A DNA stretch of 64,000 bases, from NCBI RefSeq assembly GCF_009017415.1, contig NC_092408.1, positions 3,100,001 to 3,164,000 of the forward strand. The letters are read 5' to 3'. The DNA comes from Aspergillus flavus (lineage: Eukaryota; Ascomycota; Eurotiomycetes; Eurotiales; Aspergillaceae). A program made the position numbers and the translations under genes. This document shows, piece after piece, positions 1 to 64,000 of the stretch (position 1 is the first letter of the stretch; each line of letters begins with the position of its first letter). Under the pieces are notes generated by a model that was not told where the DNA came from, did no database searches, and saw nothing but the letters and a program-made list of their open reading frames with translations.

Positions 1-1135
1 CGCATATATCCAAACGTGCCCCATACGTCATAAAATGAAATCATCCGCCCGTCGCTTTGACGATTGTCTCTGATTTCCCCCGCAAGTGCAAGCCGTAGCA
101 CACAATGATCGTCAATGGCGTTCAGCAAAGCTTAGTCGAACCGTGTATATCATAGTCTAGAAGGTAAGGTATCGGCGTAGCACCGCCACTCTGCACGACG
201 CTACTTCTGCGGGTGAAATGAAGGTTGACTCCACCCTCTTGGGTAAGTCTTTAGAAGTGGTACGCGTGGGCAACCCGGTTCCGTCAGGTGGGAGAATTGC
301 ATTGACTGATTGATTGATGGGAACGTCAATCAATTGTCAATCAATGACTATCATGGTCTATCTGTGTCTATCAGATGATGAAATTCTTCTCTGTTCTTTT
401 TTGATTCATCAGTGTCTTGGCGGTTGGCCGGATTCGCGGGACGGGTTTGGATATACTTGGTTACACTTTGATTAACAGGAATGAGCAAATTCACCGCAAA
501 CAACGGGACTGGAAGGGTAAGGGTAGTATGGGATTGACATGATATCCATGGAACGTTGGGTGGCTTGACGGGAAATCAAGGTACTGGCCGTCAACTGCTT
601 TAGTCGGCCGCTGCCTTGTTTTGCTATCTGCATCTGCCGATCCCACTCTCTCAACCAAGCTCAGCTTCTGACACCTTCCGGGGTCACCCGCAATTGTGGT
701 CTGAGTTACTTAATCCCTAGTATTAGTATTATAATAATGTATTGCTGTTGGCACCTCGGGGTAGCTCTCGCACAAGGACGGACTACAGCTCCGTACCTAG
801 ATTACACCCCTCACAATTGGATTATTGACCCGGGAAACAGCATTTGAGATTTATAGATAATACAGTTGACACCCTAGCAGAGGCACTGGCACCACCCTAA
901 ATGTCATCTAAAGCTCCTAGTGATTAAACATGACTGTGTATGCTTTTCCCCCATCCTTTCCCATCCTGCCGACCAGTGCCTCACGGAGAAGCTGCAAAAG
1001 ACACTTGACGGAAACAAAATCACAACCGAACCATCGCGCCAAAAGATCAAACAAAGTAAAGAAAAAGGGATCTCAAGTTAGAAAATGACAAAATATCGAA
1101 TCGCACCAGCCACGCTGTATTGACAGTCCGGCCAT
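1..1135. other. Intergenic flank downstream of sub2
   Basis: No coding region is supported here. Open frames are short and resemble no protein family. The stretch is the 3' flank of the leftward sub2 gene and holds a short TGATT/AATCA repeat cluster near position 300. Any gene belonging to the far side would start outside the window. Confidence 0.6.
300..348. repeat. Imperfect inverted repeat of TGATTGA/TCAATCA units
   Basis: Tandem TGATTGAT units (about 300-317) are followed after roughly 8 bases by two TCAATCAAT units (about 325-348), so the strand can fold on itself. It may be simple sequence. No function can be assigned. Confidence 0.4.
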
Positions 1136-3203
1136 TTATGCCATGTACGTGCTGGAGTCAACACCACCCTCGGGGTATTCACTGTACAGGTCATTAGTTC
1201 CCAGTGCAAAAGATGAGAGTGGAAAGGAAAGACGGGTCACATACGGAAGAGCAACTTCGAAACGCTTCTCAATATCCTTAAGGACCTTCTCGTCCTCCTC
1301 GTTGCTGACGAACGAGATCGAGAGACCCTTGGTACCGAAACGACCGGCACGACCAACGCGGTGCAGGTACGAGTCAGCATCCGCAGGCAAGTCGTAGTTA
1401 ATAGCAAGGTTAATACGCTCGATATCGATACCACGTCCGAAGACATCAGTAGCAACACAGATACGCTTGTTGAACTCCTTGAATTCTTTGTAGCGTTTGA
1501 TACTAATAAGCCGCGTTAGCAACCGAATTGCACTGCTTACGCAATGCGACAAACTTACCGCTCCTCCTGGCTCACACCAGAGTGGACTGCGATACTGGGG
1601 AAGTTACACTCGCGCAAAAGCTTGTCCAGCTCATTTGCACGGAGTGTGCTCTTGACGAAAATAATAACCTGGTTGAACTCAAGGCTATCCAGGAGTTCGT
1701 TCAGCTTCCGGTTCTTTTCCGCTTCGCTGAGCTTGATGTAGTATTGCTGCAAACCGTGGAGGGTGAGCTTGGTGTCGTCGTCCACGTAAACTTCAAGGGG
1801 GTTCCTCATGAACTTCTTGCAAACAGGCCGGATCTCTTGGGAGAGAGTAGCGCTGAACATCATAACTTGCTTATCAGCGGGTGTAGCACGGAAGATCTCC
1901 TGAACATCGCGGCGCATATCTAGACAAGAGTGTAAGTCACTGAGTCTAAAACAATATACTGATGCTTTCACTCACCGATCTGGTCGAGCATCTTGTCACA
2001 CTCGTCAAGAACGAATGCCTTGACATTACGCAGGGAAAGCTTCTTGTCGCGAACAAGGGCGTTCAGTCGACCGGGAGTACCGACGACAATGTTGGGGTAT
2101 GATTCTTTGTTGGACAGCACTTCGACGTCCTTCTGGATGGGCGTACCTCCGTAGAAGACGGCAGTCTTCACGTCGGGAAGGTATTTGCTGAAACGAGCAT
2201 ATTCGTTCTTAATCTGGTAAGCCAACTCACGGGTGTGGCACATGACCAAGACAGAGCACTCTCCGGGGACAGGCTCCAGCTGGTGAAGGGTGGTCAAGAC
2301 GAAGACGGCGGTCTTTCCGAGACCAGACTTTGCCTGGCAAAGAACATCGACATTGAGAATAGCGGTCGGAATGCAAACTTGCTGGACTATAGTGAGGCGG
2401 AACGGTATGTTAGACTTGTATTCGATCCATAAGACTTTGGAAAAAAGAAAGCAATCCGCGTCGCAGTCCGTCCATCCCCCGAGTCGTCGAATAAGGCAGG
2501 CAAGTGATGTCAACTTTCGTTTCAAATTAACTACTAATGAAAGCACAAGTCGGGCATCTATTCAACTGCAGGACAGTATCTCTATCGAGAGTGCCCTGCA
2601 GACGACACGAGAAGGCGTGCCGTCCAAGATATGGTGGCAAAAGGCCCTTGACTTTCGAATAGTATCTTTCGCAAATCACCCATTCTTGCTGAGAACGCAA
2701 GTTACCTGGATGATTCGCGAATCCAGTCTCACCGTAATTCGCTGATGTATAAGCAGCGGGTAGCAACTGTTAAAAGTACTACTACCACCGCAGTGTCTTG
2801 TGTGTAATAACCCAAGCAAACATCCTCATGCCGCCCACAGGCTCAGACGAGATAGGTGGCCAAAAAAGCGACTATGGACTCCCGCGGAGATGGACGGACG
2901 TTGGAACATAGAGCAATGGAGGGAGCTTGTGGGAAAGAATGTTATCAACTAACCCTCCGATGGATGTTCGAAACCGCAATCGGTGATGGCACGTAAGAGT
3001 TCTCCCTTCAGTAAAAAGTCGCGGAAACCGGTCGAGTGAATACCGACATAGCTTCCCTTCTTGTCGGGACGGCCACCAGAAACCGTTAGGTCGCCCTTTT
3101 TGGCGGCGTCGCCATTTGCGGCGGGAGCAGCAGTGGTAGCTGCGGCATCAGTGGTCTGAAGCTCCTCATCGGAGTAGTCAATGAGATCCTCCTCGTGAGA
3201 CAT
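1136..3203 (-). CDS. sub2: DECD-box ATP-dependent RNA helicase Sub2 (UAP56 family)
   Basis: This is the nuclear RNA helicase of the TREX complex. In this family it acts in spliceosome assembly and in loading mRNA for export. Five exons are read: 3203-2954, 2386-1976, 1919-1559, 1502-1245 and 1181-1136, giving 441 residues, the usual family length. Visible motifs are the Q-motif region before residue 84, Walker A AKSGLGKT (102-109), DECD instead of DEAD (211-214, the Sub2 hallmark), SAT (243-245), RGID (364-367) and HRVGRAGR (388-395). The C-terminus ends in a conserved SSTYMA. The start is the ATG before SHEEDL; the frame is open further upstream but that part is not Sub2-like. Three introns are 56-63 bases, while intron 1 (2387-2953) is 567 bases. 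A divergent neighbour starts 432 bases upstream. Confidence 0.95.
2706..2766 (-). other. Candidate poison cassette exon inside sub2 intron 1
   Basis: Within the unusually long first intron, a TTTTAACAG acceptor is followed 61 bases later by a CCAG/GTAACT donor. Joined to exon 1, this segment reads 12 codons and then meets TGA, and its length is not a multiple of three. Inclusion would therefore truncate Sub2 before the helicase core and should trigger nonsense-mediated decay. The splice-site matches are seen directly; use of the exon is inference only. Confidence 0.3.
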
Positions 3204-3635
3204 CTTGTTGGATAGTAACGGAACAGAAAGTGTTGAAAAAAATTCTAGTTGTCGCGAGGTCGCGTTCTTCCCCAAGGCAGCGGAGCTGGGGGATTTACGG
3301 TATGGGTGAGTGGAGGTGGTGTAAGATAAAACAAATACACTGAATCAATCGTAAACACAACGTAATTGCCCTTTCCGATCCTTCTGGGATGAATTGAAAA
3401 GCGGGTCTTGGTTGAGACGTAAGGGAAAGCGATGGAGATGGAGAGAAGGTTGAGGTCGCGAGGGATGAGGCTGAGGACAGAAAGACCGCATCACGTGATT
3501 AGTGTCATTAGTCACTCCGGTCCGCCAGATTGCTATTTCTAGTTTAGCGTCCGATTGCCATTGAAAGCTTCATTATCCTTTATCTTGTTTTATGTGTTGT
3601 GGTTTCAAACCAGTCTAAAGGGTTTCTCTTCTGGA
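3204..3635. promoter_or_regulatory. Divergent promoter of sub2 and the RNase P subunit gene
   Basis: The two start codons face away from each other across 432 bases, so both promoters must lie here. A CACGTG core (TCACGTGATT, near 3491-3500) is present. No TATA element is obvious. Confidence 0.5.
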
Positions 3636-4220
3636 ATGGCGAAGGCAAAGGGGAAAAAGGGCTCGCCAGGAGGAGCTCAGAGTCATATCCGTGCACGATT
3701 AGACTACCTCCATAATGCCGCTATCTATCTACAGTCTACTGCTGTTGCCTCCAGACAATCTAGTAGCCAGCTCGCTCAGAATACTACCAGTCCAGATGGC
3801 GAGCCAGTGTCGGCTTCAGCACGTATTGTACCACATTTTTTGAGCCATGATACTACTTCTGGGCAAAAGTCAACTGGCACGGACAGCAGCGCAAACATGG
3901 ATCGTCTCCCACACCTCTCTCGCGTATTAATATCACAAATGCGTGGAGTATCTCTAAAAACACAGCTGCGACTGCCAGTCGAGACGAAAAGGTCATATTG
4001 CAAACGCTGCGATACACTTCTGTCACCAGGTGTCAGCTGCATACAAGAAATCAGAAACGAGAGTCGTGATCGCAAAAAGCCATGGGCCGATGTCCGGGTC
4101 ATCCTTTGCACTACCTGTGAGACGGAGAAGCGTTTTCCTCAAACAGAAAGGCGAACCAAAAAGCTTTCTGAACGTCGAAAGCAAAGTGAACAGGAAAAAT
4201 TACAAGCGCCAGCTCCATGA
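3636..4220 (+). CDS. RNase P/MRP protein subunit, Rpr2/Rpp21/Snm1 family
   Basis: This is a predicted subunit of the ribonucleoprotein enzyme that removes tRNA 5' leaders (RNase P) or processes rRNA (RNase MRP). It is a single exon of 194 residues. The N-terminus is basic (MAKAKGKKG), followed by a helix-rich stretch with LDYLHNAAIYL, as in Rpp21/Rpr2. The second half holds a zinc-ribbon signature: a YCKRCDTLL cysteine pair and, about 45 residues later, LCTTCET. The C-terminal 25 residues are highly charged. The frame is open 27 codons further upstream; the internal ATG was chosen because the upstream part is hydrophobic and unlike the family. Rpr2 and Snm1 cannot be told apart from sequence alone. 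Confidence 0.75.
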   Translation: MAKAKGKKGSPGGAQSHIRARLDYLHNAAIYLQSTAVASRQSSSQLAQNTTSPDGEPVSASARIVPHFLSHDTTSGQKSTGTDSSANMDRLPHLSRVLISQMRGVSLKTQLRLPVETKRSYCKRCDTLLSPGVSCIQEIRNESRDRKKPWADVRVILCTTCETEKRFPQTERRTKKLSERRKQSEQEKLQAPAP

Positions 4221-5746
4221 CCTTTTGCTATTCTTGTATTTCTTTGTCATTCGCAACAACGTGAACTGCGTGGGACAGTAGCAATTGGTTACTGAGACGG
4301 CGTACTACCACATTAAAACGCACCAAGAAGGAATACCATAGGGGGTAATGGTACTTACATTAAACCCTATGAATTCCCGGTAAACTATCGTTTGTCCAAT
4401 GTCGGCTGGCGCCTTGAAAGGAAACATGGCCGAGCCTCATGCAACCGTTCCATTGATTAAGAAAGGCTACCTGTCCGGGCTCAGAAGCAACCATCCATTC
4501 ATTTGGATCAGTTGCCACGGGAGGGCGCTAGGTATATGAGTCGTCCAATAAAGCTAAAGGCGGTCGTGAGATGCCGCGGGCTATAGAAACTAAAGGGCGG
4601 GCTGTGATTGTTGATCGGAAAGGCTACGAAGAACCCTGCAGGTCATTTGCGGTTGTCGACGGAAAAGCCATGGCCCCTTAGCAGGGCTCCGACACTTCAC
4701 GTGCAACTCTGGTCGGTCCACATGCTATCCAGGGCGAAAACAGGATTCGTCGATATAGAGCAATCGGGATGGTTCCAGGTATTCTACAGTTGAAATGCTG
4801 GGGCCACAAGTGTATACTAGGTTCGGATAGAAGCGTCATAACACAGTCGGCCACATTCATTACATTTGTACATAAGCCATCTGTGCAGCAGGGCACGATC
4901 AGCCGTGGATGTATTCAACATGGTCATAGATCAAACGTCCACTCATAAAGAAAAAGAAAGAGCACAGTACATATTGGGGAATCGAGACGCCAGATAATAG
5001 ACGACAAATCCAACTTCAAAGGGTGAAAGGCGTGGTTCTCGTGACATGTAAACAGCCCGTCGAAATAATTTAAACATAGAACAAAGAAAATGGTACCAAC
5101 GAGGGAACTCCTTCGCTAAAACACCAATGTTGTTTCCTGTCGAATCTCGGTTCATGATACCTCCAAAAGGTCCAAAGATTGCCGCGAGGCAGATATCCCA
5201 TCTTTAAGCAACTATCCTGTCCCGGACAAAAAGAGATATAGAAAAACAATAAAGGAACGAAACGAGAGGAGTAATAAAGGAACGAGCAGAACACAAGGAG
5301 ACAAAGAAAAATTCACGTCTGCGGATTGAATATCGCTGTGACTGGTGAAGGGGGGCAAATAACGCTGCAATAACGGCACAGATCATAATAGCACAGGGTC
5401 CGCGAGGACATAGTGGTATATAAACATGAGGCTTTCCTCTCCTTTTTTTATTTTTTGCCAATAAAACATATACTTCCTTCATTTCTCTCTTGTAACTCAA
5501 GTTTGGTCGTGCTTGCATTTATCATCTCGAGCGTTCGGTCATAATCATCCTAAAGCATGAAAAGCGGACAAGGGATCGTCAGGTAGTCGAGCCGACGTCG
5601 CCGGATTCCAGTGTATGAGCCTCCAGGGCAAAAGGTTGTTTAAGGCAATACGTGTATGAGGTGGGTTTCGGGGTATAGAGCGGTGAACGTCATCCAAGCA
5701 TATGCGATCGGGATCATAGTCGAAGGTGTATTGTCCTCGGTGAAGA
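4221..5746. other. Intergenic, no gene seen
   Basis: This lies between the convergent RNase P subunit gene and the Cnl1-like gene. The open frames are short (at most about 100 codons), overlap on both strands and look like no known protein. A 7-base inverted repeat, CATAGGG/CCCTATG, lies at about 4337-4371. Confidence 0.5.
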
Positions 5747-6460
5747 TCATCGTCTCCTACGGGCGGCCTGATCGAGGCGTTGGTCAAGCCCTTCAATTCG
5801 GCCACGGTAGGCTTTCACAATCTCCCTGATATGTCCAATCTTCGCCATTTCGGTTTCCAGTTCATCAATTGAGGCTAGAATCGAACGCGTACGAGCAATC
5901 TCGGCATCGGCATTGTGAATAACGTTTCCTGCACGGTCGTAGGTATTTTGAATAGAGAGCTGCATTTGTTCCTCTAGCTGCAGGGCGTTAGGACAGGTGA
6001 TAAGATGATATGCAAGGGATGACCGGCTTGTGGAACATCGACTGGGTATTCCCAACCGGGACCTGGAATCATGGCATACGAAAACATGCGCAAAATCCTT
6101 ATGAAGGAGTCTTGGGAGACGTAGAAGGGAGGGGCATTTATAGGGTGGGGTTAATAGGAAATTCAAAGGGAAATATCAACATACATAGTCGATGCGACTC
6201 CGAATCTGCCCCTGTAGCGCATCCAGCTGATGGGATAGCGCTCGCAAACTCATCGGGTCCAGCAACAATCGGCCTTGACTGCTGGCAGCACTGGCAGCAC
6301 GCGAACTTGAATTGCTGCTTCGACCAGTTCCTCTGCCCCTGGAAACCCCGTTGGTGGCATGGCCACCCTGAAGCGCAATCTGTTGCTGTTGTCGGAGGAT
6401 CTGGATCTCGGAGGAGGTAAGGCCAAGCGAGGTGTCGGGAATCGAGGCTGATACGGACAT
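5747..6460 (-). CDS. Small coiled-coil protein, probable BLOC-1 subunit Cnl1-like
   Basis: Two exons (6460-6185 and 5977-5747) give 168 residues. The intron is 207 bases with clean GTATGT and CTGCAG ends. The first half is low-complexity: a QQQQ run and a Ser/Arg/Gly stretch. From about residue 75 to the end runs a helical coiled coil (LSHQLDALQGQIRSRI, IDELETEMAKIGHIREI, YRGRIEGLDQRLD) that ends in RRRR. Spacing and residues of this helix resemble yeast Cnl1, a subunit of the fungal BLOC-1 complex acting in endosomal sorting. The match is to a short helical region only, so another small coiled-coil family is possible. The gene is divergent from the WBP11-like gene. Confidence 0.55.
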
Positions 6461-8192
6461 TTGGTCCCGGCAGAGACATGCTCTTACCGCGACAAGAGTC
6501 TAGGAAGCGCCGGTCGTTCTCGATGTGTGGAGATGGGACGGACCGAATTTCATGATGGTTGGCCGGAGCGAACGTTAGGAGGAATTAGGACGGAGAGTGG
6601 GAAGGAGAGTAAGGGACTGAATCGGCTCCGCTAGATGATTCGTTCTTTCTCTCCTGCTCTCTCTCGCACTCACTCACTCACCCCTCTGGAAGTAACTCAA
6701 GAAAAATCACCTCCTCACCGACAGGCCTAAGGTGTCATTGGGGGAAATTAGAGGGGAGGAGGCCGAAGTGGAGGGGAAACGAAAGAGGGATGATGATGGG
6801 AGAGGAGGGCCGATTGAGGAAACAGATTATCGGCGGCAAGAAAAAAGAAAAACAACCGCAGCAGCTCTCCTCGTGAATCGGTCGCAGGTTACACACTGAC
6901 GGACGTCCGGGGACGATAGGAATTGGTCTAACTTGGAGAATCTAACACGAGCACTGGTGAAGCTAAAAGAGTGTGATTAGAAATGCCTTGGTGTTGAAAA
7001 GACGGAAGTGGAGGGGGAGGATTGGACAGTATGTAAGAGCGAGTAAGTATATATTGTATGAAGTGAGGTCTGGAAAGTACCTAAAGCAGACTTTTGGAGC
7101 ACACAACCAATGGCCAGAACCGGTTTGGAAGATAGCGAGAGAAGTAATATGTAGTGGAGAATAGTGTCTATAATGATTCAAAGTTGAGTACGACTTATTT
7201 CTAGGTCGTTTCCCTTTCTTTGGCGCTCAGTATGAATTATTTAGATGGTATAGATCGGAGTTTTGGTATACATTATATAGAACGGAACTTGAAAACTTAA
7301 ATCAGGATTATATATTGTCGCACCAGGATTGAAACTATAATCTTGGATTTTGGAATATATTAATTTAAATTCTCTCACCTGCGGGAGAAGAAAGAAAGAG
7401 AAAAAAAAGAAAAAAAGAAGCATACCAAGTTTGGGTGACTGAGGAATCTCCCCTACTGAAGAAATCCACAGCTACAGTAAATGGTGGTTCCGCCTTCCGA
7501 CGTCCTCCTCCAACCATTCATTCAGTTCCCTCTCCTCCGCAAACCAACAGCAGCTCCCACCTCCAAATAATTCTCCTATACGAATCGCATTTCCAAGACC
7601 TAGAGGTTTCCCTTCCCTCTTTACCGCGATCTCACCCCCGAACGTCCCCAACGAACCAGGCAACCCACGGTGCCAATAGCGCAATCAACCAACCGCCTCT
7701 GCAAACACCAGTCGATCAATCATCGTCGCCTCTGCTCCCCAGAACCGAAACCAATTCCGTACCTAAAACCCGCTGCCCAACCCGTGAGGCTAGAGCCCTG
7801 CGACTGCTATCTTTGATCCGTGATTGGATTGGCAGCTCCGCGTCCGGCACAGGTCTAGTCCTGCGACTCTCATCTTTCACCCTTCTTGCTGGATACCTCA
7901 TCGGCTGGTGAGCCTTTCCTCCACTCTCCCCTCCTTCGTCAGCTCCACCGTGGTTCGCTACCGCTGTTTCTGTCGTTCCCCGGAGCTGTGCCACCTCGAG
8001 TCCTTGTCTTTGCCAAGAAAACGAGAAACGATGAGAGCTTACATTCCATGTCTGACAAAAGTGGAGCTTCAATAGTTCGATAAAAATTAATGTCCCATTC
8101 ACGCGCCTAGTTCACTACAACCTATTTGTTTTTCTTCATCAGAACTAAAAAAAAAAGAAGATTCTAATAAAATAAACAAAAGCTTCACGAAA
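6461..8192. other. Divergent intergenic region with CT-rich and GA-rich tracts
   Basis: It separates the Cnl1-like gene from the WBP11-like gene. It holds a CTCTCT/CACTCACTCA tract near 6645-6690 and an A/G tract at 7384-7420. An open frame at 7435-7911 lacks an internal ATG and is Pro/Ser-rich; I do not accept it as a gene. It may be transcribed as 5' leader. Confidence 0.45.
7384..7420. repeat. Homopurine (A/G) tract
   Basis: A 37-base run of A and G only, mainly GAAA and poly-A units. Such tracts are common in Aspergillus promoters. Confidence 0.7.
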
Positions 8193-9044
8193 ATGCCCAA
8201 GGAACGCAACTTCAACCCCGTCCAAGCGCAGCGGAAAGCAGACAAACAGAAAAGCTTGAAAAAAGCCAAATCCGAGGCGCAGGCTCGCCAGAATGAGAAA
8301 CTCGCCCGTCGCAACCCCGAGCGCATTCAGCGCCAGATCGATGACCTCAAAGCGGTAGAAGAGTCCGGCCAAAAACTACGGCCGCGCGATAAGGAGGTTT
8401 TGGAGGCGCTGGAGCGGGATCTGCGTGCTGTACAGAAGGCCCGGGAAGCACTAGGTGATAAGGCGCCGAAATTCGACAACCACCAGTCGAGGAGAGGTGG
8501 CTTTGGTGGCAGAGGTCGTGGTGACGGTGTATTAGGGAAGCGGAGGAGGGATGACCGCGGCCACTTCGGACAGGATAGTGAGAGTAGTGAGACAGATGAG
8601 GAAGTTCGACGAATTCCTATGCCGCGGGATACGCCGCCGCCAATTCCTCGCCAGTATCAAAAGAAGAGAGAGGGGGATGCAGATACAGGTCCTCGGGGAC
8701 CACATGGTTTACCGGCGAAACCGCCTGTGGTTGAATCCAGAACTGTTTATGAAGCGAAGCCAGAGATCAAGGATTTGCGACAAGAGGCTGTTAAGAAATT
8801 CGTTCCGGCCGCTGTTAGGGTTAAACAGGACGCCATTCGAGGGCAAGGAAAGCTACTTGAGCCGGAAGAAATGGATCGGCTGGAGAAAGCAGGCTACAAT
8901 GCTGGTCCTTCGGAAGCTGTGGGACAAGAGAGCTCTGATCAGCCTGATGATGTCGCTCAACAGCGGCTATTAGAAGAGGAGAAACGGTTTGACCAGGAAC
9001 TCAGATCCGTACAGATCGAGGACGTCGAAGATGAGGACGCATGA
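8193..9044 (+). CDS. WBP11/Saf1 N-terminal domain protein (splicing-associated)
   Basis: Intronless, 283 residues. The first 40 residues (ERNFNPVQAQRKADKQKSLK and following) are the basic WBP11/ELF5/Saf1 N-terminal signature. A charged helix then runs to about residue 90. The middle is Gly/Arg-rich, then acidic with SESSETDEE. A Pro-rich patch, PRDTPPPIPRQ, is a possible WW- or PQBP1-type ligand. Near residues 190-210 a KPEIKDLRQEAVKKFVPAAV block parallels the conserved C-terminal KPQI...FVPTALRV block of animal WBP11. In animals WBP11 is a spliceosome-activating nuclear protein. The fungal protein is much shorter than the human one (about 640 residues), so the shared role is inferred. It is convergent with nimA. 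Confidence 0.8.
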   Translation: MPKERNFNPVQAQRKADKQKSLKKAKSEAQARQNEKLARRNPERIQRQIDDLKAVEESGQKLRPRDKEVLEALERDLRAVQKAREALGDKAPKFDNHQSRRGGFGGRGRGDGVLGKRRRDDRGHFGQDSESSETDEEVRRIPMPRDTPPPIPRQYQKKREGDADTGPRGPHGLPAKPPVVESRTVYEAKPEIKDLRQEAVKKFVPAAVRVKQDAIRGQGKLLEPEEMDRLEKAGYNAGPSEAVGQESSDQPDDVAQQRLLEEEKRFDQELRSVQIEDVEDEDA

Positions 9045-9830
9045 AATGTATAACAGCGTATAATAATGATATCCAGTACTTCACGATGTACAACTGATAC
9101 CGGAAAATAGTAGGCTCTATCGCGGACATAGCACACATTGGAAAAAAGAATCTGAGATAGGTATTCTGCTTTGTGGCAGATCTCCTCAAAAGAGATAACA
9201 AAAAGTTGTATGTACATACAAAACCCTTCCATGAATACGCCTTTAAACCCAGCAAGCCATCAGGCAAATCCGCCCCTCAAACGCCCAAAAAGCAGAGACA
9301 AAAGGAAAATGATGTACAGTCCCAAAAGAGTGGCAGAAGTTGGCATGTCTCTGAGGACTGTGAAGCGGTCTAAGAACAAGAATCCAAGTCTTCGAGATGA
9401 GTGCAAAAGATCTCCAGACCCAAGGGCACCAAATCAATGCGGAAACCAAAAGCCGGCTGGCGAATGCAAATATCTGTACAGTATCCCCAAGTAATGGGGA
9501 GAGGAAATCAGAGAAACAAGGACATCACAGCGTAACGACAAAGGAAAGAATGGATCGGTCGGAGAGTACTAATAATTTTCAACGATGATGCACCCAGAGA
9601 GATGCACGGAGGCCTCGATTCTCTGCACAGTTAACTTCGTGCCCCAGAATGCACATAATCCAATCATAACTCCAGAGTGTTGCAAGTATTAAAGCGTATA
9701 AGAAACGAGAGGTGTCTTATGTAGATGCAGTTGTTTTCACGGATCAACCAGCGAAAACCAAAACCGACTGCTTTGTAGAAGTGAAATGTTGCCTTTGGGG
9801 CACAATAAGCCAAACAAGTAGTGATGGGTA
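9045..9830. other. Convergent 3' intergenic region (WBP11-like / nimA)
   Basis: Both flanking genes end here, so 3' untranslated regions and polyadenylation sites are expected. No coding potential is seen beyond shadow frames. Confidence 0.6.
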
Positions 9831-12065
9831 TTACCGCAAGTTACGAATAACCTTTCGACCACGCGCAAGGAAGGGGCTCGGCATTTCATCCTTTTCAGGG
9901 TCCCACACAGCTGGTGGATCGCGATCTGAAGATTTGAGGCCAGAAGAGCAATTTGAAGTGCGGGAGTCACTGGCACATCGCTTGAGATCTTCAACAGGGC
10001 GACCACCAGCCCGGGCTTGGGCAAGTTCGACCAGTGTTCTGCCACCCATATTGCGCTGCATCACGGCTTTGAACATCTCCTCTCCCCCACCGTTAACCTT
10101 CGTAGGGTGCTGCTTTAAGCCAGACTTGCGAGTTGGCGATCCAGCGTCAGCAGCCAAGTTCGCCGACGATGGGATCTTTGACAGACGTCGGTGGGGAGAT
10201 CTGGCTTTGGGCTCTCCGTGACGGGCCTCGTTTTGACCGGATCCTGATGCTTGCGGCAATCTTGAAGGATTACTGGGAAAAAGTGGAGGTTGTGTGCTCA
10301 GTTTCTGCATTAGCGCCGCTGTGTTCTGGCGAAGAAGGGGCCGAGACGGAGCCTTGAAAGGATCGGGTTTGACTTTAGGCCTGGTAGGTGAAGGCAGATC
10401 AGGGGTGTCATCTTCATCATCAGAGTACGCTAGAGTAGGCTCCCATTTGGCCCGCTGTCTCTCTGCTTCTGCGAAGATGTTCTTACCAGAAGAGGTGGCA
10501 GAGGTACGACGCGGGGACAAGGAGAGTGACGCGATTGAGATGGGAGATGGCTCAGCCATCTGCACATCGACGGGCGACTCAACGACTGTTTTTGAGCGAT
10601 TGAAAGGAGTGCGAGTCTCTCGTCTTAACGGCTTGTTCACTGGTGACTCCATGGACAACTGACTGATATCAGTGGTGGAAGGAAAGTCTGTATCTTCTCC
10701 ATTACTGGTAGACGATCGCGAGCCATAAACGCTTGAGCGTAGGGCAGCATCATCTCTGACGTTTTGACTTTTCCTCTGTTTCTCTAGTTCAATAGCCACC
10801 CTATCTTGAACCTCGGTCTCAAACCTCTTGCGAAGTCTCTCAAGTTCGTTCTGCACTTGGCGGTCGATTTCTAGTCTAGCTTTTACCTCCCATTCCCGGC
10901 GCAGGGAGCTCTCAATGTCTGATTTCATCTGCTGCCTTTCCTTTTCGAGTTTTGCAAATGTCTGCTCAACTTCCTTGGCCTTCTGCAGGGCTGATTCTTC
11001 GCGCTTTCGAAGTTTGCTACTAAGGTCAACAACTTCTTTCTCCTTTCTCATCAAGCGGATGATAGGAAGGTTGATCAATGCGGTAGTATCAGGGCGGTGG
11101 TCTGGGTTCACTCGTAAACAGCTAGCAATGACATTCTTCAGTTCAGGGGAGTAAAATTCAGGCAGCGGAGCGAATTTGCCTTCGCGAATTCGTTGGACAA
11201 GTTGAATGTGTGTTCTCGCGTTAAAAGGTGGCTCTCTCTGGCAAAGTTCGTACATGATGCAGCCGACAGCCCAAATATCGGAGCGCAAGGTGTATTTTTC
11301 CGCAGCGCATATCTCGGGGGACATGTAAAATGGAGTTCCGACGTATGTTGATGCGAAATCATGAGAATTCATTAGCTTAGAAAGGCCGAAATCTCCTAGC
11401 TTAACGGTGTTGTCATGTCCCAGGAAAATATTTTCCGGTTTCAAATCGCGGTGCAAGATTGTCATCTGCGCCTGCTTTCCCTTGAGACCCGAGGGCTTGG
11501 GTGCAGGTCCAAGAATGTTTGAGCCTACATCCGCCGGGTCTGCACCGTAATGGCAACGGTAAAGCGCAGTGACCAATTGGGATAGTATACGCCAAACAAA
11601 TTCTTCTTCTGCATACTTGTTTGTCTTCTTCAGGTTCTTGATGACCATGCTGAGATCACCACCGCCGCAGTATTCCATGTAAAGGTACAGGTCTTGGCTC
11701 GCTTTTAGGTGTTCACGGTGGTAGTAAGCGACAATGTTCGGGTGTCGAAGAGAGCTCAAAATATTGAATTCGGCCGTAAGCTGCTCGCGCTCTTTTTGGG
11801 ACATCTTGATGTAATTAATCTCCTTGCGACACAGAATCTGCATTTCGCTTTTGTAAGTAGTCGTACAAGGTAGAAGAGGGGTTCGGCGAGCCTACAAAGC
11901 CATCTGCTTTCCTCCTGACTTTGCGAATAATACCGAAGGAACCACAACCTGAGGACAGTCAGACATCTCGTGGGGTCAAGCATCAGATATAGAGAGAGAT
12001 GTATATGCCGTACCAATCTTCTCCAGCACCTCATACTTGTCTGCTTCCGCCAATGCGATTGCCAT
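9831..12065 (-). CDS. nimA: G2-specific mitotic serine/threonine kinase NIMA
   Basis: This kinase is required for mitotic entry in Aspergillus. Three exons (12065-12014, 11948-11896, 11837-9831) give 703 residues, close to the known NIMA length. The glycine loop GCGSFG lies at about residues 18-23. The ATP-binding Lys is residue 40, in CRKEI. HRDLKPEN starts at 164 and DFG is 184-186. The activation segment ends in a Ser-Pro-Glu (208-210), with Thr199 at the known activating position. A coiled coil follows at about 280-380 (KEKEVVDLSSKLRKREESAL and onward), then a Ser/Pro-rich regulatory tail with several SP/TP sites (for example ESPV, NRSKTV), ending in KVIRNLR. Introns are 65 and 58 bases. 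In this kinase the C-terminal tail governs location and degradation. Confidence 0.97.
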
Positions 12066-12730
12066 CGTGGCTACTGAGTAGATTATGCCACAGGCAAGCA
12101 CTTAAGGGTAAAGGGAAAGGTCGAATAGGAGAATTGGAAGAGGATGGATGAGTGATCAGCTCATTCATGAATTGATCTTATTTTTGTAGAACCTGTTTGG
12201 TTAGTAGACAACGAGGTCGGCTTTGGACATGGAGCAAAATTGGTAGATTTAAAGAAGTAAGTCTTCATGCAACGGGACGGAGGCCATGAATGTTTAGTTG
12301 AAGCACTGTTGCTGAGCAACGGGGTGCGCAAGCGATCTTTGCTTCATGTAGTAGGCGGTGAGGTGCGGGCGGTGAGAAGTCGTGTCATCATCACCACCGT
12401 CATTGCTGTTTGAATGTGTAAACATATCCATCCTGCTGTAGGATCTGTCACTTGGATGCATTCACAGGCACACATCTGTGCGTGGTGGATCTAGTAAGCC
12501 ATGCGTGAACTTATTGTCCTTTCACCCTGATTCCTGGCGTTGTGTCCTGCAAGGATTTGAAGTCGATAAGCCCCCCTTTGAAGGACCTCCCCTTTTTTTA
12601 TGTGGCGATTAGAATCCACGTGATGCTCTCTTATCGATAAGATGATGGCATCGCCAACCGATAGAGTCCCGCTCTCGGCAACATTAGTATCCAATATCTC
12701 CGGACACCATCGGCCCAAGACTCATTCGCA
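12066..12730. promoter_or_regulatory. Divergent promoter between nimA and the ankyrin/BTB gene
   Basis: The start codons are 665 bases apart and face away from each other. A CACGTG core lies at about 12618-12623, a CGATAAG at about 12565, and a double-GATA palindrome at 12630-12641. Confidence 0.5.
12630..12641. promoter_or_regulatory. Double GATA palindrome CTTATCGATAAG
   Basis: This perfect 12-base palindrome is made of two overlapping inverted GATAAG cores, 90 bases before the ankyrin/BTB start codon. Fungal GATA factors bind HGATAR, so it could be recognised on both strands. Function is inferred. Confidence 0.35.
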
Positions 12731-14800
12731 ATGTCTGAACCGACTGTGCTTCGCAAGGACCAGTTAGAGATCAGTTTACACAATGAAAAGAAACTGATCA
12801 AGGAGGGAACCATCAAGGACGATAACCCTCTCGATCTTAGTGAGCCATTTCGGGAGCTCTGCGCTGCTTGTCGTAAGGGGGATCTCAAAGTTTGTCAAGA
12901 GAAGATAACAGAAGGAGTCAATATTAATGCTCGCGACCCCTATGATTACACCCCCTTGATCTTGGTAAGTGATATTGGCTTCCATAGGACCACCCTGGGA
13001 ACCCTGTCGAATCACGCAAATCGTTGGCGATGGAAAGACGATAGTTCATTGCTAAGAGCCGTGCAGGCAAGTCTTTGTGGCCATTACGAGGTTGCCCAAT
13101 TGCTTCTCGAGTCTGGTGCATTATGCGAGCGAGATACGTTCCAGGGGGAGAGGTATGGCCGGCCCAGTTGCCACCCAACCTTCAAGTACCGCTGACGTGC
13201 GCGCTTGTGTAGATGTTTATATAATGCTCTGAACGATCGCATTCGGAATTTGTTGCTTGAATATGACTATTCTAAATCGACTGATCCCCTTCAGCCTCTT
13301 GCTGCCCACATCTCCTCCCTCCTCACCCGCGACCAGCCTGGGACGTCTGATATCGTTGTCACTGCCGAGGATGAGTCTCTGTACTTGCATAAATTCATAC
13401 TCTCTGCGCGATCACCTTACTTCCGGAGTAAGCTGGCAGCTTCCCCCAGTACCGCAACATGGAAGCTCCCCAACACTATTCCACCACAGGCTTTTGCCGC
13501 GGCGATCAAATATTTATATTTTGGGGAAGCACCTCGTGAACTAAGAAGTGGACCTGGCACGGGTTTCACTGAATCGGAAGTCTTTGCTGGCATCAATAGG
13601 ATTGCCAAACACTTGGAGATCGACACTCTTGTGGACAGCATTCTTGACAGTGGTGATAGGAGATTAGCCAGGCAGAGAAGGACTACAGAGCTTACAAGGG
13701 GAAGAGACCAATTAGAGGAATGGTTCCGCAGCAATGTTCTACAAAATAAGATGGTAGTCGAAACGATCAGGGCAGGCGACATCAAATGGGATCGCAACAA
13801 TGCCATTTTTGCAGATGTCTTGCTCCAAGCTGATGAACTGCCGGAGGAAACGGATGAACATAGCAATGGTACCCTGCAACCAGAAAACGGTGCCAATGCT
13901 GGCACGAAAGAGCAAACCCAGAAGTCTGTCCTCTTTCCCTGCCATCGGGCGATGCTTTTAAGGTCTGAATTCTTTCATACGATGTTCTCGTCACCATTCC
14001 GTGAAGCGCATCTAAAAGATCATCTACACATCATCAACGTCGACTGCTCCCCGGACGTGCTAGAGATTATCCTTACGTTCCTTTACACGGAGAGTGTCGA
14101 TTTCCCGCTTGAAGTTGCGGTTGATGTTCTTTTCGCTGCAGACATGCTGTTTATAGAGAAGCTCAAAACCAAAGCAGCAGTCGTGATCAGCACCCTCGGT
14201 AGCGGTAACATGTCCCAGGCGGAAGCTGCGAAGACCCGGGGCACTAAGGAGGAAGAGGACCTCGACATATATGCCATAATTCGAGCTGCATGGATGACAC
14301 GGGTTCAAAGACTAGAGGAATTTGCGGCTCGCTATCTAGCCTATCGGTTGGAAGCTCACATCGATTCACCTGAGTTTGCTGAATTGATTCAAGAGTCGGC
14401 TTCTCGTATCCAAGGAAGACAAGAAACTGACTCCATCGAGCTGCTAGACGACATACGCTTTTACCTGGGCGAGCGATTCAGACTCAGGTTCGACGACGCT
14501 GGTCTCGAAGAAATGATGGAAGAGGAGGCTGAGCAGCATGCCCCCGACGCGATTGCCAATGACGAGACTATTGAAAAGGTCGCACATGGTGTTGAGGCAA
14601 TTGATCTTACGGACAAGGGTTCTCCTGAAGTGCTGAATAATGCAGAACACGCTTCCCAGGAAGCACAGGAGAATGTCCCTGTCATGCGCAACTTGAACGG
14701 AGAAATTGTTGTGGACGAATTCGATAAGGATTCGATGAATTATCACATCCTGATGGATAAACTCGACAAGATCTTGGAGAGCTTGAATTTGGAAGCTTAA
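12731..14800 (+). CDS. Ankyrin repeat and double BTB/POZ domain protein (Btb3/ABTB1-like)
   Basis: Three exons (12731-12964, 13067-13152, 13213-14800) give 635 residues; introns are 102 and 60 bases. Ankyrin-type repeats occupy about residues 36-110 (FRELCAACRKGDLKVCQEKI; CGHYEVAQLLLESGA). A first BTB domain starts near 150 (SDIVV, LHKFILSARSPYF) and a second near 304 (FADV, FPCHRAMLLRSEFF, FLYTESVDFPLEVAVDVLFAADML split over the fold). The C-terminus is acidic. This ankyrin-BTB-BTB order is that of human ABTB1, fission-yeast Btb3 and budding-yeast YIL001W. These are thought to be Cullin-3 substrate adaptors or translation-linked factors; the role here is inferred. It is divergent from nimA. 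Confidence 0.85.
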
Positions 14801-16095
14801 TCCCGATCTCGATGAGGTAGGGTTGGATGCAAGAGGTAAATATGACGATTGATGATTACACGCAGGATATATATAGAAAGTTGATATCTATACGTCGTTC
14901 CCGATATATTTTCTTGGGTTGATGGCCATATATTGGAATAAACTCATGCTGACTATATATATTTATCTCTCACTCCTTTTTCTATCTACCAAGGAAATAT
15001 ATGTATGCTTTGATACTCTAACATTTACGACTGATTCCAAACTACAGCTCCAAACTTCTACATTCACAGTATCCATCACCTACGATACTGTTATATATCA
15101 GTCAACTTCTGGTCAAAACCATCCAGTTTACTTAGCCGTCAGCCGTGCAAGGGAGTCAGTGTTCGACTGTTCACCAGCCTCAGCTATAGGACAACAACCG
15201 AGGCACAGCCCAAGCAATCAAGCCACACTCAACGGAGGCAGGTTCGAAGAGCCAAGCATGCGATAGAGACGACGTTAGCCAGGTCACAAGGCAGTCAGCT
15301 AATACAAGCAGACAAGACAACCTTGAATCCATCCGGCCGAATACACAACCTAAAAGCGCAGGATATACGGAGGGTATACAAGTCGGAAAGGAGGCAATGA
15401 TACAATACAGGCACATGATAAACGATAATGCATCGCTGGTACCCTGAAATGTTATCTTACGTGTCACACCACATCCCTCACCGTCCGAAGGCGATCCGAG
15501 CCGCAAACTGTCAATGCGATAGTTTTCAAGGCGAAAAGTCAATGTGACTCTCGTGTCTGCCGTGGGTATGTGACTACTATACATACAGGCATACATTGAC
15601 ACAGTCCGTGCTTGTCAAGTCGTTAAATTATACCCTACAGAGAAAGACTAAGAAGCAAATAAGAGGGGAAAAATACCTCACAGAGAGTTTGCATCTGGGA
15701 TCCATGTGTTCGGCAAATGTGGACTGAGTTCGCGCGTGTGACAAGAAAATGAGGCCATGCATATGGGGCTGAAGGACTATAACAGCCTTGATACTATTAG
15801 CATAGCCCAAGAATCACAGGATGATATGAGGTATGAGAACAGGCCCTCCTGCATTACAGTGGAAACGAAGATCATCCGGTTTCGCTTCGTCCTCCACATC
15901 ATCTTTGAGTGGATATGGCACGGTGTTAATTTTTCCTTTTTTTCCTTGTTTCGTTTCTTACGGTGGAGATCAGAGCCTTTCGGTGTGGTGCTCTGGAGAG
16001 ATCACACACTGACGCACCAACGAATGTAGATGTCCAGCCTCCTAGCCGGTTGGGATTTACGGTACAGACGAGGCTACTAAGGCAATGGTTGGAGC

Positions 16096-16165
16096 AAAAA
16101 AAAAAAAAAAGAAAAAGAAAAAAGAAAAAAGAAAAAGAAAAAAAAGAGACAGAGAAAGAAAAAAA
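16096..16165. repeat. Homopurine tract (poly-A with G interruptions)
   Basis: Seventy bases of A with scattered single G and GAGACAGAG interruptions. It is simple sequence and prone to length variation. Confidence 0.85.
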
Positions 16166-16315
16166 TCAAAGGCTCCATCAAGCTAGACGCATGAAGTGCA
16201 TTGATACAAGGCCATTATGATCGACAACACGATCATTGGGCGACCTGACCAGGGCTTCTTGATTTTCTGGTTTGGCCGCAGATTATCGGACAATTCCGTT
16301 GCGGATCAATCATGG

Positions 16316-16344
<29 letters not shown>
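16316..16344. repeat. 29-base poly-A tract
   Basis: An uninterrupted run of 29 A. No target-site duplication or upstream coding remnant suggests retroposition. Confidence 0.9.
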
Positions 16345-16346
<2 letters not shown>

Positions 16347-19300
16347 ACGCATGGCCTATTATTTTCGGGGGTTTTACATGCCAATCAGACCGACATTCCG
16401 GTGAAGGGCCATGTCGAATGGGCGACCTTAGGCGTCGACGGTGGCTACCGCAATTTAGTTTCTCGAGTGGTGAGTGGAAGACTTGAGTCAGTGCCTCCCC
16501 TCTTACTCGCAACTCTATTCGAATTGCCACGACCGCACTCGCTTGTAGTCGAGTCCAGTCTCTTGCATGCGTCTTGTTTGGATTAATTTCCCTAAATACG
16601 GGACGCATGTCTTATTCGTTGCATCCAACTGTGATCGACATGCTCGTCGTCTGGATCGGGTGTGCGGGGATGGGGGCTTGATTGGTGCGAAATTTTGCGA
16701 GCACGATGAAGCTAAGAGTACCGTTGGGAAGCCATATGGTTTGATGATGATTATGATGATAATGATGTTTCTATGATATCTTCATCCCTTCATCTGGTTT
16801 CGAGTCAAACTCCCGGTTTTTGGGGAGCAGAGAGCTCCGAGAACCGTTACTTTGGGAGGGTGTCAAACTTCGCGTGGGGTTCAGACATCCTCCAGTTCTC
16901 TGCCCAACTCTCCCCTCGTTGACGCGGTTCTCCGTCGAGGTGGGGGGAAATGAGAAAGACTATGCGAAAGAGGGGTTGAAACTTGCATGGCCTACATACG
17001 CACATACACTCTTCTCTAAACCCCCCCCTCTGACTTTGCCTTACGGCTTTTCCTGTTTATCTCCGTAGAAGATGTCTACCCTCCATGGTCGGCCAGCGAA
17101 ATGCTACAGGTTGCTACTCAAGAATAGGCAGAAAGTTTCTGTGTGGTAAATCAGGAGGGCCACCAGTCACTTTGTCCGCCTTCGCAGGGGTTTGGCTGGG
17201 TGGATGCAAGATCCCTGACGATTTACCAGAGTCGCAGCAGCGGATGATCTGTCATAGCGACTGGATGTTTGGTTGCAGTAGCTGCTCCAATCGCTGGCGA
17301 GCTCCGGTCCAGGGTTCGAAAATAGCCATCCTTTCCCCTGGTATTACTCTTGGTTTTGTTATCAATGATCCATTCCCATGGGAGAGGTCGGTGAGAGTTG
17401 GGCATGATGCTTACTAGACCAGGTGATGTTCGTTCCATGCGAGATTTGGGCCTCGCCCCAGTAGGAGATTTCCTTCTCTCCAACTAGAATAGAACTAGAA
17501 CCCCGCTAAAACTATACCAATCAAGATCCTGGCCAGGTTAGTCCTGCTTTGGAGTTGTATCGCTGTACTCACTGACTTTTTGCCCTCGGTCTGACACCGT
17601 CGTCCAGGTACCAGCAGAGAACCAAGAAGATCAGGCCATGTACGCAGGAATGATTCATCCATTCGTCCGTAGTAAGAGTCGACATCCGGATTGAATATCA
17701 ACTTGACCCTGCATATAGTGCCCAATTCAAAATTGCGTTCAAAACGACTGATCTCATGCGCCGCACCCGGATAGGAATGGCACTAATTAGACTCTGTCTT
17801 AGACAAGAATCCCAACGGCCGAGTAGTGAAACCCACTCCAGGCGATCCGCGAAGGTTTAGCACGAGGTGTTAGCGGCTTAGCGCCGTCGCTGAGCATCAC
17901 TTCGGCTCAGGTCCTTCCTCTTTGGATGCATCCCAGAGAGATGGATGGCAACCCCACGCTGTCGTAAGTGATACTCATGGTCTGATGTGCATACGGTACT
18001 GTAGATACACTAGCTACCTGTGAGCGTGACTCTCTCAGGCATGGCGCAGTCAATGTACGTCCGTCGTGAGCACAGACTGTATTGCTAACTGGATCGAAGG
18101 ACCGGTATGACTCCCACACCCACTCGCTCACGGACCTTGCGCCAATGCAGGCAACAGAATCCTTCCTACACTGAGTGCTCCACGCCGGCCACACGCATTG
18201 GTCGTCCGCATGTAACCGGCGCCTAAATATGACCGGCGGTTATTTCCCACTAGACCACATGGTCAGGAGAACGAAGTTAAGGTCCCCTGTCTATTAAGGC
18301 GGACGGAGCTTAAGATGTCAGCTTATAGTAGAATCCATGCTCCCGTCAGCATCGTTCTGAATAGTCTCATAAAAAGTGAGCGAGGGTCCGTCATACATCT
18401 CCATGCGATACCACCTTAAGCAAACGAGGAACCAAAACCAATCGACAGCTTCATAAACTGCCAGCGCTAGACCGTAGGAATAGTAATCTTGAAACAGCCA
18501 CATGCGGACGGCATCACACAGCAAAACGACGATCTAGCGCACCTCAACCCAGATCGGGATCGTAAGGAACCAAACACCGGAATCCGGCTCATTGGTCGAG
18601 TTGCCTCGCATTTCTTTTTTGCCTCTTTGTTGTTGCCCCCGTTCTGCCGACAGACGCAGCGTGGTGGCCAACCTGAGCATTCGGCACTTGTCATGCAAGA
18701 TCAGTGGCTATGACTGGAGGAAATCATCTGGTGATGCCGTCTTGTGATGTAGATAGAGATTTCTGATGCTCTCTGCCTTGCCCTTTGTAAGCTCTGGGTA
18801 AGCTACAGCCACGTCATAGATGTTTGATATTTTCTGCTTAGACCTGGTTCTGATCTCGTATCTAACCTACAACCTTCTCTTGCAGATCTTAATTGTCCGC
18901 TGCTATGGTTTCCACAAGTTTACTTTTTTTTTTTCTCTCTTGTAATTTCCCTTTCGCATGAAACCTTCCCTTTCCAAAGACCCAAGAGCCTAAACCACGA
19001 GGGAATTCCAGCCCCCAAGACACACCCCCATCATCCTTCAGGAATGAAGAACCAGGAAGCCCCTCCAAAAGTATAGTAGATTAAACGCCCTCGAACCAAA
19101 CACACGCGAGCATCTGAAACACTGTTCATTCAGTACGAGTAAGTTATGTACTATGGATCCTCCATTAGTATACTACGTATACATACAGACAAGCGCCAAC
19201 CAAAAAGCAAGACTAAATCAAGAAAAAACGCACGTAAAGTCCCGTGTCGATCACTTTCCAAAGCCCGGGTCGTCTGGGCTTCTCGTTCCAGTAAAATAAG

Positions 19301-19371
19301 AAACAAATCACCACCCACCAAATAGATTAAAAACAGTCACCAAAGAAAAAAAACCACAGTGGATACAAAAT

Positions 19372-19406
<35 letters not shown>
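19372..19406. repeat. AAAAG microsatellite
   Basis: Several tandem AAAAG units with flanking A runs. The same unit recurs at 56884-56905. Confidence 0.85.
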
Positions 19407-22400
19407 CCAGACCAAAAAGCCAAGCGACCCAGCCTTCGGCCACGAACCCTATTCGAGTTAGTACACTGGGTCCTCGCACGACACATCACTAAACCAGTCT
19501 GGGTAAGGGCCCGCTGCCACGCCGGAGATCTGCTTGTCGGTGCTTTTTTCATCCAATGACCTAACTGTCTTCGGTAATCGATACGATCCTGATGTGGGAT
19601 TGATGTTGCAGTGAGTATGCGACGTTGTTGTGTGATGGTGGTACTGTGTCCTACTTGCCTTACCTCATAGGAACTGATTCGCTAGAACTAAATCCTTGTC
19701 CTTACTATTGATTGAATGAGAATCCTGCCGAGCCTCATGTTGTTATGTATGTACTAGTAGGTCCATTCCATACCATACTATAGTACAGACTGGACTAAAC
19801 TAAGACCTAGGGATGTAAGTAAAGTATGTACGGTCGGATATTACTCCCCTCCGCCCCGCCGGCCCCCCCTCGTTAGTAGGTATGGTATAGCCAATACGGC
19901 TAGTCTAAAAGGGGAAGTAGAAAACTTCCCCTTCTTGACTAAGCGGTTTCTCAATCAAGTTTTAGACTTTCTCCCCTCGGCATCGCCGAAGGTCAAGACC
20001 TGGTTCCAACTTGTGGGTGCGGGTCGCTGGAAAAGCTATGGCCAGGTCACGGTGGAATGGGTCTGTCCTTGATTCGAATTCCGATCTGCATTCTTTGATT
20101 GTCTCATTGTGTCGTTTGCAAGTTCGTATTCTTGATTCTATGTTTTGGGTGTTGTGGTGGTTTTTCATGTGTGGATTTATGTTACTTACTTACTTGCTTT
20201 ACCTACTCGCTTTACTTAGTTTCTCTACTTGGTCATTCACCAAGGACTTGTTATGTACATTATCTTAGCATAAGATTGATATATATATATGCAGTAGACC
20301 GTGAATACAAAGAATAGACCAAGATATCGGTAATGTGATTACCTACACCTAAAACCTCCTTTCCATACCATTCATACCACCCCTTCCTACAATCAGCTCA
20401 ACCATGGCAAAATAGATTAATACATTGATTAAGTACGTAGTATCAACCTTTTACTTCGTACTCCCAAGGACCACCAACAAGTGCGTGGGCATTTAGCTTT
20501 GCGATTGACGTGTCCTGCCACTAACCACAACCGGTATTGTATATAGTATAGAGTCTATAAGCCTAAATGGAAATGCAACTGGGTCCAAAAAGCGATCTAA
20601 TCCCTACCTACAGTTACATAGACACAACCCACTTTCCTTGGGTGATGATTAATCATCGTAAACCCCCCCAATCACTGACTCGGTCGCCCGTATTCTACTA
20701 TGGAGTATAATGAAGGGATAGGCCGAGTCTTCCAAGTACCGTGTCTTGTGTCTCATTGATATTACCCCGATGGGGCTCTTGGTCCTTTTTCCCTTCGTTT
20801 TTCTTTTCCAAGGGGAAATTAAATAAAGTAGAATTGAAGATAGGCAACTAAGTAAAAACGAACGAATAGAAGTGAAGAGAAGGATCAAGGAACCTCGGCA
20901 TAAAACAAGCGAACACTGAGATTGATCATTGAGCTGTGATCGGATCCCCACTGTCCTACCAGTTACTAGTGCTGTAGTGGTGTAGTGTGTACTGAGCACA
21001 ATGATAATCTCCCCTTTTTTCTGGTGATGATTTAATGACGGGGTGCTGGTGCTACTGGACCGAATAGGAAATGAGGGTTTCGGCCGCTTCCTGCCGGGTG
21101 AAAATCGGGTTCAAAGTTTCCCATTCCCACACCCCCCTCCCGCCCCACATGATGGCCGTGGTGGGGGTGGTGTTAAGTCCGTGTTTGTGGATTATATCCG
21201 TGATTGGTATTTTCCTGATTCTGGTTTCCTTGCGTGGTTTTTGGTGGGTTTTGTGTATTATTAATTTTTATTTATTTATTTCCTTTTTTTTTTCTTTTTG
21301 CTTACCTGCTTTTGCGCTACTGTAGTCATCTTTTGACAGGGGGTTGTTGTTTTCGGTAGTAGTGTCAATAGTTTGAGGCCGAATGTCATAATATTGATCG
21401 TGGTAGATTCGGTGACGGCCGAGTTATGCGACACTATGGGTGATTTTCGGTCGCGTTATTGAGATCGGTTAAGCGACCATGACCCGAGTACGGAGTAGAT
21501 TGATTGAAACTGATTATAGTATCATGTTCTATGGAGCTTAAGTGCCGTAGCACTGCCGATGAGGATGGGATTGACACGATGATGGTTTCGACGGTGTGCT
21601 AGCATTTTTAGTTTTTCTTTTGGTCGGTAGATGGATTGCTGTTGTTGCCGTTGAAGAAGCATTGAGCACCGAGTGATCGAGGATCAGGAACAGGAACAGG
21701 AATATACTGTTCTCGGCATCCGTAAATGTGCATATCTGCCTTGTGGCCTTCTATGTATAAGTGATCGCCCGGAAGTGGAAAACGTAGCCGATCGGTTTGC
21801 TTACGAGTAGGCCATAGGGGAATGGAGGATTGTGTTTGGCCTCCTTATTGCTCCCCCCCTGCTTTGTACAGTATGTGAGCATTACCTTGATGAGGCCATC
21901 TTCGTGATGACATGATCGTGTCATACCTCCTGACAATGTCTAAGCCTCTCCTTAGCCAAGGATCGGATCCCCCAGTGTCGGTATATATCACATTACACCC
22001 GGCCGGGGGAAGGCAAGTTGCAGTAAGCCACATGGTTGAAAGCCAAAAGGGTGTAAATTACCAGGTAATTAAGGTAAGGTAAGCGGCTCATTCCGCTGTA
22101 ACGTAAAGCAGGGTGTGGCTGTCGCGCTAAGATTAGTGCATCGGCTTTGGTGCCAAACTCGGGAAGGGCCGAACGATGCTGCAGCGGAGCCGACGTCTGC
22201 CACGTGAAGTTGCAAGGGTCCAGACTCCAGCAGGGACGCTAAGACCTCTCTAGCCCGGAAGGGGTTTGGATCGTCTGACGCCCGCTCCAGCAGTTCTCGC
22301 TAAAAGCGACAAAAGGGGCGGCTTGTCAGGGGTCGCATCACTAAGCCGGATGTGGTTGTGCCTCGCCTCAGGCTGAACAATTTCCAAACACCGAGGCGTC

Positions 22401-22460
22401 GGGTCGTGGTAGATACTTTAGAAAACCGCGGCTGTAAATCACGGCAGAAAAAATAAAAGC

Positions 22461-22474
22461 AAAAAAAAAAAAAA
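22461..22474. repeat. 14-base poly-A tract
   Basis: An uninterrupted A run in the gene-free region. Confidence 0.8.
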
Positions 22475-25077
22475 GGTGATGTATGCGCCTCAGCCCCTGG
22501 TTGCCTGGCTGCCTGGTTCCTGCTTCTTGTTGTTTCCCCACGAACCAACCAAGGCAAAAGGAAGCTCCCTGATGATGATCTGCGGCGATAACTTGATTAA
22601 CCGACATGCCGATGCGGCGGAAGCGATGTTCTAGACAAGATGTGAAATTTTCAGGAATGATCGTATTGACATCGATTATCCCTGACGGCATGTTCCAGAT
22701 CGCGATGTCAAGGTTGGCAGGTAAAGGACACCCGTCAACTCTCATGAGACCTGGCGAAGTTTGAAAAAAACCTGATGTGATCAGTATACCCGTCAAGTTG
22801 TACAAAAGACGTCATTTTGCATTCCCATCTGCATAGGGCGCGACAGGATGCAGAAAAGTTGCAGATACGTAGATACGACCGCCACCATGTGTTTCTTCTC
22901 GGGCCCCTGTGCAACATCGGTTATTTTTACGAGAAGGAGCATAAAGGGAAACCCTAAAGCGAGCTTGCCCGTATGGTCGGGCCAAATCAAAACAAAGGCA
23001 ACGGGAGAGGCTGTGTTCATGGATGATCATTGATCATGGACTTGTTTACGGCCGGACTAACTGGTCAACCGGAACCCGAGCGGCTGGACTGGCCTAAGGC
23101 AACTAACTCTGCGACTCAAGACTGAAACTTGAGAAGCTCTCGTTTTAAGTATCTGATCGACGACTTTCGTCGCTTCTACCCGCCCGTCCATCGATCTTCA
23201 CCATAGCTGTGACCTGTTCTGGCAATAAGCTCTAAGTTCCAAGTCGCACGGTCGCGCATCCCTTTTTTATACTTTTTATACTTTTAACCTTTTTTTCTTT
23301 TGCTTCTTACGGAAATACACACGGGTGTCAAGAAGTTGCCTTCCCGACAAGTCTCAATAATGGTAAGATCCAAGAGGCGATGTGTCGACGTATACTACGG
23401 GTCACTTCTCCACGGCGTCCACTGAATCAGCGGTTTTCATTATTCATGTGAAGAACAAAGCCGTGGTAAAAAAAAGAAAACAGAAAAATATCGTTCAAGT
23501 TGAAGCATGATGTAAGCACCATTGCCACGAACTGTCAATAGTAGTCTCATAATCCATCAAACTATGTTTGTCTACTAACTCACTAACTACTTTGAACTAA
23601 AGAGCGTGCGATGCTATTATTATTCCCTCGCCGAAACGGATGCTTAGCCTAGCACCCGGTGCTAAGCGGGTTGCAGTAGTTCATCCGGGACTATTTGGCG
23701 GTCAAAGCTGCGACGTTGGGAAGCGTTGGATGATCAGCGCACATCATTGTCAATCTTTATCAAGTTTATCGTCGGAATCTGTCCGTTCGGAAGACGGGAA
23801 AGGGGTTTTCCGCCCCGGTTTTGTATCATGTGTATTTGTTTGATTTCCACGCATATTACTGGCTGGTATTCCGTCCGCAGTCCCACAGTCAACCCCACCG
23901 GACTACGAGGATTATTGCTGACAACCGCTCCTTGAGAGACATTATTGTCTAACTATGTGACGTTACCAATGCGGCTGCTACATTAGCATCACCCAGGAAA
24001 GGTCCTTCTTCGTAGATTCTCCGGAGTATACTCGACGGAATCTGAATCCTATCCCCAAATCTATACTATACATAGAACTTTGACACAATAGTTTCCAAGG
24101 TTTCTCCCCAGACAAGGGCAGTGTTTGAAAGGGTCATCGAACCATGGGTGGTTTAATCGGTGATGTACATTGCGTGGTTTTGTCGAGGGTCAGAAGTACG
24201 CGGCATGTATGCGGCCTCGACCTCGTGGGCATGACGACTACCAAAATATAATACATAGACCCTAAAAATAAAGGAACAGTTGTATCACCTCCTACCTCGG
24301 TGATAATCAGCGATGCGCAGTCAATCATCCCAGCTGTTGACCTTTTCTTGTTTATACTTTCTTTAAAACCAACCTTACCCCTATTTTTGTGTTCCGTGTT
24401 CGTGGTCGGTGAAGGGGTGGCTCCCCCATTGCTGTAGAACGAACACGTATGTGATGTACGGAGGATGGATGGATTTGCTTACTCAGTCAATCCTGGACCC
24501 GTGGTACTATGCGAAGGATAGACAAGGTTGATCCCAGGGCACGGTGGTCATTCTCATCTGTTCGTCTTTCCTTTTCAGGGAACTGCATTGTTCCTTTTTA
24601 AAGACAAGGTTAAGTTTTGGTTTGTTCGTTGTCCTTGTCTTGAGTTTAATGGGTGGGTTAAACGAGATTGATTCCTTGGGTGTTGTATCTAAAGAATACC
24701 CGATAGAATTATCCGTTCCCAGAGGTATCTAGGTACTGGGTATGTAGTACGTAGTAGACTAGTAGAAGTAGACACGGGAATACTCCCTCCGACGGTATGG
24801 TATCATTAACCAGGATTACCCATTGTGACAGTGATCAGATTGGGGGGGAAGGGGGACTTAGTAATCAGCTCGCTACAAGAGGGCAGAAAAGGGAAAGAAC
24901 TCGTATGCGCACTGGCCCCATAGACTACTCTGGAACGGGGAAGTTCCAAAAGGGAACTAAGGGCATCGGATCACGGCGAAATCAGACAAGGATGTGCGCG
25001 TCGTCGTATATGCGAAGCCGGCTCCATCCCCTGGTCGTTGTTCTGACCCCTTCTGGAACCCGCAAGCTCATTGAGTC

Positions 25078-25109
25078 GATGATCATCCATCGATCCGAGG
25101 ATGATCATC
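25078..25109. repeat. Inverted repeat GATGATCATCC / GGATGATCATC
   Basis: Two 11-base arms are exact reverse complements, separated by 10 bases. Each arm also contains the self-palindrome GATGATCATC. The same 11-mer recurs singly at about 26225-26235 and 26510-26520. It could be a cruciform or a dimeric protein-binding site; function is unknown. Confidence 0.6.
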
Positions 25110-26408
25110 AGCAGGTTCACGGAAGCGCCGTGGATCATGAAAACTCGCATAAGTTGCACGGCAGGTGTGCATGTTTATTGGATGGTTCGACTATCCAGTA
25201 GAGAATGGAAGAATTATTCTTCTCTTGTTGAGAATGTTGTTGTTGACTCGAATCTAGGATTTCCATTTCCGTCCCGAGGAATGCAAAGGTAAAACAAAAG
25301 ACACATGTCATCATCCTTGCAACATCATTCCGTAGCTTTTCCATCCCACGAGTCTGGGAATGCAAATTAACAATCCACTATCAAAGAGTTAAGGCCTATC
25401 ACCAAGCCCATCCTGGATAAACAGCCGGGTCCAACGTGGGATCGCAATGGGGGGAGGTTGGAAATCCAGTTGCCTGGAAGATTCACTAAGCCATACATTA
25501 ATTAAACGACTTAATATAAGAGAAGCGCGTGCGTCGTAAGGTACCATTGCACTAGCCCTAGTCCAGACGGACAACGATGGTGATGACGGATGGAGTTTCT
25601 TCCTAACCCTAAGCGCAAGAGGCCCCATCGAAGCAATGGAAACAATTCGCTCCGGCGAGAATAACTCGCCAGTTTAGTTCGAGTCCTCTTCCTATCTTGT
25701 ACGGAGTACCCACGAGACATTTTACCCGGACTTCGTTTATTAAAGTTTGGTCATACTGGGGCAAAGACACATGGACATGGGGTTCTCATCCAATGCGCTT
25801 GGAAATTGCCTCGGATTCATAATCTCTTATTCAGCGTCACTGTCGCTTTTCCTTGTTTGGGGATAGCGCGTGGCCCATGACTGCGTTTCTGTGGCTCTGG
25901 GAGATCGTCTGGGTTTGTGTTACGGTTCCTGTGTTTCTTTGCTTTTCTATTTGATGTTTGTGGTTTTGCTTTTGCTTGATATTTGTCATGCTTTTGCGTG
26001 GTAGTACAGAGATCGAGGCTAGTGATTCTGGCTTGAAGATTGATTTGTCTGGTCTCATCGAGGTACAGTAGAGGGAAGACAACAAAGCAAAAAGAAAAGG
26101 AATGATGTCGTACTTACCTTGCGCTGCAACGGGAGCACCACCTCATTCGCCAGTGTGCAGCGTCTCGTACATATTTCCTGAAATTGGTAGGTAGCTTGGC
26201 GGGAGGATCCGCCGACTAGTATCTGATGATCATCCGAGAGGATTAAAATTGTATTGAATAAAAATAAAGAAAGGATTGAACCCCCCCCCCTAAAAATGAG
26301 ATACAGACGAATCTATCAAGACTTTCAGGTACCCGAAGTCGAACTAGTGACGGGGATTTACCTGAACAAAGAGAAAAGACTACCGAAAATAGAATTTATG
26401 AATTATGA

Positions 26409-26424
26409 ACTATGAATTCATAGT
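26409..26424. repeat. Perfect 16-base palindrome ACTATGAATTCATAGT
   Basis: The sequence equals its own reverse complement over 16 bases, in AT-rich DNA upstream of mtfA. It may be chance or a protein-binding site. Confidence 0.5.
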
Positions 26425-28568
26425 GTATTAGACGGATGAATAATCCGTAAAGGGACATGAATTACGATCTCGCTTCCAGAAGTTTTAGTTCCAAGATTAC
26501 TGATGCACCGATGATCATCCTTTAGCCCCATCTCGTCTCCATAACCCTTTCGGGGCGTCTGGGCGGAATCTGACCGAGGCATCTCGTGCACAGGAACCGG
26601 TAGAAAGCCAAGCCCGAATGGAACCACGGTTGGGCTGAGTCCAGACAGTTATCTCTCCATGGAAGCTTTGTCGCATCAGCTGTCTCGGACCCGTGATCTG
26701 ACAGTCGATCCCAATGGAAGGGAAATTGGGATGGTAATTTATGGTAAGAATTACGGAGTAGTCATTTTTTTGCTTTTCTTAACTCAACTTACGTGGGGAT
26801 CCGATGGTCTGAGACCTGTGCATAGTTTCGGTCTCATCCTTGGAATGAGGGCAAAGAAAGGAAATGTGAATCCAGCCTGAGGCTGCGAGGAAGCAATTCG
26901 ATGAATTCTGGCATGCCATTCTTGTCTGGCCTTTTTGTCCACATAACCCGTCATGTTTCAAGATGCATCTCGCCGGTTGTTGATGTCATACCTCCATGAC
27001 CAGTCAAATCGGCTCCGAGTCAAAGGCGCATTCCAGCCTGCAGTCGGGACCGATCATTCATGCGGGAGAATTTTTTCTTCATCTCATCTGATGAGTACAT
27101 GGTAATACATACTTATGCATGCAGTTGCAATATGCACGGAGAACGCACCCTTCTATCATGTTTTGTCCATTCTTGTTGGCCGGATCGATACTGCCTCCTG
27201 CAACCAACCAGCCTCCCTGAGAAATCAATACACGCGATTCACCCAATAAGAAACCAGTTACCCGAGTAGTCATCCCAAAATATGACGGGGATCTTGATCG
27301 ACAACACGGAGATATGTCCTTGGAGAGAATAGTACCATCTCACGATCAATCACTGTTCGATCGTCTGTAGTACGTATAGGTAAACACTTTAGGGTTTGAT
27401 TGTGATAATTTCTTTTCGTTTCTTTTCTTTTTTTTACCTCTACGATCTATCCGTGGGCTACTCCTATGGATTTTCTTTTTTTAAACTTTCCCATAGATTG
27501 ATTAATGTTCATTTCTCGTTGGCTGTCAACGCCACGATAATCTCCGGGTTCTCCATGCCGCTAAAATCCCTTGGCCCCCAAGCGAAGGATCGCAAAAGGA
27601 ATCGTCCTGTCGGTGTCGGAGCCTAGCCTGCATTAGGAGCTAGTACGAAGCTGCCATGTCTTCTTCGCCCCCAGTACCGCGACGCCATCATCCGGCACCA
27701 AGGGCTTGGTTAACGGAGTCATTACCCATCCTAGACATCGGAACTTTTTTTTCTTGATTATCGGCTCTTGCACACGGAGCAAGGGGAACAAAAAAAAGGG
27801 ATGGGGGTGTTTGATCAAAACCTGGAAGAACTTCGGTAGCAACGACCTAATTAGGATGTTATTGAAACGATGGTATGTCAATAGATAGAGGATAGTAGAA
27901 CTAACGACTATATGGGCTGGCTGGATTATCAGGGTGAGATGTATTAAAAATCGAACTGCATCGTGAGGCGCATCACCTAAGATAAATAAATAAATGCATT
28001 CCATATAATATCAGTGATGCTTAAACACTGGTGGGTTGTCGATTCTCATAGGGTCCTTCGTACAGGAAAAGTAAAGATGACATACATTTCTATTCTACAG
28101 GTATGAACCCGGGTGCGTTTTCTCTGTATGTATGATACTGCCGTATGACCAGTTCAGTCCTACCCTACCCTTACCGACCGATGAGGCCCGAGAGAGGAAC
28201 GGACGATCTACAGGCCTGTCTATTATTGTTGGAAGATGAGAACAGGTTCTTGTCCGTCTCGACAAATCAATGTCGTGCGGGCACCGATCAGCCGTTTATG
28301 GGGCATGGGATCGTTGTGACAGGTAAAACCACTTGAGCAAAGTCCAGAAACCAACCTCGGGCCTGATCCACCCGAACGATCGGCTGGGGAAGGGAAAAAA
28401 AGAAATATAGAATATAACCGATCAGACAATTTCTTTTTTTTTTTTTAGTTATTTTACTTTTACCTTGATCACTAGAACTAAGGATCGTGATAGTAATATA
28501 ATCTAGATTAATGTGTTGCCTAATTAAGATGGTCGCTATCTGGTAGCGAGGGCATCCGAGGAATGGAA

Positions 28569-28606
28569 ATGGAAGGAAGGAAGAAAAAAAAAAAAAGGAA
28601 AAAAAG
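28569..28606. repeat. Homopurine tract
   Basis: GGAAGGAAGGAAG followed by poly-A with one GG interruption. Confidence 0.75.
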
Positions 28607-28829
28607 GGTGGGTAAGATTTCCAACGAGCAATGTCATGATTCATCCCCCATGATTAATGATTGATGGATTTCTGGGCGCATGATGGAGATTGGGAAAGGT
28701 GGCCGTGGATCTGCACTAGCGCCAGACTTACTGTAGCCGAGCCCCCCGAAAGTAAGTACCGTTGATCTGTGTACTCTGGATACGCGGTTACGTACGACAC
28801 CTCGCGTGGGATTTGGATTCAGGAGGCGG

Positions 28830-28875
28830 TTTTTTTTTTTTTCTTTTTTTTTTTACTCTTTTTTCTTTTCTTTTT
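28830..28875. repeat. Homopyrimidine (T/C) tract
   Basis: Long T runs with single C and one AC interruption, about 45 bases. Confidence 0.8.
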
Positions 28876-29475
28876 GACTAGCAATGTGACTTGGTGTGGC
28901 ATTGGGAAAAGGTCTTTGTATCACCTGGCAATTTGAATTAGCGTACCATTCCCTCGGGAACAGGTTCGAAATGAATGATTTATCCAGGATGAAAGACCTG
29001 TGAATCATGGTACAGTTATATCTGGATATCTCTATAAGCAAGTACGGAGTAGAAAAGGAAAATAAAGAATCTCGTCTGTCGAACCCGTCAAGTGTGGCTC
29101 TGGGTCGTAATACACATTACCCACATTCCAGTGTGGTCCTTTTCTGGGGCGGACAGCGGAGATGGGCACGTTTTTTTAGACTCTCGTCGAATCTACCCAA
29201 AACGATCTATGCTAATGGTAAATCATTTCTAGGCCCGTATGGCAAGGTTTACAATACCATACCGAAAATCAAAATAATTAAAAAAAGGGTACCGGGCCAC
29301 TGGTCATTAATTAAGCTTTGAGACGGAGGTATCAACCCTTGTCGAAGCGAATCGAGAAAAACGAATTAAAGAAATTCGAAAAGTGGCCACTGAGGACTCC
29401 TTCGGGGAAATTCCCTTACGGCGTAACGCGTATGGTAATCATGACCCTATCGAATATTATTTATTTTATTTTCGA

Positions 29476-29500
29476 TTTTTTTTTTTTCTTTTTTTTTTTT
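29476..29500. repeat. Poly-T tract with one C
   Basis: Two runs of T separated by a single C, about 560 bases before the mtfA start codon. Confidence 0.8.
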
Positions 29501-29925
29501 GTTTAATTTTTAATTTTCTTTTTTCCCTCCTATTATATACTACGCTCGACAGGGAAATCGTTTAGGTTAATCCTCATCAGCGTCTGGGTAAATAATTATT
29601 TTATTATTTTATTCGAAGGAGTGGTTCGCATCGGCATCTCCCGCTGGATTTCTTTCCTACTTTTCAATGTTTTAAACTATCCCAAACGGAGGACGTCCGT
29701 CACCTATAATTAAACATTTCGGTTGATCTTCCTTCTCCTGCTCATATTCATACTTATTATCAAGGCTTCATCATTCCCCACCCGAACCAGCACATCTCCA
29801 GCTCCATCTATAAACACTTTCCTCCACCCCCCTCCCCTGGTTCCCAAAATCCAATTGCATCCCCACTCGTACCTGGAACACGATCCATTCCACCGGTCTT
29901 CCTACGTACCCTCTTGTCTTCATAT

Positions 29926-29940
29926 ATGGTTCGGGTGTAG
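29926..29940 (+). other. Candidate short upstream ORF in mtfA leader
   Basis: An ATG followed by three codons and TAG lies 100 bases before the mtfA start codon, inside a CT-rich stretch that looks like its 5' leader. If the transcript begins upstream of it, ribosomes would meet this 4-codon frame first. Transcript extent cannot be seen from sequence. Confidence 0.3.
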
Positions 29941-30039
29941 CCACGTTTTGCTACCTTCAACTTCTCTTCCATCCTTCCACCTTCCACAGCTCAAGCTCTC
30001 CCCGACTCTCTACTCCAGTTGCTCCCATCCTATTTCGTC

Positions 30040-31077
30040 ATGGATCTCGCCAGCCTTATCACTCCGGGTCCTGAACCCATCTACAAGTCTCGGGCATCCT
30101 ACAGCCCTCCTCCCAGCTCTGCGGGTTCCTACAAGCGCCCGGCTGAACACGACTCTTACTTCTCGTACTCGCGCGCCCCGCAAGCCCCTCTTTCCCCGCC
30201 AGTCGAGGACCAGCCCAAGTGCTCTCTTCCCTCTATCTCGACTCTCTTGGAAGGCGCCGACAGCGCATCGACATATGCTGCAAGTATGTCTCCCCGAGAC
30301 CCCATTGCGCACCATGCGCATGACCTCTGGAAGCACTGATGACTGACTTTCACCGGCGCAGAGCGTCAAAGAACCAGCCCACCCCCGCGCAGGGAGTCTG
30401 AGTTCCGTTCACCTTATGACTCAGTCTCAACACCAAATGGCCCTCCTACTCCACCTTTGCGCCCTGAATCGGGCTTCCACAGCGGCCACCACTCTCCCTC
30501 TGCTTCGTCCGTGACTAGTGGAAAGGCCATCAAGCTCGAGTCGTACTCGCAAACCCCCATGACACTGCCTAGCCCGTCCGATAGATCCTCGATCTCCAGC
30601 CAGGGCTCTGTCCACCACGTTTCCGCTGCTCCCTACGCTTCTCCTGCCCCCAGTGTGGCCTCGTACTCTTCGCCGGTTGAATCCTCGGCTCCGTCCGCCA
30701 TGTACTACCAGAGACCTTCCGGCTCCTACCAGACCCCTGCTACTGTGCCTAGCCCCTCCGCTGCTCCTATGCCTGCATCTGCCACACACCAGCAGATGAT
30801 TACTCCCGTCACTCCGGCCTGGCAGCACCACCACTACTTCCCGCCTTCCAGCTCGGCACCCTACCAACAGAACCACGACCGGTATATCTGCCGGACTTGC
30901 CACAAGGCCTTCTCCAGACCATCCAGCCTGCGCATCCACTCTCACAGCCACACTGGCGAGAAGCCATTCCGCTGCACCCACGCCGGCTGCGGTAAGGCGT
31001 TCAGCGTACGAAGCAACATGAAGCGCCACGAGCGCGGCTGCCACACCGGACGCCCCGTCGCCACCGCCATGGTATAA
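30040..31077 (+). CDS. mtfA: C2H2 zinc-finger regulator MtfA
   Basis: MtfA is a nuclear transcription factor that controls secondary metabolism and development in Aspergillus. Two exons (30040-30283, 30362-31077; intron 78 bases) encode 319 residues. The N-terminus [18 protein letters not shown] is characteristic. The middle is Ser/Pro/Tyr-rich, with [11 protein letters not shown] near residue 82 as a likely nuclear signal. Two C2H2 fingers fill residues 256-309 ([36 protein letters not shown]), joined by the TGEKPF linker; the second ends with a Cys-His (ERGCH). Only ten residues follow. The frame is open seven codons upstream of the chosen ATG. A 15-kb gene-free region precedes it. Confidence 0.9.
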
Positions 31078-33897
31078 ACACCAAAGCACAAAGACAAGAA
31101 ACTAAAAAAAGAAAAAAGAAAAGAAAATAAAAAGACAACAAACCAAGAGCTATACTGCAGGTCTATACACATCTACTCTGCAGCACCTTCTGATTCTTTG
31201 ATGATACCCTTTTATGCGTGTGATTTTATTACTTTCTACCCGGGCTTAGGGTTCAGGAACAGGTGTCTGGGACAGGAACTCATATACAACAATTTTTTGT
31301 TTGCTTTCTTCTCTTCTCACCTTGTGTATATATTATATGGACGGGTTTTATTGAAAGGATCGGAATTAACCAGGCGTCGACGGGAACCCGGGGTTTCTCC
31401 GGGGCTGGGAAGCAACAGGTCAGGGTCTCGGGCATTTGTCGGAGTCTTGGGCTTCCCTTATTGTTGTTACGTGTTTCTTTTGTGTCATTTTCCTTTGTTC
31501 TAGTGATGTGACATGACCTCGAGAAAGAATTGTATATTTGAGTCCTCTCACCTGTTTTCCTTGTATGTAGATATCTATACATCTATGCCTATACGAACTT
31601 ATTCTCTGAACTACCTTGGTTTTTCTCTAGATATCGCTACTGTACTACGGGTGCTTAGAGTAGAACCTGACCGAGTAAACATCTACGATGATAGGGTAAA
31701 ACTTACTGAGCAGTGGTTTTACCTGTTGGACTACCAGATCATCTGATTTGCTCGTCATCCAACAACACTGCCCCAAGACACTACTTCTGTTGCTTTCATC
31801 ATCAACCCCCCCACATACAGAGAACACCACCCAAACATCCAAAACCCACCCAAGAAAAGAACCAAACAAAAACTCAGATTTCCCCAAACCAAGGTCCAGA
31901 AAGTCCAACCGCCGAGAGCCACGGTTCAGGCATCACCACCCAAAGAAAGTAAGGTAAAGGGTTCCGACATTTCCCTTCCACTCAGCACCTAAATGAACCA
32001 GAACTAAGACTATACCGAGACGTGGCGAACTAGCCCGGCTATAGCGTTTATAGCGGCTCTCTACATCTTTGTTGTGGCGCGGGAGATTGCGGAAGGTGGT
32101 CTGATTCTGACTCTGGGATAGTTGTCAGTATGGATATTGCATCTGAGGGGGTTTTCGCAATGCGGAATGTGCTGTGCGTTGTTCTTCGGATGATAATTTT
32201 GCTCTCGAGTTTGGGGTGACTGTTTTAGTGAGTGGATCTGGATGTGGAGGTTGGGAGTTGTGTGTTGTGTGTCTCTTAAGGTTATTGGTATTTGGTAATG
32301 CGTTTGGCTGTGAACTGTACGAAGATGCAATCTACTAGCCCTATGCTTGACATGGTTATGGTATTTACAGTTCGAGATGTGTATTCAACTAACAGGTGTG
32401 GTTTATTGACGTTCGTGAGAGGATGCCATATGTAGTTACGTAGTAAAGTACAGGTTATACTAAGAAGGCTCATACAGAGTCGGTAGGTATGTCTCTCGCA
32501 CCTCCGTGCATCCTTTCCTTCTGAGAATACCACCTTCTGTATACAAAGTATACTATGGATATAATGTAGTAGGTGATGGACTGACATAAGACTTGCACAT
32601 AACAATCTCACGCACCCTACCGTAGGAGATAGCCTGGGTAGATCAAACCTGCATATCAGGGGATTATCACCAATCTCAACTACAGACACTTGCTACTTGA
32701 GCGGTTTTGAGGTTCTTCACTTGTGGTTTTCACATCTCCCTGTGTGCTAGCACCATAGACTTGCTCTTAGGATAAGCATGCTGGACGATTACACTTTGTT
32801 CTGTTAGAGGGGCTTCAACTTTTTATTGGTGTTTCTTGGTACTCTATTGTTATATTTCTAATAGAAGATTTATTTTATTCTAAATAGGCATAAAAGCGAT
32901 CCAGTCATGAGTAACTACTAGATTATCAAAACCAGTGCATCGACAAGTGATGAAAAAAAATACAGTTAAGAGACAAAGGTAAGAAGAAATATACAGGAAG
33001 TAGACATAGACATGATCTACGAACATAATATCTTACTCAGGCTCTAAGGACTCAGGACGTGTTAGATCATCTACACAGCCCGCCAAAAGCAACAAAGACC
33101 TCCTAAAGAAAAAAGGCAACCCTCAAGATTGAGTCACAAATGGGTAAGTGATCATCATCCGTACCGTAGAGCAAAGAGTCATCTGGACCGGATCGTCGGT
33201 GGGACTTAGAATACGTTTACAGAACCTACATGCAAACCCAGCCACTTCGTACTGAACCCTTCGGTCTAGACATACTCCGTTCTCCGTATTAATAAGTTTC
33301 CTACAATGACCGTGCAATAATCAACGCTTCTGCATGAAACCTTTTGAGAATTGTTGAAGTTATCAAAGGCTTAAAGTGAAACCATACCATGGTACCAACT
33401 AACCTAGCCTAAACAACGCACCCTTACCAGGGAAACCCACCTGAACAAAGTTATAGTTCTCACTGGACCCAGGGAAGTAATGATGGGTTACCATGCTCTC
33501 AGACCCCGATTTTCGCCTATGACTACCTTCTTCTACTTAGTAAACGAAGTGACATTCCGATGGGGCAACGGGAATGTATTAATAGAACTGATGATTGGTT
33601 TTGGGTGGTTAAGGTTTGCGTTGAAGAGGGTTAAAGTGCGATATACGGGTTTTGGGCGGGGCGGTGGGTTTCAGGACGCTGATCGGAATGAACCTGGGTA
33701 AGTATATCTGTAGATCGTGGGACTGATGTATGGTTTGAGTAGAACTCAATATGTACAGTGTGAAGTCGAGACAAATAATATCAGGTATAGGTATAAGCTT
33801 CAACCAAGAACGCACATGACATGTAATATCGCATTTGGAATCATAAACGAAAAACAAGGTATCACAAAACACCGTTACTCCAAGCCAGAAAGGTAAA
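31078..33897. other. Convergent intergenic region (mtfA / smc5), no gene seen
   Basis: 2.8 kb between the 3' ends of mtfA and smc5. Open frames are under 140 codons, low in complexity and without recognisable motifs. It begins with an A-rich stretch just after the mtfA stop, a likely 3' untranslated region. Confidence 0.5.
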
Positions 33898-38236
<4,339 letters not shown>

Positions 38237-41200
38237 TTAAGCATATTCACGTCTCTCCTCGATCCATCCAGGTCTCAGGTACGCTCCATCAAAGTTCATA
38301 TCGAAGCTGGTCTCATGGACATAGTCCACATTCCAATCGACCTTGATCTCAGCACCATCCACACTCTGACTCCACACCGTCACGGCAATCGTGTTATCCC
38401 CATTGTAATCAAGGACACCCGGAGGAACAGGGAAGTCGATCTGATGACCGATATAGGGGTTAAAGCGACCATACTGGTACCCATTGACGAAAAGCAGAGC
38501 GCGCAGCTGGTTAGTATACCCCTCCGCAGAGGTAAAAGTTACGTTCGAGGGCGCCGTCAGACGGAACGAGATAGAGACGTCCAGTCCCTGGGGTACGGAG
38601 AGGGGAACAACAGTGCGGAAGACGCGAATACCAGCGCCGGGAACGGTTAGGCTCGTGCTGTTTGAAGACACCTCCTCGGCTTCGTCGAACTCATAGCCCG
38701 GGAGATGGATACCGACGCGCTCGGCGTACAGACTGCCCTCGTTGAGCGGGGCGCGGACCGGGTCAAGGTGGTCTTCGAAGCCTGCGTTGCCGGCCAGTTT
38801 CCACTCGGTGAAGGAGTAGCTTCCGGGACCGATGAGGGTGGCATTTGTGATGCCTCGGGGGTTGAGTGCTCCGTCGCGCAAGTCGTGGGCTGAGTTGTCC
38901 ATGACGACGACTAGGATGTTGTCTTCGTCTGTGCTGAGGGTTGCGTTGGAGAAGGAGAATGTCTGGTCGTTTTGCTCAGTTGTCGCGGTGCCGAGCCAGG
39001 AGCCGATGAAGTCGGAGTTCAGCCAGACTGAGTAGCTGAATGCGCGACCTCCGGTGATGTTGAGGTAGACGTCGGTTGGAGGCTCGTCGGTGCTGGGGAA
39101 TGTGGCGCGGTAGATGTGGTTGCCGACGTGGATATCGTTCTCGTCTACGTAGAGGACTGGGTTGTTCGGTGCCGGGGGAGTAGGGTTAGACGAGTTTGTC
39201 TTTGTAGCCACTGGTCTTTTGTTAGCTGGTGGGTACTATTGGCCGTGGAGGAGAGAGTAACATACCAACCCAAGCCTTGCTTGTAGCGGAGTAGTCCTTT
39301 GCGATTTCAGGGAGACTGTCCGCAGACTTCCAGCCGGAGATCGTGGGAAGCTCGAACTTGGCATCGCCTCCCAGGGTTGTGGTTATAACACCACCCTTCG
39401 CCGACTTGACGGATGTCTTCTTGCCATTCCAATTGACAGAGCATACAGACTTGGGTGCAAAGATGCTGACCTCTGTAGAGTTCTGGATATCTCCAGTGAG
39501 TTTCAAGTCACAGCCTTCCAGTTTAGCCGAGCGAACTAAGTAGGGGCCATGGACAAGGACTGAGGAGTGTCAGCGAGCCTATCAACTGCTTGTATACCGC
39601 CATTGATGGGGACTCACCAGTGTTGTTGCCTGCCTCAGCAGGGTCATTGTTGAGTGGAGTAGACCAGAATACATGAGCAGCAGACCGATCGAGAAGAACA
39701 ATGCGTGTCCCATCACCAAGCTCAACCAGGCTCATACCCGATCTCTGCATGAAAGAGACTGTCACATTGTTTGCCCCAGGGTGAATCTCGATGTTCGCAG
39801 TACGCCCTTTGTCGGCGAACTTAGCCGAATTCACTCCCTTCACGGTGAATTCTCCCGATTCTCCAGTAGGGACCCAGAGAGCCAGCACTTCTTTGCCATC
39901 GATAACAGCGTAGGTAAGAACCTCCGCCGTAGAGTAAAGGAGTGTCTTCGAGCCGAACTTGAAGTCCGTGACAATGATCTTGGATTGGTGACCGTTGAGA
40001 GTGATTTGGGAGCCATACTGAGGAATAGTAACTTGTCAAGAAGTCAGCAGTTGATCATTGCGATATGGGTACTAGAGGAGATAACATACGAGCACCCTCG
40101 GAAGTGTTAACCTTGACCGTGAACTTTTCAACCGTTCCAGATGGAGTGTACTCGTGCTGAGTTACGTAGAAAGCCGCGCCAGTGTCAGGGTTCCGCAGCT
40201 CAGCAACCGACACTGCTGGATTGCTCGAGTATTTCGTGCTCTATTAACTTGGTTAATGTTTCTCGGTACGCGATATTGTTATCATCTACTTACGTTGCCT
40301 AACCGGTCGACCTTAGACAGATCCTGGGCGACTGTATCCTGAGATTAGCTTGGCGAGCTTCCACCTATCGGATAAAGAGGCGTACTTTTCGTGAATTGAG
40401 TGAGTACTTTCGTCTCATAGTATTTCTCAATGAGCTTTCGGTTCTCCGAAATTGGAGAAGAGTAGTCGTAGCTCGTCGCTGGGCTCATCAACACCTATAG
40501 CATAAGTTGGATTGGGGATAACTTACCGACATCCGTTGAGGCGTGCCAGCCCCAGTTGGTACCGCCGTACAACATGTACAACGAGATAGCGCTGACTCTC
40601 TGGGAGATCAAGTTTCGGTAGAAGAGATTCGCAAAATCCGGGCCAAGGTCATCCGGGCAGCCGCCTTGAGGTCCACCCCATGGGTTGTACGAGCCGCCTT
40701 GGAACTCGGGCATGAAGCTTGGTTGAGTGCTTTGATAGGCGTTAGAATGTGTGGGTATTCTCAAGTAGAGCAAACTCACGGTGACAATTCCTTAAAGTAG
40801 CTAATTTGAGGGTAAGTCAGTTTTAACTCGTACAGTCTGTGCATCACACTTACTCGTAGTAGATCAAGGTTTTCTGAGGTAAATTAGCATGAATCTCCAG
40901 ACAAAGACAAAGTCCTACTTACATATGGGATATACTCTCCGTTAGTTGAAGCACACTCACTGACATTGCAGGTCCAGCAAGTGGGATAGCTGTCCACGCC
41001 AATGACATCGACATTTCCGGTGGCGTTGGAGAGGTCCTTGGACCATGAGTGACCGTTCTGTTATACATCAGCCAAATATTCTGTATCTTCAGTAAGTGAG
41101 CATATTGCCCTACCATGTTGGGAAGATTATGGATCAGAGGAGCATCAATGCCATTTTCCCGAGCAACATCCTCCAAATACTGCATGTATTCCTGACCAGA

Positions 41201-42065
41201 CGTGTTGGGCTCGTGGGTTTCCTCATCAAGCCACTGCTCGGCGTACTCATTTTCGATCTGATACAGGATTACATTTCCGCCATTAGTGATGAGATGAGGG
41301 GCAATAATTTTAGAAATGTTAGCCCAGTACGGGGTCAAAGCCTCCAGGTACCGAGGGTCGTTATCCCGCAGTTTCCCGTAGGCACCCGTAGTCGTCCACA
41401 GAGGGAGACCGCCAGCATTGGCTTCTGCATTGACGTATGGGCCCGGCCGGATGATCATGTAGAGACCTATCTCTTTGGCTAGAGTCATGATCGAGGTGAA
41501 GTTGTGGGCTCCGTTCTCAAAGTCGAGAACACCGGGTTTAGGGCTGTGGTATCCCCAGTGATTGTAGATGGAAAAGGCAGTGAAACTGTCAAATTTGCCA
41601 TTAGCGTGTCGAGAAACGACTTTCAAAATCTGGAACTACCTACCCAGCGGCCTTGATCTTCTCCAGTAGATCTCTCCATAATTCGGGCCTGGTAATGCAT
41701 TAGCGAGAGCGCTGCCGTTGTAGGACTCTTGCCTTACACAGGAATACGCCAGTAATGGAACTATACGATGTTAATGCATTGAACCATGTAGAACATAAGC
41801 GATTGGGTGGACCAACCTCTCCAGAGAAAACAAAATGTCTCTGACCATTAATCAAGAAACTATAGTGATCCCTGTATAGCCATGGTGTCAGAGCTAACAG
41901 TATTGATCCACAAATGAATCCACAAATTGGCTAAACCTACCATTCTACAGTGTCTGTCAAGCCGTTGTCATGCAACGGCCAACGGGTTGAGTTCTGCTGA
42001 GCAGAAACGCCAACGAAGGACGCCCCCAAGGCAAGCCCGCTGAGCACGGTCTTGGAGATGAGCAT
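38237..42065 (-). CDS. Secreted beta-galactosidase, glycoside hydrolase family 35
   Basis: It hydrolyses terminal beta-galactose from lactose or plant cell-wall polymers outside the cell. Fifteen exons: 42065-41941, 41871-41817, 41760-41738, 41688-41644, 41585-41114, 41057-40923, 40873-40854, 40800-40780, 40729-40527, 40478-40386, 40331-40294, 40240-40090, 40031-39618, 39559-39266, 39210-38237. All junctions keep frame, giving 1020 residues. A signal peptide of about 22 residues ends near VSA/QQN. The GH35 barrel shows [34 protein letters not shown], the acid/base ENEY (about 194-197) and the nucleophile region [15 protein letters not shown] (Glu near 307), then TNWGW. C-terminal jelly-roll domains end in LRPGW. 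It resembles the Aspergillus LacE/LacD-type enzymes more than LacA. Many NxS/T sites fit secretion. Confidence 0.93.
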
Positions 42066-42866
42066 CTTGTGAGTCTGCCAGGAAAATCCTGTGGTCGAAA
42101 CTTGATCTCAAGCCGTGGACGGGGACCCATGCCCTAATAAATAGTAGTATGAAGGACCGCCAAGTAGCCGGCCAAAATCCATCGTGCTTTTTACCCCACA
42201 CTAGGAGCAATTCCTGGATGGAGTAAAGAACATTGCATCATTGTGAGTCTGTGGTTGCTAGATCGTGCTACTCCAGCGTATATTAGACCTGCATCCTTGG
42301 CGGTTTTAGGGTACTATGAAGTTGAGGCATAAGATACATAATCTTTCCAATTACTAGTTTACAAGTATACAGATTTAGTTTCTACGCGAGCCATAGGTAC
42401 CATGATATTTTGCTAGCTTTTAGACGTTTGAAAGATAGTCGTTGACCGTGTTGAGAGAGCTCAAGCCTAGGGTTGTGTTTATCCGGGGGACCCGCGCGTT
42501 GTCTAATTTCCACTCACTCCACAATCCGGCCGACTTTGATAAATCCCCACAAGCCCCGGCGGGACTTTCATATAAATTTTCCGTCCGTATAGGTCACTTT
42601 CCGTGAAGCCGATGCCACCGGTGTCGAACTGCCCGAACTCTCGTATTGGCCTTCTAAGGGTCTTGATCCCCACAGCCGACCAGACGCGGCTAATAAAGTC
42701 TGATTCGGGGTAACAACCGAGCCAGAGACAGGCTACAGCCTACGAGACGGTAAATTCCGAAGGCGCCGTCTGTGCTATGCAGGTCAACCGACCAATACGA
42801 GCAGGGAATTTGAGTGAACTTGCTTAAAATCGGTTATATAGCTGCATGGACTACTGCCCCTTCTAC
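42066..42866. promoter_or_regulatory. Promoter of the beta-galactosidase gene
   Basis: A CGGCTAAT element at 42687-42694 contains the GGCTAA core bound by XlnR-type regulators, and CCGGGG/CCCCGG motifs near 42483 and 42555 fit CreA (SYGGRG). XlnR and CreA control of lactase genes is known in Aspergillus; binding here is inferred. The element is about 620 bases before the start codon. Confidence 0.35.
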
Positions 42867-44058
42867 CTAACCTAGAAACTTCCGCACCACCTCGACCTTA
42901 TCAAATCACCAGTTAGCCAAGTCTCGGGGTCACTTCGGCATTATCCACCTTGGAAATACTTACGTAGCAAACGTGCCCGCGCTCACAGGCATAGCCCGAA
43001 AAAGAGCCGGTCCGAGGCCATAAAACAGCCTTCGCAAGCCACCTGTGACCTAAGTATGCCGAAAAGCATCTCTCATGTTGCGGTGTTTTTTCTCAGCCCC
43101 AAATCCATCGCTTTGCATCTTGCTCTTGAGCACGTCCAATGGATGACTCAGTAGCCAGAGCGCCTCCCCCGCAAGTCCTCCACATAATGCGATCTGTCAG
43201 CTTGGGAGTTCTTCTCGTTCCTTTTGCTGACGGGCCATGGCGATGCCCACGAGACCCTCGTATGCTGCCAACCACACTCCGTAACCGTGGATTTCTCTGA
43301 GCAGAGTTACTGCCTGTCCGCGGTAGATACCAGCGATGCCGGCGGTACGGATGAGCTTGAGAGCACAGTCCAAGGGTCCGTTGTATATTCTGGCTGCTCC
43401 ATGAGGTTGCGTTTGTAAGCGGATACGGATGTGTTCTACTGGACCGAGATGATGCTGGTGGCTACTCCGGCTCCTGCACCGGCGAGGTAGTATTGCGGTA
43501 TGGATAGGGTTGAATCATGCCCTGGGCGCTTATCTGTATTGTAGGACTCAATGGCTTGTCGGATCCCATGGAAGGCACCGAATTGAATGCTGACCTGGGG
43601 AGGTTTAGCTAGAAGTGCGTTTGTTGGGTGGATAGATGACCTACGCAAGCCCCAACACCCAACAGCGGCATAAGAGTGCCCTATCAGGTCAGTGGCTAAT
43701 TCCAAACAGCTTTGGAAAAGCCCATACTCTATAAAATGCCAAAGGCCCTTCTTTGGCCCAGATGTTGCGAGCGGTTGGCAAGGTATTGCCTCCGTTTTGG
43801 GTTTGTAGCCGGACTTTGACTAGGTCTAATGGATAACATTTACACTAACATTAACCAGATGTATGTTTTCGCCATAAGACACATACCAAATGGCTGGCCT
43901 AGATACTGTCAGATCTATCTACCATACGAATTGTATAGTAAATGGTACTCGCCGATCAAGACCTGAGCAGCACCACCAGCCGCTCCCGCAGTGAGATCCG
44001 TAACAGTCTCCCTCCAAACAGCCACATTAGGCTCGTTCGCTTTCAATTCCGAAGCCAT
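42867..44058 (-). pseudogene. Broken mitochondrial carrier gene (YMC1-type)
   Basis: An inner-membrane solute carrier of the YMC1/2 group is recognisable but interrupted. Coding segments: 44058-43953, 43898-43887, 43825-43728, 43680-43645, 43594 to about 42950. The three repeats show QPFD/LVKVRLQT, then GPVE/HIRIRLQTQ and HPLDVLKSKMQ, plus LMPLLGVGACVSIQFG typical of YMC carriers. Lesions: one base is missing near 43444 between SIIS and GPVE, putting TAG in frame; a TGA follows ELPS near 43199, where QIALCGG continues; and a TAG lies near 43050 between FRHT and VTGGL. The last exon also joins out of phase. The first intron needs a GC donor. Frame before 43444 is intact. An assembly error could explain one lesion but not all. 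Confidence 0.85.
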
Positions 44059-44527
44059 GATGTGACAATTTCTGCTCTAACCTGACCGAAAGAGCATACA
44101 TATAGCTGTTATCGAGTCCTATTGTCCATAGCCCACAAGTCGGATTCTAGACCGAAGTGTGGATACTTCGGTATTGCATTCCGAAAGAGAATATACAATA
44201 TCGGCCTTTGAATACCGAGCAAGAAACGCAATGCAATACAATATTAAGCAAATAACGATCGAAGTTTAGCATCTTCAACTTACATCCTTGAAGGCTGTTC
44301 AACGGCGAGCACGCCGTCATCTGGCATCGTTCAACTCCTCCGATTCGCAACTAGCCAAATGTATGATCAGATGAGGTCACATATCCTACAAATGAGTATA
44401 AGTGGATTTGAACTTTTACATATCTGCAGTATTGACAAACAGCAATCGAACAGGAGATACATACATTCTAGAATAGGTTTATCTATACAAAGAAAATACC
44501 GTCAAGCAAGAATCCAAGTGAAGAGGC
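44059..44527. other. Intergenic between carrier pseudogene and Zn2Cys6 regulator
   Basis: It contains the former promoter of the carrier gene and the 3' flank of the regulator. Nothing else is seen. Confidence 0.5.
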
Positions 44528-47128
44528 CTACGGATCATTCTGTCCGTTAAAGATCTTTTCAATCTCTTGCCAATCCAGGTGATCGACACCGGTAAGTGGC
44601 AGCGATGGATCAAAGAAACTGGAGTAAATCCCCTCTGCCTCCACCGAAAGGTCTAGATGCCAGTCCCAGTCCACTTGCATGTCAAACGTTGCATTAGCGG
44701 TATCAGGGTGCATCCACGTCTCCAGAAGCCGACTTTCATCCCGGCCCTGTTCCCAGCCTTCGGCAGCCACGGTCGTATATTGGGGTGGCTGCGGAGGAAT
44801 AGCCGAAGCCGATGTGTGAGGGACCGATGCATCTCCTCTCGGGCCGAGCGAGGATAAACTGATTGCACTCAGTGAGCCACTGTCTACTTGTTCACCTTGC
44901 TGTCTATCTGCTCCTAGAATATGGTTTGGCCATACATGCATACAAGAATGCGTGATGTCTTGTAAACGGCGTTCGGCGGCTAGGTTACCAGCTCGGGACA
45001 GGAACCGAAGGACATCGAATGCTTGGTCTAGAGCTGGGGGAGGTTGATCCTGAGTCTTGTCTATGAGGCCCATCATGACCAGAACAAAGGCGCCGGAGAA
45101 TGTGGCGTCCAGATCAAAAAAGCCATATCGGGCTGCAATGATGGTCAGCGGGACAGCCTGGGATAGAAATAGGACATTACATACGTATGGTCTGCTGGCG
45201 CTTGAGTGCGTGAAGAATGGCTAGACTTTTCGTCGCGGCCTCATTACACGTCTCACACAGACGGCCTAACGCTGCTGGAAGAGGCTGCAGTGCCTGTTGG
45301 TTACTATGTTTTTGGACCTCCCGACGAACACGTTGTAGAAGAACAGGGCGAGTGCAAAGTATAATGGCCTATTGATCTTCTGGTTAGGTAGGAGCATATT
45401 GTACCTATCTGGGGGTATCTGACCTGGAACAACATTAAATAGAGCGATGCGCCTGTCCGTGTTACTGTCTGCAGAGGACGAGTGAAGTCGAGAACAAGAG
45501 CAGGGGGGAAGGAACGGCCTGTCTCATAAAGATTCTGAAGGATCTTCTGGATCTTGTAGACAAGCTCCAGTTGAGTAATGGATGTATTCCCATATAGAGC
45601 TTGTATTTCGTCAGAGTCGGAACGTATAGCTTGTTCATCAGGATTAACACAAACATGACATGATCTCGTCTGTGGCACGTGCAATGCGGACATTGATAGC
45701 CAAAGCAATGGGGGATTGAAACCCGATGGCTTGTCGAGGCAGCTCGGCGCGCAGCTGTCGCTCATCTGAGCCAGCGGCCAGCCCTAGGCCAGAAGAAAGA
45801 CGTCTACATCATCAGGTTATTATCTGAATCTTGCATACATAAGCTAAAGACCTACCGATCCAGCATGTACACTGTCCACCAAAGTCTCACGCGATGAGCT
45901 GTTTCTGAAGGCAGACAGCGTTGTTCACGCGCTGGCTTATCAAAACCCAAGGCTATAGCTAGTCGTAAAGCGAGACCGATCTGTATCCGATCAGTCATTG
46001 TGCCCAGACTCAATTCACCAAACCCTCATACATATAGGTACGCATCGTGCTTCCGGTCGCACCACTGGAGGTAGGTGGCGATGAGTGTTAGGATCTCAAC
46101 AGTAATAGCCCCTTCCTCGCCCAGTTGATGCAATGGAGGCAACCGTCTCATTGCTTCTGCAAAGAGACTCGCACCTGGTGGTTGGGAGGAAGGGTCTTCT
46201 ACATCCATCAGCTTAGCCATCGCCATGACGAGCAGATACTCGGTGAACCAGATCGTGTGCATCTGGTGTTCCTGCGTTTGTTCATCCTGAAAGAGCAGTA
46301 CCATGCTATCAGAAAAGGTGCGAGGGTCGAAAAAATGCTGGCTAACACCAAGGTAGAAGAGGAATCGATCGAGTAGATCTTGGGACTCCTCTAGAGATGG
46401 GATAGTCGGCACGGCATCATCGCTGACCAGCGGCCTCGCCGACGTCCATTGTGTTACAGCTTCCGTAGAGCCTCTGTTACCAGGGGCCCGTAAGAGTGCA
46501 CTGTTAGCTGGGTGGTTCCTATCAAGAAGGGACTTGACTTGGGATTCAAATGCCGGTCCTGAAGTCAAGTCGGTTGCTGAATCAATCAGTCAAAGTTCTA
46601 TGACCGAACGGCTACCGGCTTACCTGGACTGATCCCCGTGTCGCTTTCTTGATAAGGCATAGCTTCGGTCGTGTATTCATTGCGGATACCTGTACCTGAT
46701 GTGGCAGGAGGAGCTGCTAATCCTTACAAGTCATGATTCGTCCGTGACTCTTTAGCATTGTTCCCACATACCTTGCGAAAGGGTACTAAGTTGCTCTTCA
46801 TACAGCTGAATCTTATCTAGTAGATTTTTGACATGTCTATGTATGGAGCTGTCAATTGAAATCCCCATTGTTTGAGAAAGAAAGGTGGACATACGCCTCG
46901 GTATACCTTCTACGGCCGGCATGACCAGGTACACATTCCCAATTATGTCTAACACAGCTGCGACAGGGCTGATCTCCAGAGCATTTCACCTTACGTCGGC
47001 GGCAAGATTCACATCTATAGAATGTCAGTATGATACCGTATCGTACTGCGTGGATTGAACCTTCGGATGGAACCTCCGAGGGTTATCGGGACTTACGCAT
47101 TGGTCGCGCGCGGATTTGTAGTCACCAT
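44528..47128 (-). CDS. Zn2Cys6 fungal transcription factor
   Basis: A nuclear binuclear-zinc-cluster regulator. Ten exons (47128-47097, 47014-46895, 46836-46772, 46716-46624, 46576-46032, 45980-45856, 45803-45655, 45599-45424, 45368-45185, 45132-44528) give 697 residues with every junction in frame. The zinc cluster is at residues 12-38, spaced C-X2-C-X6-C-X5-C-X2-C-X6-C. A short helix follows (VKNLLDKIQLYEEQLSTLSQ), which may dimerise. The middle homology region lies at about 190-420, with LRLAIALGFD and RLWWTVYMLDR, the usual fungal_trans signature. The tail is acidic. The 55-base intron at 45600-45654 uses a GTTTGT donor and AAG acceptor. It is divergent from the dddP-like gene, which it may regulate (inference). 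Confidence 0.88.
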
Positions 47129-47703
47129 CTTGTCTTTCGGACTGGATCGAATGCTGTCATAGAAGTAATCGACCTGGAACCCTAAGTATCCGACAATACT
47201 AGTATCCTGTAATACGTCTATGAGCGACAGATCTCATATAGCATTCGTCGGCAATCAAGATAGTTGAGGTTCTTCGAATGGAAGGTGGGGGTTGAACTCG
47301 GAAGAGATCCCGAGAATCTACTATTTAACTAAATGGTAAACCCTAACATATAACTCATTGCTGTGAACTTCCACCCAAAATCCAAGATACAATCAAATTC
47401 CACGGTCCATAACAGCTTGAAGATATATTGCAACATTGGAGTCCTAGCAGTGCCTTACAGTGCCATGGTTTGGTTTGCTCTTTTGGCTCTTTTGACCGAG
47501 ATGATAGATTATGGGCCTTGTGCCTCATACTCACTACATACTGTACATTGTAGAAGGTAAGATAGATAATCCCCGAGAGTTCCCCAACTGACCTCATCCG
47601 CCATCCCCATCAATTGTCCATACTGCACCCTTGCAGTCGGTTGCTCAGCAGAGCCGACACACCCCAGGTGAGGAATCTCAGGGCAACAATTGCCGCCAAC
47701 GCT

Positions 47704-47719
47704 TCGGCTTCGAAGCCGA
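47704..47719. promoter_or_regulatory. 16-base palindrome TCGGCTTCGAAGCCGA (CGG-N8-CCG)
   Basis: The sequence is its own reverse complement and places CGG and CCG half-sites 8 bases apart. Inverted CGG triplets with fixed spacing are the known targets of dimeric Zn2Cys6 proteins. It lies 272 bases before the dddP-like start codon and 576 before that of the regulator. Binding is inferred. Confidence 0.5.
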
Positions 47720-47727
47720 GCCCCACT

Positions 47728-47738
47728 CGGCATCCCCG
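47728..47738. promoter_or_regulatory. CGG-N5-CCG element
   Basis: CGGCATCCCCG lies eight bases after the larger palindrome. It has the inverted triplet form of a Zn2Cys6 site but a different spacer. Confidence 0.35.
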
Positions 47739-47990
47739 ATCAATTATAGAATCAACATCTCGTGAGAAGACATAAGGGGAGATAAAATCCTATTGAGCAA
47801 TCATTTCATGTGTCGTGGATCCAATGCCCATAAAGGGACAGGTCACCTTACCAGAACCCAGCTGTTGTTGACTTGAGTCTTCATTAGATGTTGATTATAA
47901 GAGGGGCCCTGATGTCCAAATTCAAGTCCTCCCCATCACTTTCAACTGCCACTGTCCATTTGGACTACAGAGAGAAAAGTCCCGTCCACG

Positions 47991-49337
47991 ATGGAAGAAC
48001 CGCCCTTCTCCATCCCTCCTCATTCTCGGCGTATCGACCCCACCCAGCCGCGCACCGCTACGTTCAAACCTGATGGTTCAGACAACGACAACGACCGCGT
48101 AGAGGTCGGACCGACTCCGCTGGCGTTCGCGGAGTGGCAGCATCTGGGTCTGCAGCCACCTCACCTACCGACCATGCGCGCGTATCGTCTACAGCGCATT
48201 TGCGATCAACTAATTAGTCGCGACCTAGGTGGCATCCTATTGTTCGATCCACTGAACATCCGTTACGCCACCGACACCAGCAATATGCAGCTGTGGACAG
48301 CGCACAACCCCTCCCGGGCCTGCTTCGTCGCCGCCAGCGGTTACCTAGTGTTGTGGGATTTCCATGGTTGCAATCATCTTTCTGCGCACCTGCCGCTGAT
48401 TAAGGAAACGCGCAGTGGCGCCTCTTTCTTCTACTTTGAAACCGGCAACCGTACCGATGAACACGCCGCGCGTTTCTGCGCACAAGTTGACGAATTGCTC
48501 CGAAAGCATGCCGGCAATAACCGCCGGCTAGCCGTGGACCGCATTGAAGTCGCCGGCCTGCGTGCCCTCGATGCGCTGGGAGTGGAAGTCTGTAATGGGC
48601 AGGCCGTCACCGAGCTTGCGCGGATGATTAAGGGCCCAGATGAGATCCGGGCTATGCGCTGTGCGGTCGCCTCCTGCGAAGCCGCGGTTGGCGAGATGCG
48701 TCAGGCCATGCGCGCCGGTGCCACAGAAAATGACGTCTGGGCTGCTCTGCACGCAGGCAATATTCGCCGTGGCGGCGAATGGATTGAAACTCGCCTTCTT
48801 AGTTCCGGACCGCGCACCAACCCTTGGTATCAGGAATGCGGGCCGCGGATACTTCGCGATGGAGACCTGGTGTCGTTCGACACCGACCTCATTGGCGTAT
48901 ACGGTATCTGCGTGGACATGTCGCGCAGCTGGATCTGCGGCGACCTTGAACCTACAGCAGAACAGAAACGTCTGTATCGCATCGCCCACGAACATATCAC
49001 CAATAACATCGAGATGGTTAAGCCCGGGGTACGTTTTACGGAACTGACGCGCAACGGTCACCGCCTGCCTGAAAGCTGCCGCGCTCAGCGCTATAGCGTG
49101 ATGTTTCATGGTGTAGGCCTGTGCGACGAGTACCCTACCATCCGCTACCCCGAAGACCTGGAGTCTTACGGCTACGAAGGAGAGCTGCAAGCGGGCATGG
49201 TACTATGCGTTGAGGCTTATGTCGGTGAAGTGGGCGGCAAAGACGGCATCAAGCTAGAGAACCAGCTACTCGTGACGGAGACGGGCTATGAGCTACTAAC
49301 TCGCTATCCCTTCGAAGAGAGCTTCCTACGCGACTGA
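47991..49337 (+). CDS. dddP: DddP-type DMSP lyase (M24 peptidase fold)
   Basis: Predicted to cleave dimethylsulfoniopropionate into dimethyl sulfide and acrylate with a two-metal centre. It is a single uninterrupted frame of 448 residues among multi-exon neighbours, and visibly richer in G/C at third codon positions. The N-terminal RRIDPTQ, NDNDRVEVGPTPLAFAEW and LLFDPLNIRYATDTSNMQLW match bacterial DddP closely. Metal ligands expected from bacterial DddP are all present: Asp297 and Asp299 (SFDTDL), Asp309 (CVDMSR), His373 (FHGVGL), Glu408 (CVEA) and Glu423 (KLEN). The proposed catalytic Asp379 (GLCDEY) is kept. The positions are those of the bacterial enzyme plus two. DddP homologues are known in a few ascomycetes, including Aspergillus, and are ascribed to horizontal transfer. 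A different M24 activity cannot be excluded. Confidence 0.85.
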   Translation: MEEPPFSIPPHSRRIDPTQPRTATFKPDGSDNDNDRVEVGPTPLAFAEWQHLGLQPPHLPTMRAYRLQRICDQLISRDLGGILLFDPLNIRYATDTSNMQLWTAHNPSRACFVAASGYLVLWDFHGCNHLSAHLPLIKETRSGASFFYFETGNRTDEHAARFCAQVDELLRKHAGNNRRLAVDRIEVAGLRALDALGVEVCNGQAVTELARMIKGPDEIRAMRCAVASCEAAVGEMRQAMRAGATENDVWAALHAGNIRRGGEWIETRLLSSGPRTNPWYQECGPRILRDGDLVSFDTDLIGVYGICVDMSRSWICGDLEPTAEQKRLYRIAHEHITNNIEMVKPGVRFTELTRNGHRLPESCRAQRYSVMFHGVGLCDEYPTIRYPEDLESYGYEGELQAGMVLCVEAYVGEVGGKDGIKLENQLLVTETGYELLTRYPFEESFLRD

Positions 49338-49893
49338 TCCTGAGCCTATTCTCGCTTATGCCAAGCCGCCTCGCCAAAGGATGCTCTGATCGAAGTACGT
49401 AGTTTGATCGGAAGCCGGCGAAATCGGATAGACTAGACCACAAAGGGAAAGGTAGCTGAGGTCCACTGTTCCTAAAATAGAAGGCGGTACTTCATAATTC
49501 CGCGCTAGGAAAGACCGCTTGAACCTCGTAGCCAGGAAATACACCTTCAGTAGTAATTTATACCTCCTCTATCTCAGCCAATGCTTGTGGATTCAACATA
49601 AAACTTACTCAGAGTATTGAGACTTTTATGATTAATTATCCTAGCTAATAAAATTAACTTTGCATAAGCTGAATAGCACAACAGAATACCCCACCAGAAG
49701 GTCCAACATCCGATGAACCATCCCAGAAAATGTTCAAAAGTTCTGCCGGTTCAATGAACAGCTTAAACACTTGCCGCCTTGCTTGATCGGATTTAGCCTC
49801 AATTAATTGCGGAGATTCATCGTTCTCCGCACGAACAATCCAATTCCTATATATCCTTTTGACATAGATTTAACCCGACCTCTCCTCTGCATT
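49338..49893. other. Intergenic after dddP-like gene
   Basis: AT-rich 3' flank of the dddP-like gene and promoter of the next small gene. Nothing else is seen. Confidence 0.5.
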
Positions 49894-50264
49894 ATGGCCT
49901 CCACCCAGAAAGCACGACGTCTCATTCTAACCACCGCGGTGGTCTCAATCACCATCGCCGGAACGCTCTACGGCGCCGGTATCAAGACCGAACAAGAGGT
50001 TACTCAGGTATGGCTATAGAAAATCCCATTAATACTTCCCCGCCTGTTTCAATTGGCTAATCTTCGTTTTCTCCCCGTGTTTAGACAGTCCAGAAAAAAG
50101 AGGAAGCTTCAATAGACGAACGAATTGCGTCTCTTCGGGGAATGCGGCAAAATCTAGCGGCGAAGAAAGAACTTGTTGAGCGGCAGATTAACGATTTAGA
50201 TGCTCGAATTGAGGAAAGGAAACGGAAAGGCATCGACGGATCGAAGAGGGAACCATCTTCATGA
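49894..50264 (+). CDS. Small single-pass membrane protein with coiled coil, unknown function
   Basis: Two exons (49894-50007, 50085-50264; intron 77 bases, GTATGG...TTTAG) give 97 residues. A basic N-terminus (MASTQKARR) precedes one hydrophobic segment at about 10-29 (LILTTAVVSITIAGTLYGAG). A charged helix at about 45-85 (IDERIASLRGMRQNLAAKKE, then VERQINDLDARIEERKRK) looks like a coiled coil. The form recalls small mitochondrial assembly factors, but I do not recognise the family. The spliced frame and short intron support a real gene. Confidence 0.6.
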
Positions 50265-51073
50265 TAGCTGAATAAGAGATAAATAATGGTTACGGACTTA
50301 AGTTGGAGGTTGGTGTTCCTTGAGAAGACGATTTTGCTATTCGGCCTGTTGCGCAACCCCAATACTTATCCTTTTTGCGCAGACAATATGCCATGCGATT
50401 ATCTATAAGACTATAATGTGGGATACTTCTTCGGTATATCAAGCCCTACGTTGGGCTTGCTGGTATCTACCGGGGTGGTTTGCCTTCCGTGGTTTCGATG
50501 GGCAGGCTGAACTTGTTTGAGGTTTGGTTTGACGACGAGCTCACTACGGCCCTTGCCGTGCTCGATCATCTATTGCTTCGCACATTGCTCGGCAGTCTTT
50601 ACGCATTTACGTCTAGGTTGGACTAAAGAACGTTACAAGGTTGCTGCAACTCGAGAGCAGGCAGGTATGAGGGAACGAATCACTTAATTTAAATAAGTGC
50701 ATGGGTCGATCTCTGGCCGCGCGGATGCTGTGCATCCTCAAAATAGATTTTTCCAGACCCAGTTGCTTAACCGGGATATGGTACAACGATGAGCACCAGT
50801 CAATTACATCTAAAGATGTTTCAATTGCAATCTCATGTTCTATTTCTAATGAACGTTGCGCCATAGGGGTATATTCAACTTAGATCGCCTGTATAGATAT
50901 GTGCGTCTTCCAGTACTGGACTGGATAACCTCTCAGTGTAACACCAGAGGCTTGACAAATGAAAATAGAAGTATATAAAAAGATAAAACGAGGGTCGCTG
51001 GCCCAACAAGTTATGGCTTGCATGTCGTGCTCTTCCACAGTCAGATAACAACCAAATCATCATACATCATACA
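50265..51073. other. Convergent intergenic region, no gene seen
   Basis: It lies between the small membrane-protein gene and the 3' end of the lipase gene. The open frames (up to 83 codons) have no recognisable features. Confidence 0.5.
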
Positions 51074-54000
51074 TCAATCATCCAAAATTCCGCGCGAGAG
51101 CGCCGCGAGGCTTGCTTCATAACGTGCAGGATTGTGGTCACTGAACATTCCTGATCCGAATCTCATTTCTCCAAAGACGGATTCGACGTCTCGAATAAAC
51201 TTGAGCTGGACTCTCGTTGCAGGACGACCTAGCCGCGGATGGCCATCATCACCCATACCCGACGTGAAAGCATCCCGCTGCAAGACACGCATGGTTTCGA
51301 CCACGAATACCTCCCCCGGGGGCATCAGCTTAGGCGCGAGCATTTCCTCTCTGAGCATTTTGAGAGTCTTCCATGCCCAAGCGTCCTCACCAATCCCGTC
51401 ACCAGCATGCTGGACTATAGGCGGCTCGTTGACGTAGAACTTATTAACGATACTCTGCCGCAAACTGTTCCAGACACGGCCTTGTACGTGCGACTTGGTT
51501 CCTGAAACGTCACTCTTGAAAGCCACTGACACCGTATGCATGTCATGCAAAATTCCTAAAGAAAGGCTGGGTACCACATCATGACCGTTAACAATTGTTG
51601 TAATTAACCCACGTGTCGCACGGCGAAGAAAAGGGGACATGGCTGCAGGCGGACCATATGCGTACACATGTATAGGTCGTCCCGAGGGAAGAAAACACGC
51701 CGTTTGGTTGGTGTCGCTGCTTCCAGTTAGGAGCAAACGTTGCGCGGTGGCTTGATATGAAGCAGTCACAAACGATGTCCCGTAGCCATCATTCGTAGGT
51801 TCCGATATCATCGTAGCTAATAGTGCAGCAACACCTCCGCCTAGCGAGTGACCGCAGAGTACCACGCCATAATCTGGGAATTCCTCCAAGGCAGCTCTGA
51901 TTGTAATCATAACTTTACCACCTCCCCCCATCAACAGTCGTTGCGCAGAAGCATGCATGCCCTTATGAACTTTCCAGCTCTTTCCTTGCCATTCCAGGTC
52001 ATCATAATCACAGGTCATATCTGTGAGGATATCTTCGAAGCCCCATGTTCCCCTAAGTGTCAAGACAACGGCCTTCGATTCATGATCTAGAAACAGGTAA
52101 TGGACCAGAGGAAACCCGGTCTCCGTCTCTCCAGCAGCATTTGACCCACCCGCGGGATCGACAAAGGATGATAGAAGGATTGTCGAAGCTGGTAGGCCGG
52201 TGTGGTCCGAAAAGTCGCTGTGCTCGCGACTGTCAGATTCCTGATATGCAAGAGCCTTGGTCGTTGGTGGAACACCCATGACTTTGAGGGCATTTGATCC
52301 ATAAGATGCCGAGGAAAACCGGAGGAAACGCCTGATATTTTGCACAAAATGCTTTTCGGGAAATATTCCTGGAACAAGTCCATCGCGGCTTAATGCTTGT
52401 ATAGTTTCCATATCATCGTAAGCACTCTTGCGGGACCGATGCGCAAGTATGAGTGACGTCTCTGAACCAGCCGTGGCTAAGGAGTATATGCTGGGAGTAA
52501 ACGTATGAGAGCTTCTGTGTAAATGTGAGGAGCTTGGACGTCCATCATTGACAGACACAGACATGTCCGCCTCAGATCGTGTGACGGACATAGAACTGCT
52601 GCTACGCACATGTGTCCTCACACCGGCAGAAGATCTCGGGCGCACGTTTGTAGAATAAGCATCTGTTTGCTTCATGAAAGATTCTTCATTCTTCTCATGT
52701 ATCGCATAAAACTCAGGCATCGGACCCCTTTCGGGGGGCATTTCTCGTACGCTAGTACCTCGTGCTGTTGAAGGGACAGACAGTCGAGAGCTTTGTAAAG
52801 GCGATCTTGGTGAGCCTCGGTTCGCTACGGACGAAACTCGAGCCTTTGAAGGAAGTGGCGGCTTTTCCGATTTTGCTTCTGCGGTAGGTTTCGGAGATTG
52901 TTTGGGAGCTGATGGTTTTCTTTCAGGGACATAGCCTTTAGAACCCTTGCTGCGTTGGACGGAATGAACCGGTGGCGTGCTAGACTTTTCCTTAACCGAC
53001 AGTCGCTTACTCTGACCACTTCTTTCAACACTCGCCGGTTTCACTTTCTGTGCAATCCTCGTCAGGGAGCCTTTCCCAAACGAACCTTTCGAGATAGTGT
53101 CGGCTTCGTTTGAGGCGGTTCGAGTAGATTCTGTGCTATATCTTTTAGAGCTATTTGAATCAGCGAGTAGCGTTGGCTCGTATGAAGATTTACCCAGTCC
53201 ATTGGTTCCCGGAAAACGACTGTTTCGATGGCTGCCATCTTCAATTTCAGTTTGGATGGTTTGTATTGGTTTGTCTTGGGGTTTAGCATGACGGTGATCT
53301 GCGACAGTTGATTCGGCGTCAGGGAGTGAGTCAGTAATCGCAATACCTTGACTCAAGTAAGGACTCTGGTCGCCATGGTCAGAACTGATCTCGTATATAC
53401 CCGAGATATCGTCTCCACGTGATAGCCTCACGTCTGCGCTTTGAGATTTATTGAAAGCCGTTCGAAAAACAACAGTGTGCTTGGGAAATTGGGGAGGACT
53501 CGATCCTCCACTGCTGCCAAGGCACTGGTCGTTACGGAACCTTTCCTCAATCACCATCGTACCGGGCGGAGCAGCAATCTCTGCGCTGTCGTCATCATAA
53601 ATATCGACTGTAATAGTACGTGCAGTGACTAGGTCAGTCTTTATCGAGGCACGACAGCCTTGAGGAAGCTGCTTCATAATATACAACCGAATGTCATCGT
53701 CGGACATTTGATGGTCTCCTGGGGGAAGCGAAAGGGGATGTTTCTCGGCCATATCACCCCTACTCGCCGGACGCTGCACAGCATCGAAGGCTTCTTCGTC
53801 ATTTCCGGGCGATATGAAAGACGAGCGCCTCGTCTCATCGTGGAATTCGCTCCGAGGCCTTCTCGTAAGTTCTATCTGATGCATCCCAACAACATCTGCT
53901 CTGACCCCATTATCTAAGATGACAACATCCCAGATGGCCTCCTCCCCACCATTCGTACGTATTTGTCGTTCGGTGTTTTTTCTTCCCCAACGCTGAAGCA

Positions 54001-54685
54001 TGGCGAAGCCAACTGTGCCTATTAAGAGGTCACCGACACCAATGTTATCATCAGTCATAGACTCAACTCTTGGGTTCCGAAATTCTCTTCGGATAAGTGT
54101 TATGATGGCAGCTATTGCCCTTGAAGACTCAGTTGAGCCAAGTATTGCATCAAGGGTAGACAAAAGCGCCTGGGACATATTTGAAGCAGATGAGAGAGTT
54201 GTGGAAGAGAAATGAAACGTTGCAGCGACGAAGAACGATGCAGACGTGACCGACTTGTGCAGAGCGGCAAGCTAAACATAACTCAGCTAATGTAAGTCAA
54301 TTGGAGTAGACGCTAGATTTAAACTTACGCTTCGCTCTAGTATAGATTCTGCTTCTACTCTGCCATGTTCTCCGCTACTCCTCGTAGCCACATCCCGCCC
54401 GGCTCTTGTCAGGACGCCTTCAATGACTGCTCTACTGAGCTCCAATCCCGTCAGTGTGGTGGCTCTTGCTCCATCGATGGCCACTCCTCCGAAGAAAGTC
54501 CCGACTCGGAGAGAAAGCGAAGTGGACTGGGTAACAAAGGAAACAATCGAAGCCACTGGACGTGGAAGTAGAGTTGCGCCTGAGGTTGCGGGTATATGGC
54601 TTGCGCCGTCACCCTGGGCCACTTCTAGATCAGGTTGGGTCTCAGCTCGCCTCAACATAGGCACAAGGCCGAATATATTAGGCAT
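51074..54685 (-). CDS. Large class-3 lipase domain protein (diacylglycerol-lipase-like)
   Basis: Two exons (54685-54329, 54271-51074; intron 57 bases) give 1184 residues. Residues about 400-720 are disordered and rich in Ser, Pro, Lys and Arg. The C-terminal third is a Lipase_3 alpha/beta hydrolase: VVLTLRGTWGFEDILTDMTC, the nucleophile elbow GHSLGGG with Ser near 928, YAYGPPAAMSP, a likely catalytic Asp in NGHDVVPSLSLG (near 1017), and a candidate His near 1165. This layout resembles sn1-specific diacylglycerol lipases. The N-terminal exon has moderately hydrophobic stretches but no clear four-helix bundle as in animal enzymes. Hydrolysis of diacyl- or monoacylglycerol at membranes is inferred. 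The frame is open throughout. Confidence 0.82.
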
Positions 54686-55264
54686 CGCGAATCATTAAAC
54701 TGTTCACTTGAACTTTCTTTCGTATTGCATTAAAAGAGTGTTTAGAATCCATGAGCGAACGTATTCAGAAACGAAACAGGAAGAACTACTTTCGTGGCCA
54801 CGGCGATAAGACAATAGATAACTAAAGTAAGTATGCTTTGCCAAATCAGACCGTCAGATGTTGCGTCAGTGACCGGGTTCCTGGCGGAAGGGCAATGAGG
54901 TGTAGTCTTGTAGATCAGCACCAAGCGGCAAGGTACAAGTCATCCTCCGCCTTCCGAGCCTTAAATCAGGGGGAAAACACGTTGAGGAGTCGAATATTTG
55001 ACATGTGATTTTCAGCTCTTCCCCCCCCAACAAAGTATTAAAAATCGAACTCCTTTGGATCCGGTTCATGATTGGCATTTCTAAATACACACTAAGGCTA
55101 TGGATTCAGAACTTTATTTGCGATCATTATTTGTTTTCACAATTCGTTCATGGGCCTTGCATTACTATTTTAGATTCCCCTCGCCGATTTCCGTGGCCGA
55201 GGAAGAACATTGAGCTTATGAATGACAGACCACTATACAACCCAATAAGAATCATTCGGTCTTG
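54686..55264. other. Intergenic between lipase and hydroxyacid oxidase genes
   Basis: Promoter of the leftward lipase gene and 3' flank of the next leftward gene. Nothing else is seen. Confidence 0.5.
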
Positions 55265-56642
55265 TCACATCATAGCCTTCATATCTCCTGGGTACTGGAC
55301 TTTCCTAACTCTATCTCGAGTACATTCGGCGACGGTGCAAATGCCGGACAAACTCATAGTCTGCCACAGATCTGCCAGCAGTCCTTTCATGACAGATTTG
55401 GCTCCCTCTCTTCCGTTGATTGCAAGACCATATATTACAGGTCTGCCTACAAACACTGCCTTGGCCCCTAAACAGAGGGCTTTCACGACGTCTGCACCAG
55501 TCCTGACCCCGGAATCAAATAGGACCGTCATCTTGTCACCGACGGCTTCAACAATCTCAGGAAGCACATCCAAAGAACCGATGGCACCATCCACTTGTCG
55601 ACCTGTAGAGCGTCAATAATCAAAAGGAACAATATTAACAGGTTGTTATTATATACGTACCTCCATGGTTAGAAACAACGATACCGTCACATCCAGCTTG
55701 GAGAGCAAGCTCTGCATCCTCTACATGCTGGATCCCTTTGAGAACGATTGGTCCATCCCAGTTCTTCCGTAGAAAAGCGATATGCTCCCACGTATGAGGT
55801 CGGCCAGGGAACACGTCAGAGATCCAAGCCCGAGATGCTCCGACAATATCTTCTTCTAGTTTAGAGCCGGATTCCTTCTCGAACTTTGCACGAAACACCG
55901 GGTCAGAGAAGCCGATTTGGTTGCCAACGCCCTTGATAAATGGGACATAAGCATTGTCCAAATCGGCCGGTCGCCAGGCAAGGGACCAAGTATCCAAAGT
56001 GACTACGAGAACAGAAAAGCCATTGTCTTTAGCACGCTTCAGTAGTGAGAGCGTGACGTCATCATCTTGGGGCCAGTAGAGTTGAAACCATCGTTTTCCG
56101 TCCCCATTTGTCTCGGCCACCTCTTCAATGGAACTAGTGCTGGCTGTACTAAGGGTATACGGGACTCCGACTTCTGCACATGATTCGGCTAGACCCGTCT
56201 CTTTATCCTCATGGAACAAGCTCTGGACACCGACGGGTGCCATCAAGACCGGGTTCGGGTACTTTTGACCAAAGAGCTCTACCGAAAGGTCCTGATTATC
56301 CACCTATACAATCTTATCAGTCAGCGAACGGAAAGAAGAGATTCTCGCACTCAACAAACCTGTCTCAGCATTCGTGGAATACTATATACATTATGTCAAC
56401 TACCGTACAATGTACGTCCGATCGCAGGCTTACATTTTCCATTGACGAAACGCCAGCCGATTGCTGTCCATGGTAGCCTTTTCACCGGCTCCCCCAGCAA
56501 CATAATTGAAAGATCGGACACCTAGTGCCTTGCGCGCCTGTTCCTCGAGAAGACGAGGGTCCGTAGTGACATTCGGCTGAACACTTTCTATGGCCCCACG
56601 GCCATAGATGACGGACTGGTAATCGCCATACCTTTCAGGCAT
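55265..56642 (-). CDS. FMN-dependent 2-hydroxyacid oxidase/dehydrogenase (lactate 2-monooxygenase-like)
   Basis: It oxidises a 2-hydroxyacid such as lactate through FMN. Four exons (56642-56434, 56381-56360, 56303-55661, 55602-55265) give 403 residues; exon 2 is only 22 bases. The TIM-barrel landmarks are FNYVAGGAG (Tyr47), MAPVGVQSLFH, LSTASTSSIEEVA, FQLYWPQDDD, VTLDTW, the active-site SNHGGRQVDG (His290 and Arg293), and FDSGVRTGADVVKALCLGAKA split over the FMN phosphate site. There is no cytochrome b5 domain and no transit peptide, so it is not the mitochondrial L-lactate:cytochrome c type. Length and the LAWRPADLDNAY insert favour the lactate monooxygenase-like branch. It is divergent from an MFS permease gene, which may carry its substrate. 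Confidence 0.88.
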
Positions 56643-57916
56643 TTTGGATGGTTCTGAATACTAGTCGGAGTTATGCTCGTAAATGGCCAAGTAGTCCGAT
56701 CGTGATCATCGCAATGTTATTATACTTGGAGCTAGTAGTTACAGGGTCAAAGGGGGGTAAACCACGTGAGCTCTGTTTACCTCGGAAACTGGGATATACT
56801 CGGCAATGACGTTACCAGGCATGAACTGTTCTATGATTATATCTCATATTCCTGGAAGAGGTTGTTCAAAACAAGAAAAATGAAGAAAAGAAAAGAAAAG
56901 AAAAGCATTTAACAAGCATAAAGAGTGGTCTACTTTACCACGATCTTCATTACCCGCCAATATAACTTCACGTGGCGAGCTAATTCTATATCTATAAGTA
57001 TTGAGTTAGCATTAGATGATGGTTGACACAAGAACATTCCCAATGATGGAAATTTGAGTTGGACTGTCCTGCTGCCATTACACGTAAGCACTATCACCCC
57101 TTGCTTGACATGACATGTAAGAGAGAAGTGTACCACCAAACTGGACATGCAATTTATGGTTCATGCATTAAAGTCGAAAGCGGCATTTTGCTCTGCGGGA
57201 CAGCGGCAAATCACACTGCTTATCTTTCAGGGTCTTTTCCGGGATCTTTAAGTTTCAGCCTCGACCATGTTCTGTGTCATACCAAGATGTATCCTTGCTT
57301 GAACCATTGAGGTATTGATGTAAAAAATGACAATGTGAGAGGCAAAATACCCGGAATTACTAATTTGTTGCCGTAACTTGAATGGCTGCAGAATGAGAAT
57401 TGTATTGAATGAGAAAAATTTCAATAGCCGGAGCGTAAAACTTTAACCATCATCCCACACCGGGACCAATAGTGGGGTGCGAAAAAAACATGGTCCACTA
57501 GTCTAAACATGAGCTAATTTGCCATTATCAAGCAAATAAAATGATTCATCCATTGCTTTCTTCAAAGATCCTCTGTTCCTGAATGATCTTCTCCAGGACC
57601 CTAGTCTGTTGCCTCACTTTAATCCTCAGGGATCTTTAGAGCAACTGCAAGATCGGTGGTCTTGGCATTCTGCTCACTATCACGCTCAGGTTTGAAGCAA
57701 CCGGGGCGCGGGGTTCCCTTCTTTCGGATACTTTTGCCTCAGTGATCCAATCTTCTGCGCAATGCAAGGACTGTCGGTGTGATTGTGTGTTCAGACACTG
57801 GGGCCTGATCAGAGACCTTACTCTCTTTCTACGAGTCGCTTCTCTTGAAGATCGTCGCTATTCAGAGGAACAGAGACCAAAATTAAGTACATCTGTTGAA
57901 ATTTTGAGCGGCAACC
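56643..57916. promoter_or_regulatory. Divergent promoter of hydroxyacid oxidase and MFS permease genes
   Basis: 1.27 kb between opposing start codons. It holds an AAAAG microsatellite (56884-56905) and a CACGTG core near 56764. No clean inverted CGG pair is seen. Confidence 0.4.
56884..56905. repeat. AAAAG microsatellite
   Basis: About four tandem GAAAA/AAAAG units, the same unit as at 19372-19406. Confidence 0.8.
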
Positions 57917-59604
57917 ATGGAGTACCGAAGTGAGCCGAAACCGGACGTTGAATCACCCCGACAGGGCAACACCATGATGGTACCCCAGGATACCGACACC
58001 GGGTCCTCTTTTCTTGAAGGGGAGAGTGAAAAGCATTTGCTCTGGAAAATCGATATACATATCTTACCCATGGTTGTGCTTCTCTATTTATTCAGCTTTC
58101 TGGATAGAGGTTAGTTCCCCGTCTTATATCCATAAGGATATTGCGTCTATCTACTGCTTAATCCTGCCCGAATGTTGGCCTGCTGACACGTATCTATTAC
58201 AGTGAACATTGGCAACGCTCGACTGTATGGCCTAGAAGATGACCTGGGCCTGGTTGGTAACCAGTACCAGGTCGCTGTATCTATCTTATTTGTAACCTAC
58301 TGTGTATGGATGACCCTGAAATCTGTGGGCACTGCAAGGTTCCTGACCGTTCAATATAGCTATTTGAAGTACCATCGAACCTGGTCCTCAAGAAACTTCG
58401 GCCGTCACGCTACATTGCATCGATCTCGGTTATTTGGGGTATCATAGCAACCCTAACAGGAATCACCCAGAACTATGGAGGGCTGATCGCTTGCCGTCTT
58501 CTCCTAGGTTAGTAACAGTCTCGGTTCTACAGTAATACCAAAATACTGATGAACACAGGTGTTGTGGAAGCCGGACTATTTCCCGGACTTATAACATATC
58601 TCACCTTATTCTATAGCAAGCGTGAACTTGCTCTCCGGACAGGGTATCTTTTTAGCAGTGCGGCAGCAGCTGGAGCGTTTGGCGGGCTTCTAGCGTATGC
58701 AATCGGGTTCATGGATGGTATCAGCGGACTTCGAGGCTGGCGATGGATCTTGATACTGGAAGGTATCCCAACCGTACTCCTAGGAGTGGTGGCGTGGTTC
58801 GTTCTAGCCGATGAGCCTGACACAGCTTATTACCTCAACGAAGAAGAAAAGGCCCTCGTGCTCCGCCGGCGGATGCGCTACGTAGGTCAAACGGCATCTG
58901 CGCAGAAGTTCCACTGGGCGGACGTCAAAGAAGGCGCACTTGACTGGAGGATCTGGGCGTTTTCCATCGCTCAGTTTGGTATTGATACCATGCTTTATGG
59001 CTATAGTACTTTCCTTCCCACCATCATCAAGGGTATGGGCTCATGGTCGACGCCTGAAGTGCAGGCACTAACAATTCCATGCTATGCGCTTGGGGCCTTG
59101 GCCTATTTGGTGACCGCTTGGGTCAGCGACCGAACTCAGCGCCGCGGTCTGTTCATCTGCATTTTCTCCGCAGTCTCCGTCGTCGGCTACGGAATTTTGA
59201 TTTCTGATACATCCTCGGGGGTGCATTACTTCGGCGCATTGCTCATCGCCCTGGGGCTGTATGTGGCGGTTGGGTTGCCACTCGCATGGCTTCCTACTAC
59301 GCTTCCTCGCTATGGGAAACGTACCTTCGCTACCGGCTTACAGCTCACGTTTGGCAACATCAGCGGTGTCATGTCACCGTTCTTGTACAAAAATAACGAA
59401 GCGCCTCGGTATGTCCGAGGAAATGCCGTGACGTTAGGTCTTGTGGGATTTGCAGGAATAGTATATGGACTAATGTGGTTCTACTACCATCAGAAGAACA
59501 TGCGCAGAGTCCAAGGCTTCGAGGACGAGAAGGTTGCTGGGATGACCGACGAGGAGATTGAGGAACTGGGAGATAAAAGTCCTCGATTTATTTATAGCAC
59601 GTAA
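57917..59604 (+). CDS. MFS permease, Dal5/anion:cation symporter type
   Basis: A plasma-membrane proton symporter, probably for an organic anion or vitamin-like acid. Four exons (57917-58109, 58203-58303, 58360-58507, 58559-59604) give 495 residues. The family hallmark falls at the first junction: YLFSFLDR then VNIGNARLYG. Further motifs are NQYQVAVSILFVTYCLFEVPS, LRPSRYIA, TGITQNYGGLIACRLLLGVVEAGLFPG and YLTLFYSKREL. About twelve membrane segments are expected, with a long central loop after ADEPDTAYYLNEEEKALVL. Introns are 51-93 bases. The substrate cannot be read from sequence; nicotinate, allantoate, pantothenate and other acid permeases share this fold. It is divergent from the hydroxyacid oxidase gene. 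Confidence 0.87.
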
Positions 59605-59991
59605 ATGTATAGTATATAGAGCTACTGCTGTGGAACTAAGATAGACAGCGATCAGATGTTTTCAGCTAAGGATATACTCATGTTTTGTGTATATATTGTC
59701 CAGTTGTCAATAGGTCAGTATTGAAACGACAACCCACGAGACCTTATAAGAATGAAATCCGCGATAGTGCGCCATGCTTTTAAAATCGATTATTAGAGAA
59801 TAATCGAAAAAATTTATCATGGACTGAAGTGCCCTGAGTGGAGGGGGTGTCACTTGATTGTTTCACTGCTTATAGCGGGCTGCAATAAAATGTCTCGGCA
59901 ACCAAGTTGATTTAATCCCTGCAAACCACTTGCTAACAACCACCTTCTATCGCCTTGGTAATCTATCGCATGTCACCCCCATTATACCAAG
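59605..59991. other. Intergenic, promoter of acid phosphatase gene
   Basis: 387 bases after the permease stop, AT-rich, with no other feature seen. Confidence 0.5.
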
Positions 59992-61697
59992 ATGCTGAAT
60001 GTGACATCACCATGGGCATTAATTCTTTCCCTTTTGACTGCGATTGTTAGTATTTCCTATTATGATAACAACCCATCTGCTCCCGAGATTAGGTCGCCTC
60101 ATTGCGCAAGCTGGAACGCCTGGTACAACCCACTCCGATCAGGCCAGGTCGGATATCAAGCCAACGATTGGAACATCCTCTACCACCTGGGTGGCAATGG
60201 ACCATGGATAGAGAAGATTGACGAGCTTGAAACGCCGGGCCTTGAACCCCCAAAGGGTTGCGTCATTGATCAAGTACATATGGTACGGTTGGCTTGCATA
60301 CCTTATAGTCGTTGATTCGAATCCGAATTATCACTTGAGTCAGTTTGCAAATTAATACTAACTGCTAACAGATCTCTCGTCATGGGGAACGATATCCGAC
60401 CAAATCTGCTGGGAGTCGTATGTCTACCACCATGTTTGGCATATTATAGAGCCTACTGTTCCTAACGTCTATTCCAAGGTCACCTCGCACTTCTAAATCG
60501 AATAAAGGAAGCAAATGTAGTTCTTAATGGCTCACTATCATTCTTGAACAATTGGACATATTTTACCGATGAGCCACAGAAAGACTTTGACCAGCTGACC
60601 AGAACTAGTCCGTATGCTGGCACTCTGCAGGCTTTCTCAACAGGTATCCGCTTCTTAACGCGATACGGACACTTATTACCACTCCATGGGACGACAAGAT
60701 TATGGGCAAGCGAGTGTAACCGCGTGATAGAAACAGCCCAGCATTTCGCGTCTGGATTCTTCGGCCTGGATTGGGAAAAGACTGAAAAGGCTGCGTTGGA
60801 GATCATCCCCGAGACCCTCGAGCGAGGTGCCGATACACTGACTCCGGGCGATACATGCCCAAAATACATCGAAGATCCTGCGAAAGGCCATGACAATGGT
60901 GTCAATATGCTTGCTCTGTTTCAAGATGTGTACATTCCAGCTATTGCAGAGCGACTAATCAATGATGAGAACAACTCGGCACTTGGATATTTAACCAATC
61001 TAGAGGTCTACGGTATGCAGGAAATGTGCGGATTCGAGACCCTATCTCGCGGGTCAAGTCCTTGGTGCGATATATTTACTCATGATGATTGGGAGAATTT
61101 TGAGTATGCCCGTGATTTGATTCACTACTACCGTGCTGGTCCAGGCAACCCGTATGCTGGTGCTATGGGTTGGCTCTGGCTCAATGCTACGACTGGTCTT
61201 TTACGGTCTGGGCCGGAAGCTGGTACTATGTTCTTCAGTTTGTGGGTGGCATCGTAACTTTTATGAATCAAGTGATTGAGAAAATACTGACATCCTAGTT
61301 TAGCGTTCATGATGGGGATATCGCTCCCTTGGTCACAGCAATGGAGATATTGAAAGATCCGAAGTATGATCCATTCCTGCCGACCACACATAGGGTGGAA
61401 GACCGCGTCTGGCGTACCTCGTCCGTCATGCCAATGGGCGGAAGGATCGTTTTTGAGAGATTGACTTGTCCGACTTCATCGGCGAAGGACCCCAGTGGTG
61501 AAGAGGCCTTTCTTCGGGTTAATATAAATGATAAGATTGTGCCACTGCCATACTGCAAATCTGGGCCTGGGCTGTCGTGTCCGTTGAAGGAATTCGTTGA
61601 TCATGTAGAAAGACGAAGATCGGAAGTGGGAGACTTTGGAGAAGTGTGCGGACTAGAAAAGGACGTTGGATATATAACATTCTTACGACAGGGCTAG
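59992..61697 (+). CDS. Secreted histidine acid phosphatase (phytase B-like)
   Basis: It releases phosphate from phytate or other esters outside the cell through a phosphohistidine. Four exons (59992-60282, 60372-60417, 60479-61241, 61304-61697) give 497 residues. A hydrophobic signal or anchor covers about 5-22. RHGERYP (100-106) contains the nucleophile His101 and is completed at the exon 1/2 junction. The acid-base HD pair is 369-370 in FVHDGDIAP, where many family members have HDTN. SECNRVIETAQHF, LGGNGPW near the start and VPMGGR-like SVMPMGGRIVFERLTC are also typical, with paired cysteines. It is closer to the pH 2.5 acid phosphatase group than to PhyA. The last intron uses GTGGGT. Confidence 0.88.
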
Positions 61698-62164
61698 AGC
61701 TTCAAATGCTGGGGGTACTTTGTGAAGGGCAGAAAACGGGGTGGGGGGTTTTCAGAATAAATGGTGCTTTGGACTTGAGGCTTTTCGGAAAATGGATATC
61801 CAATTCGTATCATACCGCCTGGGTTACTTGGTTGCACTATCAAAGGAAAGCCAAAACTACAAAATAAATAAAAATTAATTAAAGATAAGATTTGTAAATG
61901 GCCGTTCGAAATGTCAGGGTGTAAAAGGGCAAAAAAGGTGCCCTCTGGAATGCCAGATGGGGCCCACGTGACCGTCCCCGGGCTAACAGAAGTGTTTACC
62001 GCAGGTCCAAAACTTTTGGGAAGATCGGCTACTTCCTCAGCGAGGTTTTGACAGCAAGCTTCATTTTTCATCCTAGATCATTCAATACAGTTCTCATCAC
62101 CTCAGCTGTATTGTCTCAGCTCAATTCTTACTTAAATTAATAAAAGCCATACCCCCTTTATACT
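61698..62164. other. Intergenic between acid phosphatase and Nup35-like genes
   Basis: Contains a CCACGTGAC element near 61965-61973. Nothing else is seen. Confidence 0.5.
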
Positions 62165-63478
62165 ATGGAGTATCATTTCGTTCCCCCAGAGGAGCGCGCA
62201 AAAGATGACAAGGGCAATCTGCTGCCCTGGGGCTATGTCTACAAAGAGTACGTATAGCATTACATTTTGCCCCTTCTATTTACCGCTCATCAGTGCTGTT
62301 GACTGACATGTCTAATCAAACCATGCAGTGAATCTCGGAACCCTCGACGACCACCTGAAGAGAGTGGCCCTTTTGGAAAGAGGAGAAACGCTCGCTACGA
62401 CCATGCTCGATCGCGTACCCGTACGGGAACACCTGCGAAAAAGGAAAACCCGAACGTTGCGGAATTCGGACGGCTTTTTGCTATGCAGCAAGAAGAGGAG
62501 AAGACTCGCAGCAATACCTTACCGAAATCGACATCTTCCTCAAATCTCGACAACGCACGCAAGCAAACGGACAAGGTCGCCACAGAATGCATACTGTACG
62601 GCTACAAGAGTAAAGACTCTGAGTGGAAGGTAATCGACAAGTACGAGCGGGTGTCCAGAGGCGTGATCTGTGAAGATTACCCGCGCAGCGATCCGAACTC
62701 TACGAGTGGGTATTCACAGCTTCTAAGCGGCGGTGATGTGGTAATCCATTCGAATTTGTCTGCGGATGCGAACCGCAAATCGAAACGTTATGCGGGCGGT
62801 TTCCACTGGATCAAGGTCACGTTCGACTCGACGATCGCCGCGGACCGCGCTTGCTTCTACTCTCCCCAGGAGATCGATGGACACTTTGTTTTCTGTGAAC
62901 TGTATCATGGCCAAGGGCCCGCGGAGGATGTACCAATCCTTGCGGATTCATCGGCTGCCGAGCAGCAAAAATCGAAAGCCACGCGCACTTTGACCACTTC
63001 GCGCTCTACCAACTTCCTCCAGACGAATGAACGCTCAACATTACCGCGGTCATTCACTGTGAATAACCTTTCTAGTGTCCCGGATACAGAAGAAGGCCAA
63101 TCACTAGAATCGACGCCGACTGCAAGCTCGACGACTGCCACTGGTGTGGATGTACCATCTACCGCTTCCCTTCAACAACGGAATATACCCCAAGAGCCGA
63201 AACCTGAGTCTGAGTTCATGACGCATATTCCGACGGTGCGTCGGGCAAAATTACGCCCGATCAATGAGGCTCTCCCGCCCCAACCGACCGTCACCGAACG
63301 CGTGTTGCGATCCATTCCAATCCTCAGTTGGTTCACTGGTGACATTGTGGGAGACGGGCCGCAGCTCAAGGAGGATGGAACATTCGACTATGATAAGTCG
63401 AACACCTACTGGCGTTTCTGGTATATGATCGATATGGTTCTCGGAACTGATATTTGTGGATTGCGGGAGGAATCATGA
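62165..63478 (+). CDS. Probable Nup35/Nup53-type nucleoporin
   Basis: Two exons (62165-62247, 62329-63478; intron 81 bases) give 410 residues. The first 110 residues are charged and disordered. From about residue 135 an RRM-like fold appears: TECILYGYKSKDSEWKVIDK as the first strand and helix, then GGFHWIKVTFDSTIAADRAC as the RNP-like strand, with CFYSPQEIDGHFVFCELY, matching the Nup35-type RRM pattern (short name Mppn). After a Ser/Thr-rich linker, the C-terminus TERVLRSIPILSWFTGDIVG is amphipathic and ends in YWRFWYMIDMVLGTDICGL, plausibly membrane-binding. Nup53/Nup35 anchors the inner ring of the nuclear pore; the assignment rests on pattern only. Confidence 0.5.
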
Positions 63479-64000
63479 TCACTCTCAATTCTTGCTCCCA
63501 TTCCTCTACCACTTCTTACCAACTACACCTAAACTTAGCACCGGCGATGCGAAGCTTTGCAGCGTCAGTCAATGCAAGCCCAGCTTCGGGTCCGGAGTCT
63601 TTCCCGCCTGTAAGCAAACGTCTCCACTAGACGGTCCTTGTTTACTATGAGTGGCCTAACAATACCAATACCCTTGCATGTACGATAGTACCCCGCCGAC
63701 GACTGTTGGCGCGAGCTGACGTTATTCGGGTTGGCAGTTTTCGTATACTCTATGATTTATGGCATTTACTGGTCGGAATCGTTCTTGATTATGCATGGAA
63801 GGCGAAAGGAATTAATAAACTGGTCGCATGGTACCTGTCTACGGCTTTTCGTAGGATTATAGTGTTTAGGCACTTATATAAATGTCGATCTTGGCTTTGC
63901 GACATGCTCTTTACTACCTACCAGTTTTAAGGAAAGTAACTCTACGATTATCCTTTTGAAGCAGAGCTTGGTGTAGCACCTGCAGACAAGACCCATCACC
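63479..64000. other. Window end, no gene seen
   Basis: 3' flank of the last gene. The open frame at 63706-63930 is short and has no recognisable feature, and a gene may begin beyond the window. Confidence 0.4.

Follow-up and report, generated by a model that had tools for sequence, protein, structure and literature searches.

Our analysis of the window, by which we mean the whole 64,000-nucleotide stretch of Aspergillus flavus DNA, indicates that the forward-strand frame at 47991..49337 is a fungal DddP gene (dddP) with a complete active site and a predicted DMSP lyase fold, and that its probable origin is a transfer from a Pseudomonas-like bacterium, a reading to which we give a probability of roughly four in five. 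Since cleavage of DMSP has been reported for the DddP enzymes of A. oryzae, of A. sydowii and of Fusarium, the fungal kind is already known, and what is added here is the likely Pseudomonas source and the betaine-island setting rather than the gene itself.

The gene and its predicted active site

The frame runs unbroken through 448 codons from ATG to TGA and, because relatives align along all of it, no intron is needed, just as the original prediction for this locus had it. From the open reading frame and the database matches we take it to be a single-exon gene for a predicted 448-residue DMSP lyase of the DddP type; a putative TATA-like box, TTATAAG, can be read at 47895..47901 (+), 90-96 bases upstream of the ATG. 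The protein scores 630.8 bits against the NCBIfam DddP equivalog NF043017, for which the cut-off is 600, the next family reaches 49.4, and the protein stays far under the cut-offs of the other nine NCBIfam models listed. A search of the PDB gives four DddP sequences at 517-545 bits (best E 1.6e-162) and the next M24 protein at 79. The solved DddP chains align with residues 12-445 of the 448, with NDND from residue 32 and GPTP from residue 40, so that the full-length alignment with DddP claimed earlier holds good. The claim of a DddP-type enzyme stands likewise, on the PDB scores, the NF043017 score and the model fold described below, and the alternative that the original prediction had named, a place among the prolidase- or creatinase-type M24 enzymes, is at odds with 79 bits for such a protein against 545 for DddP. 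Judged by its sequence, the frame is confirmed as real and as correctly named a DddP-type gene.

Six metal ligands (Asp297, Asp299, Asp309, His373, Glu408 and Glu423) and a catalytic Asp379 had been predicted, and alignment with DddP finds every one of them in its place. On the forward strand the predicted ligands are encoded at 48879..48887 (Asp297-Thr298-Asp299, which holds two of them), 48915..48917 (Asp309), 49212..49214 (Glu408) and 49257..49259 (Glu423), and the stretch 49092..49127 leads from Tyr368 via the ligand His373 to Asp379, the proposed catalytic base. These roles follow those of RdDddP, whose metal ligands are given as Asp295, Asp297, Asp307, His371, Glu406 and Glu421 and whose proposed catalytic residues are Asp377 and Tyr366 (PMC4108388). 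In our alignment Tyr368 is the counterpart of that Tyr366, and all eight active-site residues are shared by every one of the 170 DddP rows compared (taken from 121 proteins and 49 loci, L002-L050), a set that also served for a 170-row tree. DddP is also described as having a Phe in place of the second M24 histidine (PMC5395565).

The AlphaFold model of the window protein has a mean pLDDT of 84.1, with residues 267-283 poorly modelled. When it is compared with the PDB by Foldseek, ranks 1-4 are taken by RlDddP and RdDddP with a TMq of 0.90 and an identity of 52-54%, and the remaining 46 matches listed are M24 enzymes with a TMq of at most 0.68. If the enzyme works as has been proposed for marine DddP, the two-metal centre formed by the six ligands would hold DMSP by its carboxylate, Asp379, perhaps with the help of Tyr368, would take the proton adjoining that carboxylate, and cleavage of the C-S bond would yield dimethyl sulfide (DMS) and acrylate. 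Production of DMS by this A. flavus copy is thus a prediction, and its DMSP would likely be supplied by plants or plant litter. For the other product, no acrylate reductase (YhdH/AcuI, TIGR02823) was found above the cut-off in the genome, the best score being 87.3 against 297.25 bits.

The locus and its codon usage

The window covers positions 3100001-3164000 of its contig. There is one match to dddP in the 37,736,778-base, 8-contig genome, and the gene is therefore single-copy. The left flank (46600..47960) and the right flank (49340..49890) were both searched across the genome and each matches only itself, so that no repeated flanks were found beside the gene. The nearest long neighbour is a lipase-3 gene, identified by Pfam and protein search, whose main open segment lies at 51077..54271 (-) and is 100% identical to an A. 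flavus protein, which anchors the dddP locus in a fungal chromosome; to other named species the lipase is at most 94% identical at full length, A. parasiticus reaching 95% over half. By this one marker the genome falls in the A. flavus/A. oryzae complex. The neighbouring segments carry Pfam matches that are ordinary for a fungus, namely a GH35 beta-galactosidase, the lipase, an FMN-dependent dehydrogenase, an MFS transporter and a histidine phosphatase. Two further genes of the Pseudomonas islands described below were searched for as candidates for co-transfer, and this was rejected, the best genome matches being distant kin at 30% (Rieske) and 33% (DHDPS).

Several other features of the neighbourhood may be recorded here. 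Directly left of dddP, at 44531-46589 (-), lie three open segments with no Pfam match, which could possibly be one fast-evolving or lineage-specific gene. On the other side, at 49894-50264 (+), is a small gene for which we propose two exons and whose product would have a hydrophobic segment near its N-terminus and a charged tail; a guess that it is PET117 was dropped, there being no Pfam match. Further away, open segments at 33901-37786 (-) combine an AAA_23 ATPase head with weak matches to SMC_N and look SMC-like, and a C2H2 zinc-finger segment at 30343-31074 (GC 0.617, GC3 0.684) is as odd in composition as dddP and sits in a kilobase of strong negative GC skew.

The gene itself has a GC of 0.584 and a GC3 of 0.645. 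The GC3 of seven Pseudomonas dddP genes ranges over 0.544-0.846, and that of nine local fungal coding segments over 0.454-0.678, with eight of the nine at 0.454-0.558. The earlier observation that the codons are rich in G/C is therefore right in so far as dddP exceeds eight of the nine local segments, but the beta-galactosidase (0.678) and the zinc-finger segment at 30343-31074 are higher still, and because of this GC3 alone proves nothing. In its codon usage dddP scores -1.105 per codon under a Pseudomonas dddP model against -1.182 under the local fungal model, and eight of nine local fungal segments prefer the fungal one. At the DNA level dddP is 78.6% identical to its counterpart at the Pseudomonas locus L006. 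Compared with the loci L002, L006 and L008, dN/dS is 0.066-0.085; against L003-L005 it is 0.019-0.056, but there the synonymous sites are near saturation and the ratios mean little. These values indicate purifying selection on dddP since its split from Pseudomonas, so that the gene is probably functional.

Relatives, trees and the source of the gene

The protein search scored the 8000 candidates that had the most words in common with the query, and the best 120 were listed. The fungi among the matches listed are Aspergillus transmontanensis (89% identical), Fusarium lateritium (87%), A. puulaauensis (87%), Bionectria (86%) and Penicillium citrinum (82%), and after the fungi the matches listed are mainly Pseudomonas at 80-86%. 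A profile built from 16 fungal-side sequences, seven of them without an organism name, was run over 7999 scored candidates; among the 120 matches listed 15 of the 16 profile members rank first (the sixteenth, the window protein, is absent from the listing), the 642-residue F. graminearum protein P0033, which was outside the profile, comes 37th among bacterial rows, and no further fungal names appear. When the best 80 of 585 bacterial genome loci are considered, the window protein shares 74-85% identity with the seven from Pseudomonas and no more than 66% with any of the remaining 73. The nearest Pseudomonas are for the most part species of soil and of plants. The idea that plasmids carry the Pseudomonas clade was considered and rejected, the best plasmid match being to Oceanisphaera at 64.6%. 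As an observation apart, one contig of a Granulosicoccaceae MAG (L066) has two DddP genes, at 14661-15950 (-) and 8001-9275 (+), which are 57% and 58% identical to the window protein.

The original prediction had proposed a phylogeny of the protein with its bacterial and fungal relatives, and two trees bear on it. The first, made with IQ-TREE, has 81 hand-picked rows: 17 fungal, 36 on the Pseudomonas side (which includes Pantoea P0054, the compost metagenome P0006 and several rows without a name) and 28 from other bacteria (L009-L036), many of them marine or sediment by name. Ten of its fungal rows are nine named fungi and the window protein; the other seven (P0002, P0003, P0008, P0010, P0045, P0055, P0113) were counted as fungal from their position in the 170-row tree, which favours fungal monophyly. 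The second tree has 56 named rows: 10 fungal (the window protein included), 20 Pseudomonas, 22 other bacteria and four of roseobacter type. In both trees fungi and Pseudomonas form a group with 100/100 support, and none of the remaining bacteria falls within it, neither the 28 of the first tree nor the 26 of the second, among which are the roseobacter types. Moreover, AU tests reject a grouping of the fungi with seven sediment gammas (p 7.7e-5) and with the four roseobacter-type DddPs (p 1.0e-4). With 100/100 in two trees and both of these rejections, we regard the affinity of the fungal dddP sequences with Pseudomonas as firm. A bacterial affinity had thus been rightly foreseen, and the marine donor proposed with it is not what the trees and identities favour.

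The finer topology is less sure. The fungal clade has a support of 97/85 with 17 rows in the first tree and 70/91 with the ten named-fungus rows of the second, and at 70/91 more than one transfer is possible. P. caricapapayae (L007) branches below the fungi and the remaining Pseudomonas, with 99/95 in the 81-row and 100/97 in the 56-row tree, which places the fungi inside Pseudomonas. However, an AU test does not reject all Pseudomonas as one clade sister to the fungi (p 0.247), so that the nesting hangs on this single row and the transfer direction rests on support values and parsimony. We are therefore less sure that the fungal copies form one clade nested in Pseudomonas than of the affinity itself. 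More generally, we infer the direction of transfer, the nesting and the number of transfers from support values, the bacterial outgroups, and an intron-free gene with Pseudomonas-leaning codons.

How do other accounts of this gene compare with a gain from a Pseudomonas-like bacterium? An ordinary M24 peptidase (a prolidase, aminopeptidase P or creatinase) misnamed DddP could be argued for from Peptidase_M24 (PF00557), the only Pfam family above threshold in the window protein, and from some public records that name relatives Xaa-Pro aminopeptidase; however, in the PDB search every other M24 protein scores more than 430 bits below DddP, which, together with Asp379 and the DddP N-terminal region, makes this extremely improbable, and we reject it on the PDB scores and the NCBIfam models. 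Bacterial contamination of the assembly, which an intron-free gene about 85% identical to Pseudomonas might bring to mind, deserves next to no weight, since dddP sits within a contig that is 4.5 Mb long or more, between fungal genes and with unique flanks, since its closest relatives among the matches listed include named fungi, and since the 19 closest Pseudomonas rows form a group without the window protein (99/94 in the 56-row tree); the single match in the genome, the lipase neighbour and the unique flanks led us to reject it. Descent from marine bacteria such as roseobacters, in line with the original prediction, fits published statements that dddP is frequent in marine bacteria and, in general terms, that it was transferred to ascomycetes (PMC3338564, PMC5015088). 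We consider it highly improbable here, because the listed Pseudomonas at 80-86% stand against at most 66% for the 73 other loci among the best 80 of 585, because the outside bacteria split off in both trees, and because the AU tests reject both the sediment gammas and the roseobacter types.

The fungal copies could also be old and vertical, going back to one ancient transfer into an ascomycete ancestor with later loss in most lineages, and AU tests do not reject the monophyly of the four named Eurotiales (p 0.39), of the five Fusarium (p 0.372) or of A. flavus with A. transmontanensis (p 0.167). On the other hand, the window protein is 88% identical to Fusarium lateritium but 82% to Penicillium citrinum, the Aspergillus copies are united in neither tree, and donor-like codon usage persists in dddP; the neighbouring lipase, for its part, compared over almost all of its length, has an identity of just 58-60% or so to Penicillium proteins. 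Taken together these points leave vertical descent unlikely, though not negligible. Transfer from fungus to fungus was also considered, being suggested by the identities, yet the AU tests leave the species groupings unrejected and we did not retain it as a result. Two of the AU tests (A and E) address one and the same split, and the second brings no further information.

Betaine islands, substrate and known DddP enzymes

The setting of dddP in Pseudomonas bears on what the enzyme may be for. At four of the seven Pseudomonas loci (L003, L004, L005, L008) dddP lies with ProV, ProW, ProX and a GbdR-like AraC regulator, and near it are an oxidase of the DAO type, an aldehyde dehydrogenase and a gene of the DHDPS family. 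The names of these island genes rest on tests of L005 and of several proteins from L002, L003, L006 and L007; the genes of L004 and L008 were named through their clustering with L005 by BLAST. Four of the seven (L002, L004, L005, L008) likewise have a Rieske protein whose nearest structures are 3n0q, 4qup and 3vca, which we take to be stachydrine demethylases. L007 has a betaine-aldehyde dehydrogenase above the cut-off and a choline-binding-like protein under it, and at L006 dddP stands between a LysR-type gene and efflux genes. In bacteria other than Pseudomonas, dddP has an MttB-family methyltransferase nearby at eight of 80 loci, these neighbourhood counts being for the best 80 of the 585; the glycine betaine methyltransferase 9yce is among the relatives of this family with a solved structure. 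In Mesorhizobium (L065) dddP is accompanied by such a methyltransferase, by a B12-binding protein and by a member of the enolase superfamily whose nearest structures are 4e8g/4izg/4j1o, hydroxyproline-betaine epimerase. BCCT transporters are near dddP at L020 and L038. In all, at least one counted betaine-type family is near dddP at 17 of the 80 loci and none at 63, many of the loci having short flanks. A GcvA-like LysR regulator is also seen near dddP at 11 of the 80 loci, in four genera (L002, L004, L005, L006, L008, L013, L015, L018, L020, L065 and L067), and by this association it is a candidate dddP regulator.

Since dddP is among betaine genes at four of the seven Pseudomonas loci, DMSP may not be the main substrate there. 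One could go further and suppose that the main natural substrate is another plant onium compound that enters by the same importer, for example beta-alanine betaine or a different betaine, with DMSP cleavage a side activity. The importer, regulator, oxidase and DHDPS genes of the islands, the Rieske protein close to 3n0q/3vca and the Mesorhizobium locus all speak for this, but counted betaine-type families are near dddP at only 17 of the 80 loci, and the catalytic residues of DMSP-active DddP are all kept. The lyase chemistry requires a leaving group beta to the carboxylate; proline betaine has none, which by chemical reasoning speaks against that compound. In the literature, the high Km of marine DddP, 14-17 mM (PMC5395565), favours another substrate, and the fungal DddPs assayed in print cleave DMSP (PMC10686828, PMC4108388, PMC9629503). 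On balance we think such a substrate rather improbable. For the Pseudomonas-side branch we infer a role in the scavenging of plant osmolytes, in which DMSP would be one osmolyte among several.

These considerations lead us to a tentative proposal, possible but short of probable, that a branch of DddP shaped by land plants arose in the betaine islands of Pseudomonas, jumped to ascomycetes and moved among moulds as a single-gene cassette, whose role would be the harvest of plant DMSP or of an onium osmolyte related to it. According to a 2024 paper, every plant examined contained DMSP (PMC11464771), which makes a marine link unnecessary, and the description of the substrate as a marine osmolyte in the original prediction proves too narrow. 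Given a Pseudomonas source and DMSP in land plants, moulds such as those of the A. flavus group might release DMS on crops and litter that has so far gone unmeasured and, if the proposal is true, DMS from such moulds would be a terrestrial trait rather than a marine import. The betaine islands, moreover, offer a direct test of the role of DddP outside the sea. The papers covered here describe dddP as a marine-bacterial gene passed to some fungi, and our trees point to Pseudomonas instead. In the literature covered, which takes in few subscription papers, we found no statement of a Pseudomonas source for fungal dddP and none of Pseudomonas dddP in betaine islands. A dddP gene is listed for the P. 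thivervalensis genome (PMC8515041). The marine Pseudomonas sp. DMSP-1 is reported, with data not shown in that paper, to have a DMSP-cleaving DddP close to those of alphaproteobacteria (PMC5015088), and thus some DddPs of Pseudomonas may lie outside the branch described above.

Among known systems, the marine roseobacter enzymes RlDddP and RdDddP (PDB 4rzy, 4s00, 4s01, 4b28) are like the window protein in model fold and in all eight active-site residues; they are 52-55% identical to it (for RdDddP 52.2% over the full length and 54.5% of aligned positions), and RlDddP carries five extra residues, inserted at the point that follows residue 242 of the window protein. Pseudomonas DddP (NF043017; for example P0013, P0027, L002 and L006) is closer, at 84-86% identity, with about 448 residues in a single frame and with length and active-site residues as in the window protein; its gene sits in a betaine-gene island at four of seven loci, whereas the fungal gene stands alone among unrelated fungal genes. 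Closest in kind are the ascomycete DddPs, and the earlier statement that DddP is known in a few ascomycetes agrees with what is published for Aspergillus and Fusarium: E. coli made DMS when given the DddP of A. oryzae or of F. graminearum (PMC4108388), both DMSP and DMSOP are cleaved by F. culmorum (PMC10686828), and for A. sydowii both dddP and activity are reported, F. lateritium also degrading DMSP (PMC9629503). AoDddP of A. oryzae RIB40 is given as 50% identical to RdDddP (PMC4108388), a similar value to that of the window protein, so that the two may be one gene, present in sister strains or species. The DddPs of A. oryzae, A. sydowii, F. graminearum and F. culmorum thus have their activity in print, whereas the A. 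flavus copy, an ascomycete DddP like them, is known from its sequence.
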